Assembly (NCBI RefSeq): GCF_000423045.1
Contig: NZ_AUHF01000001.1
Coordinates: 744,001-808,000 of the forward strand
Source: Christiangramia portivictoriae DSM 23547
GTDB lineage: Bacteria > Bacteroidota > Bacteroidia > Flavobacteriales > Flavobacteriaceae
Direction of reading: 5' to 3'
Length of the DNA: 64,000 bases
This document shows, piece by piece, positions 1 through 64,000 of this stretch (the first letter of the stretch is position 1; the number at the start of each line of letters is the position of its first letter). A program made the position numbers and the translations under genes. Below the pieces are notes generated by a model. That model made no database searches and was not told the origin of the DNA. It was given only the letters and a program-made list of their open reading frames with translations.

Positions 1-3
1 TAA

Positions 4-903
4 CTAAATATCATATTGTGCTAAAGTAGATTGAAGATCTTCAATTATATCTCTTTGAAAATTCACTGGTTCGATAATCTTGACCTTATTGCCATAGGAT
101 AGAATTTCCATTTTAAAATCGAAAGTAGGGCGTATGTAGTAGCTAAAAGTAATCTCTTCCTTAGTTTTATTGATCAGGGTTTGGCTATGATGCAGGGGAA
201 GGGATTCTACATACCTACCTTGTTCGGGAGTAAATGAGAGAATGATTTCAGTAGCTTTTTCATCGGTGCCATTAATGATTCCAAAGCTTTCTTTGAATTC
301 CTTGTGAACATTATAAGGGACTGGTTGAAATTTAATGGGACTTATGTTTAATTCCTTAATACGATCTAAGGAGAAATTTTTGATCCTGGAATCCCTTTGA
401 TCTTGCCCAATGAGATACCAGCGGTTCTGCGCTTCTTTAAGAGCAATTGGTTTAACCTTTCGTTGTGTTTCAGAACTATCCCAAAACTTGGTGTAATTAA
501 ATTCGGTAACTAATCTATTCTGAATGGCATGGATCAGGCCGGCCATATGTTCTGTGCCCAGGTGTCTTCTCTCTTCAAAAACAAGGCAGTCCGCGAAACC
601 TCTAGAAAGTTTGATTGCATTTACAATCTCGAAATTTTCGCGCAGTCGTCGGGTTTGTAGATCTTCTGTATCTTCTTTGATGTAATACTTATTACAACTT
701 TTATCTGAAGCAATTTCTATTTCAAAGTTAGACGCGATCCCTTTTAGATCTCTTTGCAGAGTCCTTTGAGAAGTGAGTAGGTTATCTTCAATGGCATCTG
801 GGTCTAAAGATATCTCATCCTGTAACTCCTGGTAGCTCATAGGTCTTCTTCTCAACAAAGAGATGATCTTGGTGTATCTTTTCATGGTTTGGTTTACAGA
901 CAT
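4..903 (-). CDS. WYL-domain transcriptional regulator (YafY-like)
   Basis: A 299-residue predicted DNA-binding regulator. The first ~75 residues form a helix-turn-helix/DeoR-like segment. The WYL domain covers about residues 128-200 and includes the signature stretch NRWYLIGQD; a WCX-like C-terminal part follows. In this family the WYL domain senses a ligand (often nucleic acid or a nucleotide) and the protein represses or activates nearby genes. It lies 10 bases downstream of the small hydrolase gene on the same strand, so the two are probably co-transcribed. A CGACA-N5-TGTCG dyad upstream of the pair could be its operator. The ligand is unknown. The family call is firm; the regulatory role here is inferred. 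Confidence 0.88.
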   Translation of the reverse strand: MSVNQTMKRYTKIISLLRRRPMSYQELQDEISLDPDAIEDNLLTSQRTLQRDLKGIASNFEIEIASDKSCNKYYIKEDTEDLQTRRLRENFEIVNAIKLSRGFADCLVFEERRHLGTEHMAGLIHAIQNRLVTEFNYTKFWDSSETQRKVKPIALKEAQNRWYLIGQDQRDSRIKNFSLDRIKELNISPIKFQPVPYNVHKEFKESFGIINGTDEKATEIILSFTPEQGRYVESLPLHHSQTLINKTKEEITFSYYIRPTFDFKMEILSYGNKVKIIEPVNFQRDIIEDLQSTLAQYDI

Positions 904-913
904 AGGTTAAATT

Positions 914-1402
914 TTAATGGCATATTTTAGAAAAGAAGGTATCCAATTGTTTCTCAAATACCGAAACCGGTATTCTATGACCTAACATTGGATCTGTATT
1001 TATATTCAATTCAGAAGTCGTTAGATGTTTACCAAGAAATGTCATTGTTTCCAATGGATCTACAACGTCATCATTTCCACCTAAAAGGATCTGTTTACAA
1101 GCTAACCCTTTTAAATAAAAACTTTTAAAATTAGTAAGTCGATAATTGGATAACGGGGGGTTGAAAATCAAAGCTGGTCTGCCAATATTTTCGGAAATGA
1201 TGTAGGCATTCAATCCGCCCATGCTACTACCAATTACTACATTGAATTCGGTATCCAGATAATGCTCTAAAATTTCTACTGGTTGAATATGCTGATGGTT
1301 GTAATTAATATCAGGTGCGTATACATTACCATATTGCTCTAAGATCTTTCTTTTTTCCTTACTGAGTTTGCTTTTCAGTCCGTGGAGATATAAAATATTC
1401 AT
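914..1402 (-). CDS. Small alpha/beta hydrolase (YqiA/UPF0227-like esterase)
   Basis: A 162-residue single-domain alpha/beta hydrolase. The N-terminus MNILYLHGLKSK carries the HG oxyanion motif, GSSMGG is the nucleophile elbow with the catalytic serine, and MLGHRIP near the end supplies the likely catalytic histidine. YqiA-type proteins are small cytosolic carboxylesterases of unclear physiological substrate, and the length fits. It is the first gene of a two-gene leftward operon with the WYL regulator (10-base gap). The family assignment is good; substrate and role are unknown. Confidence 0.75.
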   Translation of the reverse strand: MNILYLHGLKSKLSKEKRKILEQYGNVYAPDINYNHQHIQPVEILEHYLDTEFNVVIGSSMGGLNAYIISENIGRPALIFNPPLSNYRLTNFKSFYLKGLACKQILLGGNDDVVDPLETMTFLGKHLTTSELNINTDPMLGHRIPVSVFEKQLDTFFSKICH

Positions 1403-1444
1403 TCGGTTAAATTAAATGTTCAATACAAATTAAACAACAGTACG

Positions 1445-1459
1445 CGACAAATAATGTCG
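1445..1459. promoter_or_regulatory. Dyad upstream of the hydrolase-WYL operon, candidate operator
   Basis: CGACA-N5-TGTCG is a perfect 5+5 inverted repeat about 43 bases upstream of the hydrolase start codon. A TAATTTG stretch resembling a -7 element lies between the dyad and the gene. Its position suits a repressor site for the WYL regulator encoded in the same operon. This is inference; no second copy was seen in the window. Confidence 0.35.
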
Positions 1460-1469
1460 TTTGGTTAGA

Positions 1470-1491
1470 AAAGTAAGCTTTTGCTTACTTT
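1470..1491. other. Perfect 9-bp stem-loop in the 1.4-2.0 kb gap
   Basis: AAAGTAAGC, a TTTT loop and GCTTACTTT form a perfect hairpin. Only a short T-run follows on either strand, so terminator function is uncertain. Otherwise the 1403-2029 gap holds the upstream dyad, a possible broken small gene (1656-1911) and one strong terminator-like hairpin. I see nothing convincing between about 1500 and 1655. Confidence 0.4.
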
Positions 1492-1655
1492 AAGGCGCAG
1501 CCATTGATCAGCCATTAGTTCCAGGCAAAAAGCTAAACGATAATTTACTTCTGATATCAGTTGATCAGGCGAGCTATGAGTAGTAATGAAAACGATGTAA
1601 AAAGGAGAAAAATTTAGAGATTTTAATCTTGCGATGCTTCCATTTCAAGATTGGT

Positions 1656-1911
1656 TTACCTCACCGGTAAATATAATACTGTCTTCTGGACCATATCATA
1701 GAAAGGCATGGTGCCACCAGATTTAGGCCTCATATTCCTAACCGGCTGATACCTTTCTTGAAATTTTAATATCAAGTTTTCTATATCTTTCCTGGTAGCG
1801 GGCTTATTTTCAGCCTTGGTAAATACTGCTTGTACACCGTTAGCTAGTCCAGTCCCGAGTACTAAAAACCCTCTTAATCAATATGATTTTGAGGGTTTTT
1901 TGTTTTTTCAT
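1656..1911 (-). pseudogene. Possible frameshifted small secreted protein
   Basis: Reading leftwards, an ATG at 1911 begins MKKQKTLKIILIKRV, then leaves frame at a five-T run. In the neighbouring frame the sequence continues as LVLGTGLANGVQAVFTKAEN and stays open for about 65 codons to a stop at 1656-1658. Removing one T would join a lysine-rich, hydrophobic signal-like N-terminus to a basic tail rich in K, R and P. I recognise no family. The ATG end coincides with a hairpin that looks like a terminator on the opposite strand, so this may be chance. Low confidence. Confidence 0.25.
1862..1908 (+). terminator. Strong intrinsic terminator without an obvious upstream gene
   Basis: AAAACCCTC pairs with GAGGGTTTT, with a second inner pairing AATCA/TGATT, followed by a T-rich tract with one G. 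It has the form of a rightward rho-independent terminator, yet no rightward gene precedes it in the window. It overlaps the start of the putative leftward broken gene, so only one of the two interpretations may be right. Confidence 0.55.
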
Positions 1912-2029
1912 TGCTTACTACGTCAATTCTTGATGTAAATCTTTTCATAGTTAAATCTTAAATAACATTAGGAATTTCTGTTACTATTTTCTTAATTAGT
2001 AATACCCAAAAAGTTAAAAACTTGTTAAT

Positions 2030-2371
2030 ATGAATATAAGCGGATTTACCCTAGATAAGCTAAAGGATGGTATAATGGCAACAGATTTGAGGCAGAGTAC
2101 TTCCATTAATTTTATTAATACATTAAGAAACAAGCAACTAATATATTTCGATCACAAGGGAAGAGTGTATCTTACAAATAAGGGAAAAATTGCCAATAAG
2201 TTAGGATTTCAGCGATATTTGAAGCTGGAGAGAGATCAGCAGGAGTTACTTGAGCAAGAGCTGGAAACTATACAGGTAGAAAATAGAGGTCTCCTCATGA
2301 TTTTCTCTGGGATGATTATAAGTCTTCTGCTCATCATCGCATTCTGGGTGTTGGAGCTTCAAAGTATATAG
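2030..2371 (+). CDS. Small membrane-tethered protein with winged-helix-like head
   Basis: A 113-residue protein of unknown function. Residues ~8-60 resemble a small winged-helix fold: helical LDKLKDGIMATDL, then a turn and a recognition-like helix, then a wing IYFDHKGRVYLTNKG. Residues 62-84 are a charged, coiled-coil-like helix rich in E and Q. Residues ~88-109 form one hydrophobic membrane span near the C-terminus. A possible reading is a membrane-anchored DNA-binding protein, but this is inference. AAGTT-AAA-AACTT, a dyad just upstream at 2011-2023, could be an autoregulatory site. It stands alone between a terminator and another small gene. Confidence 0.6.
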   Translation: MNISGFTLDKLKDGIMATDLRQSTSINFINTLRNKQLIYFDHKGRVYLTNKGKIANKLGFQRYLKLERDQQELLEQELETIQVENRGLLMIFSGMIISLLLIIAFWVLELQSI

Positions 2372-2449
2372 TCAGAATAGTGGATTAAAAACATTAAGAT
2401 TTTACTGAATTCTATTACATGATCTTCTAATAGTAGGATAAATTGCCGG

Positions 2450-2644
2450 ATGAAATTTTACTATCTCAGTAAACAGGCTAATGATGATGGCGTGGTGTCT
2501 ATTCACGCAGACAGTTGTGAGCAACTGCCTTCTATCCTTGAAAGGGTTTACCTTGGTATTTTTGATAATAGTAGGTTGGCTGCCGAGGCAGCGCTCTCAA
2601 AATACCAGGTACTCAACCTTGAAACCTGTTTTTGCTGTAAATAA
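2450..2644 (+). CDS. Small Cys-containing protein of unknown function
   Basis: A 64-residue protein I cannot name. It carries an H-x-D-x-C-x-x-LP pattern (HADSCEQLP), then a YLGIFDN segment and a C-terminal cysteine cluster CFCCK. The spacing of the His/Cys pair and the terminal cysteines suggests a metal or disulfide site, but this is inference. The start ATG at 2450 follows an A/T-rich stretch with no Shine-Dalgarno sequence, which is normal for this phylum. It lies 170 bases before the metal-pump promoter, on the same strand but probably not in its transcript. Confidence 0.6.
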   Translation: MKFYYLSKQANDDGVVSIHADSCEQLPSILERVYLGIFDNSRLAAEAALSKYQVLNLETCFCCK

Positions 2645-2782
2645 ATCCTGATATAAATTCTCACCAACTATTTTGTAGGGTTAGTTCTTTCCTGCGTAAT
2701 AAATTAAGAATCTTTGTAAGCAACGAATGTTGATCTTATTTCAAAGTTTTTAGTGTTCCTCATTTTTCAATTTTGGATCTCC

Positions 2783-2816
2783 TTTTGTTTAAACTTCCCG
2801 GTATTTAGTACCTTTA
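2783..2816 (+). promoter_or_regulatory. Promoter of the metal-transporting ATPase gene
   Basis: TTTTG at 2783-2787 and TACCTTTA at 2809-2816, 21 bases apart, match the Bacteroidota TTTG/TAnnTTTG pattern with one mismatch. Transcription would begin near 2822. This is why the ATG at 2838 is taken as the start rather than the in-frame GTG at 2817, which lies inside or next to the promoter. Confidence 0.6.
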
Positions 2817-2817
2817 G

Positions 2818-2828
2818 TGGAAATTCCA
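2818..2828. promoter_or_regulatory. Palindrome at the ATPase transcription start
   Basis: TGGAAATTCCA is a perfect palindrome exactly where transcription of the metal pump should begin. A repressor bound here would block initiation. The half-site resembles that of the S24 regulator's palindrome (GGAA/TTCC) but with a different spacer, so a shared regulator is only a guess. Confidence 0.35.
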
Positions 2829-2837
2829 ATAGAATTA

Positions 2838-4814
2838 ATGTCGGGACATAATCACGGAGCTTGCGATTCTCATACCGATGGTGTTTTTGGGAAACGAACA
2901 GAGTTAATTTTTTCAGTGCTCAGCGGAGTATTTCTTCTGATAGGGTTCTTACTTCAGCAATTTTCAGAATTAAAATTTCTTTTTGTTCTAATTCCATTCT
3001 TACTTTCATATTTTTTAGGAGGATATTATACAGCAAAAGAAGCTATTCATGAAATTTCGAAAGCGAGGTTTGAAATCGATTTTCTGATGCTAGTGGCGGC
3101 GATAGGAGCCGCTTTTCTTGATAAATGGGCAGAAGGCGGACTGTTATTATTCTTATTCAGTCTTGGGCATGCACTTGAACATCTTGCCATGGACAAAGCT
3201 CAGAAATCCATTGAAGCGCTCACAAATCTTGCTCCGAAACAAGCATTAAAAAAGATTGATGGACAGTTTCAGGAAGTAGATCTAAATGATTTAGAAGTTG
3301 GAGATATTTTACGTGTACGCCCTAATTCTACCGTACCGGCAGACAGCATTCTAATCCATGGAAGAACAACTATCAATCAGGCGTCAATAACAGGGGAGAG
3401 TATTCCAGTAGATAAGTTAGCGATAGAAGGCCAGGATATTGATATTTATGCCATCGATTCCATTCCAGATAAATATCGCGCTTTTGCGGGAACAATCAAT
3501 GGCGATGCCACAATCGAATTAAAGGTAATCAGAAAAGCTGAAGACTCTACTCTTAGCCGTCTTATTGAAATGGTGCAGCAGGCGCAGGATAAAAAGTCTC
3601 CAACTCAATTGCTTACAGATAAGTTTGAAAAGTTCTATGTGCCGGCGGTACTTATTTTAATTCTGATTCTAAATTTCGCATTTATTGTGCTCGACGAACC
3701 ATGGTCTGCCAGTTTTTACCGGTCTATGGCTGCTCTGGTGGCAGCAAGTCCCTGTGCGCTTGCAATTTCCACACCTTCTGCAGTTTTAAGTGGTATCGCA
3801 CGCGCCGCCAGAGGAGGAGTCTTATTCAAAGGGGGAAAACCTCTAGAAGATCTTGGAACGCTAACAACCTTAGCTTTTGATAAAACCGGAACACTAACTG
3901 AAGGAAATCCAAAACTCACGGATGTTGTTTTGCTGAATAACACTTCGGAAGAGCAATTGCTTTCTGAAGTAGTCGCTCTGGAGAGTTCTAGTAATCATCC
4001 ACTGGCTAAAGCTATAGTCCGCGATGGGGAGATGAAACTTCCACAGAATTACGAGTTGCCTCAATTATCTACTTCTGAAGCGATACAGGGAAAAGGTATT
4101 ACTGGTGACATCAACGGTAAATCAATCTCCATAGGAAATCTGGAGCTTTTTCAGGATGGAGAAAGCCCAGATAACGAAATCGCACACCAGATTAGCAGAC
4201 TGGAGCAAGCTGGTAAAACAACAATGCTGGTAAAATCAGGTACTCAATTTGTTGGGATACTAGGTTTGATGGATGTGCCCAGAAAATCTGCTAAACCTAC
4301 TTTGATGCGTTTAAAGCAATTGGGAATCAAAGAAATGCTCATGCTCACAGGTGATAATCAATTCGTTGCAGATGCAGTCGCTAATGATATTGGTATTACT
4401 GAAGCCTATGGCAGCCTGCTACCTGAAGAAAAGGTAAGCAAGATTAGAGAATTTAGCAGCGTCAATAAAAAAGTCGCAATGATTGGTGATGGAGTCAACG
4501 ATGCTCCTGCGATGGCCAATAGCACAGTGGGAATTGCGATGGGTGCTGCTGGGAGTGATGTCGCATTGGAAACTGCCGATATTGCCCTTATGGCAGATAA
4601 GCTAGAGGTTCTTCCTTTCGCAATTGGTTTAAGCAGGAAAGCGCATACCATCGTCAAACAGAATTTGTGGATTAGTCTCGGAGTAGTAGCCTTGCTGCTT
4701 CCAGCAACAATTTTTGGATGGGCTAACATTGGGATCGCCGTGGTTTTCCACGAAGGTTCGACTCTTGTAGTGGTGCTGAATGCCCTCAGACTGCTGGCGT
4801 ACAAATCTCCCTAA
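2838..4814 (+). CDS. P1B-4-type heavy-metal P-type ATPase
   Basis: A 658-residue membrane pump that uses ATP to export transition metals. Visible motifs are TGES (actuator), DKTGTLTEG with phosphorylated Asp348, SSNHPLAKA (the HP motif of the N-domain) and GDGVNDAPA. The membrane metal site reads SPC (304-306) rather than CPC, and the last membrane segment has HEGST (His638). The SPC plus HEGxT pair defines the P1B-4 subgroup, known mainly for Co(II) and, in some members, Fe(II), Zn(II) or Ni(II) export. There is no N-terminal metal-binding ferredoxin-like domain, only a His-containing tail (GHNHGACDSHTDG). The start was chosen from promoter position. Metal specificity cannot be settled from sequence; many relatives are annotated ZntA/CadA. 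Confidence 0.93.
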   Translation: MSGHNHGACDSHTDGVFGKRTELIFSVLSGVFLLIGFLLQQFSELKFLFVLIPFLLSYFLGGYYTAKEAIHEISKARFEIDFLMLVAAIGAAFLDKWAEGGLLLFLFSLGHALEHLAMDKAQKSIEALTNLAPKQALKKIDGQFQEVDLNDLEVGDILRVRPNSTVPADSILIHGRTTINQASITGESIPVDKLAIEGQDIDIYAIDSIPDKYRAFAGTINGDATIELKVIRKAEDSTLSRLIEMVQQAQDKKSPTQLLTDKFEKFYVPAVLILILILNFAFIVLDEPWSASFYRSMAALVAASPCALAISTPSAVLSGIARAARGGVLFKGGKPLEDLGTLTTLAFDKTGTLTEGNPKLTDVVLLNNTSEEQLLSEVVALESSSNHPLAKAIVRDGEMKLPQNYELPQLSTSEAIQGKGITGDINGKSISIGNLELFQDGESPDNEIAHQISRLEQAGKTTMLVKSGTQFVGILGLMDVPRKSAKPTLMRLKQLGIKEMLMLTGDNQFVADAVANDIGITEAYGSLLPEEKVSKIREFSSVNKKVAMIGDGVNDAPAMANSTVGIAMGAAGSDVALETADIALMADKLEVLPFAIGLSRKAHTIVKQNLWISLGVVALLLPATIFGWANIGIAVVFHEGSTLVVVLNALRLLAYKSP

Positions 4815-4848
4815 GATATTTATAAGCAAAAAAGTTTTACGAAATAGA

Positions 4849-4890
4849 GGAAAGATTCCATTTATTGTTTTAAATTTGGAATAATTCCAA
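4849..4890. promoter_or_regulatory. Two palindromic operators over the S24 regulator promoter
   Basis: TTGGAATAATTCCAA (4876-4890) is a perfect 7-1-7 palindrome overlapping the -7 element TAAATTTG (4871-4878). A second, weaker copy GGAAAGATTCC (4849-4859) lies with its centre about 29 bases upstream. Both share GGAA-N3-TTCC. The position points to autorepression by the downstream S24-family regulator, as for LexA/CI-like proteins. Binding itself is inference. Confidence 0.6.
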
Positions 4891-4902
4891 TATTATTTAT
4901 TT

Positions 4903-5670
4903 ATGGGTACACCTGGATCGATTGAAATAAAGCATTTTAAAGAAGTGCGTGAAGAGCACAATTATACTCAAACTGAATTTGCCACTTTATTAGGAATCAA
5001 AAATTCTACAGCAGATATTGAACGGGGTCGTACCAAACTCTCGGGTAAAGTGGTCGCCGAGCTCTTGCGGCAATTTGCGATCAATCCTTTATGGTTATTT
5101 GGTGACAGTGGGCAAAAGTATCTAAAGATTAGTAAAGGTGATGTAAGCCCAAAGGTTGTTACTGTAGACAATGCCGATAATGAAAATATTGTCCTGGTGA
5201 ATCAAAAAGCGGCGGCAGGGTATCCTCATAATGTTCAGGATGTAGAATGGTATAATCAACTTCCGGCCTTCGATATTCCATTACCAGAATTTAGAAATGC
5301 GACATATCGGGGTTTTCAGATTGAAGGTGATAGTATGCTGCCAGATTACCGACCGGGGGAATGGGTGATGGGAAAAGCGGTTGCCAGTATTGAGGAAGCC
5401 AGCAATAATAAAGTATACGTGATCGTGATGTATGATTCTGTTCTGGTAAAGAAAATACAGAAAATGCCAGATCCTTCAAAAGTCTTACTCATATCATTAA
5501 ATGAAGAGTACTTACCGTTAGAGATCAATGTTCATGATATTCAGGAGATCTGGCAGGTAAACTCCAAGCTTACTTTTAATTTGGACAATCCTACGAATAA
5601 TGGACTTTTCCAGGAATTGCAGCAATCCATGAACGAATTAAAAAGAGAGCTAAAATCTTTTAAACACTAA
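4903..5670 (+). CDS. XRE/S24-family (LexA/CI-like) transcriptional regulator
   Basis: A 255-residue regulator with an N-terminal XRE helix-turn-helix (residues ~10-68, YTQTEFATLLGIKNSTADIE) and a C-terminal S24 peptidase domain (~residues 100-225). GDSMLPDYRPGEW holds the catalytic serine, VLVKKI the likely catalytic lysine, and AAAGYP upstream resembles the Ala-Gly self-cleavage region of LexA/CI proteins. A short coiled-coil-like tail (MNELKRELKSF) ends the protein. Such regulators are inactivated by self-cleavage, classically under DNA damage. Two palindromes cover its own promoter. No umuD/umuC or phage genes lie nearby, so its targets are unknown. Confidence 0.85.
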   Translation: MGTPGSIEIKHFKEVREEHNYTQTEFATLLGIKNSTADIERGRTKLSGKVVAELLRQFAINPLWLFGDSGQKYLKISKGDVSPKVVTVDNADNENIVLVNQKAAAGYPHNVQDVEWYNQLPAFDIPLPEFRNATYRGFQIEGDSMLPDYRPGEWVMGKAVASIEEASNNKVYVIVMYDSVLVKKIQKMPDPSKVLLISLNEEYLPLEINVHDIQEIWQVNSKLTFNLDNPTNNGLFQELQQSMNELKRELKSFKH

Positions 5671-5699
5671 AAAGCCCCTTCTATGATAGAAAGGGCTTT
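5671..5699. terminator. Bidirectional terminator
   Basis: AAAGCCC pairs with GGGCTTT around an inner TTCTA/TAGAA stem with one C-A mismatch. It sits between the convergent S24 regulator and lipoprotein genes and can serve both. Confidence 0.8.
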
Positions 5700-5720
5700 C
5701 AGTTCTTTTATTGTCAAGAT

Positions 5721-6008
5721 TTAGTAGTCGTCGTTTCCTTCTACTTCGTCTTCAACATCCTGAGCTGCATTCTCTACTGCATCTCCAGCGTCGTTAGCTG
5801 CGTTTTCAATAGCATCTCCAGCATCATTAGCGGCATTTTCGATATCATTACCCGCGTCGTCCATGTCATCCATATCATCCATGTCGTCCATATCATCAGA
5901 CTCCATTTGCTCCATGTCATCAGTTTCGTTCTCGTTAGTCTCTCTACAAGAAGTAAAGAAAACACTTGTTGATAGTGCTAAAGCGAGCATTAAAATTGGT
6001 TTTTTCAT
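5721..6008 (-). CDS. Acidic repeat lipoprotein
   Basis: A 95-residue predicted lipoprotein: a basic-hydrophobic signal peptide ending FFTSC with the acylated Cys at residue 21, then a very acidic mature part. Residues ~38-51 are a run of DDM units. Residues 56-88 are three 11-residue repeats (ENAANDAGDA type), a periodicity seen in LEA-like and apolipoprotein-like amphipathic helices. Function is unknown; such proteins are often linked to stress or the cell surface, which is inference. It lies downstream of a second small lipoprotein on the same strand (64-base gap), perhaps one transcript. Confidence 0.75.
   Translation of the reverse strand: MKKPILMLALALSTSVFFTSCRETNENETDDMEQMESDDMDDMDDMDDMDDAGNDIENAANDAGDAIENAANDAGDAVENAAQDVEDEVEGNDDY
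5745..5843 (-). repeat. Three 33-base coding repeats (11 residues each)
   Basis: The repeats encode IENAANDAGDA twice and a diverged VENAAQDVEDE once. The first two are identical at protein level. A run of short DDM-coding repeats adjoins at about 5855-5897. Such tandem repeats can change copy number between strains by slippage. Confidence 0.75.
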
Positions 6009-6072
6009 AATTTGATTATTTAGTTATTAGTAGTTTTTAGTAATTCAATGTATTAAAATTAGAGATGTATTA

Positions 6073-6312
6073 CTAATTGTCGTCTCCAATTTTTTCGATC
6101 TCTTCGTCGATCTCTTTATTTACTTCCTTATCCACTTTTTTAGCTGTACGTTCAAGAATACCTTCTCGCTCATCAGCTTCTTCAGGTGATTTTACCTGCT
6201 TTTCAACTTCAACTTCCCTAACGATCGTTTCCTTTTCTGCTTCCTGTCTACATGATGTAAGACATACAGAAGTGGTCATAACCGCAATCGCCAGGATTGA
6301 TAAACGTCTCAT
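6073..6312 (-). CDS. Small charged lipoprotein
   Basis: A 79-residue predicted lipoprotein: a signal peptide with lipobox CLTSC (Cys at residue 21), then a mature part almost wholly charged. It alternates E and K (EKETIVREVEVEKQVKS) and ends in a helical VDKEVNKEIDEEIEKIG segment. I recognise no named family. It precedes the acidic repeat lipoprotein on the same strand, and the two share the small size and lipobox form. Role unknown; a periplasmic or outer-membrane location is inferred from the lipobox. Confidence 0.7.
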   Translation of the reverse strand: MRRLSILAIAVMTTSVCLTSCRQEAEKETIVREVEVEKQVKSPEEADEREGILERTAKKVDKEVNKEIDEEIEKIGDDN

Positions 6313-6406
6313 TTGTATTTGTTTAGTTGTTAATACGGGTCGAAATTACAACTATAAACAATTGTACGAATTATTTTTACTTTTTTTTAGCAATGTTTGT
6401 TAATCA

Positions 6407-7645
6407 TCAACTCTCGAGATTTTTAAGATAGGATTCCAGGATTCTGGTTGCGCCAGTATTGCTGTTAATAAAGTGGCCTGCGATCATTCCACTCTTTTTT
6501 CTGAAATTTGGATTGCTTATGAATTTATCCATGATCTCTTCAAATTCTTCAGAATTTTTAACAGAAAACAGTCCGGCCAGTTGTCTTAATCGCGCTGCTT
6601 CCGGAAATTTGGTGTAATTCGATCCTATAATTACCGGTGTGCCGAAGGTAGCCGGTTCCAGAATGTTGTGCAAACCAGTATTCCCGGCAGCTCCGCCAAC
6701 ATACGCAATGTCTGCATAACTGTATGCTCTTCCCAGGTAACCAATGGTATCCAGAATAAATACATTACAAACTTCAGGGGTGCGCTCATCCAATTCTGTA
6801 AACTTCATCACCGGTTGCTCAATTTGGTCGCATAAGTTCTGAATTTTTTCAGCTTTGATTTCATGAGGAGCTATGAGGAATTTTTGCTCAGGATGTTTAT
6901 TGATGTAATCAATAAAAAGCTGCTCGTCTTCGGGCCAGCTGCTGCCAAAAACAGTTAATACTCCATTCGCCTTAAATCTCTCGATAAAATCAATGTGGTT
7001 GTCCTGAGTTAATTGAGCTGCAACCCTGTCGAACCTCGTATCCCCCGCGACCGTTATATTTTTAAAACCTATTTTCTGTAATAATTCTGCTGATTCTTCA
7101 TTCTGCACAAAAAAGTGATGGAAAGCCTTTAAGGATTTGATCATCCATTTTCCGTAGAAATTAAAAAAGCTTTGGTTCTCTCGAAAGACCCCGGAAACCA
7201 GGTATGTTGGAACCTTTTTTACCTTTAATTGAAGTAATAAATTTGGCCAGAAATCATATTTAATGAAAAAAGCCATCTCAGGTTTTATAAGTTCAATGAA
7301 CTTTTGCGCATTTTCGTTAGTATCCAGTGGTAGATAGGTGAATATATCTACCAGATCATGCCTTTTTTTATTTTTGAAGCCCGAAGGTGAAAAGAAACTT
7401 ACAATGATCTTTTTCGAAGGGTGTTCATTCTTCAGCATTTTTAGAACCGGTACGGCCATTTCGAATTCGCCAAGGGAAGCGGCATGAATCCAGATATATG
7501 TTGACCCAGGTTCAATTAATTGCTCGAGGCGGGGAAACAAATCTTTTCTTCCTTCTGAAAAGTCCTTTAGTTTAGGGCTGAATTTTCCAGCTATCGATAT
7601 GATTGGGCGACTAATGTTTATAAGTGAATTGTATAGCAATTGCAT
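6407..7645 (-). CDS. waaA: 3-deoxy-D-manno-octulosonic acid (Kdo) transferase
   Basis: A 412-residue GT-B glycosyltransferase that adds Kdo from CMP-Kdo to lipid A precursor at the inner face of the cytoplasmic membrane. It has an N-terminal membrane-anchoring helix, then HAASLGEFE with the catalytic Glu60. FGSSWPEDE lies in the C-terminal half, and the nucleotide-binding region GGAAGNTGLHNILEPATFG is typical of KdtA/WaaA. Length matches the family. It is divergent from the DegT aminotransferase gene, a common flavobacterial neighbour. This supports a Gram-negative cell with Kdo-containing lipopolysaccharide. Confidence 0.95.
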   Translation of the reverse strand: MQLLYNSLINISRPIISIAGKFSPKLKDFSEGRKDLFPRLEQLIEPGSTYIWIHAASLGEFEMAVPVLKMLKNEHPSKKIIVSFFSPSGFKNKKRHDLVDIFTYLPLDTNENAQKFIELIKPEMAFFIKYDFWPNLLLQLKVKKVPTYLVSGVFRENQSFFNFYGKWMIKSLKAFHHFFVQNEESAELLQKIGFKNITVAGDTRFDRVAAQLTQDNHIDFIERFKANGVLTVFGSSWPEDEQLFIDYINKHPEQKFLIAPHEIKAEKIQNLCDQIEQPVMKFTELDERTPEVCNVFILDTIGYLGRAYSYADIAYVGGAAGNTGLHNILEPATFGTPVIIGSNYTKFPEAARLRQLAGLFSVKNSEEFEEIMDKFISNPNFRKKSGMIAGHFINSNTGATRILESYLKNLES

Positions 7646-7690
7646 GTGAAAAATTCTAATTTCAAAAATAGCCGTTTGTCATGAAAGTGA

Positions 7691-7721
7691 TTGCCAGTAG
7701 GTGGTATATTTTGTATTTTCG
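7691..7721 (+). promoter_or_regulatory. Promoter of the DegT aminotransferase gene
   Basis: TTG at 7691-7693 and TATTTTCG at 7714-7721, 20 bases apart, fit the Bacteroidota consensus with one mismatch in the -7 element. The transcript would have a leader of only about 10-15 bases before the ATG. Confidence 0.55.
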
Positions 7722-7736
7722 TGGACCTGAAAAAAA

Positions 7737-8873
7737 ATGCAGATGAAAAAGATTCAAATGGTTGATCTTAAAGGTCAGTTCGAAGGTATAAAAAACGAAG
7801 TGAATGCTTCTTTCCAGGAAATCATGGAAGAAACATCTTTTATTAACGGACCTCATGTGCATGCATTTCAGAAGGATCTTGAGGAATATCTGGGTGTTAA
7901 ACATGTGATTCCATGTGCGAATGGTACCGATGCTTTGCAAATAGCTATGATGGGACTGGGCTTAAAACCTGGTGACGAAGTAATCACTGCAGATTTTACA
8001 TTCGCTGCTACTGTTGAAGTTATAGCCTTGCTGCAATTAACGCCCGTTCTGGTAGATGTAGATCCGGAAACCTATAATATAGATCCAGATAAGATTCGAA
8101 AAGCGATCACCCCAAAAACCCGTGCTATCGTACCTGTACATTTATTTGGTCAGGTTGCAAATATGGACGCCGTTATGGAAATTGCAAAAGAGCATCATCT
8201 TTATGTGATTGAAGACAATGCACAGGCTATTGGTGCTAATTATCATTCCAAAGAAGCCAAAACCTTTAAGGCGGGAACCATGGGTGATGTTGGAGCTACC
8301 TCATTCTTTCCAAGCAAGAATCTTGGCTGTTATGGGGATGGAGGTGCGATTTTCACCAACAACGACGAACTGGCACATACAATTAGAGGTATTGTAAATC
8401 ATGGGATGTATGAGCGTTATCATCATGACGTAATTGGTGTGAATTCAAGGCTGGATAGCTTACAGGCTGCAGTTTTAGAAGCCAAACTGCCTAAGTTGGA
8501 CATTTACAACGAAGCAAGAAAAGCTGCCGCTTTGAAGTACACAGAAGCTTTCAAAGATCATGATAAAATCGTTACTCCTTACCGTGAAGGTGATTGTGAT
8601 ACACACGTATTTCATCAATACACCTTAAGAATTCTTGGAGGTAAGAGAGATGCCCTGGCAAAGCATCTTCAGGAAAAAGGCCTGCCTTTTGGAATTTATT
8701 ATCCAATCCCTCTCCATAAACAGAAAGCGTATGTTGATGAGCGATATGTTGAAGCAGATTTCCCTGTGACCAACAGGCTTGTACAGGAAGTTATTTCACT
8801 GCCTATGCATACCGAACTTGATGATGAGCAAATTGATTATCTTACAGGAATCATCATCGACTTTTTAAAATAA
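7737..8873 (+). CDS. DegT/DnrJ/EryC1/StrS-family aminotransferase
   Basis: A 378-residue PLP-dependent sugar aminotransferase. The PLP lysine is in FFPSKNLGCYGDGGA, VIEDNAQAIGA holds the conserved Asp, and NGTDALQIAM binds the cofactor phosphate. Family members transfer an amino group to a nucleotide-linked keto-sugar to make amino sugars for O-antigen, capsule or glycoprotein glycans. An ATG at 7743 is an alternative start. It is followed 4 bases later by the amidohydrolase gene. Its place beside waaA fits envelope polysaccharide synthesis; the exact sugar is unknown. Confidence 0.9.
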   Translation: MQMKKIQMVDLKGQFEGIKNEVNASFQEIMEETSFINGPHVHAFQKDLEEYLGVKHVIPCANGTDALQIAMMGLGLKPGDEVITADFTFAATVEVIALLQLTPVLVDVDPETYNIDPDKIRKAITPKTRAIVPVHLFGQVANMDAVMEIAKEHHLYVIEDNAQAIGANYHSKEAKTFKAGTMGDVGATSFFPSKNLGCYGDGGAIFTNNDELAHTIRGIVNHGMYERYHHDVIGVNSRLDSLQAAVLEAKLPKLDIYNEARKAAALKYTEAFKDHDKIVTPYREGDCDTHVFHQYTLRILGGKRDALAKHLQEKGLPFGIYYPIPLHKQKAYVDERYVEADFPVTNRLVQEVISLPMHTELDDEQIDYLTGIIIDFLK

Positions 8874-8877
8874 TCTC

Positions 8878-10161
8878 ATGAAACAATTTCTATTCACAAC
8901 ACTTGCTGTTTTGTTCAGTTTGAACTTAATGGCCCAGCAAACCTATATCTATGCTGGAAAACTAATCGACACTAAAAATTCTGAAATACTTGAGGAGCAA
9001 ACAATCATTATTGATGGAGCAAGAATTATTTCTGTAGAAAAAGGTTTTAAGAGTCCTGCGAATGATAGTGTCAGGATTATTGACCTTAAGGACAAAACAG
9101 TGCTTCCCGGGCTTACCGATATGCATGTTCATATGGAAGGTGAATCCAATCCCGGAGAGTACCTGGAAAACTTCACAAATAATCCGGCTGATAATGCCTT
9201 TAACTCTGTTGCTTTTGCTGAAAAAACCTTGATGGCCGGTTTTACTACGGTTCGGGATCTTGGAGGTTCCGGAATTAATATTTCTCTTCGGAATGCCATC
9301 AATAAGGGAAAGATCGCGGGTCCAAGAATTTTTACAGCTGGTAAAAGTCTTGCCACCACCGGAGGACACGCAGATCCTACCAATGGTGTGAATGCTGAGC
9401 TGATGGGTAATCCGGGGCCAAAGGAAGGTGTGGTAAATAGTATTGAAGACGCCAGGAAGGCGGTGAGGCAGCGCTATAAAAATGGTGCAGATCTAATCAA
9501 AATCACCGCTACCGGCGGGGTACTTAGTGTCGCGAAGAGTAGTTCGAATCCGCAATTTTTTACTGAAGAGATTGAAGAAATCGTTAAAACCGCGAAAGAT
9601 TATGGATTTCACGTGGCTGCCCATGCGCACGGTGATGAAGGGATGCAACGAGCAATTAAAGCAGGAGTGACTACAATTGAGCATGGTACATTAATGAGTG
9701 AGAGTACCATGGATATAATGAAAGAGCGCAATGCTTACCTGGTACCAACCATTACGGCTGGAAAGGAAGTCACTGAAAATGCTGAGATCGAAGGATATTA
9801 TCCGGAACTGGTAGTACCGAAGGCTCAGGAAATAGGACCAAAGATTCAGAATACATTTGCGAAAGCTTACAAAAGGGGAGTCCCAATACTATTTGGTACA
9901 GATGCGGGTGTATTTAAACATGGGGAAAACGCTCGGGAATTTGAATATATGACTGAAGCCGGAATGCCGGTAATGCAGGCTATTATTTCAGCAACGATCA
10001 CTCCTGCTAAAGTATTAAATATGCAAAATGAAAGCGGACAAATAGCCAGTGGTTTCTTTGCAGATATTATTGCTGTAAATGAAGATCCTACTCTAAATGT
10101 TGCTACACTAAAGGAAGTGACTTTTGTTATGAAAGAAGGTAAAGTGTATAAACAGGAATAA
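8878..10161 (+). CDS. Secreted metal-dependent amidohydrolase
   Basis: A 427-residue amidohydrolase of the imidazolonepropionase/prolidase-like type, with a signal peptide ending NLMAQQ (about residue 20), so it is periplasmic or exported. Metal-site motifs run in the expected order: HVHMEGE, a Lys in LIKITATGG, HAHGDEG, TTIEHG and GTDAGV. Relatives in Bacteroidota hydrolyse Xaa-Pro or N-acyl-amino-acid amide bonds, but the substrate here is not evident. It starts 4 bases after the aminotransferase stop, suggesting a shared transcript, and a strong terminator follows. Confidence 0.88.
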   Translation: MKQFLFTTLAVLFSLNLMAQQTYIYAGKLIDTKNSEILEEQTIIIDGARIISVEKGFKSPANDSVRIIDLKDKTVLPGLTDMHVHMEGESNPGEYLENFTNNPADNAFNSVAFAEKTLMAGFTTVRDLGGSGINISLRNAINKGKIAGPRIFTAGKSLATTGGHADPTNGVNAELMGNPGPKEGVVNSIEDARKAVRQRYKNGADLIKITATGGVLSVAKSSSNPQFFTEEIEEIVKTAKDYGFHVAAHAHGDEGMQRAIKAGVTTIEHGTLMSESTMDIMKERNAYLVPTITAGKEVTENAEIEGYYPELVVPKAQEIGPKIQNTFAKAYKRGVPILFGTDAGVFKHGENAREFEYMTEAGMPVMQAIISATITPAKVLNMQNESGQIASGFFADIIAVNEDPTLNVATLKEVTFVMKEGKVYKQE

Positions 10162-10180
10162 ACATTTAAATTATTCAAAT

Positions 10181-10199
10181 GCCCGGTGTAAAACCGGGC
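10181..10199. terminator. Bidirectional terminator
   Basis: GCCCGG, a 7-base loop and CCGGGC, with A/T tracts on both sides, between convergent genes. Confidence 0.85.
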
Positions 10200-10207
10200 T
10201 TTAAAAT

Positions 10208-12589
10208 TTAATTTTTTAAATTTAATTCCTCAGATATTAATTGCCCATCTGTTGTGAATCCTTGAATAAAAATTTTCAAGCTGTCTTCCAAAGTATTTAA
10301 AACAGACAATGTTACCGGAACATTCTGACTAGTTTTAACCAAAGGGAACCAGCCAATAGCACCATAATTTCTGAAAATTCTGTTTTTATAAGAAAGGTAT
10401 TTCGGTGCATAAAATTTCTTTCTAGGTTGGTATCCATTACTTGTAGTAATTTTTGTGACTGAATTGCTTGTGACTCCAGATCTTTCTGATCCTGTTTTCG
10501 TCTGAATGCGAATGACTCCTCCGCCTTGATTAAAACCTCCAAAGCCTGCGGCTGGAGATCTGTTTATATAGATCGATTTCACTTCAGAAGTCAACAATGT
10601 TGTTAAAATGTTTAGATCATCACGTAATCTAGTTCCATTCAAGAATATTTGAGGAATAGGTAATGACGCGTCTCCTGCTATTCGGCTTGGCATTCTAGCA
10701 GTGATTTCCACTCCTGCAGGAGTTCTTCTTACTATGAAAAACTTTTTCTGTATTAGATCTGTAATGTACATATTGGAACGAGCAATATTTTCATCTATTT
10801 CAATATAATCTGAGCTCGCACTTGTAGTCGGTGCGATAAAAAAGTCCTTCTTCTTATCTGCTGTTCTTTCACCATGGATAGTTACCGTATCCAAAACTTC
10901 GGCATCAGAAACAAAGTTTTTAGGAATTTCTCTGGTATTTGAGAGGTGCTTTTTAAATAGTGGGATCTTTCCTTCGTAGTTTTTCTTAATTTTTCTTGGT
11001 GTGATATCTAATGACATAGAGGGTTTCTGAATCTTTCCTTTTCGATCACCTATCATTCCTATAGCAATTTCAGTACTATCTTCTATATACATTTTTTCAA
11101 ATGCAAAACTTTGATCATTTTTCAGTTGAACTATCTCCATCTCTCCAGACCGTTCGTTCCTGATAAATATTTGATTTCTGTTCCTGGTCCTTTCGAAAAT
11201 CTTCCCGTCGATGTTGAAACCCTGGACTATTGCAGGTTGCTTTACATTATCGTTTGGATTGTCGTTCCAGTCATATTTGCTCCAGCCCTGATTTAGTAAA
11301 AGTAAATCCAGATCGTAATTTCTTCTACGTTTAGAAATATCCTTGGAAAAATAGTATGCTCCATCTTCAATTTCTCCTTTCAAATAAGGTTCGAGTAGAA
11401 ATTTGGAAAGGATGTTGTTTTGAGCTTCATACGCTTGTGTATCTCCCGGTAGCACAGATACAGATACGTTAGAAATTTGATTCTCCATGCCCGAGAGCAG
11501 TATTTCTAGAGAATCATCTTTAATTTTCCTTCTTTCAGCTTTAAGGGATACCCTCTTAGTGTCAAAGTCATTGAAAACAAGTCTTTCGAGTAAGGGTTCA
11601 AAGTTATCATTGAATATTGTAATCGTGTTTACTCCGGAAAATAGTGAGTCTTTATTGATCTCAAAAGTAGCAGTTAATCTTTCACTAGGATATTTGAATG
11701 CATAGGTCTTGATCTTACCATTTTTAGATAAGCCCAGAAAGAAAGTATGATCCTTAATTTCGGGATAGGTTTTTTCATTTGTCAAGAAACTAAGTCTTAT
11801 AAATTCAGGAGATATCGTTGATGAAAGACTAAAACCTTTGGTCTCAGGTTCTTCAATCACACTTTCTAATTTTTCTCCGTCTTTCATTTTCAAGAACACC
11901 TTATAATCTTCCTGAGTTTTAGGATTCAGATTAAAGCTGGCCATTCCAAATTTATTTGAATTGAAATCAGCTAGAGTGTCATTATTCTTATTCAAAACAT
12001 AGCCTTTTTCAAATTCGACACCCCGTCCATGGTGATTGAGCAGTTTTACGCCAATTGTATTCATAACATTGGCAAGCAAATGACCACCTTCAGGGAGCAG
12101 TTGCAAATCGTATTGAAAGGGTTGTTGATTAATTGGCTGATCTAAATTTTCTGAACCTAAAATTTTAAAAGTGCTTGTATGGCTGTGATCATCTTCAAAA
12201 CTATCAATATAATTTGTAGAAGCACGAATGATGTAGTTGCCTGGTTGAAAGCTTTTATTTTTCAATTTTAAATATCCTGATGCTTTGCCAAAATAAGTGT
12301 AAAGCACTTCGGAATGGAGAAATTCGCCATCATCCTTAAAGATGCTGATATTTAAATTAGCCGTTTGGCTATCCGGTCTGCCAGTGTGTAAATCATAAAC
12401 GTAACCTGCAAACCACAGACTTTCATTCTCAAGAAGAATGTTTTTATTGAGATGAAGATATACTGCCTTGCTGTTTACTGAAAAATCTTTAGCGTAATCT
12501 GTCTGGAATTTCTCGAGTCTGGGATTTATTTGAGCTATACACACAATACTTGTGAATACGAACAGATATAGGATAGTTATTTTCTTCAA
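10208..12589 (-). CDS. MG2/TonB-plug-domain outer-envelope protein
   Basis: A 793-residue exported protein with a signal peptide ending VCIAQ. Residues ~25-150 form a macroglobulin-like (MG2) beta domain (KAVYLHLNKNILLENESLWF). The middle is more beta-rich material. About residues 590-700 look like a TonB-receptor plug (IPQIFLNGTRL, VKSIYINRS, GGGVIRIQT). No beta-barrel follows, so it is not a TonB-dependent transporter itself. Bacteroidota have many such proteins of unknown role, thought to act at the cell envelope. It is monocistronic, bounded by a terminator on each side. Confidence 0.75.
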   Translation of the reverse strand: MKKITILYLFVFTSIVCIAQINPRLEKFQTDYAKDFSVNSKAVYLHLNKNILLENESLWFAGYVYDLHTGRPDSQTANLNISIFKDDGEFLHSEVLYTYFGKASGYLKLKNKSFQPGNYIIRASTNYIDSFEDDHSHTSTFKILGSENLDQPINQQPFQYDLQLLPEGGHLLANVMNTIGVKLLNHHGRGVEFEKGYVLNKNNDTLADFNSNKFGMASFNLNPKTQEDYKVFLKMKDGEKLESVIEEPETKGFSLSSTISPEFIRLSFLTNEKTYPEIKDHTFFLGLSKNGKIKTYAFKYPSERLTATFEINKDSLFSGVNTITIFNDNFEPLLERLVFNDFDTKRVSLKAERRKIKDDSLEILLSGMENQISNVSVSVLPGDTQAYEAQNNILSKFLLEPYLKGEIEDGAYYFSKDISKRRRNYDLDLLLLNQGWSKYDWNDNPNDNVKQPAIVQGFNIDGKIFERTRNRNQIFIRNERSGEMEIVQLKNDQSFAFEKMYIEDSTEIAIGMIGDRKGKIQKPSMSLDITPRKIKKNYEGKIPLFKKHLSNTREIPKNFVSDAEVLDTVTIHGERTADKKKDFFIAPTTSASSDYIEIDENIARSNMYITDLIQKKFFIVRRTPAGVEITARMPSRIAGDASLPIPQIFLNGTRLRDDLNILTTLLTSEVKSIYINRSPAAGFGGFNQGGGVIRIQTKTGSERSGVTSNSVTKITTSNGYQPRKKFYAPKYLSYKNRIFRNYGAIGWFPLVKTSQNVPVTLSVLNTLEDSLKIFIQGFTTDGQLISEELNLKN

Positions 12590-12712
12590 AATGGTTAGTT
12601 TTCTGATTAATATTGGTGATATATTAAGATAAGAACAATTTTATTAGGAAAATTAACAACATTTATGCCGATAGATGAAAAGTTTAAATTTTTGCAGAAG
12701 TTTTCTCAAAAA

Positions 12713-12741
12713 AAAATGGCTACCTAATTGGAAGCCATTTT
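12713..12741. terminator. Terminator after fabD
   Basis: AAAATGGCT pairs with AGCCATTTT around an 11-base loop, 24 bases past the fabD stop on the leftward strand. Confidence 0.75.
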
Positions 12742-12764
12742 AAAACTGAAATATATTTTGTAAA

Positions 12765-13646
12765 TTATAAGGAAGCAGAAGATGTAACCATACTTCTGTT
12801 GATCTTCTTTACGAGTCCCTGCAATACTTTGCCAGGGCCTACTTCTGTAAATTCTGAAGCACCATCGTTAATCATATTCTGAACCGATTGAGTCCATTTT
12901 ACTGGTGCAGTTAGCTGAAACACTAGGTTTTTTTTGATCTCAGCAGGATCGCTAACGGCAAATGTGCTTACATTCTGGTATATTGGGCAAATAGGCGTAG
13001 CAAAATGAGTGTTTTCTATGGCCTCTGCGAGATCCTTTCGTGCAGGCTCCATTAGTGGCGAGTGAAATGCTCCGCCAACGGGCAGGATCAAGGCGCGTTT
13101 AGCTCCTCTTTCTTTTAAATTCTCACATGCTTTTTCAACGGCTGCATATGCTCCGGATATCACCAGCTGCCCTGGGCAATTATAATTGGCAGCTACCACG
13201 GTACCTTCGGTTTCTGCGCAAATTGACTCTACCATCTCATCCTCCATGCCTAATACGGCCGCCATGGTCGATGGTTCCAGTTCACAGGCCTTCTGCATGG
13301 CCTGAGCTCTTTTAGCTACCAGTTCTAAACCATCCTCAAAGCTCAAAGTTTTGTTCGCAACTAACGCTGAAAATTCTCCCAGTGAATGCCCGGCAACCAT
13401 GTCTGGTTTAAAGCTCTCACCAAGGATTTTACTTAATATTACAGAGTGTATAAAAACAGCTGGCTGAGTTACTTTCGTTTGTTTGAGGTCTTCCGCAGAG
13501 CCTTCGAACATTATATCGGTAATTGAGAATCCCAGAATGTCATTTGCTTTTTCAAACAGTGCCTGTGCTTCCGGAGATTTTTCATAAAGATCAAGACCCA
13601 TTCCGGAGAATTGCGCTCCCTGACCAGGAAATACATATGCTTTCAT
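12765..13646 (-). CDS. fabD: Malonyl-CoA:ACP transacylase
   Basis: A 293-residue cytosolic enzyme that moves malonyl groups from CoA to acyl carrier protein for fatty acid synthesis. FPGQGAQ lies at the N-terminus, GHSLGE carries the nucleophile Ser88, and GAFHSPLMEPA carries the catalytic His. Length and motif order match FabD. It stands alone rather than in a fab cluster, with its own terminator downstream and another terminator (of the upstream gene) between its start and that neighbour. Confidence 0.95.
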   Translation of the reverse strand: MKAYVFPGQGAQFSGMGLDLYEKSPEAQALFEKANDILGFSITDIMFEGSAEDLKQTKVTQPAVFIHSVILSKILGESFKPDMVAGHSLGEFSALVANKTLSFEDGLELVAKRAQAMQKACELEPSTMAAVLGMEDEMVESICAETEGTVVAANYNCPGQLVISGAYAAVEKACENLKERGAKRALILPVGGAFHSPLMEPARKDLAEAIENTHFATPICPIYQNVSTFAVSDPAEIKKNLVFQLTAPVKWTQSVQNMINDGASEFTEVGPGKVLQGLVKKINRSMVTSSASL

Positions 13647-13681
13647 AAAGTGTGTTTATACTGTCAAAAATAGGGATAAAA

Positions 13682-13721
13682 AGAAAGACCTCATAACGAA
13701 GTTACGTTATGAGGTCTTTCT
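13682..13721 (-). terminator. Terminator after the pyridoxamine-oxidase-fold gene
   Basis: A perfect 17-bp stem (AGAAAGACCTCATAACG with its complement) and a 6-base loop, just downstream of the 13738-14238 gene. Confidence 0.9.
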
Positions 13722-13737
13722 GCAAAAACGTATAGAA

Positions 13738-14238
13738 CTATACGTTCAATTTTCCTTTTTCACCAATATCCTGATTTTCGCCGGTCACAGCAGCCATTCC
13801 CAATTTAAAGAGTGTGACCATTTTACTGTCTTTGTTATCCCAGTAATATGCTTCTTTTGGATTCACCTTGATCGCTGTAATACTTGGGTCATCCTCTCCA
13901 TCGAACCACGCGTTATCTGCCTTTGAATATAATTCCTTAATCACTTCTCTATTGGTTTCGATAAATGCTTCTCCGTAAACACTTAGAAATTCCATGTCGG
14001 AAGTTCCACTGTATAGCAACTGCACATCTTTATCCTTTTCAATATCACGATTGTGATCGCTGTCATTTTTGCTTAAGAACCAAACTGCACCATGATCATC
14101 AACTTCTTTGGTAGACATTGGTACCGCGCTAAGTGGTTTTTCGTCCATGTTCGTAACCAGCATGCAGAAATCTACATTTTCAGCCAGTTCTTTGATCTTT
14201 TCTCTTGCCTTATCGTCGTATAAATTCTTCGTACTCAT
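13738..14238 (-). CDS. Pyridoxamine 5'-phosphate oxidase-fold protein (general stress protein 26-like)
   Basis: A 166-residue FMN-binding split-barrel protein. The fold is seen in FCMLVTNMDEKPLSAVPM, AVWFLSKNDSDHNRDI and VQLLYSGTSDMEFLSVYGEA. It matches the general-stress-protein-26 branch rather than true PdxH, because the PLP-binding set of PdxH is missing. Members bind flavin and are linked to stress responses; the reaction is unknown. Monocistronic, with a very strong terminator. Confidence 0.85.
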   Translation of the reverse strand: MSTKNLYDDKAREKIKELAENVDFCMLVTNMDEKPLSAVPMSTKEVDDHGAVWFLSKNDSDHNRDIEKDKDVQLLYSGTSDMEFLSVYGEAFIETNREVIKELYSKADNAWFDGEDDPSITAIKVNPKEAYYWDNKDSKMVTLFKLGMAAVTGENQDIGEKGKLNV

Positions 14239-14333
14239 AGTTATTTATTTTGAGTTGAAGATACTCTAGATACAATTGAAGCTCAGCTAAGGAACTGCTA
14301 AAAATAAAGTAAGTCTTGTTAAGAAATGTAAAA

Positions 14334-15191
14334 TCAGGAATATTTTCTGATGATTTCAGTAACTCTTTGAAGATAACTGCTACCAAAAACATTTAAGTGC
14401 ATGAGCAAATAATACAATTGCCAGAGTTCAATGCGCTCTTCCCAATCTTGTTCCATAGGAAAGCACTCTTCATATGATAAAAGCATTTGTTCGTCAAAAC
14501 CACCGAACAGTCGGGTCATGGCTATATCCATTTCTCTGGGCGCGTATGCCACCGCAGGGTCTATAATACATGGAGCTCCAGTTGTATTCACCAGGTAATT
14601 GCCTCCCCAAAGGTCTCCATGAATCAACGATGCGTTTTCCTTCGGAATAATAGATTCTAGATTCTGAAAAAAACTGGAAGTGTCTGGTAGATTGTAACCC
14701 TGATCTTGCGCCAGCTTCAGTTGAGGTTCCAATCGCATTTCAGTATAAAAGCTAACCGCATCACTGCGATAAGAGTTCAGCTGGAGAAGACTGCCGAGGT
14801 AATTATCATGATCTAGACCAAATTGCTCACTTTGCTCAGCATGCAATTTTGCCAGCTGTCTTCCGAAGATTTTCCAGAATTCAGGGGTCTTATGGCCTTT
14901 AGGGACATATTCCAATAGAAGGTATGAATCATCGCCGATTGCACCGGTCTCTAGGGCTTCAGGTATTTTGAAAGCAGCTGGCGAAGCAAGCAGTTCAAGA
15001 CCTTTTTTCTCAGCCTCGAACATCCCTGGAAATTTAGTCGCAGAATTTAATTTTAATACAAGCGCACGATCCTGAAGCTCTATTTTGTAAACTTCATTAA
15101 TGTCTCCTCCTGTAAGTGGCTCGAAATCTCTAAGATCGAGGAGGTGTTTTTCAGCAATCTTTTCAATCAGTTTTTTTCTGCTTTCTATCAT
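14334..15191 (-). CDS. Fructosamine kinase family protein
   Basis: A 285-residue kinase of the fructosamine-3-kinase/ketosamine-3-kinase family (APH-like fold), which phosphorylates sugar adducts on protein amines so that they fall off (deglycation). Visible motifs are the nucleotide-binding Lys in RALVLKLNS, the catalytic loop LIHGDLWGGNYLV and the metal-binding IIDPAVAYAPREMDIAM. It overlaps the end of folA by 29 bases on the same strand, implying translational coupling with folA and the 2TM gene. Substrate specificity (protein or small ribulosamines) is not visible. Confidence 0.9.
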   Translation of the reverse strand: MIESRKKLIEKIAEKHLLDLRDFEPLTGGDINEVYKIELQDRALVLKLNSATKFPGMFEAEKKGLELLASPAAFKIPEALETGAIGDDSYLLLEYVPKGHKTPEFWKIFGRQLAKLHAEQSEQFGLDHDNYLGSLLQLNSYRSDAVSFYTEMRLEPQLKLAQDQGYNLPDTSSFFQNLESIIPKENASLIHGDLWGGNYLVNTTGAPCIIDPAVAYAPREMDIAMTRLFGGFDEQMLLSYEECFPMEQDWEERIELWQLYYLLMHLNVFGSSYLQRVTEIIRKYS

Positions 15192-15660
15192 ATGTTAGAT
15201 AGGTAAACGAATAATCATGTTTTTCGTCTTTCTCGTGATATTGATCTTTAACCAATTCCCAATCATTCCTATTGATCTCTGGGAAATGGGTATCTGCCTC
15301 AAACTCTCCATGAACACGAGTAAGCTCAATTCTGTCAGCATATTCCATCCCCATTTTATAGATTTCCCCGCCACCAATAATAAAAGCCTGTTCATCCAGT
15401 TTTGAAACCTTCAGGGCTTCCTCCATAGAATGTACTACAATTGTGTTTTCTGGAGAATAGTCTTCTTTTCGGGTAATAATAACATGAGTTCTGTCTGGAA
15501 GTAACTTTGGAAAAGATTCAAAGGTTTTACGACCCATGATGATATGATGCCCTGAGGTTAATCTTTTGAATCTTTTAAAATCATCCGGCAGGTGCCATAC
15601 CAGATCATTATCCTTACCAAGTGCATTATTTTCTGCTGCTGCAGCAATCATTGTGATCAT
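15163..15660 (-). CDS. folA: Dihydrofolate reductase
   Basis: A 165-residue NADPH-dependent enzyme that makes tetrahydrofolate. IAAAAENNALGKDNDLVWHLPDDFKRFK carries the substrate pocket with its acidic Asp (quoted here as separate pieces: IAAAAENNALGKDND, then LVWHLPDDF). IIMGRKTFESF binds NADPH, and the C-terminal YSFTYLTYDR closes the fold. It sits second in a leftward operon: the 2TM protein stops 3 bases from its start, and the fructosamine kinase overlaps its end. thyA, which makes the dihydrofolate it reduces, lies 5 kb upstream on the same strand. Confidence 0.96.
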   Translation of the reverse strand: MITMIAAAAENNALGKDNDLVWHLPDDFKRFKRLTSGHHIIMGRKTFESFPKLLPDRTHVIITRKEDYSPENTIVVHSMEEALKVSKLDEQAFIIGGGEIYKMGMEYADRIELTRVHGEFEADTHFPEINRNDWELVKDQYHEKDEKHDYSFTYLTYDRKQKKTD

Positions 15661-15662
15661 AT

Positions 15663-16127
15663 CTAACTGTTTATAGGTCTGTCTGGATTTCCCGGACTTA
15701 TTCTATTTTGAAAATTGTCATCTGCTCGCTTGTTATGTGATGTATGGTCAGGCAGTGGATAATCTTTTTCTACTCTGGTTTGTAGTTCAGCGATTTTTTT
15801 CTGCTGTTTTTTGACCAGTCGATCTACCTGCTTTGCTTCCCATTCCTTTCCCATAAAACTATTAATGATAAAGACATTGAAAAAATGAATTAGAAATAAG
15901 AGAGTCCATAGTAATACGGCCCAAACAAACCAGTTATAACCTAAGGGCTTAAAATCTTCCTGGTAACCTACCACTACATTTAAAACAATGAGAAAAACGG
16001 CGCCAATTAAAAATATTACAAAATGCCGGAACAGTCTTTTTTTCTGTCTTGCTCTTTGTCTCGCATTTTCATAAAGCTCCCTTTGTTCGTAATCTATTTT
16101 GGATTCGTTTTTCTTTTTGGAAAACAT
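15663..16127 (-). CDS. 2TM-domain membrane protein
   Basis: A 154-residue inner-membrane protein. Residues ~33-52 (HFVIFLIGAVFLIVLNVVVG) and ~66-88 are two membrane spans, flanked by basic and coiled-coil-like cytosolic ends. This matches the 2TM domain found in flavobacteria, alone or on histidine kinases. Function is unknown. It is the first gene of the 2TM-folA-fructosamine kinase group and is divergent from the class V aminotransferase. Confidence 0.8.
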   Translation of the reverse strand: MFSKKKNESKIDYEQRELYENARQRARQKKRLFRHFVIFLIGAVFLIVLNVVVGYQEDFKPLGYNWFVWAVLLWTLLFLIHFFNVFIINSFMGKEWEAKQVDRLVKKQQKKIAELQTRVEKDYPLPDHTSHNKRADDNFQNRISPGNPDRPINS

Positions 16128-16190
16128 AATTAAAAGTACCTTAGTGTAATTTCAAATTTACATTTTTAAAAAAACAACTTCCAGTAGCTT

Positions 16191-17267
16191 ATGGATAATT
16201 TAAGAAAAGGCTTTCCTGTACTTGAGCAATATACTTACTTTAACACGGCGGCCTGCGGCTTGCTTCCAGAGAAAGTCTGGGAATATAGACAGGACCATGA
16301 TATGGATTTTTTCTTAAAAGCCAGTGTTTTGAAAGACAGCATGGGCGAGATGCTAACCGGGGTTAGAGAAAGTGTAGGTTCTTTATTTCATTGTGCTCCA
16401 AATCGCGTGGCGTTAATACCTAATTTCTCTTATGGATTCAATAGTATTCTTGGTGGTATAGATGCCGGTTCTAAATTCTTACTGATCAAAGGGGACTATC
16501 CTTCAATCAACTGGCCCGCGGAATCAAGAGATTTTAAGATATGCTATGCAAGCCTGGACAAAGACCTGGAAAATAATATTATCGAAGCTATCGAGAAAGA
16601 GAGGCCTAGTGTCTTTGCTTTCAGCATTGTTCAATACATCAATGGAGTACAGCTAAGTTCAGCATTTCTTAAAGATCTTAGAGCTCGATTCCCGGACCTT
16701 CTGCTTATTGGCGACGGCACGCAATATTTTGGAACAGAAGCATTTGATTTTGAAAATAGCGGACTAGATATTGCGATCTCCAGCTGCTATAAATGGATGA
16801 ATGCCGGTTATGGAAACGGATTCATGTTATTCAGTGAGCGTACAAAGGGCAAATTGAATCCTAAACATCTGGGTTTTGGTTCGCTACAGGGAAAATACAA
16901 ACAACATGAAGGTAATTTTCTTGGAAAGTTTGAACCCGGTCATTACGATACACTAAACTTCGGAAGTCTTAAAGTTGCAGTTGATATTATTCAGAAAATT
17001 GGATGGGAATCAATTGAAGGGCAAATTTCCAGGCTGAAGCATAAAGCACACCAACGATTCAAAGCTGCCGGCTTGCTGGAAGATTGGGTGGCTGACAGAG
17101 AAATTTACTCTTCTCTCTTCAATATCAAAGGTGATGAGCAACTATTTAAGAAATTAAGGTCTAAAGATATTATTACTTCCATGAGAGGGAATGGTATTAG
17201 AGTCAGCCTGCATTACTTTAATTCTGAAAAAGAGCTGAACAAATTGTTTGCTGCCTTAGAGATTTAA
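16191..17267 (+). CDS. Class V aminotransferase (PLP enzyme)
   Basis: A 358-residue fold-type-I PLP enzyme of the cysteine desulfurase/isopenicillin N epimerase group. YFNTAACGLLP at the N-terminus and the PLP lysine in SSCYKWMNAGYGNGFM are clear. It lacks the conserved catalytic-cysteine loop of IscS, so a role in Fe-S assembly is unlikely. Because egtD and egtB lie about 1-3 kb away, it is a candidate C-S lyase (EgtE) for ergothioneine, but that is inference; kynureninase-like or epimerase activity is also possible. It is rightward and monocistronic. Confidence 0.8.
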   Translation: MDNLRKGFPVLEQYTYFNTAACGLLPEKVWEYRQDHDMDFFLKASVLKDSMGEMLTGVRESVGSLFHCAPNRVALIPNFSYGFNSILGGIDAGSKFLLIKGDYPSINWPAESRDFKICYASLDKDLENNIIEAIEKERPSVFAFSIVQYINGVQLSSAFLKDLRARFPDLLLIGDGTQYFGTEAFDFENSGLDIAISSCYKWMNAGYGNGFMLFSERTKGKLNPKHLGFGSLQGKYKQHEGNFLGKFEPGHYDTLNFGSLKVAVDIIQKIGWESIEGQISRLKHKAHQRFKAAGLLEDWVADREIYSSLFNIKGDEQLFKKLRSKDIITSMRGNGIRVSLHYFNSEKELNKLFAALEI

Positions 17268-17443
17268 TCTTAAAATTCTCCGAATAATTAAATTTTTGAT
17301 ACACAAAACCGTTTTCGGAATATCAGATTATTTCTGAAAATCTGTAAAATTGTTTATTATGTAAAAGTTACTTAAATAGCTGATTCGTATTGGTTTATAG
17401 ATGATTTTTAATTTAATTTGAAGTGTATTTAAAATGTAATACC

Positions 17444-17734
17444 ATGCCAATTAGTAAGCAATATTTAAAGTCCAGACCAGAGTGTAAAATCACCTTTAAT
17501 CTTCCTGCGAAAGATGCAGACCAGGTAGAACTCGCGGGCGAGTTCAATGACTGGAAACCAGCGAAACTTAAGAAGTACAAAAATGGAAGTTTTAAGACTC
17601 AGCTTAACCTACCGGTAGATAAGGAATACGAATTCAGATATCTTGTAGATGGACAATGGCAGAATGATCCAGCGGCAGATGCTTACAAATGGAATGACTT
17701 TGCTGGGGATGATAACAGCGTGGTAAGTGTTTGA
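17444..17734 (+). CDS. CBM48/AMPK-like glycogen-recognition domain protein
   Basis: A 96-residue protein made of a single early-set isoamylase (CBM48) domain. VELAGEFNDWKPAKLKKYKNG and YEFRYLVDGQWQNDPAADAY hold the Trp and Asn residues that contact alpha-glucans. The ATG at 17444 is preferred to an in-frame GTG at 17423, which would add only seven atypical residues. Stand-alone CBM48 proteins are common in Bacteroidota, with a presumed glucan-binding role. It converges with the DUF427 gene, leaving 3 bases between them. Confidence 0.85.
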   Translation: MPISKQYLKSRPECKITFNLPAKDADQVELAGEFNDWKPAKLKKYKNGSFKTQLNLPVDKEYEFRYLVDGQWQNDPAADAYKWNDFAGDDNSVVSV

Positions 17735-17737
17735 TTG

Positions 17738-18019
17738 TTATTCAGAAACCTGAATACCTTTCCAGAAAGCTACATAGTTCTCAATTGGCTTTGCCGCGTG
17801 ACTGGCACTTGGATAAAACCAGGCCGCATCTTCATTTGTTTCTCCATCTACCTCAATGTGGTAATATGAAGCTTCTCCTTTCCACGGGCAAAGGGTGCTA
17901 AATTGACTTGGTTTAAAGAATTTCTCTTTGATGTCCTCAGGTGGAAAGTAATGGTTGTTCTCTACGATCTTCGTGTGGGAACTCTCTGCGATTACCGTAC
18001 CTTTCCAAATAGCCTTCAT
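17738..18019 (-). CDS. DUF427 domain protein
   Basis: A 93-residue protein matching DUF427: MKAIWKGTVIAES at the start, then FSTLCPWKGEASYYHIEVDG and AWFYPSASHAAKPIENYVAFWKG (pieces of a continuous conserved core). The CPWKG and the Trp/Tyr-rich second half are typical. Function is unknown. It lies 12 bases downstream of egtD on the same strand, so it is likely the third gene of the egtB-egtD transcript, though no link with ergothioneine is established. Confidence 0.85.
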   Translation of the reverse strand: MKAIWKGTVIAESSHTKIVENNHYFPPEDIKEKFFKPSQFSTLCPWKGEASYYHIEVDGETNEDAAWFYPSASHAAKPIENYVAFWKGIQVSE

Positions 18020-18031
18020 TTTAGAATTATT

Positions 18032-19000
18032 TTATTTTCTCCTAAAGATATAATTTTTAAAACAGTTTTCAGAATCTGCAAAATCACGTTCCACGACCAG
18101 CCCGGCTTCATCTGCTAACCAGCTAACCACCGCATCATCGTATTTCTGGGAGATTTCTGTATGTATACTTTCCCACGCATCAAATTTTACCTCCAGATCC
18201 AGTTTATCGATCCTTACCCTTTGCGCTTCTTTGCTCACAAGGAAGCTACGGGCTGTTCCAGTTTCGGGATCATAGGTTTCCCAATGTTTGAATTTTTCGA
18301 GATCAAATTCGCCGTCCAGTTCCTGGTTGATCCTTACCAGTAAATTTTTATTGAATCTTTCGGTTATTCCGGCTGCATCATTGTAGGCATTCATGATGAC
18401 CTCTGGATCTTTCTTTTGATCAAAACCCATAAACAACATATCATCTTCACTCATAGCCACTGCAATATTCCGAAGAAAATCCACGGCTTCGCTATGAGAT
18501 AAATTCCCGATATTACTTCCCAGCACCAGGATAACCTTTTTTCGAGAATTGTACTCTGCGAGTTTTTCCAGGGTGTCGAAATAGGTGCCCTGCTGAGTTT
18601 TGACAGCTACTTCGGGAATTTCATCTTTCAGCGCGGCTTCCAGTTCATCGAGAACATTCTGGCTAATATCCACTGGTAGATAATGGAACTTATACTCCTT
18701 CTCAACCAGTTCTTTCAGAAGAACCTTTGTTTTCTTACCATCTCCGGCACCTAGTTCTATAAGATCAAAATCTTTATCACTGCTGAAAATTCTGGCAATA
18801 TCTACTTTATTCTGCTTTAAAATATCGAATTCACATTCGGTTAAATAATATTCAGGCATGGCCATGATCTCCTGGAATATTTTATCTCCCTTTTTATCAT
18901 AGATATACTTGGAATGCAAATATTTTGGATAACTGGTAAGTCCTTTGTAAGTATCCTCGGCGAATACAGATTCGAACAGGGTTGCGGATTGATCTTTCAT
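18032..19000 (-). CDS. egtD: L-histidine N-alpha-methyltransferase
   Basis: A 322-residue SAM-dependent enzyme that trimethylates histidine to hercynine, the first step of ergothioneine synthesis. PKYLHSKYIYDKKGDKIF opens the characteristic N-terminal region, DLIELGAGDGKKTKVLL binds SAM, YLPVDIS and VLVLGSNIGNLSH are family hallmarks. Length agrees with EgtD. It starts 6 bases after the egtB stop, so the two are co-transcribed. No egtA or egtC is present, suggesting the short route in which EgtB uses cysteine (or another thiol) directly; that is inference. Confidence 0.93.
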   Translation of the reverse strand: MKDQSATLFESVFAEDTYKGLTSYPKYLHSKYIYDKKGDKIFQEIMAMPEYYLTECEFDILKQNKVDIARIFSSDKDFDLIELGAGDGKKTKVLLKELVEKEYKFHYLPVDISQNVLDELEAALKDEIPEVAVKTQQGTYFDTLEKLAEYNSRKKVILVLGSNIGNLSHSEAVDFLRNIAVAMSEDDMLFMGFDQKKDPEVIMNAYNDAAGITERFNKNLLVRINQELDGEFDLEKFKHWETYDPETGTARSFLVSKEAQRVRIDKLDLEVKFDAWESIHTEISQKYDDAVVSWLADEAGLVVERDFADSENCFKNYIFRRK

Positions 19001-19006
19001 ATATTT

Positions 19007-20170
19007 TTATTTGACGAGTCTGAAACCCGTAAACTGCCACCTAAGTTGAGGATGGAAGAAATTTCTATAAGTGTAACGGCTGTGCTTGCTGGAGGTGGCA
19101 ACTGAAGCTCCACGAAGAACCTTTTGGTTCACCATGAACTTTCCATTGTACTCTCCCAGGGCACCATCGGCTTTCTGGTAATCAGGGTAGGGGGCATAAG
19201 AGCTTTCGGTCCATTCCCAACGGCTTCCCCATTCAAAATCTTTTTGGGCTATTTCCCATTCCTGTTCTGTAGGCAGTCGCATTCCTTTCCATTGGGCATA
19301 GGCGAATGCTTCATAATAACTAATATGAGTAACGGGTGCATCTGGATCCAGTTTTACCAATCCCTTTAAGGTGTATTGGTGCCAGACATTGTCAATTTTA
19401 TGCCAGTAGAAAGGTGTGCTAATATTATTTGTATTTACCCAATCCCAGGCCTCGGCGTGCCAAAGCAGAACATCCTGGTAACCGCCAGCCTGAACAAATT
19501 CTAAATATTCAGCATTGGTGACCAGTTTGTTGGATATGGTATATTCCTGAAGATAAGTCTTGTGAGCTCCTAATTCATTATCATAACTAAAATCGTCTGA
19601 AGTATGACCAATTTCGTAAACACCTTCAGAAATATTGATCCATTCACGCTCAAAATTCTGAATGGGATTTTCCTCGAACTGCTGGTTATAACCTGGCATC
19701 AATGGGTTATTTCCCAAAATATACTTGATATCTGTATAAAGTAGTTCCTGGTGTTGCTTCTCGTGATGGCAGCCAATCTCCAGCACCTCCAATGCTTCAG
19801 TAGAAAGTGTTTCGTTTTCCAGCAGCTCGATAATTGCCTTTGTGACGTAGTCTCTGAATTTATAGATCCAGGCTACAGTTGGTCTGGAAAGATTTCCCCT
19901 GTCTGTTCGAACTACTTTTTCACCTACGCTTTCATAATAACTGTTGAAGACGAAGGCTGTATTCTCATCGAATAATTTATGATTTTTCGCAAACTTTTTT
20001 AAAACAAATTCTTCAAAGAACCAGGTTGTATGTCCTAAATGCCATTTAGGAGGCGAAACATCCACTATTGGCTGTACCACGTAATCTTCAGTTTCCAGAT
20101 ATGAACAAATGCTTTCTGAGTCTTTTCGGGTTTCTTTGAAAAGCTGTAATAATTGGGATTGTGACAACAT
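19007..20170 (-). CDS. egtB: Ergothioneine synthase EgtB (iron-dependent sulfoxide synthase)
   Basis: A 387-residue non-heme iron enzyme that joins hercynine to a thiol compound with oxygen. The N-terminal DinB-like domain supplies the iron ligands: His47 in HLGHTTWFFEEF and His136/His140 in HEKQHQE. The C-terminal half is an FGE-sulfatase fold (GMRLPTEQEWEIAQ, RGASVATSSKHSRYTYRNFF). Length fits EgtB, not the larger fused Egt1 or OvoA. It heads the egtB-egtD-DUF427 transcript. Whether it accepts gamma-glutamylcysteine or cysteine cannot be told here, but the absence of egtA/egtC nearby favours cysteine. Confidence 0.93.
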   Translation of the reverse strand: MLSQSQLLQLFKETRKDSESICSYLETEDYVVQPIVDVSPPKWHLGHTTWFFEEFVLKKFAKNHKLFDENTAFVFNSYYESVGEKVVRTDRGNLSRPTVAWIYKFRDYVTKAIIELLENETLSTEALEVLEIGCHHEKQHQELLYTDIKYILGNNPLMPGYNQQFEENPIQNFEREWINISEGVYEIGHTSDDFSYDNELGAHKTYLQEYTISNKLVTNAEYLEFVQAGGYQDVLLWHAEAWDWVNTNNISTPFYWHKIDNVWHQYTLKGLVKLDPDAPVTHISYYEAFAYAQWKGMRLPTEQEWEIAQKDFEWGSRWEWTESSYAPYPDYQKADGALGEYNGKFMVNQKVLRGASVATSSKHSRYTYRNFFHPQLRWQFTGFRLVK

Positions 20171-20176
20171 AAAAAT

Positions 20177-20207
20177 GAGCGATACTTTTTGGTATCACTC
20201 AAATTTA
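20177..20207 (-). promoter_or_regulatory. egtB promoter -7 element and leader dyad
   Basis: Reading leftwards, TAAATTTG (20200-20207) is a perfect -7 match. Right after it, at the expected transcription start and 5' leader (20177-20200), GAG-N-GATAC pairs with GTATC-N-CTC. The dyad could be an operator or a leader hairpin of the ergothioneine operon. I did not find a clear -33 TTTG. Confidence 0.45.
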
Positions 20208-20262
20208 CAATTTTTTGAAAATGAGCTTGCAGGCAGCTCGTTAAGGTCGAGTTAAATGTGCT

Positions 20263-20673
20263 TTAGAAGGTAAGCGGAATTTTATAGCTAATCGCTCTTG
20301 GCTTCCCAGCCATTTTTCCCGGGGTCATCTGGGGAATGGCCTCGATCATTCTTTTGGCCTCCTTATTAATTTGCGGATGTTTACCGCTAACTTCCTTGAC
20401 CACTACATTTCCCTCTTCGTTTACTACTAAAGAAACGGTGGCCTTTCCTCTAATGTATTCACCCTTTTCATTTTTAGGGTACTTGTAGTTTTCCTTAATA
20501 TGTTTCATTAACATAGAATTGAAACAGGCCTTTGTATCTTCTTTCTCTTCGCAACCCGGCCATACCGGTGCTGTTTCCTTCATAGAAACCTTGTTTCCTT
20601 TTACTGAAACATCGTTTTGAGCAAAAGCACCCAATCCTATAAATAACATGCTTATCATTAAAATTTTCTTCAT
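20263..20673 (-). CDS. Periplasmic TonB C-terminal-like protein
   Basis: A 136-residue exported protein. The ATG at 20673 is chosen because it begins a proper signal peptide (MKKILMISMLFIGLGAFAQ); an upstream in-frame start adds a basic, non-signal stretch. The mature part has a TonB-C-like fold (YIRGKATVSLVVNEEGNVVVKEVSGKHP in pieces, then AISYKIPLTF) and two cysteines in a WPGCEEKEDTKACF segment, a pattern common in flavobacterial 'energy transducer TonB'-like proteins without the membrane anchor. Function is unknown. It follows thyA on the leftward strand. Confidence 0.7.
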   Translation of the reverse strand: MKKILMISMLFIGLGAFAQNDVSVKGNKVSMKETAPVWPGCEEKEDTKACFNSMLMKHIKENYKYPKNEKGEYIRGKATVSLVVNEEGNVVVKEVSGKHPQINKEAKRMIEAIPQMTPGKMAGKPRAISYKIPLTF

Positions 20674-20739
20674 GCGTAAATATTTTAGTTTGTTCCTGAA
20701 CTGCAAAAATCTCACCAGACTGTTATCATGCCTTATGTG

Positions 20740-21564
20740 CTATACGGCAACTTTGGCTTTGATTGCAGGATGTGGATCATAATTTTCCAAACTGAAATCT
20801 TCAAAAGTAAAGGCAAAGATATCCTTGATGTCTGGATTAATTTTCATTTGAGGAAGTGCTCTGGGTTCTCTGCTTAACTGAAGTTTCACCTGTTCCATAT
20901 GATTACTGTAAATATGAGCATCACCAAAAGTATGGATAAAGTCACCGGCCTCATAGCCACAAACCTGAGCCATCATCATCGTGAGCAAGGCGTAGGAAGC
21001 GATATTAAAAGGTACGCCCAGAAAGATATCAGCACTTCTCTGGTATAACTGGCAGGATAGTTTACCATCAGCCACATAAAACTGAAAGAAAGCGTGACAG
21101 GGAGGTAAAGCTGCTTTTCCATTCGCTACATTTTCTGAAAAGGAAACACTGGTATCAGGCAAAACCGAAGGATTCCAGGCAGAAACCAGCATTCGTCTGC
21201 TGTTGGGATTTGTTTTTAAAGTTTCCACGATCTCTTTGATCTGGTCAATCTCCTCGCTATTCCAGTTTCTCCATTGGTGCCCATAGATAGGTCCAAGATC
21301 TCCTTTTTCATCTGCCCATTCGTTCCAGATCCTAACACCATTTTCCTGGAGATATTCAATATTTGTATCGCCCTTTAAAAACCAAAGCAATTCATGGATG
21401 ATGGATTTCAAATGCAACTTTTTAGTCGTGACCATTGGAAAGCCTTCACTTAGATCGAAACGCATCTGGTAGCCAAAAACACTTTTTGTTCCAGTGCCCG
21501 TTCTGTCACCTTTCTGTGCACCTGTTTCTAAAACATGATTGAGAAGGTCGTGATATTGTTTCAT
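20740..21564 (-). CDS. thyA: Thymidylate synthase
   Basis: A 274-residue enzyme that methylates dUMP to dTMP using methylene-tetrahydrofolate. Visible are [13 protein letters not shown] (phosphate-binding loop), the active site [12 protein letters not shown] with the catalytic Cys, [18 protein letters not shown] and HIYSNHMEQ. Length agrees with the E. coli-type enzyme. folA lies downstream on the same strand but is separated by several genes, so they are not one operon. The start is at 21564. Confidence 0.97.
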
Positions 21565-21655
21565 AAAAAAGCTAGATTATTGATCGATATGTTGAACAAT
21601 AAAAATAAGAAAATCGGTCAGAATGAAGGCTGGTTTCAGGAGGAATATATAAGGA

Positions 21656-22639
21656 TCAACATTCTTCTTCACCATCTTCCACCACAGCACACCGGTCTGC
21701 ATGATAGGCATTGCGTTGTCCCATGGGTCTTTCAGCACCAATCGTTGTATCGATTTTTGTTTGATGCTCCATTTCAGAATTGATCTCTGCACCCATAAGA
21801 ACGATAAATGCGGTAAGGAATAACCATAACATAAGAATTGCGACTGCAGCGAAGCTTCCGTAAAGATCATCGTAACTTCCAAAATTGCCCACATACCATG
21901 AGAACGCCATCGAGCCGCCCAGCCAGAACGCTGTTCCTAAAATAGCTCCCCAACTTACCCAACGCATCTTTGGATTGCTACGGTTTGGCGCAAATTTATA
22001 AACCATGCTGAGCATGATAATGAGGATCGCTCCCAGCAAAACCCAGCGCAACCAGGTTAGCATATGTTCCAGACCTGCGGTAAGGCCAAAGTTTTTTATG
22101 AGTAGTGGAAAAAATATGACAATAAGCAGACTTAACAGTCCCACAACCACACCGGCCAGTGTGAACAGCAAGGTGAGTACATTTTTCTTAATGATACCAC
22201 GCGTGTCTACTTCGTCGTATGCAATATTCACTCCCTGGAACAATGCGCTGGTACCTTTGTTCGCACTCCAGATACTTACCAGGATACTAATTATTAAACC
22301 CCATCCTATCTCCTCACGATCCTGTTCGATCACCGGGTTGAGTATCTCTGTGATCATCCCGTATGCCTGTTCCGGAAGAATAAGGGTAAGTCTGGATAAT
22401 TGCTCCTGAATCTGTGCGGGGTCCAAAACCAGGCTGTACACAGAAATAGCTACTACTATGGTTGGAAAAATAGAGAGGAAAAAATAGAAGGCAACCCCGG
22501 CAGAAACTATCTGAACGTGGTCTACCGACATTTCCTTATAAACACGTTTGCCAATGTCTACCCATCCTCTTAATGGTATCTGGTGAGGCCATTGCGCATT
22601 TTGTCCTCGATATCCTTTTTTTGCCTTTTTCTCGTCCAT
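21656..22639 (-). CDS. YihY/BrkB-family inner-membrane protein
   Basis: A 327-residue membrane protein with about six hydrophobic spans, matching the YihY/virulence factor BrkB family. Typical parts are VSAGVAFYFFLSIFPTIVVAISV, GWGLIISILVSIWSANKGTSALFQGVNIAYDE (given in part) and the conserved pattern near GGSMAFSWYVGNFGSYDDLYG. The ATG at 22639 is preferred to an in-frame TTG eight codons upstream. Family function is uncertain (once called RNase BN in error; possibly transport or envelope). A hydrophilic C-terminal tail of about 45 residues follows the last span. Confidence 0.87.
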   Translation of the reverse strand: MDEKKAKKGYRGQNAQWPHQIPLRGWVDIGKRVYKEMSVDHVQIVSAGVAFYFFLSIFPTIVVAISVYSLVLDPAQIQEQLSRLTLILPEQAYGMITEILNPVIEQDREEIGWGLIISILVSIWSANKGTSALFQGVNIAYDEVDTRGIIKKNVLTLLFTLAGVVVGLLSLLIVIFFPLLIKNFGLTAGLEHMLTWLRWVLLGAILIIMLSMVYKFAPNRSNPKMRWVSWGAILGTAFWLGGSMAFSWYVGNFGSYDDLYGSFAAVAILMLWLFLTAFIVLMGAEINSEMEHQTKIDTTIGAERPMGQRNAYHADRCAVVEDGEEEC

Positions 22640-22725
22640 TTTCAGATTTACTGAGCATGGCAAATTAGAACAATTTCAGGATGCTGAAGAATCTAAGATG
22701 ACAAAGTTTTCTAAAAATTAGCCTT

Positions 22726-24429
22726 TTAGCCAATGATCATACCTGCAATGGTAGCAGACAATAATGAGGCTAATGTACCTCCAATCAAAGCTTTCATTCC
22801 AAATTCTGACAATACCTTACGCTGCCCGGGAGCCAGGGATCCAATACCACCAATCTGAATTCCTATGGATGCGAAATTTGCAAATCCACACAACATGTAA
22901 GTAGCCATGATGACCGACTTCTCATAGTTAAGACTTAAAGCATTCGCGGGATTTTTGAGATCTGCCAGCTGTACATAGCCTACAAATTCGCTTGCTGCGA
23001 GTTTGATTCCCAGCAATTGGCCCATCAGCATCATATCTTCTTTCGCTACACCAATAACCCACATCAATGGGGAGAAAATAATACCAAGTATGGATTCAAG
23101 AGAAAATTTGGAATATGGAGTGTATTCAGCCATCACACTGTTTAATGTTGTGAGTGCTCCAATGTATCCAAGTATGTAATTGATCATGGCAATAAATGCA
23201 ATGAATACGAGCAGCATGGCTGCCACGTTCGCGGCCAGTTTTAAGCCTTCGGTAGTTCCATTGGCGATAGCATCTAAAATATTACTTCCAATTTTGTCTG
23301 AAGAAACTTCAACATCTGTATTTACAGCTTCCTGCTGTGGGTATAGTATTTTCGAAATTACAATTGCTCCTGGAGCGGCCATTACTGATGCTGCTAAAAG
23401 GTGTTTTGCAAATTGAAGTCTCAGTTCAGGATCATCTCCTCCAAGAAATCCAATATACGCGGCGAGTACACCGCCAGCCACAGTAGCCATTCCGCCAATC
23501 ATCACCAGAAGTATTTCAGATCTGGTCATACGTTCCAGGTATGCCTTGATCATCAAAGGTGCTTCGGTTTGACCAAGAAAAATGTTCCCTGCAACACTTA
23601 GACTTTCAGGACCTGAAATTCCCATTAGTTTGGTAAGTACCCACGCCATTCCCTTTACTACGATCTGGATTACCCCCAGATAGAATAACACTGAGGTTAA
23701 AGCTGAAAAGAAGATGATGGTAGGAAGTACCTGGAATAGAAAGATAAATCCAAAACTGTCTACATCCATCATCCCGCCTAGTAAAAACTCACTACCTGCG
23801 GCCGTAAAATCCAGGATTAAGACAAATACCTGTCCTACGAATTCAAATACTTTCTGGACGAACGTGATCTTCAAGACTCCAATCGCCAGAATGAGTTGTG
23901 CTCCCAGACCTATTCCTACAGTTTTCCAGCTAATTGCCTTCCTGTTGCTGCTGAAGAGAAAAGCGATTAGTAACAAAACGAACATTCCAAGAACACCCCT
24001 AATCAGGCTGGAAGTTGAAATACCCTGGCTAGGGATCATTTTTTTCGCCGCCTTTACCGGGATCACATCTTCCGCTAATTTTGGTTTTGCTGAAAGCTCA
24101 AAAGTGTTATCTCTGCCCTTGATACTTAAGTTTTGATCACTTATTCCGGTAACCCGAAGATTTTGTATCGTATCCTTTGGTGAGTTATAAAAAAGGACCA
24201 GTAATTTCTTTTGATAAAGATAATCTCCTGAAGCAATAGTGTCCTGTTCAGCATTAGCCAGAAACAGGAAACTGCCTTCATTGAAATGAACTTCTTCCAC
24301 ATCCCGGAAAACAGAGTTCTCCTGAAAATCTGCGGAATTGTCTAAAGTCCACGACTTCGAAATGGTTTGTGAGGAAGCTGATGCAATAGAAATTAAGACC
24401 AGAAACAGGCAACACCAGAGTTTATTCAT
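22726..24429 (-). CDS. CNT-family nucleoside transporter with periplasmic N-terminal domain
   Basis: A 567-residue protein. The C-terminal ~430 residues are a concentrative nucleoside transporter (NupC family) with GQTEAPLMIKAYLERMTRSE, the substrate and cation site, and about eight or more membrane spans. It imports nucleosides with H+ or Na+. The first ~140 residues are a signal peptide (ending ASASSQ) and a soluble beta-rich domain placed outside the cytoplasm. That extension is not part of NupC of Proteobacteria but is common in Bacteroidota. The bifunctional nuclease gene lies 6 bases upstream, so both are probably on one transcript. Confidence 0.9.
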   Translation of the reverse strand: MNKLWCCLFLVLISIASASSQTISKSWTLDNSADFQENSVFRDVEEVHFNEGSFLFLANAEQDTIASGDYLYQKKLLVLFYNSPKDTIQNLRVTGISDQNLSIKGRDNTFELSAKPKLAEDVIPVKAAKKMIPSQGISTSSLIRGVLGMFVLLLIAFLFSSNRKAISWKTVGIGLGAQLILAIGVLKITFVQKVFEFVGQVFVLILDFTAAGSEFLLGGMMDVDSFGFIFLFQVLPTIIFFSALTSVLFYLGVIQIVVKGMAWVLTKLMGISGPESLSVAGNIFLGQTEAPLMIKAYLERMTRSEILLVMIGGMATVAGGVLAAYIGFLGGDDPELRLQFAKHLLAASVMAAPGAIVISKILYPQQEAVNTDVEVSSDKIGSNILDAIANGTTEGLKLAANVAAMLLVFIAFIAMINYILGYIGALTTLNSVMAEYTPYSKFSLESILGIIFSPLMWVIGVAKEDMMLMGQLLGIKLAASEFVGYVQLADLKNPANALSLNYEKSVIMATYMLCGFANFASIGIQIGGIGSLAPGQRKVLSEFGMKALIGGTLASLLSATIAGMIIG

Positions 24430-24435
24430 TATAGA

Positions 24436-25062
24436 TTATTTTCTTTTGGAAATCTCGTCCCGTAGACGAGCGGCTTTTTCGTAATCTTCCTGATTTACAG
24501 CCTGGGCCAGCAACTCATTGAGTTCTTCCAGAGACATTTTACTGAAAACTGAATCGCTTTCTGTCTTTATTTCAATGTCTTCCCTTAATAGCTCCTCCTC
24601 GATAATTTCCTCTTCATCTTTCATCTCCCTGGCACGTTGATTTTCATCTGCCTTTAAGAAAATTCCAGCTTTATCCAGAATGTTTTTATAAGTGAAAATT
24701 GGAGCGTCAAATCTTAACGCTAGTGCAATGGCGTCACTGGTTCGGGCGTCGACTACTTCCTCAACGCCTTCTCGTTCACAAATAAGACTGGAGTAAAATA
24801 CACCATCTACAAGTTTATGAATGATAACCTGCTTTACCGTGATCGAAAATCGATCTGAAAAGTTTTTGAAAAGGTCATGGGTGAGAGGCCTGGGAGGTTT
24901 AATCTCCTTTTCCAGAGCGATCGCAATGGATTGTGCTTCAAATGCTCCAATAACAATTGGTAACTTACGTTCCCCATCGACCTCGTTAAGGATCAGGGCG
25001 TAAGCTCCGTTTTGTGTTTGACTGTAAGATATTCCTTTTATGTTCAGACGAACTAAACTCAT
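24436..25062 (-). CDS. Bifunctional nuclease-domain (DUF151) protein with UVR motif
   Basis: A 208-residue protein. Residues ~1-135 are the BFN/DUF151 fold (GAYALILNEVDGERKLPIVIG, EVVDARTSDAIALALRFDAPIF, in part), known from plant bifunctional nucleases. Residues ~175-207 form a UvrB/UvrC (UVR) motif (LNELLAQAVNQEDYEKAARL), used for protein contacts with repair or Clp partners. A charged linker rich in E joins them. This architecture is typical of Bacteroidota. Function in bacteria is unproven. It precedes the nucleoside transporter by 6 bases. Confidence 0.88.
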   Translation of the reverse strand: MSLVRLNIKGISYSQTQNGAYALILNEVDGERKLPIVIGAFEAQSIAIALEKEIKPPRPLTHDLFKNFSDRFSITVKQVIIHKLVDGVFYSSLICEREGVEEVVDARTSDAIALALRFDAPIFTYKNILDKAGIFLKADENQRAREMKDEEEIIEEELLREDIEIKTESDSVFSKMSLEELNELLAQAVNQEDYEKAARLRDEISKRK

Positions 25063-25081
25063 GCTTCATAAAAATTAAAAA

Positions 25082-25121
25082 GGCTGTCTAAATAAGGACA
25101 AAAAACCAGATCTAGACAGCC
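25082..25121 (-). terminator. Terminator of the etfB-etfA operon
   Basis: GGCTGTCTA pairs with TAGACAGCC. Read leftwards, it is followed by a T-rich tract. It lies 27 bases past the etfA stop and upstream of the nuclease gene. Confidence 0.85.
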
Positions 25122-25147
25122 CTTTTATGGGTCGCAATTTAGAAAAA

Positions 25148-26116
25148 TTATGCGTTTTTCTCTTTAAATTCCCTCAATTTTTCATTTAGCTTCGGTACGA
25201 CCTCAAAAGCGTCTCCAACCACCCCATAATCTGCAGCTTTGAAAAAAGGAGCTTCAGGATCGTTATTGATCACAACTTTGGTTTTCGCGGCATTGATACC
25301 TGCAAGATGCTGGATAGCTCCAGACACGCCAATAGCAATATATAAATTGGATGCCACAGGTTTTCCCGTTTGTCCCACGTGTTCACTGTGAGGTCTCCAT
25401 CCCATATCACTTACCGGCTTGGAACAAGCAGTAGCGGCTCCAAGAATTTCCGCCATTTCCTCGATCATTCCCCAGTTTTCCGGACCTTTTAATCCTCTAC
25501 CTCCAGATACTACTGTTTCAGCGTCGGCGATGGTTACCTTATTGGTTGCTTTATCTACGGATTCCACATTCACCGTAAAATCTTCAGTAGAAAGGCTAGG
25601 GTTAAAATCTTCTGTAGTTGCAGCTCCCTGCGCTTCCTTAAGTCCGAATGCGTTTTTGGATAATCCCAATACCTTTACATCAGTATCGATCTTTGTAAAA
25701 TTAAATGCTTTGTTGGTAAAAGCAGTTCTCTTTACTGTAAATGGATCTGCACTCTCCGGAAGAGCCACTACATTAGACGCATAACCTGCTTCCAGTCGCA
25801 CGGCAAGTAACGGTGCCAGATATTTGCTGTTTGCGCTCTGGCTTAGAACCACAACTTTACTGCTTTCCTGAGTCGCAGCTTGAGTGAGTGCATCGGCATA
25901 CGCTTCAGCATTAAAATTGTTTAACTTATCGTTGTTCACTTTCAGAACTTTGTCTACTCCATAAGTTCCAAGTTCTGAAACATCATCTATATTAAAAGTT
26001 ACCGCGGTAACGCTGGTGCCCAGCATACCTGCAACTTCCTTTGCATAAGATGCAACCTCAAATGAGGCTTTCTTAAATTTTCCTTCTTCTGATTCTATAT
26101 ATACTAAAACTGACAT
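25148..26116 (-). CDS. etfA: Electron transfer flavoprotein alpha subunit
   Basis: A 322-residue FAD-binding subunit that takes electrons from acyl-CoA dehydrogenases to the quinone pool. The C-terminal FAD domain shows VVSGGRGLKGPENWGMIEEMA and the signature KPVSDMGWRPHSEHVGQTGK, then YIAIGVSGAIQHLAGI. Length matches the family. It follows etfB by 46 bases on the same strand. The acyl-CoA dehydrogenase at 45.8-47.2 kb is a plausible electron donor. Confidence 0.96.
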   Translation of the reverse strand: MSVLVYIESEEGKFKKASFEVASYAKEVAGMLGTSVTAVTFNIDDVSELGTYGVDKVLKVNNDKLNNFNAEAYADALTQAATQESSKVVVLSQSANSKYLAPLLAVRLEAGYASNVVALPESADPFTVKRTAFTNKAFNFTKIDTDVKVLGLSKNAFGLKEAQGAATTEDFNPSLSTEDFTVNVESVDKATNKVTIADAETVVSGGRGLKGPENWGMIEEMAEILGAATACSKPVSDMGWRPHSEHVGQTGKPVASNLYIAIGVSGAIQHLAGINAAKTKVVINNDPEAPFFKAADYGVVGDAFEVVPKLNEKLREFKEKNA

Positions 26117-26162
26117 TTTCTAAAATTTTTAATTCCTGAATCTATTTTATTCTGAATTTTGA

Positions 26163-26909
26163 TTAGATCGCTTTTGCCTCGTTGTGAAGCAAATTGATCA
26201 ATTCATCCAGATTGTCAGGATCAATTAGTTTTACATCGCCTTTAGGTGCAGGCTTCTCAAATTTCACAACTTCGGTTTTAACTGAAGTTTCCGCAGGCTC
26301 AACAACATTTAAAGGTTTTTTACGCGCTTGCATAATCCCTCTCATGTTTGGAATACGAAGATCTGATTCTTCTACCAGGCCTTTCTGACCACCAATTACC
26401 AATGGAAGGCTGGTGCTTAGGGTTTCTTTTCCACCGTCGATCTCACGAACTGCCTTCGCATTCGTACCATCGATCTCGAGACTGATACAGTTATTTATAA
26501 AGTTTGCTTCCAGAATACCGGCTAACATTCCCGGAACCATTCCGCCATTATAGTCGATAGATTCTCTTCCTGCGATCACAAGATCATAACCTCCGTCTTT
26601 CACTACCTTTGCAAGCTCTTTTGCTACCTGGTAGCCATCTGTTGCTGGTGTATTCACTCTAATTGCAGTATCTGCTCCAATGGCCAGTGCCTTTCTAAGG
26701 GTAGGCTCGGTTTCAGCGCCACCAACATTTACAACATCTACACTCGCACCTTGTTTTTCTTTGAACCACATCGCTCTGGTTAGACCAAATTCGTCATTAG
26801 GATTGATTACAAATTGAACACCATTGGTGTCAAACTTGGTGTCACCTTCCGTAAAATTGATTTTGGATGTAGTGTCAGGCACATGACTAATACAAACTAA
26901 GATTTTCAT
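26163..26909 (-). CDS. etfB: Electron transfer flavoprotein beta subunit
   Basis: A 248-residue subunit that pairs with EtfA and binds AMP. MKILVCISHVPDTTSKINF opens the domain, NPNDEFGLTRAMWFKEKQGA and GRESIDYNGGMVPGMLA are conserved, and the recognition-loop region ends with MQARKKPL. It is the first gene of the etfBA operon and is divergent from pdhB across a 307-base gap. Confidence 0.96.
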   Translation of the reverse strand: MKILVCISHVPDTTSKINFTEGDTKFDTNGVQFVINPNDEFGLTRAMWFKEKQGASVDVVNVGGAETEPTLRKALAIGADTAIRVNTPATDGYQVAKELAKVVKDGGYDLVIAGRESIDYNGGMVPGMLAGILEANFINNCISLEIDGTNAKAVREIDGGKETLSTSLPLVIGGQKGLVEESDLRIPNMRGIMQARKKPLNVVEPAETSVKTEVVKFEKPAPKGDVKLIDPDNLDELINLLHNEAKAI

Positions 26910-27216
26910 ATATAAGGTTCTTTTTTTAATAAAACGTTTTCGTTGGCGAAGGTAAGTATTTTATATCAAAAAAAGCTATGCATGCATAATAAATTTAACC
27001 AAAAGAATGCTTTAATTTTTAGTTGATTTTTGGTTTTGTGAAGGTTTTACTGCGTATTATGCATAAAACTAAATAAAAAAATGAGATTCCTGTTTTTCAT
27101 CATTTAGCCATTTCCGAAGAGCCGGGCGAAGCCTAAATTTTTGCGTACAATTATGGTATTTACCTTAATGAATTACTATTTTTGCTCTGCAGGAATTAAA
27201 ATTAAGAATTTGCATA
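26910..27216. promoter_or_regulatory. Divergent promoter region between etfB and pdhB
   Basis: This 307-base A/T-rich gap carries no gene. TATTTTTG at 27177-27184 is a perfect -7 element for pdhB. For etfB, TACCTTCG-like sequence near 26950 is a weaker match. A 10-base piece (CGGGCGAAGC, about 27122-27131) is shared with the dispersed repeat at 49.8 kb and may be a decayed fragment. Nothing else was recognised. Confidence 0.5.
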
Positions 27217-28194
27217 ATGAGGACAATTCAATTTAGAGAAGCTATTGCTGAGGCGATGAGCGAAGAAATGCGTCGCGACGACAGTATCTATTTAATGGGT
27301 GAAGAAGTAGCTGAATACAATGGGGCCTACAAAGCTTCTAAAGGAATGCTTGACGAATTTGGTCCGGATAGAGTGATAGATACTCCCATTGCTGAACTTG
27401 GATTTTCAGGAATAGGCGTTGGTTCTGCCATGAATGGAAACCGTCCTATTATTGAATTCATGACCTTTAACTTCTCGCTGGTAGGGATTGATCAAATCAT
27501 CAATAACGCCGCGAAAATGCGCCAGATGAGTGGTGGGCAATTTAATATTCCAATTGTTTTTCGTGGACCTACAGGTTCTGCAGGACAGTTGGGAGCTACG
27601 CACTCACAGGCTTTTGAAAGCTGGTACGCCAATACTCCGGGACTCAAGGTTATCGTGCCTTCTAACCCTTATGATGCGAAAGGTCTTCTGAAAGCGGCAA
27701 TTCGTGATGATGATCCGGTAATCTTTATGGAAAGCGAACAAATGTATGGAGATAAAGGCGAGGTTCCTGAAGATGAGTATGTAATTGAAATTGGTAAAGC
27801 TGATATCAAGCGTGAAGGTTCAGATGTGACTGTTGTTTCCTTCGGAAAAATTATCAAAGAAGCTTACAAAGCTGCTGAAACTTTAGCTGAAGAAGATATT
27901 TCCTGTGAGATCATCGATCTTAGAACGATTCGTCCATTAGATATAGATGTTATCCTGGAATCTGTAAAGAAAACAAACCGACTGGTGATTCTTGAAGAAT
28001 CCTGGCCTTTCGGAAATATTTCGACTGAAATTTCGTATCAGGTGCAATCCAAAGCGTTCGACTACCTGGATGCTCCTATCATAAAAATTAACACGGCCGA
28101 TACTCCTGCGCCTTATTCACCTGTTCTTTTAAAAGAATGGTTGCCAAATAGTGAGGATGTTGTTAAAGCTGTGAAAAAGGTCATGTACAAGTAA
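27217..28194 (+). CDS. pdhB: Pyruvate dehydrogenase E1 component, beta subunit
   Basis: A 325-residue subunit of the thiamine-diphosphate E1 that decarboxylates pyruvate for acetyl-CoA. MRTIQFREAIAEAMSEEM, LMGEEVAEYNGAYKASKGM and the Glu-bearing PIAELGFSGIGVG mark the E1-beta family; the C-terminal transketolase-C part includes EESWPFGNISTEIS. The alpha subunit is not adjacent, so this gene stands alone, as in other flavobacteria. A strong terminator follows immediately. A 2-oxoisovalerate E1-beta is less likely, since the AYNGAYKASKG region is that of PDH. Confidence 0.93.
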   Translation: MRTIQFREAIAEAMSEEMRRDDSIYLMGEEVAEYNGAYKASKGMLDEFGPDRVIDTPIAELGFSGIGVGSAMNGNRPIIEFMTFNFSLVGIDQIINNAAKMRQMSGGQFNIPIVFRGPTGSAGQLGATHSQAFESWYANTPGLKVIVPSNPYDAKGLLKAAIRDDDPVIFMESEQMYGDKGEVPEDEYVIEIGKADIKREGSDVTVVSFGKIIKEAYKAAETLAEEDISCEIIDLRTIRPLDIDVILESVKKTNRLVILEESWPFGNISTEISYQVQSKAFDYLDAPIIKINTADTPAPYSPVLLKEWLPNSEDVVKAVKKVMYK

Positions 28195-28214
28195 ACCTTT
28201 TCAACCTATCTTTG

Positions 28215-28245
28215 AAACTTCATCTTAACGATGAAGTTTTTTTTT
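28215..28245 (+). terminator. Terminator of pdhB
   Basis: AAACTTCATC, a TTAAC loop and GATGAAGTTT followed by T's form a perfect 10-bp hairpin with a T-tract. It shows that an in-frame TTG at 28212 is not the start of the next gene. Confidence 0.92.
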
Positions 28246-28253
28246 ATCCTACA

Positions 28254-30746
28254 ATGAACAAATACACCTACCTCTTTATACTTTTTTTCCTTCCAGTTCT
28301 CAGTCTAATCGCTCAAACAAAAGCAGGAGGAATTGTGACCGATGATACTGGAGCTACCGTGCCTTTTGCGAACGTGGTTTTCGCCACTTCCACTTCAGGA
28401 ACGACCACCAATGAAGTTGGTGAGTTTTACCTTCAGTCTGATGATAATTATGATACTCTTGTTTTTTCTTTTATTGGTTATAAAACCAAAAAGATTGCCT
28501 TAAAATCCAGAGTCAATTTAAACATGGAAGTGACGCTGGAGCAGGAAGCGTCCAGTCTGGACGAGGTGGTCATTTATCGCGGAAAAACTTCGAAAAAGAA
28601 TAATCCGGCAATCGATATTCTAAAAAAGGTTTGGGCAAACCGCCGTAGTAATGGTGTAAATGCATTTGATCAGTACAGCTATAAGGAATACGAAAAACTC
28701 GAATTCGACCTGAATACCATAGACAGTGCGGTGGTGGAAAGCAGGATTTTCAACGGCATGGAGTTTATTTTCGACTATACAGATACCAATGCTGTGACCG
28801 GGAAAACCTATCTGCCTATGTTTATTAACGAATCGGTAACCCAGGTTTACGGAGATAACAAGATCAATGAGGAGAAAAAAGTTTTACTTGGAAACAAGAA
28901 TTCCGGGTTTAACCAGAACAGGAACCTGATCGATTTTGTGAAGGATATTTATGATGATTACGATATTTATAAAAACTACATCAAGTTCTTCGATAAATCC
29001 TTTGTAAGTCCAATTTCGACTACAGGGATCGATACCTATAATTATGTATTGTCTGATAGCGCTTATATCGACAATAAGTGGTGTTATAATATTGTGTACT
29101 ATCCACGTCGCGAGAATGAATTGACTTTTAAAGGAGATTTCTGGGTAAACGATACGACCTGGGCAGTGAAGAACATCAATCTCGAAACTACCAAGGATGT
29201 AAACATCAACTGGATCAAGCAGGTTTACATCGAACAGGATTTTGAAGTTTTGAATGACTCTGTATTTTTAATTCAGAAAGATTTCTTTATGGCCGACTTC
29301 GGGATAAACAAAAAGAAAACTTCTCAGGGTGTCTATGCGAAACGAACCATGCTTTATGATGAATATGAGTTTAATAAAGAACGGGGATCAAGTTTTTACA
29401 ATCAGCCAGTCTACAATCCACAATCCCAGGCTTATAATAGAAGTGAGGAATTCTGGAGCGAGAACAGGCTGGAGCAGTTAAACGATGATGAGCAGGGAAT
29501 CTATGTGATGCTGGATAGTCTTACAAAGACTAAAGCTTTTAATAGGTTGTATGACATAGCAACGATCGCGCAGTCGGGTTATGTAGAGTTTGATGGATGG
29601 GATTATGGACCCATTTATTCCACATTTGGATTTAATGACGTGGAAGGAGTTCGAACCCGTTTTGGAGGAAGAACCTATTTCGGGCAGAATGATCCATGGA
29701 GAATCGAGGCATATGGCGCTTATGGGTTCAAGGATCAAAAATTTAAATATGGAGTTTCAGCCAAAGTCTTGCTTGATTACAAAACACGACTTATCCTAAG
29801 CGGGGGTAACAGGAGAGATGTGGAGCAATTGGGAACCAGTCTCACGAATTCTACAGATGTTCTGGGGAGAAGTCTGGCCTCTTCATCACTTCTGAATGTT
29901 GGAGATACAGACAAACTGAGTTCAATCAATTTGAGTGTTTTCTCTGTGCAGTTGGAACCGGTTAAGAATCTTACTCTAAGATTTGGAGCCAACTACAGAA
30001 TACTGCAACCGGCGTCTGAAGGTTTTAGTCTGGATTATTATGTGGATGACTCACGCACGGTAACCGACAGTGAGATCAATCAAACCGAAATATCCACGAT
30101 CATTACATGGACCCCGGGCAGGAAAACTTCTGGTTTTGGAGTGGAGCGAAATGTGGTGAATGAGGAAGATTTTCCAACACTGTTCCTAAACTATAGTCTG
30201 GGAGTCAAAGAGATATTTAATAGTGATTTTGACTATAAAAAACTACAGTTCTTTTTTAATCAGCCTTTGTTAATTGGAGGTTTTGGAAGATCCAATGTTA
30301 GTATTGAAGCAGGAAAAACATTTGATCCGGTACCTTTAGGTTTGCTTAGCGTGGTCCCCGGGAACCAGACATATTTTAGTATGTATAATACCTTTCCAAC
30401 CCTTGATTTCTATGAATTTGTGACAGATAGTTATTCAGCCATTCATATTGATCATAATTTTAACGGAAGGTTATTCTCCAGGATTCCATTGCTCAGAGAT
30501 CTTAATTTACGGGAACTGGTTGGCTTTAGAGCAATCTATGGGGATATCTCACAGGATAGCAAAGACCTGGATGCTTCCGGGTTGCCGCTGGTCGCTCCAG
30601 ATAATGACCCGTTTTATGAATATAGTGTAGGTATTGGGAATATTTTAAAAGTCATGCGATTTGATGTGCATTTCCGCGGAAATTATTTCGATAACCCTGA
30701 CGCAAGGAGTCTTGCATTTACAATAGATTTTGGATTTCACTTTTAG
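28254..30746 (+). CDS. DUF5686 outer-membrane protein with carboxypeptidase-like regulatory domain
   Basis: An 830-residue exported protein. The ATG at 28254 begins a signal peptide ending LSLIAQ. Residues ~20-105 form a carboxypeptidase-regulatory-like (CarboxypepD_reg) beta domain (GGIVTDDTGATVPFANVVF ... VTLEQEASSLDEVVIYR). The rest matches DUF5686, which ends in repeated amphipathic beta strands and a terminal aromatic residue (FTIDFGFHF), typical of an outer-membrane barrel. Role is unknown; it is common and often conserved in Bacteroidota. It is preceded by the pdhB terminator, so it has its own promoter. Confidence 0.87.
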   Translation: MNKYTYLFILFFLPVLSLIAQTKAGGIVTDDTGATVPFANVVFATSTSGTTTNEVGEFYLQSDDNYDTLVFSFIGYKTKKIALKSRVNLNMEVTLEQEASSLDEVVIYRGKTSKKNNPAIDILKKVWANRRSNGVNAFDQYSYKEYEKLEFDLNTIDSAVVESRIFNGMEFIFDYTDTNAVTGKTYLPMFINESVTQVYGDNKINEEKKVLLGNKNSGFNQNRNLIDFVKDIYDDYDIYKNYIKFFDKSFVSPISTTGIDTYNYVLSDSAYIDNKWCYNIVYYPRRENELTFKGDFWVNDTTWAVKNINLETTKDVNINWIKQVYIEQDFEVLNDSVFLIQKDFFMADFGINKKKTSQGVYAKRTMLYDEYEFNKERGSSFYNQPVYNPQSQAYNRSEEFWSENRLEQLNDDEQGIYVMLDSLTKTKAFNRLYDIATIAQSGYVEFDGWDYGPIYSTFGFNDVEGVRTRFGGRTYFGQNDPWRIEAYGAYGFKDQKFKYGVSAKVLLDYKTRLILSGGNRRDVEQLGTSLTNSTDVLGRSLASSSLLNVGDTDKLSSINLSVFSVQLEPVKNLTLRFGANYRILQPASEGFSLDYYVDDSRTVTDSEINQTEISTIITWTPGRKTSGFGVERNVVNEEDFPTLFLNYSLGVKEIFNSDFDYKKLQFFFNQPLLIGGFGRSNVSIEAGKTFDPVPLGLLSVVPGNQTYFSMYNTFPTLDFYEFVTDSYSAIHIDHNFNGRLFSRIPLLRDLNLRELVGFRAIYGDISQDSKDLDASGLPLVAPDNDPFYEYSVGIGNILKVMRFDVHFRGNYFDNPDARSLAFTIDFGFHF

Positions 30747-30815
30747 ATAATAGTTTAAATATCAGAAATAACTATATTTGCTGCCCTGAATTTTAATTTA
30801 GATAAAAATATAAAA

Positions 30816-31328
30816 ATGTCGAATACTTTTGATGTATTGATCGAGATCCCAAAGGGAAGCCGAAATAAATACGAATACGATTTCAAGCTTAAAAAAGTAC
30901 GTTACGACAGGATGATTTTCTCTTCGATGATGTATCCTGCAGATTATGGTTTTATTCCTAACACCCTTGCTTTGGACGAAGATCCATTAGATGTTTTGGT
31001 TTTGGTGTCTGAACCTACCTTCCCGGGAATTGTAATGGAGGTAAAGCCTATTGGTGTATTCCATATGGCAGACGAAAAAGGACCGGATGAGAAGATCATC
31101 TGTGTACCAGTATCAGATCCAATCTGGAACAGGCTAAACGATCTTAAAGAGTTGAATGGTCATATGATCAAAGAGATCGAACATTTCTTTAAAGTATATA
31201 AGGACCTTGAAAAGAAAAAGGTAGATACAGGAGATTTCGGGGATGCAAATGAAGCTCGTGAGATCATTCAGCAATGTATCGAACGCTACGAGAATTACAA
31301 AGGAGATAAATCCAGATTCGGTATATAA
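30816..31328 (+). CDS. ppa: Inorganic pyrophosphatase (soluble, family I)
   Basis: A 170-residue cytosolic Mg-dependent enzyme that hydrolyses pyrophosphate. Motifs are EIPKGSRNKYEYD, YPADYGFIPNTLALDEDPLDVLVL (in part; the Asp cluster binds metal) and KVYKDLEKKK near the active-site lid. Length fits the prokaryotic family I. A terminator separates it from the membrane pyrophosphatase gene, so both pyrophosphatase types sit next to each other but are transcribed separately. Confidence 0.96.
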   Translation: MSNTFDVLIEIPKGSRNKYEYDFKLKKVRYDRMIFSSMMYPADYGFIPNTLALDEDPLDVLVLVSEPTFPGIVMEVKPIGVFHMADEKGPDEKIICVPVSDPIWNRLNDLKELNGHMIKEIEHFFKVYKDLEKKKVDTGDFGDANEAREIIQQCIERYENYKGDKSRFGI

Positions 31329-31361
31329 TCATAATATATCCCATAAATTATTAAGAATATC

Positions 31362-31396
31362 AAAGCAATAACCTTAAAAAGTTATTGCTTTTTTAA
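31362..31396 (+). terminator. Terminator of ppa
   Basis: AAAGCAATAAC, an 8-base A-rich loop and GTTATTGCTTT followed by T's. Confidence 0.92.
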
Positions 31397-31457
31397 TTAT
31401 TGCCAATTTCACTACATTAGCTAGCATTAATATTTTATTAACAATTAACTAGCTACT

Positions 31458-33866
31458 ATGGAATCAATAATGATCTACCTGCCAGCGGTGCTGGCAATCA
31501 TCGGACTCATTTTTATGTGGGTTAAAAGATCCTGGGTGATGAAACAGGACTCCGGCGACGGAAAAATGAAAGAAATTTCGGCACACATCTATGAAGGAGC
31601 ATTGGCCTTTCTAAAAGCAGAATATAAATTATTGACTCTTTTCGTGGTCGTAGCCAGTATTGCATTAGCTGCCATCGCTTACTTTGTTCCAACCACACAT
31701 TACCTTATCATACTGGCCTTTATTTTCGGTGCAATCTTTTCAGCGTTTGCAGGAAATATTGGGATGAAAATCGCTACGCAAACCAATGTGCGAACTACTC
31801 AGGCAGCCAGAACAAGTCTGCCGGGAGCCCTTAATATTTCTTTTGGAGGTGGAACAGTGATGGGACTTGGAGTTGCCGGTCTTGCAGTACTTGGACTTAC
31901 CGGCTTCTTTATTTTCTTTTTCCACTACTTTATGGGAGGAGAGTGGACGAATACACAGCAAATGACCGTTGTATTGGAAACACTGGCCGGTTTTTCTCTG
32001 GGTGCTGAATCTATCGCGCTGTTTGCAAGAGTTGGAGGAGGAATCTATACAAAAGCTGCTGATGTAGGTGCAGACCTTGTGGGTAAAGTAGAAGCGGGAA
32101 TACCAGAAGACGATCCTCGAAATCCCGCGACCATCGCAGATAATGTTGGAGATAATGTGGGAGATGTAGCCGGCATGGGAGCCGATCTTTTTGGAAGTTA
32201 TGTCGCTACAGTACTTGCAGCAATGGTGCTTGGAAACTATATCATTAAAGATATGGGTGGCGATATTACCAGCGAAGGTTTTGGCGGGATTGGTCCCATC
32301 TTATTACCAATGGCCATAGCCGGAGCAGGAATTATCATTTCTATTATTGGTACCCTGCTGGTTAGAATTTCTTCCAATTCAGCCAAAGAAGCTGAGGTTC
32401 AAAAAGCCCTGAATATAGGTAACTGGGTTTCCATAGTGCTGGTCGCTATTTCCTGCTATTTCCTTGTAAACTGGATGCTTCCATCCAATACCATGACCAT
32501 GGGATTTTTTATTGGTGGCGAAGAAGGTTTCGAGATGATCAACATTAGTTCCATGCGTGTTTTTTACGCTACACTGGTAGGTCTGGTTGTAGGGGGAGCA
32601 ATTTCTTCGGTAACCGAATATTACACCGGACTTGGTAAAAAACCAATCCTCAAGATCGTTCAGCAGTCCAGTACCGGAGCTGGAACAAATATCATTGCAG
32701 GGTTGGCGACCGGTATGATCTCTACTTTTCCTTCTATCATATTGTTCGCCGGTGCGATATGGGCGTCTTATGCCTTTGCAGGATTTTATGGAGTTGCTCT
32801 GGCCGCTTCAGCAATGATGGCCACCACTGCCATGCAGCTGGCGATCGATGCCTTTGGACCAATTGCAGATAATGCCGGAGGTATTGCAGAAATGAGTGAG
32901 CAGGAACCCATCGTTAGAGAAAGAACCGACATCCTGGATTCAGTAGGAAATACAACGGCAGCTACCGGAAAGGGATTTGCCATCGCCTCTGCGGCGTTGA
33001 CATCTCTGGCGCTTTTTGCTGCCTACGTAACATTTACGGGAATTGAAGGAATCAATATTTTCAAAGCTCCTGTTCTGGCTATGCTCTTTGTAGGCGGAAT
33101 GATTCCCGTGGTATTCTCAGCGCTGGCGATGAATGCGGTGGGGAAAGCAGCGATGGAAATGGTGCAGGAAGTACGTAGACAATTCAAGGATATTCCCGGG
33201 ATTATGGAAGGTACCGCCAAACCACAATATGACAAATGTGTGGCTATCTCTACGGAAGCAAGCTTAAAAGAAATGATGCTGCCAGGATTACTCACTATAG
33301 GTTTCCCTTTAGTAATTGCCTTTTTACCCATGGTATTTGGAATGGATCGTCTTGCCATTGCTGAAATGCTTGGAGGCTATATGGCGGGTGTGACAGTAAG
33401 TGGTGTACTTTGGGCGATCTTTCAGAATAATGCCGGAGGTGCCTGGGATAATGCCAAAAAATCTTTTGAAGCCGGAGTCATGATCAATGGTGAAATGACC
33501 TATAAGGGATCTGATGCGCACAAAGCAGCAGTAACTGGTGATACCGTAGGCGATCCGTTTAAAGACACGTCTGGTCCATCCATGAATATCCTGATTAAAT
33601 TAACCTGTCTTATCGGCCTGGTGATTGCGCCAATCCTGGGTGGTCATACAGATGATTCGATACCAAATCAGGAAGAGCGCGTTGAGGTGATCTCTTCGGA
33701 AGCTTCAGTGAATTCGAAAGAAATAAGTATGGAAATGAATGATCTGAACGATTTGATGACTGCAGACGTATTAAACACTAGATCCTTAATCGGAAATGAG
33801 AGGAGTGATATTAATGAATATCAGGAATCAGGCCTGGAAGTGCAGCGGAATATAGAAACATTATAG
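31458..33866 (+). CDS. hppA: Membrane-bound ion-pumping pyrophosphatase
   Basis: An 802-residue inner-membrane pump (about 16 spans) that couples pyrophosphate hydrolysis to export of H+ or Na+. [20 protein letters not shown] (about residues 200-219) and the following [20 protein letters not shown] are the substrate and Mg site. [10 protein letters not shown] at residue 497 onwards has Ala where K+-independent enzymes have Lys, so it should be K+-dependent. Na+ versus H+ pumping cannot be settled by eye. After the last span (about residue 735) comes an unusual acidic, Asn/Ser-rich tail of about 65 residues with no known domain. Confidence 0.94.
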
Positions 33867-33891
33867 TCAGCTATTCTGAATAACAGAATAT

Positions 33892-33921
33892 AAAAAACCT
33901 CCATGCTCGTGGAGGTTTTTT
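33892..33921 (+). terminator. Terminator of hppA
   Basis: AAAAAACCTCC, an 8-base loop and GGAGGTTTTTT. Confidence 0.92.
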
Positions 33922-34074
33922 AATTTCAGGCGGTAAATTCTATTCTCCTGTTTCTTCTAAAATTGATCGTAGAAACTACTATTTCAGTTAAACTATGGTT
34001 AATCAATCCCTTAAAATTATAAGACTGTCCAAACGTTGAGTAAATTGAAGTTTAATTCAAAAAATATTCAGAAG

Positions 34075-34323
34075 ATGTCAAAAGATCACGGACCCAGTAT
34101 CAAAAATGACGAGCAATACGAGAAATTGCGCAAGGAGGGAATGAGCAAGGAGAAAGCGGCAAGGATCGCCAATACGTCCAATTCCGGAGAAAAAGGTGGT
34201 AAAGCTGAAAAATACGAAGAGAGAACCAAAGAGGAACTCTATGAGCAGGCGAAGAAAATTGGGATTGATGGACGAAGTGACATGTCTAAAGATGAATTGA
34301 TAAAGGCTTTAAGAAATCACTAA
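34075..34323 (+). CDS. Rho-N/SAP-like small protein in the NHEJ operon
   Basis: An 82-residue basic protein. MSKDHGPSIKNDEQYEKLRK is a conserved opening in this family, and the C-terminal ~35 residues (KEELYEQAKKIGIDGRSDMS, KDELIKALRNH) form a Rho N-terminal/SAP-like helix-extended-helix motif used for nucleic-acid binding. The ATG at 34075 is preferred to an in-frame TTG at 34036. It ends one base before ku, so it is translationally linked. In some bacteria Ku itself carries a C-terminal SAP domain; here a SAP-like unit is a separate gene. Confidence 0.8.
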   Translation: MSKDHGPSIKNDEQYEKLRKEGMSKEKAARIANTSNSGEKGGKAEKYEERTKEELYEQAKKIGIDGRSDMSKDELIKALRNH

Positions 34324-34324
34324 T

Positions 34325-35098
34325 ATGCGCTCAATCTGGAATGGTTCAATAAGTTTTGGTCTGGTTTCAATTCCCGTGAAACTTTATTCTGGTTCTGAAG
34401 ACCGTCGAATAGACCTCGATATGCTTGATAAAAATGATCATGCCCGTATTCGGTATAAAAGGGTGAATGAAGATACCGGGAAAGAAGTGGAATGGAAAGA
34501 TATCGTCAAAGGTTTTAAAAAAGAAGACGGTTACGTTGTTCTGGAAAAAGAAGATTTCGAACAGGCGAACATGAAGAAGACCAAAACTATCGATATTGAA
34601 GAATTTATCGATGAGGATGAGGTAGCTGATGTCCTGTTTAAAAAGCCTTATTTCCTGGAGCCACAAAAGGAAGGAGGTAAATCTTATAACCTATTATTGA
34701 AAGCACTAAAGAAGACTGGTAAATTAGGAGTTGCCACTTTTGTGATGCGTCAGAAAGAGCATTTATCTTTAGTAGGAATTTACAGGGACGCATTGGTGTT
34801 GCATGTGATCAGGTTCGAAGATGAAATTAGAAATCCTGCTGATCTCAAACTACCAAAAACCAGGGTAAAAGCAAAGGAGGTGGACATGGCAGTATCCCTG
34901 ATCGAGCAATATACATCTAAATTTGACTTCGAAAAGTACAAGGATATCTACAATGATCAGTTAATGAAGATCATTGAATCCAAAGCAACCGGCAAGAAGC
35001 CGAAAGTGGAAGAATACGATTCTGAACCCACCCAGGCAGATGATTTGATGGCTAAATTAAAGGCCAGTCTTGAAAAGAAAAAGTCGAAGGCCAGCTAA
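34325..35098 (+). CDS. ku: Ku protein for non-homologous end joining
   Basis: A 257-residue homodimeric DNA-end-binding protein. MRSIWNGSISFGLVSIPVKL is the classic bacterial Ku opening, IRYKRVNEDTGKEVEWKDIVKG and MAVSLIEQYTSKFDFEKYKD are family motifs, and the C-terminus is a Lys-rich tail (KASLEKKKSKAS). It threads onto broken DNA ends and recruits LigD. The gene sits 1 base after the SAP-like gene and 3 bases before ligD, a tight three-gene NHEJ operon. Confidence 0.96.
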   Translation: MRSIWNGSISFGLVSIPVKLYSGSEDRRIDLDMLDKNDHARIRYKRVNEDTGKEVEWKDIVKGFKKEDGYVVLEKEDFEQANMKKTKTIDIEEFIDEDEVADVLFKKPYFLEPQKEGGKSYNLLLKALKKTGKLGVATFVMRQKEHLSLVGIYRDALVLHVIRFEDEIRNPADLKLPKTRVKAKEVDMAVSLIEQYTSKFDFEKYKDIYNDQLMKIIESKATGKKPKVEEYDSEPTQADDLMAKLKASLEKKKSKAS

Positions 35099-35101
35099 AC
35101 C

Positions 35102-37498
35102 ATGTCTTTAACTGAATACAATAAAAAACGTGATTTTACTCAAACCTCAGAGCCTCGGGGAGCTGTAGACAATGAGAATCTTTCCAGATTCGTGATTCAG
35201 CGTCACAGGGCTTCCAGGTTGCATTATGATTTAAGGCTGGAGGTGAATGGCGTCTTGAAAAGCTGGGCTATTCCAAAAGGACCATCCATGAACCCCGATG
35301 ATAAGAGACTGGCCATCCAGACAGAGGATCACCCGGTGAAATATCTGCATTTTGAAGGATCGATACCTAAAGGGAATTACGGAGCGGGACATATGAGAAT
35401 ATGGGATACCGGAACCTTTGAATCTGCAGGAGATTATGAAACAGAGGAAGCTTTAAAGAAGGGTGATCTAAAAGTGCAATTTCATGGAGATAAGTTAAAG
35501 GGAACTTTTGCCCTGGTAAGAACTAGAAGACAGGATGGCCAGAAGCACTGGTTGCTTATAAAGAAAAAGGACGAATATGCTGTTACTTCCAGTTATGATG
35601 CAGAAGACTTTCCTCCGCAGGGTCTGATAAAAAGCCTAAACGATACGGATATCATAAAACCCATGCTCGCCACCGCGGCAGATGGGATTTTCAGCAAACC
35701 TGGCTGGATTTATGAACTTAAATGGGATGGCTACAGAGTACTTGCAAGTATAAGTAATGACAAAGTGAACTTGTATTCCAGGAATGGGATCAATTACAAT
35801 GATAAGTTTTCAAAGCTTGCGCAGGACCTCCACAACATTCCTCATGACGTGATACTCGATGGAGAAGTGGTAATCCTGGATGACCAGGGAAGACCTCAAT
35901 TTCAGCAACTTCAAAATTATGACAGTAGTTCGCCAGCAGATCTTAGATTCTACGTTTTTGATCTTCTGTATCTAAATGGCCACAGCACTCTGGACCTGCC
36001 TTTACTGGACCGAAAAAGCCTGCTGCCAGATATCCTAGAAGGACTGGACAGAACATTCTACTGTAAGCATGTGGATAGCATGGCAAATGCGTTTTATGAA
36101 AAAGCATTAAAGGATGGTATGGAAGGAGTCATCGCAAAGAAAGCAGATTCAGTCTACACTCCGGGATACCGCAGTGAGAAATGGCTTAAAATCAAAGGGA
36201 CGAAGTCTGAAGAGGTCTTGATCTGTGGTTATACGGACTCTAAGGGAGCCATATTCGGATCGCTGATACTTGGAATCTACAGAGATAATGAATTACAGTA
36301 CGCTGGGAATTGCGGGACAGGATTTTCTTCTTCAGTACAGCAGGAATTACTTCAGAAAATGCAGCATCTTGGAGTTGAGAAGTCACCCTTCAGTGATACA
36401 ATAAAGCTTAAAGGCAGAACACCAAACTGGGTAAGACCTGAACTTATATGTGAGATTAAATTTTCAGAATGGACAGAGAATGGTAGAATGCGTCATCCGG
36501 TTTATAAAGGACTAAGAGATGATAAATCTATCAATGATGTACAAAATAGTACTAAGCAAGCACCTCAGAAATCATCAAAATCCAGTTCCAATGCTCTGGA
36601 AATAAATGGCAGAACAGTGAATGTCACTAATCTTGACAAACTCTACTGGCCTGGAGAAGGTTTCAGAAAGTATGATCTTATAGATTATTATATACAGGTT
36701 TCAGAATTTATGCTTCCATTTTTGAAAGATCGACCACAAAATCTACACAGGCATCCGAATGGGATCGAGAAGGAAGGTTTTTACCAGAAAGACAATGAAG
36801 GGCTCCTGGATTCCTGGATCGAGACTTTAAAGATTTGGTCTGCCTCTGCAAAAAGAGACATCCAGTACCTGCTATGCCAGGACGAGGCCAGTTTAATATA
36901 TATGGCAAATTTGGGTTGTATCGAGATCAATCCCTGGAACAGCCGGAAAAGTACTCTTGATCATCCAGATTATGTGGTCATCGATCTGGATCCTTCTAAA
37001 AACAATACCTTCAATCAGGTGATTGAAGTCGCACAGGTGACCAGGGAAATTCTGGATTCAGCATCTATTGAAGCTTACTGTAAAACTTCCGGGTCCTCTG
37101 GATTGCATATTTACATTCCATTGGGCGCAAAATATACTTATGAAGAAGCCCGGGAATTTACCAGGCTTATTTGTTACTATATCCTGGAGCGTACTAAAGG
37201 TCTTACCAGTATGGATCGGGCCGTCAGGAACCGGAAAGACAAAATTTATCTTGATTATTTACAGAATAGAAGGGGGCAGACTTTAGCAGCTCCGTATTGT
37301 GTGCGACCCAAACCTGGCGCGCCTGTTTCAGCTCCAATACACTGGAAGGAATTGAAAACTGGTTTAAGGATTACAGATTTTAATATTAAAAATATGCCTG
37401 CAAGAATTTTAGAGCATCCGCAGCTTTTTAAAAACGTACTGGATGAGGGTATTAATATGGAAGAATGCCTGGATGCTCTCAACCAGCTGGAATATTAA
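35102..37498 (+). CDS. ligD: Multifunctional DNA ligase D
   Basis: A 798-residue end-joining enzyme with three domains in the order phosphoesterase, ligase, polymerase (as in Pseudomonas). Residues ~1-160: 3'-phosphoesterase with RLHYDLRLE and DHPVKYLHFEGSIPKGNYG. Residues ~185-475: ATP-dependent ligase with nucleotidyl Lys207 in YELKWDGYRVL and the terminal motif of the OB domain. Residues ~500-795: primase-polymerase with VTNLDKLYWPGEG and the metal-binding DLDPS. A polar linker (about 480-500) separates the last two. It trims, fills and seals breaks bound by Ku. Confidence 0.96.
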   Translation: MSLTEYNKKRDFTQTSEPRGAVDNENLSRFVIQRHRASRLHYDLRLEVNGVLKSWAIPKGPSMNPDDKRLAIQTEDHPVKYLHFEGSIPKGNYGAGHMRIWDTGTFESAGDYETEEALKKGDLKVQFHGDKLKGTFALVRTRRQDGQKHWLLIKKKDEYAVTSSYDAEDFPPQGLIKSLNDTDIIKPMLATAADGIFSKPGWIYELKWDGYRVLASISNDKVNLYSRNGINYNDKFSKLAQDLHNIPHDVILDGEVVILDDQGRPQFQQLQNYDSSSPADLRFYVFDLLYLNGHSTLDLPLLDRKSLLPDILEGLDRTFYCKHVDSMANAFYEKALKDGMEGVIAKKADSVYTPGYRSEKWLKIKGTKSEEVLICGYTDSKGAIFGSLILGIYRDNELQYAGNCGTGFSSSVQQELLQKMQHLGVEKSPFSDTIKLKGRTPNWVRPELICEIKFSEWTENGRMRHPVYKGLRDDKSINDVQNSTKQAPQKSSKSSSNALEINGRTVNVTNLDKLYWPGEGFRKYDLIDYYIQVSEFMLPFLKDRPQNLHRHPNGIEKEGFYQKDNEGLLDSWIETLKIWSASAKRDIQYLLCQDEASLIYMANLGCIEINPWNSRKSTLDHPDYVVIDLDPSKNNTFNQVIEVAQVTREILDSASIEAYCKTSGSSGLHIYIPLGAKYTYEEAREFTRLICYYILERTKGLTSMDRAVRNRKDKIYLDYLQNRRGQTLAAPYCVRPKPGAPVSAPIHWKELKTGLRITDFNIKNMPARILEHPQLFKNVLDEGINMEECLDALNQLEY

Positions 37499-37574
37499 AA
37501 TAATTATAAAACTAGATCATCTGGCAGACTTGGTGCAGAATAAAATATAACTTGACCCAAAAGCTTTAAAATTA

Positions 37575-38612
37575 ATGATCAAACGTATTAAAAAGATACT
37601 GGGCAGGTATAAAAATCTTGACCAGATTCATATAGTACCCTATAGAAGTTATGGTACTTATTCTCATTTATATGTCTTCGGAAGGGTTCTGGATAATGAG
37701 CCTTTAAATATTGTCAAGGAGCAATCCGTTTTTCGTACCATCAAAAACACATACAAGCAATTTGATAGTTTTGAAATTCCGGACGCAGAAATGGAGCTGG
37801 TGGTGCCGGGTAAAGTAAACCTTAGAACAACCACCAATGACGAAGGCTATTTTTTGTTTGATAAGACATTTGATGAAAATCTATCTGAATACGCATCTAA
37901 TGAAGGATGGATAGATTATGAGGTGCGCTACTGCGAGAAGATCGAGCCTAGAACAGATGAGCTGGAAAATCCAAAACGCGGGGAATTCCTGATCCCGCAG
38001 GTAGATGCTGAGTACGGTGTTATTAGCGATATTGATGATACCATATTGCATACCGGAGTTACTTCGTTCCTAAAATGGAGACTTCTGAAAAATTCATTAC
38101 TCACCAACGCCTATAACCGAATACCTTTGAAAGGTGCTCCAAACCTATATAATAAACTGCACGAGGGGACTAGTGGGAAATTCAGAAATCCTGTCTTTTA
38201 CCTGAGTAACAGTCCGTGGAACATGTATGAATACCTCAAATTGTTTCTGGACCATAACAATTTTCCGAAAGGTCCAATGTTGTTACGTGATCTACGAACT
38301 CCGTTTGAGAGCACCATAAAACCCGAAAAACCGCATAAGCAGAAGGAAATTATAAATATTCTTAAAACCTATCCAGATCTTAAATTTATCCTGATAGGGG
38401 ATAGTGGTGAACATGATGCCAGTATTTACACAGATATTGCCGCACAATATTCAGATCGTATTCTAGCGATCTATTTGCGCAGCGTAAAGCACAAAAAGCA
38501 AATGCAACGTGTACAGAGTATCATTGATAACTTTGACACTGTGCCGGTACTGATGGTGATGAGCAGTGAAGAGGCAGAAGAGCATGCCCGGGAAAATGGT
38601 TTTATCAAATAA
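37575..38612 (+). CDS. App1-family (DUF2183) phosphatidate phosphatase-like protein
   Basis: A 345-residue HAD-type phosphatase. The catalytic motif is SDIDDTILHTGV; other family motifs are FYLSNSPWNMYEYLKLF, FPKGPMLLRDLR and FILIGDSGEHDASIY. In yeast App1 dephosphorylates phosphatidate; bacterial members are uncharacterised. No signal peptide is visible, so a cytosolic or peripheral location is likely. It follows ligD by 76 bases; a link with the NHEJ operon is not evident. A terminator lies between it and the convergent hydroxylase gene. Confidence 0.88.
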   Translation: MIKRIKKILGRYKNLDQIHIVPYRSYGTYSHLYVFGRVLDNEPLNIVKEQSVFRTIKNTYKQFDSFEIPDAEMELVVPGKVNLRTTTNDEGYFLFDKTFDENLSEYASNEGWIDYEVRYCEKIEPRTDELENPKRGEFLIPQVDAEYGVISDIDDTILHTGVTSFLKWRLLKNSLLTNAYNRIPLKGAPNLYNKLHEGTSGKFRNPVFYLSNSPWNMYEYLKLFLDHNNFPKGPMLLRDLRTPFESTIKPEKPHKQKEIINILKTYPDLKFILIGDSGEHDASIYTDIAAQYSDRILAIYLRSVKHKKQMQRVQSIIDNFDTVPVLMVMSSEEAEEHARENGFIK

Positions 38613-38640
38613 CGATATGTGTAAATTATTCAGAAATAAA

Positions 38641-38665
38641 AAAGTCCCTTTCATAAAGGGACTTT
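38641..38665. terminator. Bidirectional terminator
   Basis: AAAGTCCCTTT, a 3-base loop and AAAGGGACTTT, flanked by A's and T's, between convergent genes. Confidence 0.9.
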
Positions 38666-38685
38666 TTAGTATTTCATATTAAGTA

Positions 38686-39360
38686 TTAGCTGGGATCGAT
38701 GCTGGTTCCAACCGCCGCTCTTTCCTGAACAGGTGACTTTCTGGGCATGGTTCTGAAAATCTGGTCCCATAGTGGAGAAGAAACTCCAAATGCGCGATCT
38801 GGTTCACGATAGTGATGAATACTATGGTGGTGCCATAAGATCTTTAGAAAGTTGTTAGGAACTTTAAATGCGTGAACCGAATAATGCACGGCCAGGTAGG
38901 CAGCGTAACCAATAAGGAAACCTGCAAGAAATCCAAATACATAATCTCCCAGTACCGCGCGATAAATAATGAATAACACCGTTGCGATCACCAGGCTAAG
39001 AACAGGAGGCATTGCCAGCCTGGATTTGTCTTTTGGGTAATCATGATGTACACCATGCATCGTGTAGCTCAGTTTTTGTTTTTTTGGCGTCGTTGCCGGG
39101 ATGTGATAGAGATACCTGTGCATTACGTATTCAATGAACGTAAAGAAGAAAAGGCCCGCCAGGAATAATCCTATCATCGCCGGGGCTTCAAAACCTTTTT
39201 CAATCACTCCATAATATACTAAAGCGACAGAGATCAAACCAAAAATGATCAAAGGCAGTGATATATGGGTATGCGTTAATTTCTCTAGCATAGGGTTGTC
39301 AAAAAGTTTTGGAGAACCCTTGTGTTTAGGTCTTTTTAGCTTAGTAGATTCCATAGTCAA
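38686..39360 (-). CDS. Fatty acid hydroxylase/sterol desaturase family protein
   Basis: A 224-residue inner-membrane di-iron enzyme. Histidine clusters HRYLYH, HGVHHDYPKD, HYSVHAF and HHHSIHHYREP bind the iron pair, and about four hydrophobic spans surround them. The pattern is closest to fatty acid 2-hydroxylases, so it may hydroxylate an acyl chain of a membrane lipid (flavobacteria make hydroxylated fatty acids and sulfonolipids), but the substrate is inferred. ATG at 39354 is an alternative start. It lies 7 bases downstream of the deoxynucleoside kinase gene on the same strand. Confidence 0.87.
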   Translation of the reverse strand: MTMESTKLKRPKHKGSPKLFDNPMLEKLTHTHISLPLIIFGLISVALVYYGVIEKGFEAPAMIGLFLAGLFFFTFIEYVMHRYLYHIPATTPKKQKLSYTMHGVHHDYPKDKSRLAMPPVLSLVIATVLFIIYRAVLGDYVFGFLAGFLIGYAAYLAVHYSVHAFKVPNNFLKILWHHHSIHHYREPDRAFGVSSPLWDQIFRTMPRKSPVQERAAVGTSIDPS

Positions 39361-39367
39361 TTATCAT

Positions 39368-39982
39368 TTAAAAAAGTCCGTGCAACTGGCCGTCTATGCG
39401 GTTGATGATATCACCAAGGTCTTCCGGATTATCCACAAAATTAATATTATCTACATCAATTATAAGCAAATTTCCTTTATTATAATCGTGTACCCATGCT
39501 TCGTAGCGTTCATTCAGCCTGCTCAGATAATCTATAGAGATAGAATTCTCATAATCACGACCTCTGCTATGAATCTGTTTTACAAGGTTTGGGATACTGC
39601 TGCGAAGATAAATGAGCAAATCTGGTCCCTGTACGACACTTTCCATCAAATCAAAAAGTGATTTATAATTTTCAAAATCCCTGTTGGTCATAAGACCCAT
39701 GGCATGCAGGTTTGGAGCAAAGATATAGGCATCTTCATAAATCGTACGATCCTGAATGATCTTCTTACCACTTTCCCTTATCTGGAGAATCTGCCTGAAT
39801 CTGCTATTTAAAAAGTAGATCTGCAGATTGAACGACCAGCGCTCCATTTTGTTATAAAAATCTTCGAGATAAGGATTTTCAAGAACATCTTCAAACTGAG
39901 GTTCCCAGTTGTAATGCTTTGCTAATAATCGAGTTAAAGTTGTTTTTCCTGCACCAATATTTCCTGCTATGGCTACATGCAT
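39368..39982 (-). CDS. Deoxynucleoside kinase
   Basis: A 204-residue cytosolic kinase of the deoxyadenosine/deoxyguanosine kinase family. The P-loop is AGNIGAGKTTL, DRTIYEDAYIFA holds the DR-S/T motif, and RGRDYENSISIDYLSRLNERY (in part) is the lid region. It phosphorylates salvaged deoxynucleosides. Base specificity cannot be assigned. Together with the nucleoside transporter and thyA it suggests active nucleoside salvage. It is upstream of the fatty acid hydroxylase in the same transcript. Confidence 0.92.
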   Translation of the reverse strand: MHVAIAGNIGAGKTTLTRLLAKHYNWEPQFEDVLENPYLEDFYNKMERWSFNLQIYFLNSRFRQILQIRESGKKIIQDRTIYEDAYIFAPNLHAMGLMTNRDFENYKSLFDLMESVVQGPDLLIYLRSSIPNLVKQIHSRGRDYENSISIDYLSRLNERYEAWVHDYNKGNLLIIDVDNINFVDNPEDLGDIINRIDGQLHGLF

Positions 39983-40339
39983 AATTTATTTCTTAGGCTG
40001 AATTAAGGAGCGTAAAGATAAAAGAATTGAATTAAAAAGAGTGTTTTGATGTCGCATGAGCCAATAAATTTTCAACAAAACCTACTCTGTTGAAAATTAA
40101 GAGATAATCATAGAATACAGCTCATTTTGCAACTACAAAGGATTGCAGCTTACAGGTTCGAAATTTTTAAAGTTTGATTTGAGATTTTATTTCAGCAATT
40201 ACGATATGCTTCATAGAATCCTAAACATAGGATGTTGATAGCAAAACTGATTGAAAGACCTTTCTATAATTGCTTCGGAAGTATTTATTTTTCGATATGG
40301 GTGGAAAATTTTTAAGCTTTTGCTTCCGAAGTATTTGAG
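39983..40339. other. Non-coding gap with hairpin and paired short repeats
   Basis: No gene is seen in these 357 bases. AATTTTCAACA (40068-40078) pairs with TGTTGAAAATT (40089-40099), a perfect 11-bp hairpin. Two 17-base repeats, TTGCTTC-G/C-GAAGTATTT at 40270-40286 and 40320-40336, differ at one base and each contains a CTTC-N-GAAG dyad. They could be protein-binding sites or remains of a mobile element. The far right side ends at the stop of the DUF6122 gene. Confidence 0.5.
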
Positions 40340-40699
40340 CTACATGGCGAGATTGTGGAAAATACAGGAATTGCAATTATAATTGGTCCAGAGACAATCT
40401 ATAAAATCTGTGAGCATATGAAAAAGGAGTCCTATACAGATCAGCTTTATGACACGATGTTTGATTAGGATCATTCCGAAGAAATAGGCAGCGATGGCGA
40501 TTTCAGAATGCAGCGGGTGAAATCCAATTCCACAACGATTTGGATCAAAGATAGGGGTGGCCAGTAGATGATCAGCATCCACGGTCATGGTGGCAGCAAG
40601 AATCGCCCAGTATTTTAGCCAGTTTTCGCGATCATACCAGTATGCGATCCCGGCGATCACCAGGAAATGCATGGAATAGTGTACCAGCCCCTGTAGCAT
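40340..40699 (-). CDS. DUF6122 membrane protein
   Basis: A 119-residue membrane protein with about three spans and conserved polar groups: MLQGLVHYSMHF, DADHLLATPIFDPNRC and FHPLHSE, then LLFHMLTDFIDCLW. The His/Asp residues next to the membrane suggest metal binding, resembling membrane-bound metal-dependent hydrolases (YdjM-like), but this is inference. It matches a flavobacterial family of unknown function. Its start overlaps the stop of the DUF202 gene by one base, so it is the third gene of a leftward operon. Confidence 0.78.
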   Translation of the reverse strand: MLQGLVHYSMHFLVIAGIAYWYDRENWLKYWAILAATMTVDADHLLATPIFDPNRCGIGFHPLHSEIAIAAYFFGMILIKHRVIKLICIGLLFHMLTDFIDCLWTNYNCNSCIFHNLAM

Positions 40700-41025
40700 T
40701 ACCGGTGATTCTTTTCCTCCGGTTGTTCTCGAAGGAGTCCGTTAAGCTTGCGTTCCAGAGCCACGTATCTCGAAAATCCAACAATGATAAAAAGAATACA
40801 AAGGAAAAGAGATACATAACCTACCCACATAAGACTAATTCCCTGGTAATCCTTGATCTGCAAAAGGGCGAGCCCGCTAATGAGCAGATATATGGATGCC
40901 CGAATATAGCTTAATAGAGTTCTTTCGTTGGCAAGTTTTGTTCGTTCCAGAGCTAGATGTTCACGAAGCAGTTTTTCGTCAATGATTCTGGCTTTAAAAG
41001 GGTTATGTAATTTTACTTTTCTCAT
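40699..41025 (-). CDS. DUF202 (YidH-like) inner-membrane protein
   Basis: A 108-residue protein with a DUF202 core: LALERTKLANERTLLSYIRA is the diagnostic stretch, followed by three hydrophobic spans. The N-terminus is basic and cytosolic. Function is unknown; eukaryotic relatives belong to the vacuolar transporter chaperone complex. It overlaps the SLC13-type transporter gene by 4 bases (ATGA type) and DUF6122 by one, so the three are translationally coupled. Confidence 0.88.
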   Translation of the reverse strand: MRKVKLHNPFKARIIDEKLLREHLALERTKLANERTLLSYIRASIYLLISGLALLQIKDYQGISLMWVGYVSLFLCILFIIVGFSRYVALERKLNGLLREQPEEKNHR

Positions 41026-42821
41026 AGTTCAAAAGGGAAAAACATCGGGATAATAAATGAGGCCGCGATCCAGATGATAAAGTTAAGCGGAGTTCCGAAC
41101 TTTAGGAAATCTCTGAACCTATAATTTCCCGGCGCATACACCATGGTATTCACAGGATAGCTAACGGGAGTCATAAAAGTGAGCGAACAGGCGAACATAA
41201 CCCCAATCAAAAAAGGTTTTTCACTCACCTGCATGGCCCCGGCCAGACTAATCACGATGGGCGTCATGAGAGCAGCTGCCGCTTTGCTGGACAGCACATT
41301 GGTTGAAAGAAAGGTAAACAGGAATATCATGCTTAGTGTCCAGCGAGGATCCATATCGCCCAGAGTTTCGAAGACGTATTGGGAAACAATATCAGATCCA
41401 CCGGTTTTTTCCAAAGCTTTTCCCATAGAAAGTACCCCGGCGATCATAAATATCACCTTCCATTCGATCGCTTCATAAGCTTCCTGAGGTTTCAAAATAG
41501 TAAGAGTGACGATTAATAAACTACCAATCATGGCGCTTATTAGAATAGAGGTGATGTTAAATGCTGCCGCGGCTACTACACCAATGACGATAAGCAATGC
41601 CGGGATCGCTTTTTTATAGTTCACATTCCTTCCCTGGTATTCTGAAAGTGTGACGATCATTTTTTCTGAAGCAAGAACTGAAATTGCTTTTTCTGAAGCG
41701 AATAAAAGCATCATATCACCTTCTCTAAGAACTACCCGGGAAACATCTTCAGTAATGGTTTCCTTACGATGTCTTATGGCCAGGACAGATGCGTAATAAG
41801 TACTTCTGAAGTTCATTTCCCGAATAGACTTTCCAGCAAGTTCAGATCCATAGGGAATCATGACCTCAAAGATCTTTTTCTCTTCTGAAGTTTCAGAAGC
41901 ATTTTGATTGGCTTCCATTTGCTGAATACTCTCCTTGTCTCCCCGAACCGATATTCCCTTCCTGGACTTTAACCTGGCAAGGTTTACGGGATCCACCAGA
42001 ATTCTCAGAAGATCATTTTCCCTTAAAACAGTCTCTCCATCGATTTCATAAACCCGGTAATGTTTTCTTTTTATTCTGAGAATCTGAACCTTAAAATCCC
42101 GAACGAGTCTGGATTCAGAAACCGGAAGGTCAATATCGTCATGATCATAATGCAGTTCGATCTCAGCCATATATTTTTCAGTCTGCTTGATCAGGCCGGT
42201 ATTCTCTGGTAATCCTCTTTTTGGCAATAGAACTGGCCCAAGCAGGAAAATATACGCGAGACCAATGGAGAGCAGGCATAGTGCGGCCATGGAAAATTCG
42301 AACATCCCAAAGGGCTGGGAACCCAGTTTTTCAGCATAACTACTTACCAGAATATTCGTAGAAGTTCCAATAAGAGTACAGGTGCCTCCAAATAATGCGG
42401 AAAAGGAGATGGGAATTAACAGCCTTGCCGGGCTAATTTCGGCTTCACGGCAAACCAGCAGTGCCACTGGGATCAAAATAGCAACCACTGCAGAATCATT
42501 GATAAAAGCCGAAAGTACTGCAGAGGTAAGGCATAATGAAACCAGGGCGAAAAAATAGTTGATACGGGCTATCTTGATTAGCCTGGCACTAAGGCCATCG
42601 ATGATACCCGATTTAAAAACGGCTGCACTCACCACGAACATACAGCCAAGTGTGATGGTTGCGGGATGATTGAATCCCGAAAAACCTTCTTCGGGACTCA
42701 GCACACCCGAAATAATAAAAAGTGCCATGATGATGATCGAAGTGGTGTCTATCGAAAAATAATCGCGCACGAACAGGATAATACCAATGATGATGATCGC
42801 AACGGTGAGATACAATTCCAT
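41022..42821 (-). CDS. SLC13/DASS-type transporter with two RCK-C domains
   Basis: A 599-residue inner-membrane carrier of the divalent anion/Na+ symporter family. It has two sets of hydrophobic spans (residues ~1-205 and ~400-599) around a cytosolic block of two TrkA-C (RCK-C) domains (about 215-390). TFINDSAVVAILIPVA-like sequence (AFINDSAVVAILIPVA) and ALFGGTCTLIGTSTNILVSSY are the substrate and Na+ motifs. Relatives carry sulfate, dicarboxylates or similar anions; sulfate is attractive given the assimilation genes further right, but substrate is unproven. First gene of a three-gene operon. Confidence 0.88.
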   Translation of the reverse strand: MELYLTVAIIIIGIILFVRDYFSIDTTSIIIMALFIISGVLSPEEGFSGFNHPATITLGCMFVVSAAVFKSGIIDGLSARLIKIARINYFFALVSLCLTSAVLSAFINDSAVVAILIPVALLVCREAEISPARLLIPISFSALFGGTCTLIGTSTNILVSSYAEKLGSQPFGMFEFSMAALCLLSIGLAYIFLLGPVLLPKRGLPENTGLIKQTEKYMAEIELHYDHDDIDLPVSESRLVRDFKVQILRIKRKHYRVYEIDGETVLRENDLLRILVDPVNLARLKSRKGISVRGDKESIQQMEANQNASETSEEKKIFEVMIPYGSELAGKSIREMNFRSTYYASVLAIRHRKETITEDVSRVVLREGDMMLLFASEKAISVLASEKMIVTLSEYQGRNVNYKKAIPALLIVIGVVAAAAFNITSILISAMIGSLLIVTLTILKPQEAYEAIEWKVIFMIAGVLSMGKALEKTGGSDIVSQYVFETLGDMDPRWTLSMIFLFTFLSTNVLSSKAAAALMTPIVISLAGAMQVSEKPFLIGVMFACSLTFMTPVSYPVNTMVYAPGNYRFRDFLKFGTPLNFIIWIAASFIIPMFFPFEL

Positions 42822-42917
42822 CTGAAGAGTTTTAAGATAATAACCTGATGTTCTTCTTAAAGATAAGACTTCTTTTAATTACCTTATTTAATTTCTACTT
42901 TTCAGTAAAATTCAAAC

Positions 42918-43427
42918 ATGAAAAAATCCAAATTGGAATACTGGCTGCGTGGTAAAGTGGACAAAGTTCCTGATCTGTTACAGCCGGCTGCACATGCGCT
43001 GCTTCAGACAAGGGAAGAACTTCGAAAATATCTTGGTGACTTTCCGGCTGAGCAATTATGGACAAGGCCAGCCGGTCGAGCCTCCGTTGGCTTTCATCTT
43101 CAACATATAGCTGGTGTTACCAATCGTTTGATCACTTATGCCCAGGGAAAACAATTGAGTGACGCTCAGTTGCAGTATTTAAAACTGGAGGGAAAAGCTG
43201 ATTCCTCACTAAGCCTAGAAGAACTGATAAATCATGCTGAAAATGAATTGAGCGCGGCAGTAGAATTTTTAAAACTACAAAATCCTGAAGATCTAACGAA
43301 TACGGTAGAAGTTGGAAGAAAGAAAATAGAATCCAGTTTAATTGGCGTATTATTCCATGCTGCGGAACATTCTCAAAGGCATGTTGGACAAATGCTTGTG
43401 ACGATGTCAGTAGTGAAAAACTGCTAG
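42918..43427 (+). CDS. DinB-superfamily protein
   Basis: A 169-residue four-helix-bundle protein of the DinB/YfiT superfamily. The metal-ligand histidines are in VGFHLQHIAGV (near residue 53) and FHAAEHSQRHVGQM (near residues 148-156). Members bind Ni, Zn or Fe, and some act as thiol-dependent transferases (for example with bacillithiol). The specific role is unknown. Its stop codon overlaps the stop of the convergent dehydratase gene by 4 bases. It has no visible operon partner. Confidence 0.85.
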   Translation: MKKSKLEYWLRGKVDKVPDLLQPAAHALLQTREELRKYLGDFPAEQLWTRPAGRASVGFHLQHIAGVTNRLITYAQGKQLSDAQLQYLKLEGKADSSLSLEELINHAENELSAAVEFLKLQNPEDLTNTVEVGRKKIESSLIGVLFHAAEHSQRHVGQMLVTMSVVKNC

Positions 43428-44365
43428 AATGGTAAACTGTTCAAATCAACATTTCCACCAGAAATGATTAGGCCAACTTTTTTGTTACTGAATTTATTTT
43501 TCTGCTGAAGGATTGCAGCCAGGGCGACAGCGCTGGACGCTTCAACCACGATCTTCATGCGTTCCCAAATCAATCGCATGGCTGCGATGATCTCTTCTTC
43601 AGAAACCCTGATGATTTCCTGTACGTGATCCCTGATGATAGGAAAATTTACATCACCTAACATTGTTTTAAGTCCGTCTGCAATGGTTAGTGCGGAAGAA
43701 TTACTTTCGATTTTCCCGCTTTGCAGTGATCTCCAGGCATCATCGGCCGCTAGAGGTTCAGCCCCGATACACGAACAGTTTTGAAGTAGAACATGAGTAG
43801 CGATAGCAGTTCCGGCAATTAGCCCACCGCCGCCTACCGGGCAAATGACGATATCCAGTTCGGGATGATCCAGCAATAGTTCTGTTGCGGCAGTTCCTTG
43901 CCCAAGGATTACGTTCAGGTCATTAGAAGGATGTATAAAACTTGCACCTTTGTCTTCCACGATTTTTTTGGCTGTAGTCTCACGATCCTGCAGGGTAGAG
44001 GGACATTCTGTAATTTCGCCGCCATAAGTTCTTACTGCAGCTTTTTTTACTTCAGGAGCAGAATCTGGCATAACTATATAGGCAGGAACATCCAGGCTTT
44101 TTGCTGCCAGGGACAGTGCCTGTGCAAAATTGCCTGAGGAATGGGTTACTACACCTTTTTTCTTTTTTTCTTCGGAAAGTTGTGAAATAGCATACATCGC
44201 TCCACGCATTTTGAAAGCACCCATTTTCTGAAAATTCTCACACTTGAACTGAATCTCACATCCGGCCATTTCATTGATCAGCCTTGAGCTTAGAACAGGT
44301 GTTTTATGGATAAAAGGTGCGATGGTTTCCAGAACCTTTAAAAGTTCTTCTTTGCTGCTATTCAA
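43424..44365 (-). CDS. PLP-dependent threonine/serine dehydratase
   Basis: A 313-residue fold-type-II PLP enzyme. The PLP lysine is in GAFKMRGAMYA, THSSGNFAQALSLAAK binds the substrate and GGGGLIAGTA binds the phosphate. It lacks the C-terminal ACT-like domain of biosynthetic IlvA, so it is a catabolic threonine/serine ammonia-lyase or a serine racemase-like enzyme rather than the isoleucine-pathway enzyme. It would yield 2-oxobutanoate or pyruvate. It ends tail-to-tail with the DinB gene and lies downstream of the universal stress protein terminator. Confidence 0.9.
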   Translation of the reverse strand: MNSSKEELLKVLETIAPFIHKTPVLSSRLINEMAGCEIQFKCENFQKMGAFKMRGAMYAISQLSEEKKKKGVVTHSSGNFAQALSLAAKSLDVPAYIVMPDSAPEVKKAAVRTYGGEITECPSTLQDRETTAKKIVEDKGASFIHPSNDLNVILGQGTAATELLLDHPELDIVICPVGGGGLIAGTAIATHVLLQNCSCIGAEPLAADDAWRSLQSGKIESNSSALTIADGLKTMLGDVNFPIIRDHVQEIIRVSEEEIIAAMRLIWERMKIVVEASSAVALAAILQQKNKFSNKKVGLIISGGNVDLNSLPF

Positions 44366-44394
44366 ATCTTTCAGTTTATACTAAAATAAAAATT

Positions 44395-44410
44395 CCCCGT
44401 GATTACGGGG
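44395..44410 (-). terminator. Terminator after the universal stress protein gene
   Basis: CCCCGT, a 4-base loop and ACGGGG, followed by a T-rich tract when read leftwards. Confidence 0.85.
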
Positions 44411-44417
44411 AGTTTTT

Positions 44418-44864
44418 TTATTCACTAATTGGTATGGTTAACATTGGGATTTCGGCTTTTTTCACCAGTTCCATAGAAACATTCTCATTCAACAGATTGT
44501 AAAGAAAACTGTGCTTATGAGTTCCCACGATCAAAAGATCTACATCTAGTTTTTTCGCCTCTTCAAGAACGGTGTTTACAGTAGACCCCTGTATTAAAAG
44601 GGCATCGCTCACCACTTCTTCGCTAATAAAACTATCGCAGATCTGCTGAAGACTACGATGTTCTTCGCGATATTCTTCAGCCTGCAGATCTCTTATATAC
44701 TGTGGGCCTGGTTCATAACCTACAAAATCTGGTTCTGGATCTGCCACGTGCAAAACCCATAATTTTGAATGATATTTTTGAGCAAGACTATCTGCATAGA
44801 TCATTAATTCTCCAATGCTATCGTTAAAGTCTACGGCCACCATGATATTTTTAAATGTATCCAT
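44418..44864 (-). CDS. Universal stress protein family protein
   Basis: A 148-residue cytosolic protein with the Usp alpha/beta fold: IMVAVDFNDSIGELMIYADS, LWVLHVADP and DLLIVGTHKHSFLYNLLNEN. The last region (G-T-H-K-H-x8) resembles the ATP-binding G-x2-G-x9-G-S/T motif but lacks the second glycine, so ATP binding is doubtful. It sits last in a leftward group after a reductase and an acyl-CoA dehydrogenase (11- and 17-base gaps), then a terminator. Confidence 0.88.
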   Translation of the reverse strand: MDTFKNIMVAVDFNDSIGELMIYADSLAQKYHSKLWVLHVADPEPDFVGYEPGPQYIRDLQAEEYREEHRSLQQICDSFISEEVVSDALLIQGSTVNTVLEEAKKLDVDLLIVGTHKHSFLYNLLNENVSMELVKKAEIPMLTIPISE

Positions 44865-44875
44865 CTTAATTAGAT

Positions 44876-45805
44876 TTAGTAACCTTTATCCATTTCCACA
44901 ATATTCTTGAGATCCTGGTTCTCTTTCATGCGATCGTAATTCTCAGCAATCTGTGGAACTACAGATTCAGGTTTGGTTACACTGGCAATATGCGGAGTGA
45001 TATTGATGCGATCGTGTTCCCAGAATGGATGTTCTTCGGGCAATGGTTCTTCTCTGAAAACATCCAAAGATGCACCTGTTAAATGACCATTATCGATCAT
45101 TTTCATGAGATCGTGTTCCACCAAATGTTCACCCCGCGCAACATTGATCACGTATGCACCTTCTGGGAGCATATCAAACAGATCTTCGTTCAGTATATTT
45201 TCGGTATCTTCAGTTAAAGGAAGAAGACAAACCAGAATTTCAGAATTGTTTAAAAATTCCTGCAGTTGATCTTTCCCATAATAGCTGGTTACGTTATCAC
45301 AATCCTTTTCTGTTCTAGACCAGCCGGAAACCTTAAAAAAGTTTTTGTGCAATTTATCTGCCACGGCGTTACCTAAAACACCCAGTCCCATGATTCCAAC
45401 CCTGGTATTTTGTGGTCTTTTATATTGAGATCTGTCCCATTGCTTTTTATTTTGAGACTTTACATAACCATGAAGATTACGAATATGGTTCATCACCTGG
45501 CTGAGTACGAAATCCCCCATATCTTCGGTAAGGGTTTCGTCTACAACCCTGGTGATCTTCACATTTTCTGGAAGTGCATCATCACTTAAAATATGGTCAA
45601 CACCGGCGCCCATACTGGCGATTACTTTCAAATTTGGATAATTTTTGAACAAGCCTCTGGGATGATTCCACGTAAGCGCAAATTCAACCTCTTCTGGATC
45701 ATGTTCTTCGGGATATGTATAAATATTCATTCCCGGATGTTGATTTTCCAATGCTTTTACCCATGCTTCGGAATCTCTTCCCGGAGCGACAATTAATACT
45801 GACAT
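44876..45805 (-). CDS. D-2-hydroxyacid dehydrogenase (GhrA-like)
   Basis: A 309-residue NAD(P)-dependent reductase of the glyoxylate/hydroxypyruvate reductase A type. GIMGLGVLGNAVADKL binds the cofactor, VINVARGEHLVEHDL carries the catalytic Arg, DVFREEPLPEEHPFWEHD the Glu, and ITPHIASVT the catalytic His. Length matches GhrA. Its likely substrates are glyoxylate or hydroxypyruvate; the physiological one is not evident. It is the middle gene of the acyl-CoA dehydrogenase-reductase-Usp group. Confidence 0.9.
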   Translation of the reverse strand: MSVLIVAPGRDSEAWVKALENQHPGMNIYTYPEEHDPEEVEFALTWNHPRGLFKNYPNLKVIASMGAGVDHILSDDALPENVKITRVVDETLTEDMGDFVLSQVMNHIRNLHGYVKSQNKKQWDRSQYKRPQNTRVGIMGLGVLGNAVADKLHKNFFKVSGWSRTEKDCDNVTSYYGKDQLQEFLNNSEILVCLLPLTEDTENILNEDLFDMLPEGAYVINVARGEHLVEHDLMKMIDNGHLTGASLDVFREEPLPEEHPFWEHDRINITPHIASVTKPESVVPQIAENYDRMKENQDLKNIVEMDKGY

Positions 45806-45822
45806 AAATTTTTCTTTTTCAT

Positions 45823-47187
45823 TTAACTCACAAATGCGCTGTAACCGGTAATTGCGCGGCCAACGATCAATGAATTGATTTCTTTAGTTCCTTCATAACT
45901 GTAGATCGCTTCTGCATCTGCCACAAAACGAGCTACATCATATTCTAATAATATTCCATTTCCACCAAGAACCTCTCTGGCTCTGCTAACCACATCACGC
46001 ATTCTCATACTGCAATAAACCTTTGCCAGACTGGCGTGTTCATCTGTAAGCATGTCCTGATCCTGCATTTCTGATAATCTAAAACAAAGCGTCTGCATCG
46101 CTGTAAGATTGGAAAGCATTTCCACAAGATGATTCTGGATAAGCTGAAAAGAGGCAATAGGTCTCCCGAACTGCTCTCTCTTTTTAGTGTATTTCAAAGC
46201 ACTTTCATACGCACCTCTCGCGCAACCAACCGCCTGCCACGCTACTCCTGCTCTGGTCATTCTTAGGACATTGGCAGTATCCTTGAAAGAATTTGCGTTT
46301 TGCAGCCTGTCCCCTTCAGGAATCTTGCAGTCTTTTAGTGTAATGATCGCATTTTGCACGATCCTCAAGGCCATCTTATCCTGAATTTTTTCTGCTGAAA
46401 AGCCCGGATTCTCTTTACGAACCAGGAAACCTTTAACTCTGCCAGAGTCAAGATCCCTTGCCCAGATCACGATCACATCAGCAAAAGTGGCGTTTCCTAT
46501 CCACTTTTTCTGTCCGTTTAAAATCCAGTTTTCTCCATCAAATTTACAGGTGGTTTCAAGACCTCCGGCAACACCCGAACCAACATTAGGCTCGGTAAGC
46601 CCGAAGGCTCCGATCTTCTCCATTTTTGCCATTTGTGGCAACCATTCCTGCTTTTGTTCTTCACTTCCGCAGAGATAAATGGAACCCATGGCAAGGCCAC
46701 TGTGCACTCCAAAGAAGGTAGAGATGGACACGTCTACACGTGCTATTTCCTGTGCAATGATACCTTCCATTAAAAAAGGCATATTAGGACATCCATAACC
46801 TTCATAAGGAACACCAACGATATTCAGTTTCCTGAATTTCTTGATGACCTCAAATGGAAACTGATCCTTCTTCCAGTACTCATTTACCAGCGGCCGGATC
46901 TCATCTTCCATGAAATTTCTAACCTTCAGCTGAATTTCCCGTTGCTCATCTGTAAGCTTTAAATCCAGATTATAAAAATCACCATCGATAGGAGGCAGGT
47001 CGTGCTGACCTTTCTTCTTCTTGGTTTTTAACATTTTCATTAATCCGGTGAGTTGACGATCGTCAAGTTTGCCCAAAGTTTTCATCGCTTCAGCGAGATC
47101 GATCTTTTGATTGATCTTAGCGAGCTGATCCAGATCAACCGATTTTAGAAGGTTAACCGTATCACGAACTTTTTTAAATAAAGACAT
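45823..47187 (-). CDS. Acyl-CoA dehydrogenase (glutaryl-CoA dehydrogenase-like)
   Basis: A 454-residue FAD enzyme. Residues ~60-454 are the acyl-CoA dehydrogenase core: FGLTEPNVGSGVAGGLETTC (in part), GNATFADVIVIWARD, and YEGTKEINSLIVGRAITG, where the Glu of YEGT is the position of the catalytic base in glutaryl-CoA dehydrogenases. The first ~60 residues are an extra basic, helical segment not found in the usual ~390-residue enzymes. Electrons should pass to EtfAB (25-27 kb). The acyl substrate is not certain. First gene of a three-gene transcript. Confidence 0.9.
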   Translation of the reverse strand: MSLFKKVRDTVNLLKSVDLDQLAKINQKIDLAEAMKTLGKLDDRQLTGLMKMLKTKKKKGQHDLPPIDGDFYNLDLKLTDEQREIQLKVRNFMEDEIRPLVNEYWKKDQFPFEVIKKFRKLNIVGVPYEGYGCPNMPFLMEGIIAQEIARVDVSISTFFGVHSGLAMGSIYLCGSEEQKQEWLPQMAKMEKIGAFGLTEPNVGSGVAGGLETTCKFDGENWILNGQKKWIGNATFADVIVIWARDLDSGRVKGFLVRKENPGFSAEKIQDKMALRIVQNAIITLKDCKIPEGDRLQNANSFKDTANVLRMTRAGVAWQAVGCARGAYESALKYTKKREQFGRPIASFQLIQNHLVEMLSNLTAMQTLCFRLSEMQDQDMLTDEHASLAKVYCSMRMRDVVSRAREVLGGNGILLEYDVARFVADAEAIYSYEGTKEINSLIVGRAITGYSAFVS

Positions 47188-47373
47188 AGAAATTCTTCTT
47201 GGTGGAATTTCAATTTAGGCATTATAACTGCGTTGGATTGTTAAGGTTTTCCGAAGAAATTATAAATATTGCCATTCTTTTTCCAGCTTATTTAGGGAAA
47301 TATTATCACATCCATTTCGCCCGGTTTTAAAGGCGTTCGATAATTTTAGAGGAATCTTTTAAATTTTAAAATT

Positions 47374-48243
47374 ATGGAACATCCACAGGATAAATATGCA
47401 AAACCACCTTTTCAAAATCTCAACCAGAATGAACCAGGAAAAGAAAGTAGTATCGACCCTGATACAGATCACGGTGAAAAATCTTATAAAGGCTCTGGGA
47501 AACTGGAAGGCAGGAACGCCATCATAACAGGTGCAGATAGCGGAATAGGAAGAGCAGTGGCAATCGCTTATGCCAGGGAAGGGGCAAATGTCCTGATCTC
47601 CTATCTCGAAGAACATGAAGATGCTAAGGAAACCGCGAGGCTTATAGAAGAGGCAGGGAAAAAAGCGGTTTTGATGCCGGGAGATATTGGTGATCAGCAA
47701 CATTGCAAAAATATAGTGGAAAAGGCTGTGTCCGAATTTGGTCAGCTTGATATCCTGGTCAACAATGCGGCTTACCAGATGGCGAGAGAATCTTTGCAGG
47801 AAATTTCAGCAGAAGAATGGGATTACACCTTCAAAACGAATATTTACTCCCTGTTCTATCTATGTAAAGCGGCAGAACCGCATATGAAACCAGGCAGTAC
47901 CATTGTAAATACCACCTCTGTAAATGCCTATAATCCACGTCCAGATCTTCTGGCGTATGCAGCTACCAAAGGAGCCATTCAGAATATCACAGCAAGTATG
48001 GGACAATTGCTGGCAAACAAAGGGATTCGGGTGAATTGTGTTGCTCCGGGACCCATCTGGACTCCACTTATCCCGGCTACCATGCCAGATGATGTTGTGA
48101 AGAATTTTGGAAGCGATACTCCTATGAAAAGACCGGGACAACCAGCAGAATTGGCAGCGGCTTATGTATTGCTGGCTTCCGAAGATTCCAGTTACATGAC
48201 CGGTTCCACAGTACAGGTCACTGGCGGTCAGTATACCATATAA
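47374..48243 (+). CDS. Short-chain dehydrogenase/reductase (YhdF/YghA-like)
   Basis: A 289-residue NAD(P)-dependent oxidoreductase. TGADSGIGRAVAIAYAREGA binds the cofactor, NNAAYQ stabilises the fold, and the active site is Ser in NTTSVNAY with YAATKGA. A 45-residue N-terminal arm (PPFQNLNQNEPGKESSIDPD) precedes the Rossmann domain, typical of the YghA/YhdF subgroup linked to stress. Substrate is unknown (small aldehydes or alcohols in relatives). It is divergent from the acyl-CoA dehydrogenase, and a terminator follows. Confidence 0.92.
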   Translation: MEHPQDKYAKPPFQNLNQNEPGKESSIDPDTDHGEKSYKGSGKLEGRNAIITGADSGIGRAVAIAYAREGANVLISYLEEHEDAKETARLIEEAGKKAVLMPGDIGDQQHCKNIVEKAVSEFGQLDILVNNAAYQMARESLQEISAEEWDYTFKTNIYSLFYLCKAAEPHMKPGSTIVNTTSVNAYNPRPDLLAYAATKGAIQNITASMGQLLANKGIRVNCVAPGPIWTPLIPATMPDDVVKNFGSDTPMKRPGQPAELAAAYVLLASEDSSYMTGSTVQVTGGQYTI

Positions 48244-48250
48244 TTCATCA

Positions 48251-48279
48251 AAAAAGCCTCTGAATTTACAGAGGCTTTT
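48251..48279. terminator. Bidirectional terminator
   Basis: AAAAAGCCTCTG pairs with CAGAGGCTTTT, between the convergent SDR and metK genes. Confidence 0.9.
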
Positions 48280-48299
48280 ACAGATATTTAGTAATGATT

Positions 48300-49559
48300 T
48301 TATTTCAAATCGAAACTCTCTTTGATCTTCTCCACATAATCCAGTTTTTCCCAGGTAAAAAGTTCTACTTCCTTGGTGATTTTACCGTTATACGGACTCT
48401 CGAAAACCTTGGTTTCTGTACGCGGGGTTTTTCCCATATGTCCATAAGCCGCGGTTTCACGGTAGATTGGATTTCTTAACTTCAGTCGTTCCTCGATCGC
48501 AGCCGGTCTCATGTCAAAAATTTTGCGAACCTTTTCTGCAATTTCACCATCAGATAGATCTGTATTGTTTTTTCCGTAGGTATAAACCGAAATGGATGTT
48601 GGTTCCACCACCCCGATCGCATATGATACCTGTACTAAAATTTCAGGAGCAACTCCTGCAGCCACAAGGTTCTTGGCAATATGTCTTGAAGCATACGCGG
48701 CAGATCTGTCTACTTTAGAAGGATCTTTTCCAGAGAATGCACCGCCACCGTGCGCACCTTTTCCGCCATAGGTATCTACAATAATTTTTCTTCCGGTGAG
48801 TCCTGCGTCACCATGCGGACCTCCAATTACGAACTTACCGGTAGGATTAATATGGTAAACGATGTCATCATTAAACAATTCCTGAACATAATCTGGCAAC
48901 TGTTTTTTAACTCTTGGAATCAGGATTTCGATCATGTCTTTTTTGATCTTCGCCAGCATTTTTTCATCATCCTGGTCAAATTCGTCGTGCTGAGTGGAAA
49001 CCACGATCGCAACGATTCGTTGAGGTACATTGTCATCGCTATATTCAATAGTCACCTGGCTTTTGGAATCTGGTCTCAGATATTCAATATCTTTACCCTC
49101 TCTTCTAAGCTTTGCCAGTTCAATAAGGATGCGATGTGAAATATCCAGTGCCAGCGGCATGTAATTTTCAGTTTCATTGGTCGCGTAACCAAACATCATT
49201 CCCTGATCACCAGCACCCTGTTCCTCTTTCTTTCCACGATCAACGCCCTGGTAAATATCCTGGGATTGCTCGTGAATAAGGGAAATTACCCCACAACTAT
49301 CACCACTAAATTTATAGGCTCCTTTGGTATAACCAATATCATTGATCACATCACGAGCGATATTCTGTACATCCAGGTAGGTATTGCTACGTACCTCACC
49401 AGCAAGAACTACCTGCCCGGTGGTAACCAGAGTTTCACAAGCTACCTTGGATTCGCCATCAAAGGCCAGAAAATTATCCAGTAACGTATCACTAATTTGA
49501 TCTGCAATTTTATCCGGGTGTCCTTCAGATACACTTTCTGAAGTAAATAAATAAGCCAT
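48300..49559 (-). CDS. metK: S-adenosylmethionine synthase
   Basis: A 419-residue cytosolic enzyme making SAM from methionine and [20 protein letters not shown] carries the methionine/ATP-site His, [16 protein letters not shown] the substrate loop, and [19 protein letters not shown] the phosphate site. Length is slightly above the usual ~390 because of short insertions seen in Bacteroidota. It is divergent from the metY operon across an 845-base regulatory region. A SAM-II-like riboswitch lies in its leader, giving feedback by its own product. Confidence 0.97.
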
Positions 49560-49631
49560 TCAATTACTTTTTAAGTTTATAAGAATGGAAAAATTTGACG
49601 TGCGAAGCTAAAAAGGAGTGTAATAACCATT

Positions 49632-49697
49632 CTGCTTTAGCATTTTAAAACATCTGTACGATGTAGAGGGTTGCAATCAGTCAAATCTATCCCTTTC
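49632..49697 (-). ncRNA. Probable SAM-II riboswitch in the metK leader
   Basis: Read leftwards, the leader contains GATTTGACTGATTGCAA flanked by AGGG/CCCT, then TTTTAAAATGCTAAAGCAG. This closely matches the known SAM-II aptamer, where GATTTAACCG-TATTGCA sits in the P1 loop and a later AAATG-GCTAAA segment forms the pseudoknot. CUG in the loop can pair with CAG at the 3' end. A small hairpin (ACATC/GATGT) is inserted before the 3' strand. Next, AGAATGG (49627-49633) can pair with CCATTCT (49582-49588) nearer metK, a possible expression platform. Function is inferred from sequence alone. Confidence 0.68.
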
Positions 49698-49709
49698 AAT
49701 AAGTTGGTA

Positions 49710-49739
49710 CAAATGTATAAAATTTAAAAGGATGGCAAA
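49710..49739 (-). promoter_or_regulatory. metK promoter
   Basis: Read leftwards, TTTG (49736-49739), 18 bases, then TACATTTG (49710-49717), a full match to TAnnTTTG. Transcription would start near 49703, putting the riboswitch at the very 5' end of the message. Confidence 0.6.
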
Positions 49740-49789
49740 TCGATTTAACGCCATTTTATAGGACGAGAAATTATAGTTGCATTTTTCAG

Positions 49790-49905
49790 AATAATCAGGG
49801 CGTTGCGCTTCGCCCGTTCCGGTCTCGCGCCGGGCTTTCGCGACTCGCTTTTTGGTTCGAAAAAGAACCAAAAGAGCTCAAACAACTCGCTCAATCCCTA
49901 ACGCA
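49790..49905. repeat. GC-rich, multi-hairpin dispersed-repeat-like element
   Basis: A compact block far richer in G+C than its surroundings. GGGCG (49798-49802) pairs with CGCCC (49811-49815), GCCCG (49812-49816) can also pair with CGGGC (49831-49835), and TTTTGGTTC (49850-49858) pairs with GAACCAAAA (49865-49873). CAATCCCTAACGC closes it. It resembles extragenic palindromic repeats I recall from flavobacterial genomes, but no second full copy lies in this window. Confidence 0.55.
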
Positions 49906-49998
49906 TTCAGAAAAAAATATGGGGCAGGGAAGTCCGATAAATACAGGAGGTTTTAAGAGAATCCAGACGGCTGCCAGAAAAATTAGTTTTGTAAAAGC

Positions 49999-50030
49999 TT
50001 GGAAATTAAAAAACTGTGTTGTTATATTTG
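49999..50030 (+). promoter_or_regulatory. Promoter of the metY operon
   Basis: TTG (49999-50001), 21 bases, then TATATTTG (50023-50030), a full -7 match. Transcription should start near 50037, twelve bases before the first leader peptide. Confidence 0.72.
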
Positions 50031-50048
50031 TGAACTGTTATTAAGCAA

Positions 50049-50120
50049 ATGACCAGAATTACAAACAATATGATGATGTGTATGATGTGGAGAATTTCCG
50101 CAGCGCATCTTATTGCATAA
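50049..50120 (+). CDS. Leader peptide 1 (Met-rich) of the metY operon
   Basis: A 23-codon open frame beginning at the first ATG of the transcript. Codons 8-13 read ATG ATG ATG TGT ATG ATG, i.e. MMMCMM, followed by Trp. A hairpin-plus-T-tract terminator begins 22 bases after its stop. GCAGCG (50100-50105), just past the Met run, is complementary to CGCTGC (50149-50154) at the top of the terminator's 5' arm. Ribosome stalling on Met codons would leave this free to disturb the terminator. This is the layout of amino-acid attenuation; expression is not proven. Confidence 0.78.
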   Translation: MTRITNNMMMCMMWRISAAHLIA

Positions 50121-50142
50121 TTCTGAAAGAATATAAATTGCA

Positions 50143-50174
50143 AAAAGCCGCTGCCAACCTTAGCGGCTTTTTTT
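50143..50174 (+). terminator. Attenuator terminator 1
   Basis: AAAAGCCGCT, a 9-base loop and AGCGGC followed by seven T's. It lies inside the metY operon leader with no full gene before it, so it acts as a regulated stop. Confidence 0.85.
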
Positions 50175-50213
50175 ATTACCAGATTTAAAAATTAGAACAA
50201 AAAACTCACAGTG

Positions 50214-50309
50214 ATGAAATTACAGGTAACAGCTAAAAATTTGATGAACATGTGCATGATGATGTGCATGTGCAGCATGTATGGCTATTACCTGAACTCG
50301 AGAATATAG
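50214..50309 (+). CDS. Leader peptide 2 (Met/Cys-rich) of the metY operon
   Basis: A 31-codon open frame. Residues 11-22 are MNMCMMMCMCSM: seven Met and three Cys in twelve. GCTATTACC (50284-50292), just after this run, is perfectly complementary over nine bases to GGTAATAGC (50342-50350) in the loop of the terminator that follows. If the ribosome stalls on Met/Cys codons the segment is free to pair; if it reaches the stop at 50307-50309 the segment is covered and the terminator forms. It is the second such unit in series, with no promoter between the two. Confidence 0.85.
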   Translation: MKLQVTAKNLMNMCMMMCMCSMYGYYLNSRI

Positions 50310-50329
50310 ATTTTAAAAGGAATCATTTC

Positions 50330-50369
50330 AAAAGTCCCCCTGGTAATAGCATATCAGGGGGACTTTTTT
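50330..50369 (+). terminator. Attenuator terminator 2
   Basis: AAAAGTCCCCCTG pairs fully with CAGGGGGACTTTT around a 12-base loop, then T's; a very strong terminator 36 bases before metY. Confidence 0.92.
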
Positions 50370-50404
50370 ATTTCAACCATTCATAATTTTTAAAAATTTA
50401 TATC

Positions 50405-51697
50405 ATGAGTACTCAAAAATTTTCAACACAGGCTTTACATTCAGGACACGATACCACTCAAAATGGAGGCACAAGGGCGGTACCAATTTACCAGACCAGT
50501 TCTTATGTTTTCAACGATAGCCAGCATGCCGCAGATCTGTTTTCTCTTGCGAAGCCAGGTTTTATTTACACCCGTTTGAATAATCCCACCAATGATGTGC
50601 TGGAGCAAAGGCTGGCAGCCCTAGAAGGCGGAATTGGAGCGGTGGTGACGGCATCTGGAACCGCGGCGATCAATACTGCGTTACTAACATTACTAAAGGC
50701 TGGCGATCATATTGTTGCCAGCAGCAGTCTGTATGGAGGGACTTTCAACCTCTTACAAAACACACTGCCAAGATTTGGTATTACAACCACCTTTGTAGAT
50801 CCACGTGATCCTGCCAATTTCCAAAAAGCAGCAAAAGAGAACACCCGGGTATTTTTTGTGGAATCCCTGGGGAACCCAAAACTGGATGTTCTGGACCTGG
50901 AAGCAATTTCCAAAGAGGCAAAGGAATTCAATGTACCATTTATCGTGGATAATACCGTAGCCACACCTTACCTGCTGAATCCAATAGAATACGGAGCAGA
51001 TATCGTAATACACTCCTTAACCAAATATATTGGCGGCAATGGTACCAGTCTTGGCGGAGTGATCATAGACGCTGGTAAGTTCGACTGGTCCAGTGGAAAA
51101 TTTCCTGAATTCACCGAGCCATCTCCAGGATATCATGGATTGGTTTATCACGAGGCATTGCAGGAAGCAGCTTTTATAGCTAAAGTCAGAATTGAAGGCC
51201 TTCGTGATCACGGTGCAGCACTTAGTCCGTTTAACGCATTCCAGATCATCCAGGGACTGGAAACACTAAAAGTCAGAATAAACGAGCATAGCAAGAATGC
51301 TTTGGAATTGGCGACCTGGCTGGAAGAGCAGGAGGAAGTAGAATGGGTGAATTATCCAGGACTTAAATCCAGTGAATACTACGATATCGCTCAGCAATAT
51401 TTACCAAAAGGGCAGAGTGGTCTGGTGACTTTCGGGATCAAAGGAGGGTATGAAGTGGCTAAAAATGTAGTGGATGCCTCCAAAGTATTTTCATTGCTAG
51501 CCAATATAGGTGATACCAAATCACTCATTATTCATCCTGCCAGTACCACTCACCAGCAATTAAAAGATAAAGAACAGTTATCTACAGGGGTTACACCAGA
51601 TCTTATAAGACTATCTGTAGGACTGGAAGATGTTGAAGATCTGAAAGCAGATTTAAAGCAGGCGTTCGCCCAGGTAATCCAAAAAACACTTGTTTAA
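50405..51697 (+). CDS. metY: O-acetylhomoserine sulfhydrylase
   Basis: A 430-residue PLP enzyme that makes homocysteine from O-acetylhomoserine and sulfide. TQALHSGHDTTQNGGTRAVP opens the protein, VTASGTAAINTALL binds the cofactor, and the PLP lysine is in HSLTKYIGGNGTSLGGVI; length and the GNGTSLGG loop mark the MetY subgroup, longer than cystathionine synthases. First gene of the metY-metX-hom-metZ operon, directly behind two attenuators. It lets sulfide from the nearby sulfite reductase enter methionine directly. Confidence 0.95.
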   Translation: MSTQKFSTQALHSGHDTTQNGGTRAVPIYQTSSYVFNDSQHAADLFSLAKPGFIYTRLNNPTNDVLEQRLAALEGGIGAVVTASGTAAINTALLTLLKAGDHIVASSSLYGGTFNLLQNTLPRFGITTTFVDPRDPANFQKAAKENTRVFFVESLGNPKLDVLDLEAISKEAKEFNVPFIVDNTVATPYLLNPIEYGADIVIHSLTKYIGGNGTSLGGVIIDAGKFDWSSGKFPEFTEPSPGYHGLVYHEALQEAAFIAKVRIEGLRDHGAALSPFNAFQIIQGLETLKVRINEHSKNALELATWLEEQEEVEWVNYPGLKSSEYYDIAQQYLPKGQSGLVTFGIKGGYEVAKNVVDASKVFSLLANIGDTKSLIIHPASTTHQQLKDKEQLSTGVTPDLIRLSVGLEDVEDLKADLKQAFAQVIQKTLV

Positions 51698-51716
51698 TTC
51701 TAGTTTGGTTTAATCG

Positions 51717-51746
51717 CCGGAGCCTGTATGCTATATATGGCTCCGG
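51717..51746 (+). terminator. Hairpin between metY and metX
   Basis: CCGGAGCC, a 14-base loop and GGCTCCGG form a perfect 8-bp stem followed by TTTAATC. The T-tract is short, so partial termination or mRNA stabilisation is more likely than full termination. Confidence 0.55.
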
Positions 51747-51762
51747 TTTAATCTCCCAATTT

Positions 51763-52776
51763 ATGTTACAACAAATTAGTATCACAAATTTCAGGAATAG
51801 TGCCGGCAGAGTACAAACTATCGAAGTTTGTTTCCAGCTATTTGGCAGGAAGCTGGGCACGGCCCCGGTTATCCTGGTAAACCATGCGCTTACCGGCAAT
51901 GCCCAGGTTTGCGGTTCAGGAGGCTGGTGGAGTGATATTGTGGGGCCCGGAGCTAGCATAGATACAGAGCAATATGCTATTCTCTGCATTAATGTTCCTG
52001 GGAATGGAATTCTAAAAAATGAAGAAAATAATTTTCATCATTACAAAGAATTTACACTGAATGATATCGCCAGAATCCAGGTTAAAGTTCTGGAACATTT
52101 AAATATTACCGAGCTGTATGCCATCATTGGAGCTTCTATTGGAGGAGCGCTGGCCTGGCAACTGGCCGCCTTAAAACCAGAACTTGCAGCACATGTGATT
52201 CCAATCGCGACAGATCTTAAATCTAACGACTGGCTTCTCGCCAATTGTAAAATTCAGGACAGAATTCTGAATAATAGTGAAAATCCACTGGAAGATGCAC
52301 GTATGCATGCTATGACTTTTTACCGTACACCACAATCACTAAGCTATAAATTCAGAAATGAGAAAGACGAAACTACGAATAGCTTTAAGGTGGAAAACTG
52401 GCTGGAGCATCATGGCAGTAAACTAAGATCGCGATTTAATCTTAGTTCCTATAAATTAATGAACCATTTACTCACTACGATCAATATCTCGAACGAATCC
52501 CGAAGTGCGATTGAGGTGGCTGCGCAAATCAAAGGGCATGTACATTTGATCACGATAGACACCGATCTTTTTTTCCTGGCTGAAGAAAACTGGAATACTT
52601 ACGTGGAGCTGTCTCTGTTTAAAAACAATGTAAGCATTCACGAGATCAAATCCATTCATGGACATGATGCGTTCTTGATCGAAACCGATCAGGTAGCCAG
52701 ATTTTTAGAACCCATATTTCAACAAAAAAACTACACAAATGAAAATAATAAATCTCGCTCTGTTTGGGCCGGGTAA
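51763..52776 (+). CDS. metX: Homoserine O-acetyltransferase-like alpha/beta hydrolase
   Basis: A 337-residue acyltransferase of the MetX family that should activate homoserine. NHALTGNAQVCG gives the oxyanion region, GASIGGALAWQLA the nucleophile Ser, DTDLFF the Asp, and HGHDAFLIE the catalytic His. The nucleophile elbow differs slightly from canonical GGSMGGMQ, and acetyl versus succinyl donor cannot be read by eye; the metY neighbour favours acetyl. It is 66 bases behind metY and overlaps hom by 38 bases, so it is translationally coupled. Confidence 0.87.
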   Translation: MLQQISITNFRNSAGRVQTIEVCFQLFGRKLGTAPVILVNHALTGNAQVCGSGGWWSDIVGPGASIDTEQYAILCINVPGNGILKNEENNFHHYKEFTLNDIARIQVKVLEHLNITELYAIIGASIGGALAWQLAALKPELAAHVIPIATDLKSNDWLLANCKIQDRILNNSENPLEDARMHAMTFYRTPQSLSYKFRNEKDETTNSFKVENWLEHHGSKLRSRFNLSSYKLMNHLLTTINISNESRSAIEVAAQIKGHVHLITIDTDLFFLAEENWNTYVELSLFKNNVSIHEIKSIHGHDAFLIETDQVARFLEPIFQQKNYTNENNKSRSVWAG

Positions 52777-53812
52777 GGTTGGAAGCAAATTAATTCAGCA
52801 GATCATCGCCGAGAAAGATCAACTTTTGAACAATTCAGAACTGGAGATCAGGATTATCCTGATTGCAAATTCCAGTAATTTGATTACAGATCATCTGGGA
52901 TTTGATGAACAATGGAAAGATCGCTTTGATAAGGAGAAACGTTCTTACCATTTCCAAGATATTCTGAGGTATTTCGCAAAGAATGAGTTCAGGAATTTAA
53001 TTTCCATAGATACAACAGCAAGCGAAAGTTTGCCTGAGAATTATATTGATTTGATAGAACATGGAAGTCATATAGTAGCTGCGAACAAGGTAGCAAACAC
53101 GCTAAGTCTGCAATTTTACGAGAACTTAAGAACGGCTTTAAAAAAACACCATAAAATTTTTCAATACGAAACCAATGTGGGAGCTGGATTGCCGGTGGTG
53201 GAAACCATTAAAAGTCTGTATGATTCTGGTGAGCGGGTAACCAGGATCCGTGGAGTTTTCTCCGGTTCCCTCAGCTATATATTTAATACCTATTCCAGGC
53301 AGAATGTTCAATTTTCAGAAGTACTACGGAAGGCCGGAGAATTGGGGTATACCGAGCCAGATGCCAGAGTGGATTTAAGTGGGAAGGATGTAGCCAGAAA
53401 ATTATTAATTCTTGCACGTGAACTTCAGTTAAAGAAAGAGCTGAAAGAAGTAAGTATTCAATCTTTACTTCCTACGTCCCTGAATGGTGGAACCAGTTTA
53501 CAGTATTTTCAGAAGCAGATTTCAATTTTAGACGACATTTTTCAGAAGCATAAAGATGAGAACAAGAGCGGCGAAGTATTGCGTTATGTGGGGGAACTCA
53601 ATGTGGAAAATGGAAGTCTGGAAGCGAGATTGATCTCAGCGAATGCTGCAACTCCGCTGGGCCAGATCGATGGTACCGATAATATTTTTGAGATCTATTC
53701 TGAATCCTATAAGGATTTTCCACTGGTGATCCAGGGAGCGGGAGCAGGAATAGATGTTACCGCGCGAGGTGTTTTTAGTGATATTCTGAAGTTAAACAAA
53801 CAATTAAATTAA
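52739..53812 (+). CDS. hom: Homoserine dehydrogenase
   Basis: A 357-residue enzyme reducing aspartate semialdehyde to homoserine. LALFGPGKVGSKLIQQI binds NAD(P), VAANKVANTL holds the conserved Lys, YETNVGAGLPVVETIKSL the substrate region, and LGYTEPDARVDLSGKDVARK the catalytic Asp/Lys area. It lacks an aspartokinase domain and an ACT domain, so it is the short form, apparently not under threonine feedback through ACT. Placed between metX and metZ, it supplies homoserine for methionine. Confidence 0.93.
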   Translation: MKIINLALFGPGKVGSKLIQQIIAEKDQLLNNSELEIRIILIANSSNLITDHLGFDEQWKDRFDKEKRSYHFQDILRYFAKNEFRNLISIDTTASESLPENYIDLIEHGSHIVAANKVANTLSLQFYENLRTALKKHHKIFQYETNVGAGLPVVETIKSLYDSGERVTRIRGVFSGSLSYIFNTYSRQNVQFSEVLRKAGELGYTEPDARVDLSGKDVARKLLILARELQLKKELKEVSIQSLLPTSLNGGTSLQYFQKQISILDDIFQKHKDENKSGEVLRYVGELNVENGSLEARLISANAATPLGQIDGTDNIFEIYSESYKDFPLVIQGAGAGIDVTARGVFSDILKLNKQLN

Positions 53813-53816
53813 AGGG

Positions 53817-54980
53817 ATGACAAAATTTGAAACCATAGCGGTACGAACGCAATTGGAACGAACATCATTTCAGGAGCACTCCACACCAATGTATCTAACC
53901 TCCAGCTACGTCTTTGAGGATTCAGAAGACATGCGTGCGAGTTTTGCTGAAGAGAAGGAGCGCAATATTTACAGTCGGTATTCAAACCCCAATACTTCAG
54001 AATTTATAGATAAGGTGGTGCAGATGGAAGGAGCTGAAGATGGCTTTGCTTTCGCGACAGGTATGGCAGCCGTGTTTTCGACTTTGGCAGCCCTGCTGGA
54101 TAGCGGCGATCATGTGGTTTCATCCCGTTCGATATTTGGATCAACTCATGGTTTATTTACCAGGTATTTTCCAAAATGGAATATTTCACATGATTATTTT
54201 GATGTGAATGCGCCGGAAGTTATTGAAAGTTTGATCAAACCTAATACTAAAGTCCTGTTTGCAGAATCACCTACCAATCCCGGAGTGGATATTCTGGACC
54301 TGGAGTTGCTTGGGAAAATTGCCAGAAAACATGATCTTATCCTGATCATCGATAACTGCTTTGCCACCCCGTATATACAGAATCCGATTAAATATGGGGC
54401 AGACCTGGTCATACATTCGGCTACAAAATTGATGGACGGGCAGGGCAGGGTTCTAGGTGGAATTACCGTTGGGAATAGAGCATTAATACGTGAGATCTAT
54501 CTGTTTAGCAGGAATACGGGGCCGGCATTATCGCCATTTAATGCCTGGGTCTTATCAAAAAGCCTGGAAACACTGGCTATAAGGTTGGAAAAACATTGTG
54601 AAAATGCGCTGAAAGTTGCAGGGTTTCTAGAGTCTATACCTGCGGTTGAAACCGTAAAATATCCGTTCTTAAAATCTCATCCTCAATATGAAGTGGCAAA
54701 AAAACAAATGAGACTGGGTGGAAATGTAGTGGCATTTCAGATCAAGGGCGGATTGGAAGCAGGCAGAAAATTCATAGATAGCCTGGAACTGTGTTCAAGA
54801 TCTGCAAATCTTGGAGATACAAGAACGATCGTGACTCATCCTGCTTCCACAACGCATAGTAAATTAAACAATGAAGAATTGAAAGCGGTAGGAATTTCAG
54901 AAAGCCTGGTGAGAATTTCGGTGGGTCTGGAACATGTAGAAGATATTATTAATGATCTTAAAAAGGCCTTGCAGGAATAG
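53817..54980 (+). CDS. metZ: O-succinylhomoserine sulfhydrylase-type PLP enzyme
   Basis: A 387-residue trans-sulfuration-family enzyme. NIYSRYSNPNTSEFIDKV, FATGMAAVFSTLAALLDSGD and the PLP lysine in HSATKLMDGQGRVLGG are clear. The DGQGRVLGG loop is that of MetZ (O-succinylhomoserine sulfhydrylase) rather than cystathionine gamma-synthase. It may duplicate or complement MetY, so the operon would have two sulfhydrylases. Cystathionine gamma-synthase activity is an alternative. It starts 4 bases after hom. Confidence 0.86.
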   Translation: MTKFETIAVRTQLERTSFQEHSTPMYLTSSYVFEDSEDMRASFAEEKERNIYSRYSNPNTSEFIDKVVQMEGAEDGFAFATGMAAVFSTLAALLDSGDHVVSSRSIFGSTHGLFTRYFPKWNISHDYFDVNAPEVIESLIKPNTKVLFAESPTNPGVDILDLELLGKIARKHDLILIIDNCFATPYIQNPIKYGADLVIHSATKLMDGQGRVLGGITVGNRALIREIYLFSRNTGPALSPFNAWVLSKSLETLAIRLEKHCENALKVAGFLESIPAVETVKYPFLKSHPQYEVAKKQMRLGGNVVAFQIKGGLEAGRKFIDSLELCSRSANLGDTRTIVTHPASTTHSKLNNEELKAVGISESLVRISVGLEHVEDIINDLKKALQE

Positions 54981-55013
54981 CAATAGCAGTCGGAAATTTT
55001 TTATTTTCGTTTC

Positions 55014-55427
55014 ATGCTTTCCAAAAAGACCAAGTATGGTATCAAAGCGCTAACGTATATAGCGCGAAAAGATGAAAAATTACCTGTTCAGGCTTCTGAA
55101 ATTTCAGAAAGTGAGAATATTTCTCAGAAGTTCCTGGAGAGTATTATGCTGGAACTTAGAAAATCTGGTTTTCTAGGATCGAAGAAGGGGAAAGGTGGAG
55201 GTTATTATTTAATAAAAAAGCCTTCAGAAATTAAGATGACCGCAGTGATCAGGGTGCTGGAAGGACCCATAGCCATGGTTCCCTGCGTTAGTCTTAATTA
55301 CTATGAAAAATGCGATGACTGTCCAGATGAAGACGCCTGTTCTGTTCATAAATTGATGATACAGGTGAGGGATGCATCGTTGAATGTACTTGGAGAAAAT
55401 ACCCTTGCAGACATTGCCTTTAGGTAA
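55014..55427 (+). CDS. Rrf2-family regulator with cysteine cluster
   Basis: A 137-residue winged-helix regulator. MLSKKTKYGIKALTYIAR is the Rrf2 opening, followed by ISQKFLESIMLELRKSGFLG with the recognition helix and the wing KGKGGGYYLIK. The C-terminal half has four cysteines spaced C-x8-C-x2-C-x5-C, suited to a metal or Fe-S cluster as in IscR or NsrR, although the spacing differs. CymR, also Rrf2, controls cysteine metabolism in Firmicutes. Its position between the methionine and sulfate-assimilation operons suggests it regulates one or both; that is inference. Confidence 0.9.
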   Translation: MLSKKTKYGIKALTYIARKDEKLPVQASEISESENISQKFLESIMLELRKSGFLGSKKGKGGGYYLIKKPSEIKMTAVIRVLEGPIAMVPCVSLNYYEKCDDCPDEDACSVHKLMIQVRDASLNVLGENTLADIAFR

Positions 55428-55466
55428 TGACAAGGGTGTTAAAATAAAATTTTTTTTAAAAATAAA

Positions 55467-55497
55467 TTGGTGTTTAAATAAACGAAGTCTAGTTTTG
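55467..55497 (+). promoter_or_regulatory. Promoter of the sulfate-assimilation operon with spacer dyad
   Basis: TTG (55467-55469), 20 bases, then TAGTTTTG (55490-55497), a full -7 match. GTTTA-AA-TAAAC (55472-55483), an inverted repeat, lies between the two elements, a natural place for a repressor such as the Rrf2 protein encoded just upstream. Confidence 0.65.
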
Positions 55498-55544
55498 CTT
55501 AAAACCTAGTAAACCGATAGGATTATAGTTTTAATGAAGAGCGT

Positions 55545-55802
55545 ATGTTGATGTTACTGAATCGAACTAAAGAGAAAAGTACCTACAAAAAGGACAGGAT
55601 TACGGAGCGACCGCTTCGAAGCATTCTTAAAACTATAAGTTGGAGAATAGTAGGTACACTGGATACGATAATGATCTCATGGTTTCTCACAGGTAATATA
55701 GAAACTGCTCTCGCTATTGGATCTGTAGAACTGGTGACGAAAATGGTCCTGTATTTCGGGCACGAGCGACTCTGGAACTTGATACCGTATGGAAAGGAAT
55801 AG
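55545..55802 (+). CDS. DUF2061 small membrane protein
   Basis: An 85-residue protein with the DUF2061 core: RSILKTISWRIVGTLDTIMI, a membrane span, and GSVELVTKMVLYFGHERLW. The family is repeatedly found next to sulfate-assimilation genes and fused to or near cysteine-pathway enzymes, but its function is not established; a role in sulfate or sulfite movement has been suggested. ATG at 55551 is an alternative start. First gene of the cys operon, 81 bases ahead of cysH. Confidence 0.85.
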   Translation: MLMLLNRTKEKSTYKKDRITERPLRSILKTISWRIVGTLDTIMISWFLTGNIETALAIGSVELVTKMVLYFGHERLWNLIPYGKE

Positions 55803-55806
55803 TCTT

Positions 55807-55852
55807 AGTATAAGCCAACCACTATTAGCAGAGTTAATAGTCGTTTTATACT
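55807..55852 (+). promoter_or_regulatory. Nested dyad between DUF2061 and cysH
   Basis: AGTATAA (55807-55813) pairs with TTATACT (55846-55852), enclosing a second dyad ACTATTA/TAATAGT (55821-55841). Together they could fold into one long interrupted hairpin or form two operator sites ahead of cysH. Only a weak T-run follows, so it is not an obvious terminator. Confidence 0.4.
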
Positions 55853-55883
55853 CTTAATTGACGAATGTAAAACTTAGAAGCAA

Positions 55884-56513
55884 ATGAAAAAGTATAGCGA
55901 TAAGGAATTAGAAAAGCTTAATAGTCAGTTACGCGGAGTTGCTCCTTCAGAAATTATTCAATGGGTTTTAACCTCTAGTACCAATCCGGTTTTGACTACA
56001 AACTTCAGACCCTATGAGGTAGCTATTTTGCATGCATGTACTCGGGTAAATAATGCGATGAAGATCATCTGGTGTGATACTGGTTATAATACACTGCCTA
56101 CCTATAAACATGCTCAATTTCTTATAGATCATTTAGATCTAAAAGTAGAACTGTATACACCGAGACAAACTGCGGCCTACAGAGATGCCTATTTTGGTGG
56201 TATCCCAGGTATTGATTCACCAGATCATGAGGAATTTAGCAGGCAGGTGAAGCTAGAGCCATTCCAGCGAGCAATGGCAGAACAGAAGCCAGACGTATGG
56301 TTTACGAATCTTAGAAAAGGACAAACAAATTTTAGAGACAGCATCGATATTCTAAGTTATAGTAAAGACGGGCTTCTTAAAGTAAGTCCTTTCTACCACT
56401 GGTCAGACGAAAAATTAGATGAATATTTAAGAGAGCACAAGTTGCCTAATGAATTTAAATATTTCGACCCTACAAAAGTATTAGATAATCGAGAGTGTGG
56501 TTTGCACGCATAA
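55884..56513 (+). CDS. cysH: Phosphoadenylyl-/adenylyl-sulfate reductase
   Basis: A 209-residue enzyme reducing activated sulfate to sulfite. IIWCDTGYNT and YTPRQTAAYRDAYFGG shape the nucleotide site; the C-terminal ECGLHA carries the catalytic cysteine. The two Cys pairs that bind the [4Fe-4S] cluster of APS reductases are absent, which would normally mean a PAPS reductase. Yet no APS kinase (cysC) is present or fused to cysN here. So either cysC is elsewhere or this is a cluster-free enzyme acting on APS. Confidence 0.9.
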   Translation: MKKYSDKELEKLNSQLRGVAPSEIIQWVLTSSTNPVLTTNFRPYEVAILHACTRVNNAMKIIWCDTGYNTLPTYKHAQFLIDHLDLKVELYTPRQTAAYRDAYFGGIPGIDSPDHEEFSRQVKLEPFQRAMAEQKPDVWFTNLRKGQTNFRDSIDILSYSKDGLLKVSPFYHWSDEKLDEYLREHKLPNEFKYFDPTKVLDNRECGLHA

Positions 56514-56523
56514 AAGTTTATAA

Positions 56524-57423
56524 ATGAATTCAATTCTACATCAAAATACGTTGGAAAGCGAAGCTATCTACATCTTCAGAGAAGTTGTGGCGCAATTCGA
56601 AAATCCCGTTCTGTTATTTTCCGGCGGAAAAGATTCTATTACATTGGTACGTCTGGCTCAAAAGGCTTTTTATCCTGCGAGAATCCCATTTCCACTAATG
56701 CACATAGATACCGGTCATAATTTTCCTGAAACTATCGAGTTCAGAGATCGATTAGTTGAGGAACTCGGGCTTAACCTTATCGTACGAAAAGTTCAGGATG
56801 ATATAGATAAAGGCATTTCCATTGAAGAAACAGGTAAATACTCCAGCAGAAATTCACTGCAAACCAATACTCTTTTAAGTGCTATTGAGGAGTATAAATT
56901 TGACGCATGTATAGGTGGAGCAAGAAGGGATGAAGAAAAAGCTCGTGCAAAAGAAAGAATTTTTTCAGTAAGAAATGACTTTGGAGAATGGGATGAAAAG
57001 AATCAACGGCCGGAGGTTTTCGATATGCTGAATGGTCGTATCGATATTGGCCAGAATGTTAGAGTATTTCCCATTTCAAACTGGACTGAATTGGATGTTT
57101 GGAGTTATATAGATGCTGAAAAGATTGAAATTCCTTCCATTTATTTTGCGCACGAGCGAGAGATTTTTGAAAGAGATGGTTTGATCTGGACAGCTTCAGA
57201 ACATGTTTACAAAGATGATCATGAGCTAACAAAACTAAAAACTATTCGATTTAGAACTGTAGGCGATATCACCTGTACGGCTGCAGTAGAATCTGAAGCA
57301 GATACCGTCGAAAAGATTATCAAGGAAATAAGTGAGTCGGCTATTTCAGAAAGAGGTGCAAGGATCGATGATAAAAGATCTGAGGCCGCCATGGAAACAA
57401 GAAAGCAACAAGGTTATTTCTAA
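56524..57423 (+). CDS. cysD: Sulfate adenylyltransferase small subunit
   Basis: A 299-residue PP-loop ATPase that adenylates sulfate with CysN. FSGGKDSITLVRLAQKAF is the PP-loop, HIDTGHNFPETIEFRD the substrate region, and GGARRDEEKARAKERIFSVR the conserved basic stretch. Length matches CysD. It begins 10 bases after cysH and ends 13 bases before cysN in the same operon. Confidence 0.96.
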   Translation: MNSILHQNTLESEAIYIFREVVAQFENPVLLFSGGKDSITLVRLAQKAFYPARIPFPLMHIDTGHNFPETIEFRDRLVEELGLNLIVRKVQDDIDKGISIEETGKYSSRNSLQTNTLLSAIEEYKFDACIGGARRDEEKARAKERIFSVRNDFGEWDEKNQRPEVFDMLNGRIDIGQNVRVFPISNWTELDVWSYIDAEKIEIPSIYFAHEREIFERDGLIWTASEHVYKDDHELTKLKTIRFRTVGDITCTAAVESEADTVEKIIKEISESAISERGARIDDKRSEAAMETRKQQGYF

Positions 57424-57436
57424 AATAAAGAATAGA

Positions 57437-58681
57437 ATGGAAGTATTAAAAATAGCAACAGCAGGAAGCGTGGATGACGGTAAAAGTACACTTATTGGCA
57501 GACTTCTTTATGATACCAAATCTTTAACTGTAGATAAGCTGGAAGCAATTGATAGGGTAAGCAAGAAAAATGGTTTGGATTACCTTGATTTTTCACTAGC
57601 GACAGACGGTCTGGTAGCTGAAAGAGAGCAGGGAATCACTATAGATGTAGCTCATATCTACTTCTCCACGCCAAATAAAAGTTATATCATCGCAGACACC
57701 CCAGGGCACATAGAATATACCAGGAACATGGTAACCGGTGCTTCCACCTCGCAAGCTTCAATTATCCTGATAGATGCAAGAAAAGGTGTGATCGAGCAAA
57801 CTTACCGGCACTTTTTTATAAATAATTTGTTGAGAGTCAAAGAAGTTATTGTTGCCATAAATAAAATGGATCTAGTCAATTACTCTGAAGAGGTATTCAA
57901 TAATATCATTAAGGAATTTGATGAGTTAAAAAGAAAAAGTGATTTCCAGGACCAGAACCTCACTTTTATTCCAGTGAGCGCTTTATGGGGAGAGAATATT
58001 GCTGAAAAGTCTACCGCTATGTCCTGGTATCAGGGGCAAACCATTCTGGAACATCTAGAAGATCTAAAAGCTGATGATTTTGCGGAAGAAAGTCAGGCTA
58101 GGTTTTCTATTCAAACGGTAATAAGGCCTAAAACCGAAGAATTTCATGATTATCGTGGTTATGCAGGAAAAATTAATGGGAGTAGCTTTAAAGTAGGAGA
58201 TGAAGTAACCGTTTTACCATCATTAACGACTTCTAAAATTAAAAACATTCATTTTTTCGAGGAAACTTTTGATGAAGCTCCAGCAGGAAGTTCTGTAACT
58301 ATTAGCCTGGCAGATGATATAAACATCTCGAGAGGCGACATGCTGGTGAAGACTCAAGAGGTTCCTGAAGAAACAAAAGTTGTGGATGCCATGGTTTGCT
58401 GGATGGACAATCAACCCTTGGTTCCTGGCAAAAAATATGTTTTTCAGCATAATACTAACGGTGTTTTGGCCAAAATAGACAATGTAGAAAGTCATATTGA
58501 TTTAAATTTTGGAACCGAAAAGAATGTCACCTCCCTTAGTCTGAATGATATTGGAAGTGTAAAGATCAAACTAAGTAAACCCATTTTTGCCGACAGTTAT
58601 AATTCCAACCGGTCAAATGGGCGATTCATCCTGGTAGATACACAAACAAACACCACCGCTGGCGTTGGTTTTATACAGTAA
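57437..58681 (+). CDS. cysN: Sulfate adenylyltransferase large subunit (GTPase)
   Basis: A 414-residue GTPase that drives sulfate adenylation. GSVDDGKSTLIGRLLYDT is the P-loop, ADTPGHIEYTRNM the G3 and NKMDLV the G4 motif, followed by two beta-barrel domains. The ATG at 57437 is chosen because the protein then begins directly with the GTPase fold; a GTG far upstream lies inside cysD. No C-terminal APS kinase domain is fused. A Met/Cys leader peptide and terminator follow at once. Confidence 0.95.
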   Translation: MEVLKIATAGSVDDGKSTLIGRLLYDTKSLTVDKLEAIDRVSKKNGLDYLDFSLATDGLVAEREQGITIDVAHIYFSTPNKSYIIADTPGHIEYTRNMVTGASTSQASIILIDARKGVIEQTYRHFFINNLLRVKEVIVAINKMDLVNYSEEVFNNIIKEFDELKRKSDFQDQNLTFIPVSALWGENIAEKSTAMSWYQGQTILEHLEDLKADDFAEESQARFSIQTVIRPKTEEFHDYRGYAGKINGSSFKVGDEVTVLPSLTTSKIKNIHFFEETFDEAPAGSSVTISLADDINISRGDMLVKTQEVPEETKVVDAMVCWMDNQPLVPGKKYVFQHNTNGVLAKIDNVESHIDLNFGTEKNVTSLSLNDIGSVKIKLSKPIFADSYNSNRSNGRFILVDTQTNTTAGVGFIQ

Positions 58682-58693
58682 TATCAATTTAAA

Positions 58694-58756
58694 ATGAACC
58701 TCTTCATTTTCAATAATCTATCAAATATGTGTATGTGCCATTCGCCTCACACTTAG
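58694..58756 (+). CDS. Leader peptide 3 (Met/Cys) before sulfite reductase
   Basis: A 20-codon open frame with NMCMC at residues 11-15 (ATG TGT ATG TGC), ending HSPHT. ACACTTAGGAG (58749-58759), overlapping its stop codon, can pair with CTTTTAAGTGT (58790-58800) in the terminator that follows: 11 pairs, two of them G-U. A ribosome finishing the peptide would cover this segment and allow termination; stalling at Met/Cys codons would free it. It is the same design as the two metY leaders, but inside an operon. Not demonstrated. Confidence 0.8.
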   Translation: MNLFIFNNLSNMCMCHSPHT

Positions 58757-58781
58757 GAGTCCGTTTTATAAACTGAATTAT

Positions 58782-58821
58782 AAAAAGTCCTTTTAAGTGT
58801 CATTCTTACAAGGACTTTTTT
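58782..58821 (+). terminator. Attenuator terminator 3
   Basis: AAAAAGTCCTT, a 17-base loop and AAGGACTTTTT with a further T. It lies between cysN and sulfite reductase, so it can cut off the distal half of the operon. Confidence 0.88.
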
Positions 58822-58840
58822 CATTTAAATAATCAAGATC

Positions 58841-60934
58841 ATGCAAAGTTTTAGAACCGAAATCGAAAATCCCGTTGTCGAAAAAGATATCCTGGATTTA
58901 GAAAAAAAGATCAGGCTTTTTCGAGAAGGAAAAGCAGATGAAGAGAAATTTCGCAGCCTGCGTCTGGCACGCGGAGTTTATGGACAGCGACAGTCGGGAG
59001 TTCAAATGGTTCGTATAAAACTGCCATTTGGAAAGGTAACTTCAGAGCAATTGCATCGAATTGCTGATGTTTCCGACGAATATTCCAGGGGCCGATTGCA
59101 TATCACCACCAGGCAGGATATCCAGATTCACTACGTAAGCCTGGACCGCACTCCCGAGCTTTGGGCACAACTGGAAAAGGATGATGTCACCCTTAGAGAA
59201 GCCTGCGGAAATACGGTAAGAAACATCACTGCATCACCAACCGCTGGGATAGATCCCAATGAGCCTTTCGATGTTTCACCTTATGCACATGCTGCATTTC
59301 AGTTTTTTCTTCGGAATCCTGTTTGCCAGGAAATGGGTAGGAAGTTTAAGATGTCCTTTTCTTCTTCAGATGAAGATACTGCCCTTAGTTATATACATGA
59401 TCTTGGTTTTATCGCTAAACTGAAGGATGGAAAACGTGGTTTTAAAGTGATGCTTGGAGGCGGACTCGGTTCCCAGCCGAGGCATGCAGACGAGCTTTAT
59501 GATTTTGTTCCTGCGGAAGAGATTATTCCACTTATCGAGGGCGTGCTCCGCGTATTTGATCGACATGGTGAACGTGCCAAACGTCTTAAAGCCAGGATGA
59601 AATTTCTGCTGAAGGACATAGGAAAAGAAGCTTTTATGGAACTCGTCGAGGAGCAAAAAACCGCACTTTCAAAGCAAATTCCTGAATTTGAAATTGAAAG
59701 ATTCGAAGCAGCTCCACCATTACAGCAGGTTGAAGTTCCTTCCGTAGAAATTGAAGATGAAAATCATTTTGAAAACTGGAGAAATACCAACGTTTTTGCA
59801 CAAAAGCAGGAGGGTTTGTTTGCTATTGGTATTCGTGTCCCACTTGGTGATTTCTATACTGGTGGTACGAGGCAGCTTGCCGACCTGGTAAAAAAATATG
59901 CAGGTAACGAGTTGCGATTGACTTTAAGACAGGATATTTTGATTCGTCACGTCCGGCAGGAACTCATCCCATTTTTTTATACTGAACTTAAAAAACTTGG
60001 GTACGCTGAAGTTGGGTACAATAAAACTGTAGACATTACTGCCTGCCCGGGGACCGATACCTGTAATCTTGGTATTGCCAGTAGCACCGGAATCGCCGAT
60101 GTGCTGGAAGATGTTCTCAAAGAGGAATACCCGCAATTTACTAATGGTAAGGATATCACCATCAAAATAAGTGGTTGTATGAACGCCTGTGGACAGCATA
60201 ATATGGCTGAAATTGGTTTCCAGGGAATGTCTATAAAGGTCGGAAAAACGGTTGCACCGGCACTTCAGGTGTTACTTGGTGGTGGAACGCTTGGCAATGG
60301 TCAGGGTAGATTTGCAGACAAACTTGTAAAAGTTCCCAGCAAACGAGGCCCGGAAGCATTGAGACTGATCTTGAACGATTACGAAGCAAATTCTGAAGCC
60401 GGGGAAAAATTTGTAGCATATTATGATCGTCAGGAAAAAACCTATTTCTATGATTTGCTGAAAGATCTTGCAGACACTTCCAATATTTCTGAAAATGAGT
60501 TTGTGGATTGGGGTCATGAAACTCCATATATCAAGGCTGTAGGAGTAGGGGAATGCGCCGGGGTCGTCATCGATCTTATTGCCACTTTGTTGTTTGAAAG
60601 TGAAGAGAAGATCGATAATGCAAAAGCTGCCCTGGAAAGGAAGGATTGGGCAGACAGTATTTATCATGCCTATACTTCAATTGTCAACTCTGCAAAAGCC
60701 CTGCTGTTGGCTGAAGATATCAAAACGAATACCCAGGCCGGGATCATTGCGCAATTTGATGAACTTTTCATAGAAACCGGCAAGATCGATCTGGCAACTA
60801 CTTTCAAAGAATTTGCTTACCAGTTAAACCAGCATGAACCCAGCGCGAACTTTGCCAGAAAGTATCTGGAGGATGCGCAGTTATTTCTGAATAGAGTGGA
60901 TGTTTATAGAACAAAGGAGGTGCAAAATGTTTAA
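58841..60934 (+). CDS. Sulfite (nitrite/sulfite) reductase with C-terminal HEPN domain
   Basis: A 697-residue siroheme/[4Fe-4S] enzyme reducing sulfite to sulfide. The two ferredoxin-like and two catalytic repeats are typical; the cluster cysteines are in ACPGTDTC (near residue 402) and GCMNACGQ (near residue 445). ISEYSRGRLHITTRQDIQIH-like sequence (in VSDEYSRGRLHITTRQD) binds siroheme. After about residue 580 comes a ~110-residue helical HEPN domain (SIYHAYTSIVNSAKALLLAE). A HEPN fusion is unusual outside Bacteroidota; its role is unknown. It overlaps cobA by 8 bases. Confidence 0.93.
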   Translation: MQSFRTEIENPVVEKDILDLEKKIRLFREGKADEEKFRSLRLARGVYGQRQSGVQMVRIKLPFGKVTSEQLHRIADVSDEYSRGRLHITTRQDIQIHYVSLDRTPELWAQLEKDDVTLREACGNTVRNITASPTAGIDPNEPFDVSPYAHAAFQFFLRNPVCQEMGRKFKMSFSSSDEDTALSYIHDLGFIAKLKDGKRGFKVMLGGGLGSQPRHADELYDFVPAEEIIPLIEGVLRVFDRHGERAKRLKARMKFLLKDIGKEAFMELVEEQKTALSKQIPEFEIERFEAAPPLQQVEVPSVEIEDENHFENWRNTNVFAQKQEGLFAIGIRVPLGDFYTGGTRQLADLVKKYAGNELRLTLRQDILIRHVRQELIPFFYTELKKLGYAEVGYNKTVDITACPGTDTCNLGIASSTGIADVLEDVLKEEYPQFTNGKDITIKISGCMNACGQHNMAEIGFQGMSIKVGKTVAPALQVLLGGGTLGNGQGRFADKLVKVPSKRGPEALRLILNDYEANSEAGEKFVAYYDRQEKTYFYDLLKDLADTSNISENEFVDWGHETPYIKAVGVGECAGVVIDLIATLLFESEEKIDNAKAALERKDWADSIYHAYTSIVNSAKALLLAEDIKTNTQAGIIAQFDELFIETGKIDLATTFKEFAYQLNQHEPSANFARKYLEDAQLFLNRVDVYRTKEVQNV

Positions 60935-61718
60935 TTCAGCAAAACTAACCTTAGTAGGCGCAGGTCCCGGAGATCCGGAATTAATCACATTAAAGGCATT
61001 AAAAGCTTTAAAATCGGCCAAGGTGATTCTGTACGATGCTTTGATCAATAGAGAACTACTGAAGTATGCCCCGCAGGCAAAACATGTTTTTGTAGGGAAA
61101 CGGAAGGATAAACACAGATTTGCTCAGGAGGAGATCAATGAACTCATCGTGAAATATGCTACTGAGCAAGGTCATGTGGTAAGACTAAAAGGAGGAGATC
61201 CATTCATTTTTGGGAGGGGTTCTGAAGAGATCAATTATGCGAGAAAATATGGACTGGAAACTGCGGTTGTTTCAGGAATTACCTCTTCCATAGCAGTACC
61301 GGCAAATGTCGGAATTCCGCTAACGCAGAGAGGCACTTCGGAAAGTTTCTGGGTAATTACAGGAACCACATCTCAAAAGAGTTTATCTAATGATGTGCAA
61401 TTGGCCGCACAATCTACGGCAACCGTCGTAATCCTGATGGGAATGGGGAAACTGAAGGAGATAGTAGAGATCTTCAGCGGTTGTGGAAAGCAGGATGTGC
61501 CTGTAGGAATTATTCAGAATGGCACTACTGTAAATGAAAATTCCGGATTTGGGACTATGAGAACTATTGAAAAGATAGTTTCAGAAAAAAAACTGGGAGC
61601 ACCGGCGATCATCGTGATTGGCGAGGTGGTCAAGGAAGCCAGTGCCTTACAGAATGTATTTAAGAATGTGAAAAGTCTTCCGAAGCAAAAGGAATTCGTA
61701 AATATTGGAGCTGCTTAG
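60927..61718 (+). CDS. cobA: Uroporphyrinogen-III C-methyltransferase
   Basis: A 263-residue SAM-dependent enzyme, first step from uroporphyrinogen III to siroheme. LVGAGPGDPELITLKALKAL, VRLKGGDPFIFGRGSEE and the AGPGDP loop are the family signature. The ATG at 60927 is preferred to one nine codons upstream because AGGAGG (60915-60920), a rare true Shine-Dalgarno in this phylum, lies six bases ahead. It overlaps the end of the sulfite reductase gene, so it supplies that enzyme's cofactor in step with it. Confidence 0.95.
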   Translation: MFNSAKLTLVGAGPGDPELITLKALKALKSAKVILYDALINRELLKYAPQAKHVFVGKRKDKHRFAQEEINELIVKYATEQGHVVRLKGGDPFIFGRGSEEINYARKYGLETAVVSGITSSIAVPANVGIPLTQRGTSESFWVITGTTSQKSLSNDVQLAAQSTATVVILMGMGKLKEIVEIFSGCGKQDVPVGIIQNGTTVNENSGFGTMRTIEKIVSEKKLGAPAIIVIGEVVKEASALQNVFKNVKSLPKQKEFVNIGAA

Positions 61719-61724
61719 ATTAGA

Positions 61725-62318
61725 ATGGAAGAAAGAAACGAACTATACCCGGTTTTTTTAAAAGTCAATCAGCTAAATATCCTGGTTGTTGGAGGTGGCA
61801 ATGTAGGTCATGAAAAGCTTCACTTTCTTTTCAAATCCAGTCCTCATGCGAAGGTCGAGGTGGTCGCAAAATGGTTTTTACCGGAAACTGAAGAACTGGC
61901 GAAGAAACACGGTGCTAAGTTGACCAAGGCCAGGTATAAAAGAAAGTACCTAAAAAAAAGACATTTCGTAATCGCTGCAACGAACGATACAAAACTGAAT
62001 AAAAGAGTGTATAAAGACGCTAAAAAGAGATTTTTGCTGGCAAATATCGCAGATACACCAGAACTCTGCGATTTCTATATGGGCGGGATTGTAAATAAGG
62101 GGCATGTGAAAATTGCCATATCAACAAATGGCAAATCACCCACGACTGCAAAGCGTTTACGACAGTTTTTTGAAGAAGTGATTCCGGAAAATGTAAATGA
62201 AATGGTGGAGAATTTGAATGAATACCGAAAATCCCTTAAAGGTGATTTTGAAGCCAAAGTGGACCAAATGAATAGTATTACCGAGTCTTTAATTTATAAA
62301 AAAGAGAAAAATGATTAA
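61725..62318 (+). CDS. Precorrin-2 dehydrogenase/sirohydrochlorin ferrochelatase (CysG N-terminal type)
   Basis: A 197-residue protein equivalent to the N-terminal half of CysG or yeast Met8. ILVVGGGNVGHEKLHFL binds NAD, VIAATNDTKLNKRVYKDA and IADTPELCDFYMGGIVNKG carry the conserved Asp, and AISTNGKSPTTAKRLRQFFE ends the family core. It oxidises precorrin-2 and inserts iron to give siroheme. It starts 6 bases after cobA and overlaps the FNR gene by 8, keeping the siroheme pair beside sulfite reductase. Confidence 0.93.
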   Translation: MEERNELYPVFLKVNQLNILVVGGGNVGHEKLHFLFKSSPHAKVEVVAKWFLPETEELAKKHGAKLTKARYKRKYLKKRHFVIAATNDTKLNKRVYKDAKKRFLLANIADTPELCDFYMGGIVNKGHVKIAISTNGKSPTTAKRLRQFFEEVIPENVNEMVENLNEYRKSLKGDFEAKVDQMNSITESLIYKKEKND

Positions 62319-63375
62319 AACAGATATCCTGATCATTGGAGCAGGACCCACAGGATTGTTTACCGTCTTCGAAGCGGGATTATTAAAGATGAAAACGCAT
62401 TTAATTGATGCGCTGCCCCAACCTGGCGGACAGTGTTCTGAGATCTATCCCAAAAAACCTATCTACGATATTCCAGCCTTTCCGGAGATCCTCGCTGGTG
62501 ATCTGGTTCAAAATTTAATGGCGCAAATCAAACCTTTCGAGCCAGGCTTTACTCTTGGAGAGCGAGCGGAAACCCTAGAAAAGCTTGATGATGGGACTTT
62601 TATCGTCACCACGAACAAAGGAACTCAGCATCATGCACCTGTTGTGGTGATTGCGGGCGGACTCGGTTCTTTTGAGCCGCGAAAACCACCAATTCCCAAT
62701 ATTGCAGATTTTGAGGATAAGGGAGTTTCCTATTTTATCAAGGATCCTGAAGTATATCGCGATCGAAAAGTAGTAATTGCCGGTGGCGGTGACTCCGCTT
62801 TAGACTGGGCTATTTACCTGGCACATGTTGCTTCAGAAGTTGCACTGGTACACAGAAGAGAGGAATTTCGTGGTGCGCTTGATTCTGTAGAAAGAGTTTC
62901 AGAACTGGCTAAACTTGGTAAAATCGAAATGATCACCAATGCAGAAGTGGTAGGTTTGAAAGGCGAAATTGGACTTCATCAGGTGGTCATTCGGCATAAA
63001 GATAAAGCGCGTGGAGAAGAATTCAGGGAAGTGGATGAATTCATTCCACTATTTGGTTTATCGCCTAAACTAGGACCAATTGGAAATTGGGGACTGGAGA
63101 TCGAGAAGAATGCGATCAAAGTAGATAATTCTTATGATTACCAGACTAACTTACCAGGAGTCTATGCAATTGGTGATGTAAATACCTATAAAGGGAAACT
63201 AAAATTGATTTTGTCTGGCTTTCATGAAGCGGCTATTATGTGCCAGAGTGCTTACACTCGAATTAATCCTGATAAAAAGTATGTGATGAAGTATACGACT
63301 GTTGGCGGGGTGGAAGGTTTCGACGGGACAAAGAAAGAAGCAAAACGAGAAGTGGTTAAAAGTATTAGCGTTTAA
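62311..63375 (+). CDS. Ferredoxin-NADP reductase (thioredoxin-reductase-like, YumC type)
   Basis: A 354-residue FAD flavoprotein. IIGAGPTGLFTVFEAGL binds FAD, LPQPGGQCSEIYPKKPIYDI is the YumC-like loop, VVIAGGGDSALDWAIYLA binds NADP, and GVYAIGDVNTYKGKLKLILS completes the FAD site. There is no CxxC redox pair, so it is a ferredoxin reductase, not thioredoxin reductase. It probably feeds electrons from NADPH through ferredoxin to the sulfite reductase encoded upstream; that role is inferred from the operon. Confidence 0.92.
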   Translation: MIKTDILIIGAGPTGLFTVFEAGLLKMKTHLIDALPQPGGQCSEIYPKKPIYDIPAFPEILAGDLVQNLMAQIKPFEPGFTLGERAETLEKLDDGTFIVTTNKGTQHHAPVVVIAGGLGSFEPRKPPIPNIADFEDKGVSYFIKDPEVYRDRKVVIAGGGDSALDWAIYLAHVASEVALVHRREEFRGALDSVERVSELAKLGKIEMITNAEVVGLKGEIGLHQVVIRHKDKARGEEFREVDEFIPLFGLSPKLGPIGNWGLEIEKNAIKVDNSYDYQTNLPGVYAIGDVNTYKGKLKLILSGFHEAAIMCQSAYTRINPDKKYVMKYTTVGGVEGFDGTKKEAKREVVKSISV

Positions 63376-63442
63376 CCATCAGCGAATCATGACCTGCATT
63401 TAAAAGTGCGAGAATTCCTATCTTTATTGAAAATTTGTAAAA

Positions 63443-63865
63443 ATGAAGATCAGCTTAAATAGAATCAACGAGAATTACCTGTTCGAGACGGTAAATGAGC
63501 GTGGAAACATAGTTTTACTCGATAACAAATCTGATGCGGAACCAAAAGGAGCAAGTCCCATGGATCTTCTGCTTAGAGGAATTGCAGGTTGTAGCAGTAT
63601 AGATATAGTAATGATCCTTAGAAAGCAGAATCACGAACTGGAAGATCTTCAGGTTGAGGTGGATGGTTATCGTGAAGATGGCGCCATTCCCAATGTATTT
63701 AAAAAGATCCATCTCGATTTTATTCTAAAGGGTGACATTCCAGCAGCAAAAGTGGCGCGGGCAGTAAAATTATCGATGGACAAATATTGTTCAGTTTCGA
63801 AAATGCTGGAAAAAGCTGCGGAGATATCTTATAGTGTAAGCCTTAATTCTGAAAAAATCCTTTAG
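63443..63865 (+). CDS. OsmC-family thiol peroxidase-like protein
   Basis: A 140-residue protein of the OsmC/Ohr family. Conserved cysteines are in GIAGCSSIDIVMIL and DKYCSVSKML, spaced as in OsmC. Such proteins reduce organic peroxides or handle reactive sulfur species. It follows the reductase by 67 bases at the end of the sulfur operon. Reduction of persulfide-like by-products is an attractive but unproven link. Its stop codon overlaps the next start. Confidence 0.88.
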   Translation: MKISLNRINENYLFETVNERGNIVLLDNKSDAEPKGASPMDLLLRGIAGCSSIDIVMILRKQNHELEDLQVEVDGYREDGAIPNVFKKIHLDFILKGDIPAAKVARAVKLSMDKYCSVSKMLEKAAEISYSVSLNSEKIL

Positions 63866-64000
63866 TGAATTCGTTCGAAACGAAAATTGTAAAAACCTGG
63901 GATCCCTCCTGGAACGTCCGTATTCTGGTAGCCATATTATTGCTGGGTAGCGGTGTGATCGCCTATGTTTGGAAACCGGAAAATCCCTGGCTGTTACATT
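63865..64000 (+). CDS. Partial gene for a membrane-anchored protein (window edge)
   Basis: An open frame from a GTG that overlaps the OsmC stop by one base, running to the window end (45 codons). It reads a short polar start, then a hydrophobic span (ILVAILLLGSGVIAYVW), so a signal anchor. No family can be named from this piece. The start codon is uncertain. Confidence 0.45.
   Translation, partial: MNSFETKIVKTWDPSWNVRILVAILLLGSGVIAYVWKPENPWLLH

Follow-up and report, generated by a model that had tools for sequence, protein, structure and literature searches.

Methionine genes are a textbook case of control by SAM riboswitches, and the region ahead of metY in Christiangramia (Gramella), a member of the Flavobacteriaceae, raises the question of what sets the expression of a methionine operon that is preceded by two short Met/Cys-rich reading frames. 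A first-pass annotation of the window, by which we mean the whole 64-kb stretch of DNA analysed here, had placed one promoter and two leader units in series in front of this operon. We re-read the sequence, which matched base for base and left all the coordinates of that annotation standing (Table 1): two complete units, downstream of a single promoter-like site, lie ahead of metY-metX-hom. In each unit, a leader ORF rich in Met and Cys contains an in-frame antiterminator segment and is followed by an intrinsic terminator. The terminators lie between leader and metY and are the most stable structures obtained by folding, and the downstream operon, with metY, a metX-like gene and hom, makes the amino acid that is coded in the leaders. 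Both strands of the window were scanned for a short ORF with at least five Met/Cys in nine codons and a terminator within 140 nt; the two units were the sole matches, and the same scan of 20 first-order Markov-randomised windows returned none. The start of leader 2 could alternatively be a GTG located one codon earlier. We consider it highly probable, on the basis of sequence comparison and modelling, that the two units are tandem ribosome-mediated transcription attenuators carried by one leader RNA, and that they tie the expression of metY-metX-hom to charged tRNA-Met and, above all in unit 2, probably to charged tRNA-Cys as well.

Table 1. Coordinates in the window of the promoter-like site, the two leader units and the downstream genes.
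Feature	Position	Strand	Basis
Bacteroidota-type promoter-like site	49999..50030	+	TTGG 49999-50002, TATATTTG 50023-50030
Leader ORF 1, 23 codons, MTRITNNMMMCMMWRISAAHLIA	50049..50120	+	sequence, same-genus relatives
Met/Cys codon run of leader 1 (MMMCMM)	50070..50087	+	sequence
Antiterminator segment of unit 1 (GCAGCG), partner 50149-50154	50100..50105	+	swap test, covariation
Possible inner antiterminator helix of unit 1, TTGCA 50113-50117 with TGCAA 50139-50143	50113..50143	+	alignment by eye
Intrinsic terminator 1 (50142-50172) and T run	50142..50174	+	folding, pair counts
Leader ORF 2, 31 codons, MKLQVTAKNLMNMCMMMCMCSMYGYYLNSRI	50214..50309	+	sequence, same-genus relatives
Met/Cys codon run of leader 2 (MNMCMMMCMCSM)	50244..50279	+	sequence, codon counts
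Antiterminator segment of unit 2 (GCTATTACC), partner 50342-50350	50284..50292	+	swap test, covariation
Intrinsic terminator 2 (50330-50367) and T run	50330..50369	+	folding
metY, O-acetylhomoserine sulfhydrylase	50405..51697	+	TIGR01326, 639.6 bits against a cut-off of 495.1
metX-like homoserine O-acetyltransferase	51763..52776	+	TIGR01392 as best NCBIfam match, scoring under the curated cut-off
Homoserine dehydrogenase (hom)	52739..53812	+	NCBIfam matches that score under the curated cut-offs
Second Cys/Met-metabolism PLP enzyme (O-succinylhomoserine sulfhydrylase-like)	53817..54980	+	NF006003, 505.3 bits against a cut-off of 522

The promoter-like site fits a -33/-7 promoter of the Bacteroidota type and is conserved in the genus alignment. 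In 36 of 40 units, a TAnnTTTG box lies no more than 60 nt ahead of unit 1, with TTG in 32 of the 40, whereas none of 35 stretches between the two units has one; a single promoter is thus expected to be shared by the two units. Unit 1 was found in all 23 same-genus genomes with enough flank, and the leader and terminator of unit 2 in 24/24 (a contig end cuts L020). Conservation of the leader frames and of their Met codons, on which the earlier reading depended, was borne out, since the frames are open in the same-genus genomes that we read and gaps in the leaders fall mostly in threes; within the Met/Cys run of leader 1 itself, relatives differ by a 3-nt indel that leaves the frame intact. The final Met/Cys codon of a run starts 36 nt before the leader end in 12 of 18 genera and 27-42 nt before it in the rest. 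As to the homology of the units, the unit 1 profile R3 matches some copies of unit 2 weakly (E about 2.5e-5 to 0.007).

The segments said to be complementary to the terminators pair exactly with them, over 6 bp in unit 1 and 9 bp in unit 2. Taken alone, these pairings do not go beyond chance, as 0.27 and 0.095, respectively, of shuffles of the window's leader tails pair equally well, and the support for them is comparative. We exchanged leader segments against terminators among genera, the degenerate second unit of L085 being dropped from the unit 2 set. The mean energy of cognate partners was -13.2 kcal/mol in unit 1 (18 genera; permuted partners -10.4, sd 0.54) and -15.0 kcal/mol in unit 2 (12 genera; permuted -10.7, sd 0.76), and for each unit none of 20,000 permutations reached the cognate mean. 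A second swap test on named genomes outside the window's genus, with 41 distinct U1 and 34 U2 units, likewise gave 0/20,000 for each; this set partly overlaps the first, and a simple filing rule put several unit 2-like leaders under U1. Taken singly, leader tails were matched by a fraction of at most 0.05 of their shuffles in 12 of 18 unit 1 genera and 7 of 12 unit 2 genera, and those of the window fail this test. Weak or missing pairings were seen in unit 2 of L284 and L286 (-2.6) and in L301 (-3.9), L260 (-6.5) and L177 (-6.8).

Pairs were then counted in alignments of 27 sequences for unit 1 and 21 for unit 2, each including 10 same-genus genomes. The unit 2 antiterminator is 97.8% paired, with six of its nine pairs changed on both sides (14 cells), and that of unit 1 is 89% paired, with two of seven pairs so changed (15 cells); for both, none of 500 shuffles scored as high in covariation. 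Compensatory support for the unit 1 antiterminator rests mainly on these two pairs: its numbers of pairs changed on both sides and of pair types do not exceed those of shuffles, and its seventh pair is formed in just 12 of 27 sequences. A control slid by 2 columns gave four pairs changed on both sides, but only 38.9% of its cells pair. The unit 1 terminator is 99% paired, with four of eight pairs changed on both sides. Judged by both the swap tests and the pair counts, the two antiterminator pairings are kept and covary. The possible inner helix of unit 1 reads TTACA/TGTAA in L029 and L030.

How a ribosome could act on these pairings was examined in a folding model that uses an assumed ribosome footprint. 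With no ribosome, the antiterminator of the window units had a probability of 0.02 before the 3' arm exists. With a stalled ribosome, it reached 0.96-0.98 at all five Met codons of unit 1 and 0.69-1.0 at six of the seven Met codons of unit 2, the last giving 0. A ribosome at the stop codon brought it to 0 in both units, a result that follows partly from the placement of the footprint. At equilibrium, the full-length RNA favoured the terminator in both window units (0.93-0.96), so the switch would have to be kinetic. The model was run on 24 of 76 units, and in 13 of these (5/13 unit 1, 8/11 unit 2) the antiterminator reached at least 0.5 even without a ribosome, which speaks against protector hairpins as a general feature. 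In both units of L046, the antiterminator was poorly blocked by a ribosome at the stop codon (0.66 and 0.37); in L160, that of unit 2 never formed.

Amino-acid attenuation, as first proposed for this locus, is thus supported by the Met frames that are kept, the pairings that covary, the methionine operon downstream and a stall model in which the segment is predicted to be freed. With enough Met (and Cys), the ribosome would trail RNA polymerase through each leader and, once near the stop codon, would cover the antiterminator segment, so that the terminator would fold and transcription would end. When charged tRNA is short, the ribosome would stall in the Met/Cys run, mostly at least 12 nt upstream of the segment; the free segment could then pair with the next terminator, at its 5' arm or loop, while the 3' arm has yet to be made, and the polymerase would read on, metY being reached only after both gates have been passed. 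We infer that the leaders are translated, that ribosomes stall on them, that the antiterminator is kinetically trapped and that the two gates act multiplicatively. The tandem arrangement, as the first-pass annotation had suggested, may plausibly provide a tighter or graded switch.

At metY, these leaders alternate with another regulatory element. We compared 134 regions upstream of metY in Flavobacteriaceae, each from a different genus. An S-box-like element, recognised by pattern, is present in 98 of them, and RF00162 was found in 12 of 12 sampled; Met leaders are present in 16 of the 134, and the S-box and leader units were found together before metY in none of these regions nor in 80 named loci. 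Two units are present in 13 of 17 leader genera. L079 has an S-box pattern. Leader and S-box appear to have taken each other's place at metY at least twice. Leaders of like kind precede metX, cysE, cysH and TonB-receptor genes; before metX they occur in series with an S-box, and in two Flavobacterium genomes a TonB-receptor gene sits between the units. In the family search, the first 15 loci other than the window's own (L040-L054) were read. R1 matches in the window's own genome at about 1e-4 or worse were taken as noise as a group rather than read one by one, and the R3 matches L214, L215, L216, L237, L239 and L240 look false, as none of them places a Met/Cys leader ahead of a related gene.

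The case for Cys sensing is weaker than that for Met sensing. Met alone might be sensed, the Cys codons being incidental or carried along with the RNA sequence (UGU flanked by AUG codons), a reading that we find unlikely, if still a serious one. It agrees with Met being the constant part of the leaders: unit 1 of L017 reads MMMRMM, with Arg replacing the Cys of the run, the Cys that stands before NMM in most same-genus leaders is absent from the window species, and each of the four grouped means of leader composition is higher for Met than for Cys. However, with one leader taken per genus, Cys is strongly enriched, making up 7% of the residues of unit 1 leaders and 13% of those of unit 2 next to 19-21% for Met, and both of its codons are used in the window genus (unit 1, 30 TGT and 13 TGC; unit 2, 52 TGT and 23 TGC). 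Moreover, a cysH-like gene and one for a solute-binding protein are preceded elsewhere by Cys-rich leaders (L234, L244). The two units could form a two-input series gate rather than copies made for tightness, unit 1 reading mainly charged tRNA-Met and unit 2 both tRNA-Met and tRNA-Cys, with metY reached only when both pools demand it and the units being movable modules. We put this forward tentatively, at somewhat less than an even chance; the modular part of it is suggested by the receptor gene between units, the leaders in series with the S-box and the replacement of one by the other at metY.

Readings that do without tRNA charging fare worse. Strong folding and two mutually exclusive pairings would also suit a translation-independent RNA switch (riboswitch or protein-binding RNA) with incidental ORFs, but the Met-codon frames stay open with gaps mostly in threes, the leaders of units 1 and 2 are unlike in sequence and alike in Met codons and geometry, and the stretch 49999-50405 has no Rfam match at gathering score, which makes such a switch quite improbable. 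Short Met- and Cys-rich peptides are able to bind copper, and the leader peptides could in principle sense metal or redox state (copper, thiol oxidation). This seems to us more improbable still, given that the genes downstream of such leaders are metY, metX-like, hom, cysE-like and cysH-like and not metal genes, the TonB receptor apart, and that the spacing to the pairing segment is maintained although Met and Cys come in varying order, as suits codon-based stalling. Ordinary tandem terminators insulating metY, or decayed copies devoid of regulation, would be in keeping with terminators as the most stable structures and with the one species (L016) whose Met run in unit 2 has decayed; against the covariation between leader and terminator, the single promoter-like site ahead of both units and the alternation with S-box elements at metY, this idea is barely credible.

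Tandem attenuation by tRNA charging, which we retain, very probably belongs to a known class of which the double form is unusual. The trp, his, thr, leu and phe attenuators share with it a short leader ORF rich in codons for the product amino acid, a nearby antiterminator segment, an intrinsic terminator and a biosynthetic operon. In contrast to them, Met (with Cys) would be sensed here, in Bacteroidota, by two complete units in series, and the antiterminator segment lies inside the ORF, between codon run and stop. Rfam Thr_leader and Phe_leader score 31.2 and 22.6 bits at the locus, against gathering scores of 55; like FuFi-1, PyrG_leader and RAGATH-25 (minus strand), they were rejected as far below the gathering score and taken to reflect a common attenuator shape or chance. 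The S-box (SAM-I) riboswitch, which precedes metY in most Flavobacteriaceae genera examined, differs in sensing SAM directly and is absent from the window; covariance models for S-box, SAM-II and T-box riboswitches gave no match at gathering score in 49999-50405. A SAM-II element before metK (49627-49700, minus strand) was the only family at gathering score.

Among published leaders, the mgtCBR leader of Salmonella also has two short ORFs acting as attenuators in series; there, one of them responds to ATP and the other to proline, and the stem-loops are unlike intrinsic terminators (PMC3641672), whereas here both units have Met/Cys codons and an intrinsic terminator of their own. Leader ORFs with Cys codons are described for uORFC-8-2 before cysS in Rhodobacterales, which ends in a run of U (PMC8632094), and for cys operons of Actinobacteria (PMC1262725); in the consulted portions of both sources they have Cys codons only, belong to other phyla and are presented with no mention of tandem units. 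The latter source, in the same portion, describes mycobacterial cys leaders without conserved terminator hairpins and methionine operons without conserved RNA structures upstream. Leader-peptide attenuation in Flavobacterium psychrophilum (PMC9723704) concerns the same bacterial family, but the consulted passages of that paper name no gene, Met codons or tandem units, and its main text does not contain the word methionine. Among the matches listed in our search, which covered open-access main texts, neither a Met leader attenuator nor a tandem pair built in this way was found.

The proposed mechanism predicts two premature transcript ends per leader. A shortage of Met should deplete the initiator tRNA too, which could stop leader translation and favour termination, and the locus raises the question of how a Met attenuator works when translation initiation should be hit as well. 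In some Flavobacteriaceae, many Flavobacterium species among them, Met supply appears to be sensed by ribosome stalling instead of by a SAM riboswitch, often with two gates, and the replacement of S-box and leaders by each other at metY offers a natural comparison between SAM sensing and charged-tRNA sensing. If the units are indeed movable, module replacement would let the regulation of one gene switch between charged-tRNA sensing and SAM sensing.

The 0.4-kb leader region that separates metK (minus strand) from metY carries two tandem units, each composed of a Met/Cys-rich leader ORF, an antiterminator segment and an intrinsic terminator (see table). On re-reading of the window sequence, both leader/terminator complementarities claimed by the first-pass annotation were base-exact. 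When both strands of the whole window were searched for short ORFs with at least 5 Met/Cys in 9 codons and a terminator within 140 nt, the two ORFs obtained were leaders 1 and 2, and this combination occurred in none of 20 first-order Markov-randomised windows. A SAM-II riboswitch precedes metK and adjoins the metY leader back to back; SAM-II was also present in 11 of the 14 related loci scanned. Downstream of the met operon lie an Rrf2-family regulator gene and, after it, a cysH-like gene, and the regulator is possibly a second layer of sulfur control.

Features of the metY leader region and its surroundings (window positions)
Feature	Position	Strand	Basis or remark
SAM-II riboswitch before metK	49627-49700	minus	Rfam
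Bacteroidota-type promoter-like site	49999-50030		sequence
Leader ORF 1	50049-50120		sequence
Antiterminator pairing 1	50100-50105 with 50149-50154		sequence
Terminator 1	50142-50174		sequence
Leader ORF 2	50214-50309		sequence
Antiterminator pairing 2	50284-50292 with 50342-50350		sequence
Terminator 2	50330-50369		sequence
metY	50405 (start)		TIGR01326
Rrf2-family regulator gene	55014-55427		best specific match CymR, below cut-off
cysH-like gene	55884-56513		best match NF002537, below cut-off

The pairing was examined across genera by a swap test, in which the last 48 nt of each leader were set against the 5' arm plus loop of a terminator, either the cognate one or those of other genera. Cognate partners reached -13.2 kcal/mol for unit 1 (18 genera; permuted mean -10.4, sd 0.54) and -15.0 kcal/mol for unit 2 (12 genera, the degenerate locus L085 being dropped; permuted -10.7, sd 0.76), and the cognate mean was reached by 0 of 20,000 permutations for each unit. 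A repeat with named genomes outside the genus, a partly overlapping set, gave -12.25 versus -9.68 for 41 distinct sequences filed as unit 1 and -12.64 versus -11.25 for 34 filed as unit 2, again with 0 of 20,000 permutations; here the unit 2 pairing was absent in two loci (L284 and L286), and pairing was weak in L260 and L301. Shuffling within single loci is weaker evidence than these swaps: the fraction of shuffles pairing as well was at most 0.05 in 12 of 18 genera for unit 1 and in 7 of 12 for unit 2, and for the window itself it was 0.27 (unit 1) and 0.095 (unit 2).

Among relatives, the pairings proposed by the first-pass annotation show compensatory changes. The alignments comprised 27 sequences for unit 1 and 21 for unit 2, each including 10 same-genus genomes. 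Pairing is 97.8% in the unit 2 antiterminator, both sides have changed in 6 of its 9 pairs, and all five measures were reached by 0 of 500 shuffles. This covariation is not a product of the search with R1, a covariance model of unit 1, because unit 2 sequences played no part in finding those loci. For the unit 1 antiterminator, pairing is 89%, both sides have changed in 2 of 7 pairs (15 cells) and the seventh pair is formed in 12 of 27 sequences; its covariation score exceeded all 500 shuffles, and its count of pairs changed on both sides was not above them (153 of 500 as high). In a control slid by +2, 4 pairs changed on both sides and pairing was 38.9%. Pairing in the unit 1 terminator is 99%, both sides have changed in 4 of its 8 pairs, and a single position shows variation in all three partners (leader column 65, 5' arm column 124, 3' arm column 142).

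Within the genus of the window, metY was present in 24 of 24 genomes searched, unit 1 in all 23 with enough upstream sequence, and the leader and terminator of unit 2 in 24 of 24, L020 being near a contig end and L016 having a decayed Met run. In L016 (Gramella sp. AN32), the unit 2 frame, pairing segment and terminator are kept while most Met codons are lost, making it a natural variant that may be informative on the role of these codons. Alignment gaps inside the leaders are mostly multiples of 3, and behind the stop codons they are often 1 or 2 bases. The single promoter previously placed ahead of both units agrees with the pattern among relatives: of 40 unit 1 copies, 36 have a TAnnTTTG promoter-like box no more than 60 nt ahead of them and 32 also a TTG farther upstream, and such a box was seen in 0 of 35 inter-unit stretches, so that one transcript should run through both units. 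In L014, L019, L024 and L027, an inverted repeat of type CCTCACAGGTTTTCAAAACCTGTGAGG is located between terminator 2 and the metY start (in L014 in the form CCTCCCAGG), and other repeats occur between units 1 and 2, which suggests that the units tolerate insertions.

We searched 199 Flavobacteriaceae genomes, one per genus and thus not weighted by genus size, with R1 and obtained clear matches in 14 further genera (E < 1e-6; L040-L053). metY was within reach at 12 of these loci; L041 is at a contig edge, metY of the same genome beginning another contig, and the L044 leader precedes a metX-like gene. A protein search (E <= 1e-190) found metY in 135 of the 199 genomes, and 134 upstream regions were examined, the partial gene of genome G060 being left out. 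A SAM-I riboswitch-like element (S-box, Rfam RF00162) precedes metY in 98 of them, L079 included, as counted by a sequence pattern that Rfam confirmed in 12 of 12 sampled positive loci. Met/Cys leader units precede metY in 16, as counted by a detector with a Met/Cys threshold that could miss weak leaders, and leader units and S-box were found together upstream of metY in 0 of the 134 regions; at L050 the leader is upstream and an S-box downstream of metY. Among the other 20 regions, a metK frame lies directly upstream of metY in 13 (tblastn with the window's MetK), L128 has SAM-II, the leaders of G030 are on a separate contig, and five (L103, L152, L159, L165, L171) fall in none of these classes. 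At the 13 metK loci, all among L111-L193, no leader was found between the two genes, which apparently form a metK-metY operon. Counting G030, leaders occur at metY in 17 genera, with two units in 13 (the second degenerate in L085 and its terminator weak in L160) and one in 4 (L047, L050, L051, L177).

In a named set, the best 80 of at least 514 named metY loci, which overlaps the genomes above in part (L250 is the stretch of L016, L280 that of G150), the S-box pattern occurred in 21, and the detector called one or more leader units in 56; L315 has a model match alone, and neither leader nor S-box was seen in L267 (182 nt upstream) or L312. The two were found together upstream of metY in none of these 80 loci. 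Leader genera include Christiangramia, Salegentibacter, Gillisia, Salinimicrobium, Mesonia, Flavobacterium and Lutibacter, and S-box genera Leeuwenhoekiella, Winogradskyella, Aquimarina, Muricauda, Arenibacter and Dokdonia. A quick MetY tree with many open forks was built from 99 rows, made up of the window, 78 named loci and 20 further rows. It requires 6 changes between leader and S-box (mean of shuffles 26.6; none of 500 was as low), at least 2 of them forced by well-supported branches; for example, the leader-bearing L047 falls in a well-supported group with two S-box rows, Muricauda and Allomuricauda.

Leaders also precede other genes. R3, a cross-genus covariance model of unit 1 (E <= 1e-5), matched 22 of 199 family, 27 of 246 order and 16 of 296 phylum genomes in overlapping samples, and 19 of the 27 order-level genomes bear genus code g128, taken as Flavobacterium. 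Some matches looked false on reading of the loci. Leaders were read before metY, metX-like (L212), OsmC-like (L218) and cysE-like then cysK (L332) genes, TonB-dependent receptor genes (L329, L330), cysH-like genes (L234, of another family; L248) and a solute-binding protein gene (L244, of another family). Those of L218, L225 and L235 have few Met codons, and that of L235 may be decaying or sensing something else. Cys-rich leader pairs at ~1500-1900 of both L234 and L244, in other families of the phylum (e.g. holding CCCNCCCLK or ending MYCCCCC), are possibly Cys versions of the same device. A metX-like gene is preceded by a unit 1-type leader and then by an S-box in L044 and five g128 loci (L235, L236, L245, L246, which is the same place as L333, and L247). 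In two g128 genomes (L329 240-5182, L330 257-5175), a TonB-receptor gene (948 aa, Pfam plug and barrel) separates unit 1 from unit 2, after which comes metY; thus, unit 1 would control receptor and metY, and unit 2 metY alone.

Leader-peptide attenuation is a long-known class. PMC2965389 describes how T-boxes or riboswitches are exchanged for leader peptides, and excerpts of PMC9723704 give clues for such attenuation before amino-acid operons of F. psychrophilum, the genes not being named there. The tandem attenuators of PMC3641672, as far as its excerpt goes, respond to other signals and lack intrinsic terminators, whereas the window units have Met/Cys codons and terminators of their own; for Actinobacteria, the portion seen of PMC1262725 reports no conserved RNA structure before methionine operons. 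Since the literature matches listed contained neither a Met leader attenuator nor a tandem pair of this build, the Met tandem form would be new within a known class.

A folding model was applied to 24 of 76 units, with an assumed ribosome footprint of -18 to +12 nt around the A-site codon. For window unit 1, the predicted antiterminator probability before the terminator's 3' arm has been made is 0.02 in the absence of a ribosome, 0.96-0.98 with a ribosome at any of the 5 Met codons and 0 with one at the stop codon; the unit 2 values are 0.02 without a ribosome, 0.69-1.0 at 6 of 7 Met codons, and 0 at both the last Met codon and the stop. In the full RNA, the model favours the terminator at equilibrium in both window units, which would require a kinetic switch, as is generally accepted for classical attenuators. 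A ribosome at the stop codon blocks the antiterminator poorly in L046, and in L160 unit 2 the antiterminator forms in no modelled state. It reaches at least 0.5 without a ribosome in 13 of the 24 modelled units, so the default state may differ among species. Measured from the start of the run's final Met/Cys codon to the leader end, the distance in leader 1 is 36 nt in 12 of 18 genera and 27-42 nt in the others, so the geometry is mostly preserved even though the peptide changes. With one leader per genus, unit 1 residues are 18.8% Met and 7.2% Cys, and those of unit 2 20.8% Met and 12.8% Cys, so that unit 2 is richer in Cys. In unit 1, Cys can be lacking, as it is from the run of L017 and before NMM in the window's own leader. 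From this codon content, it is nearly certain that the leaders, if translated, would sense Met, and unit 2 is likely to sense Cys.
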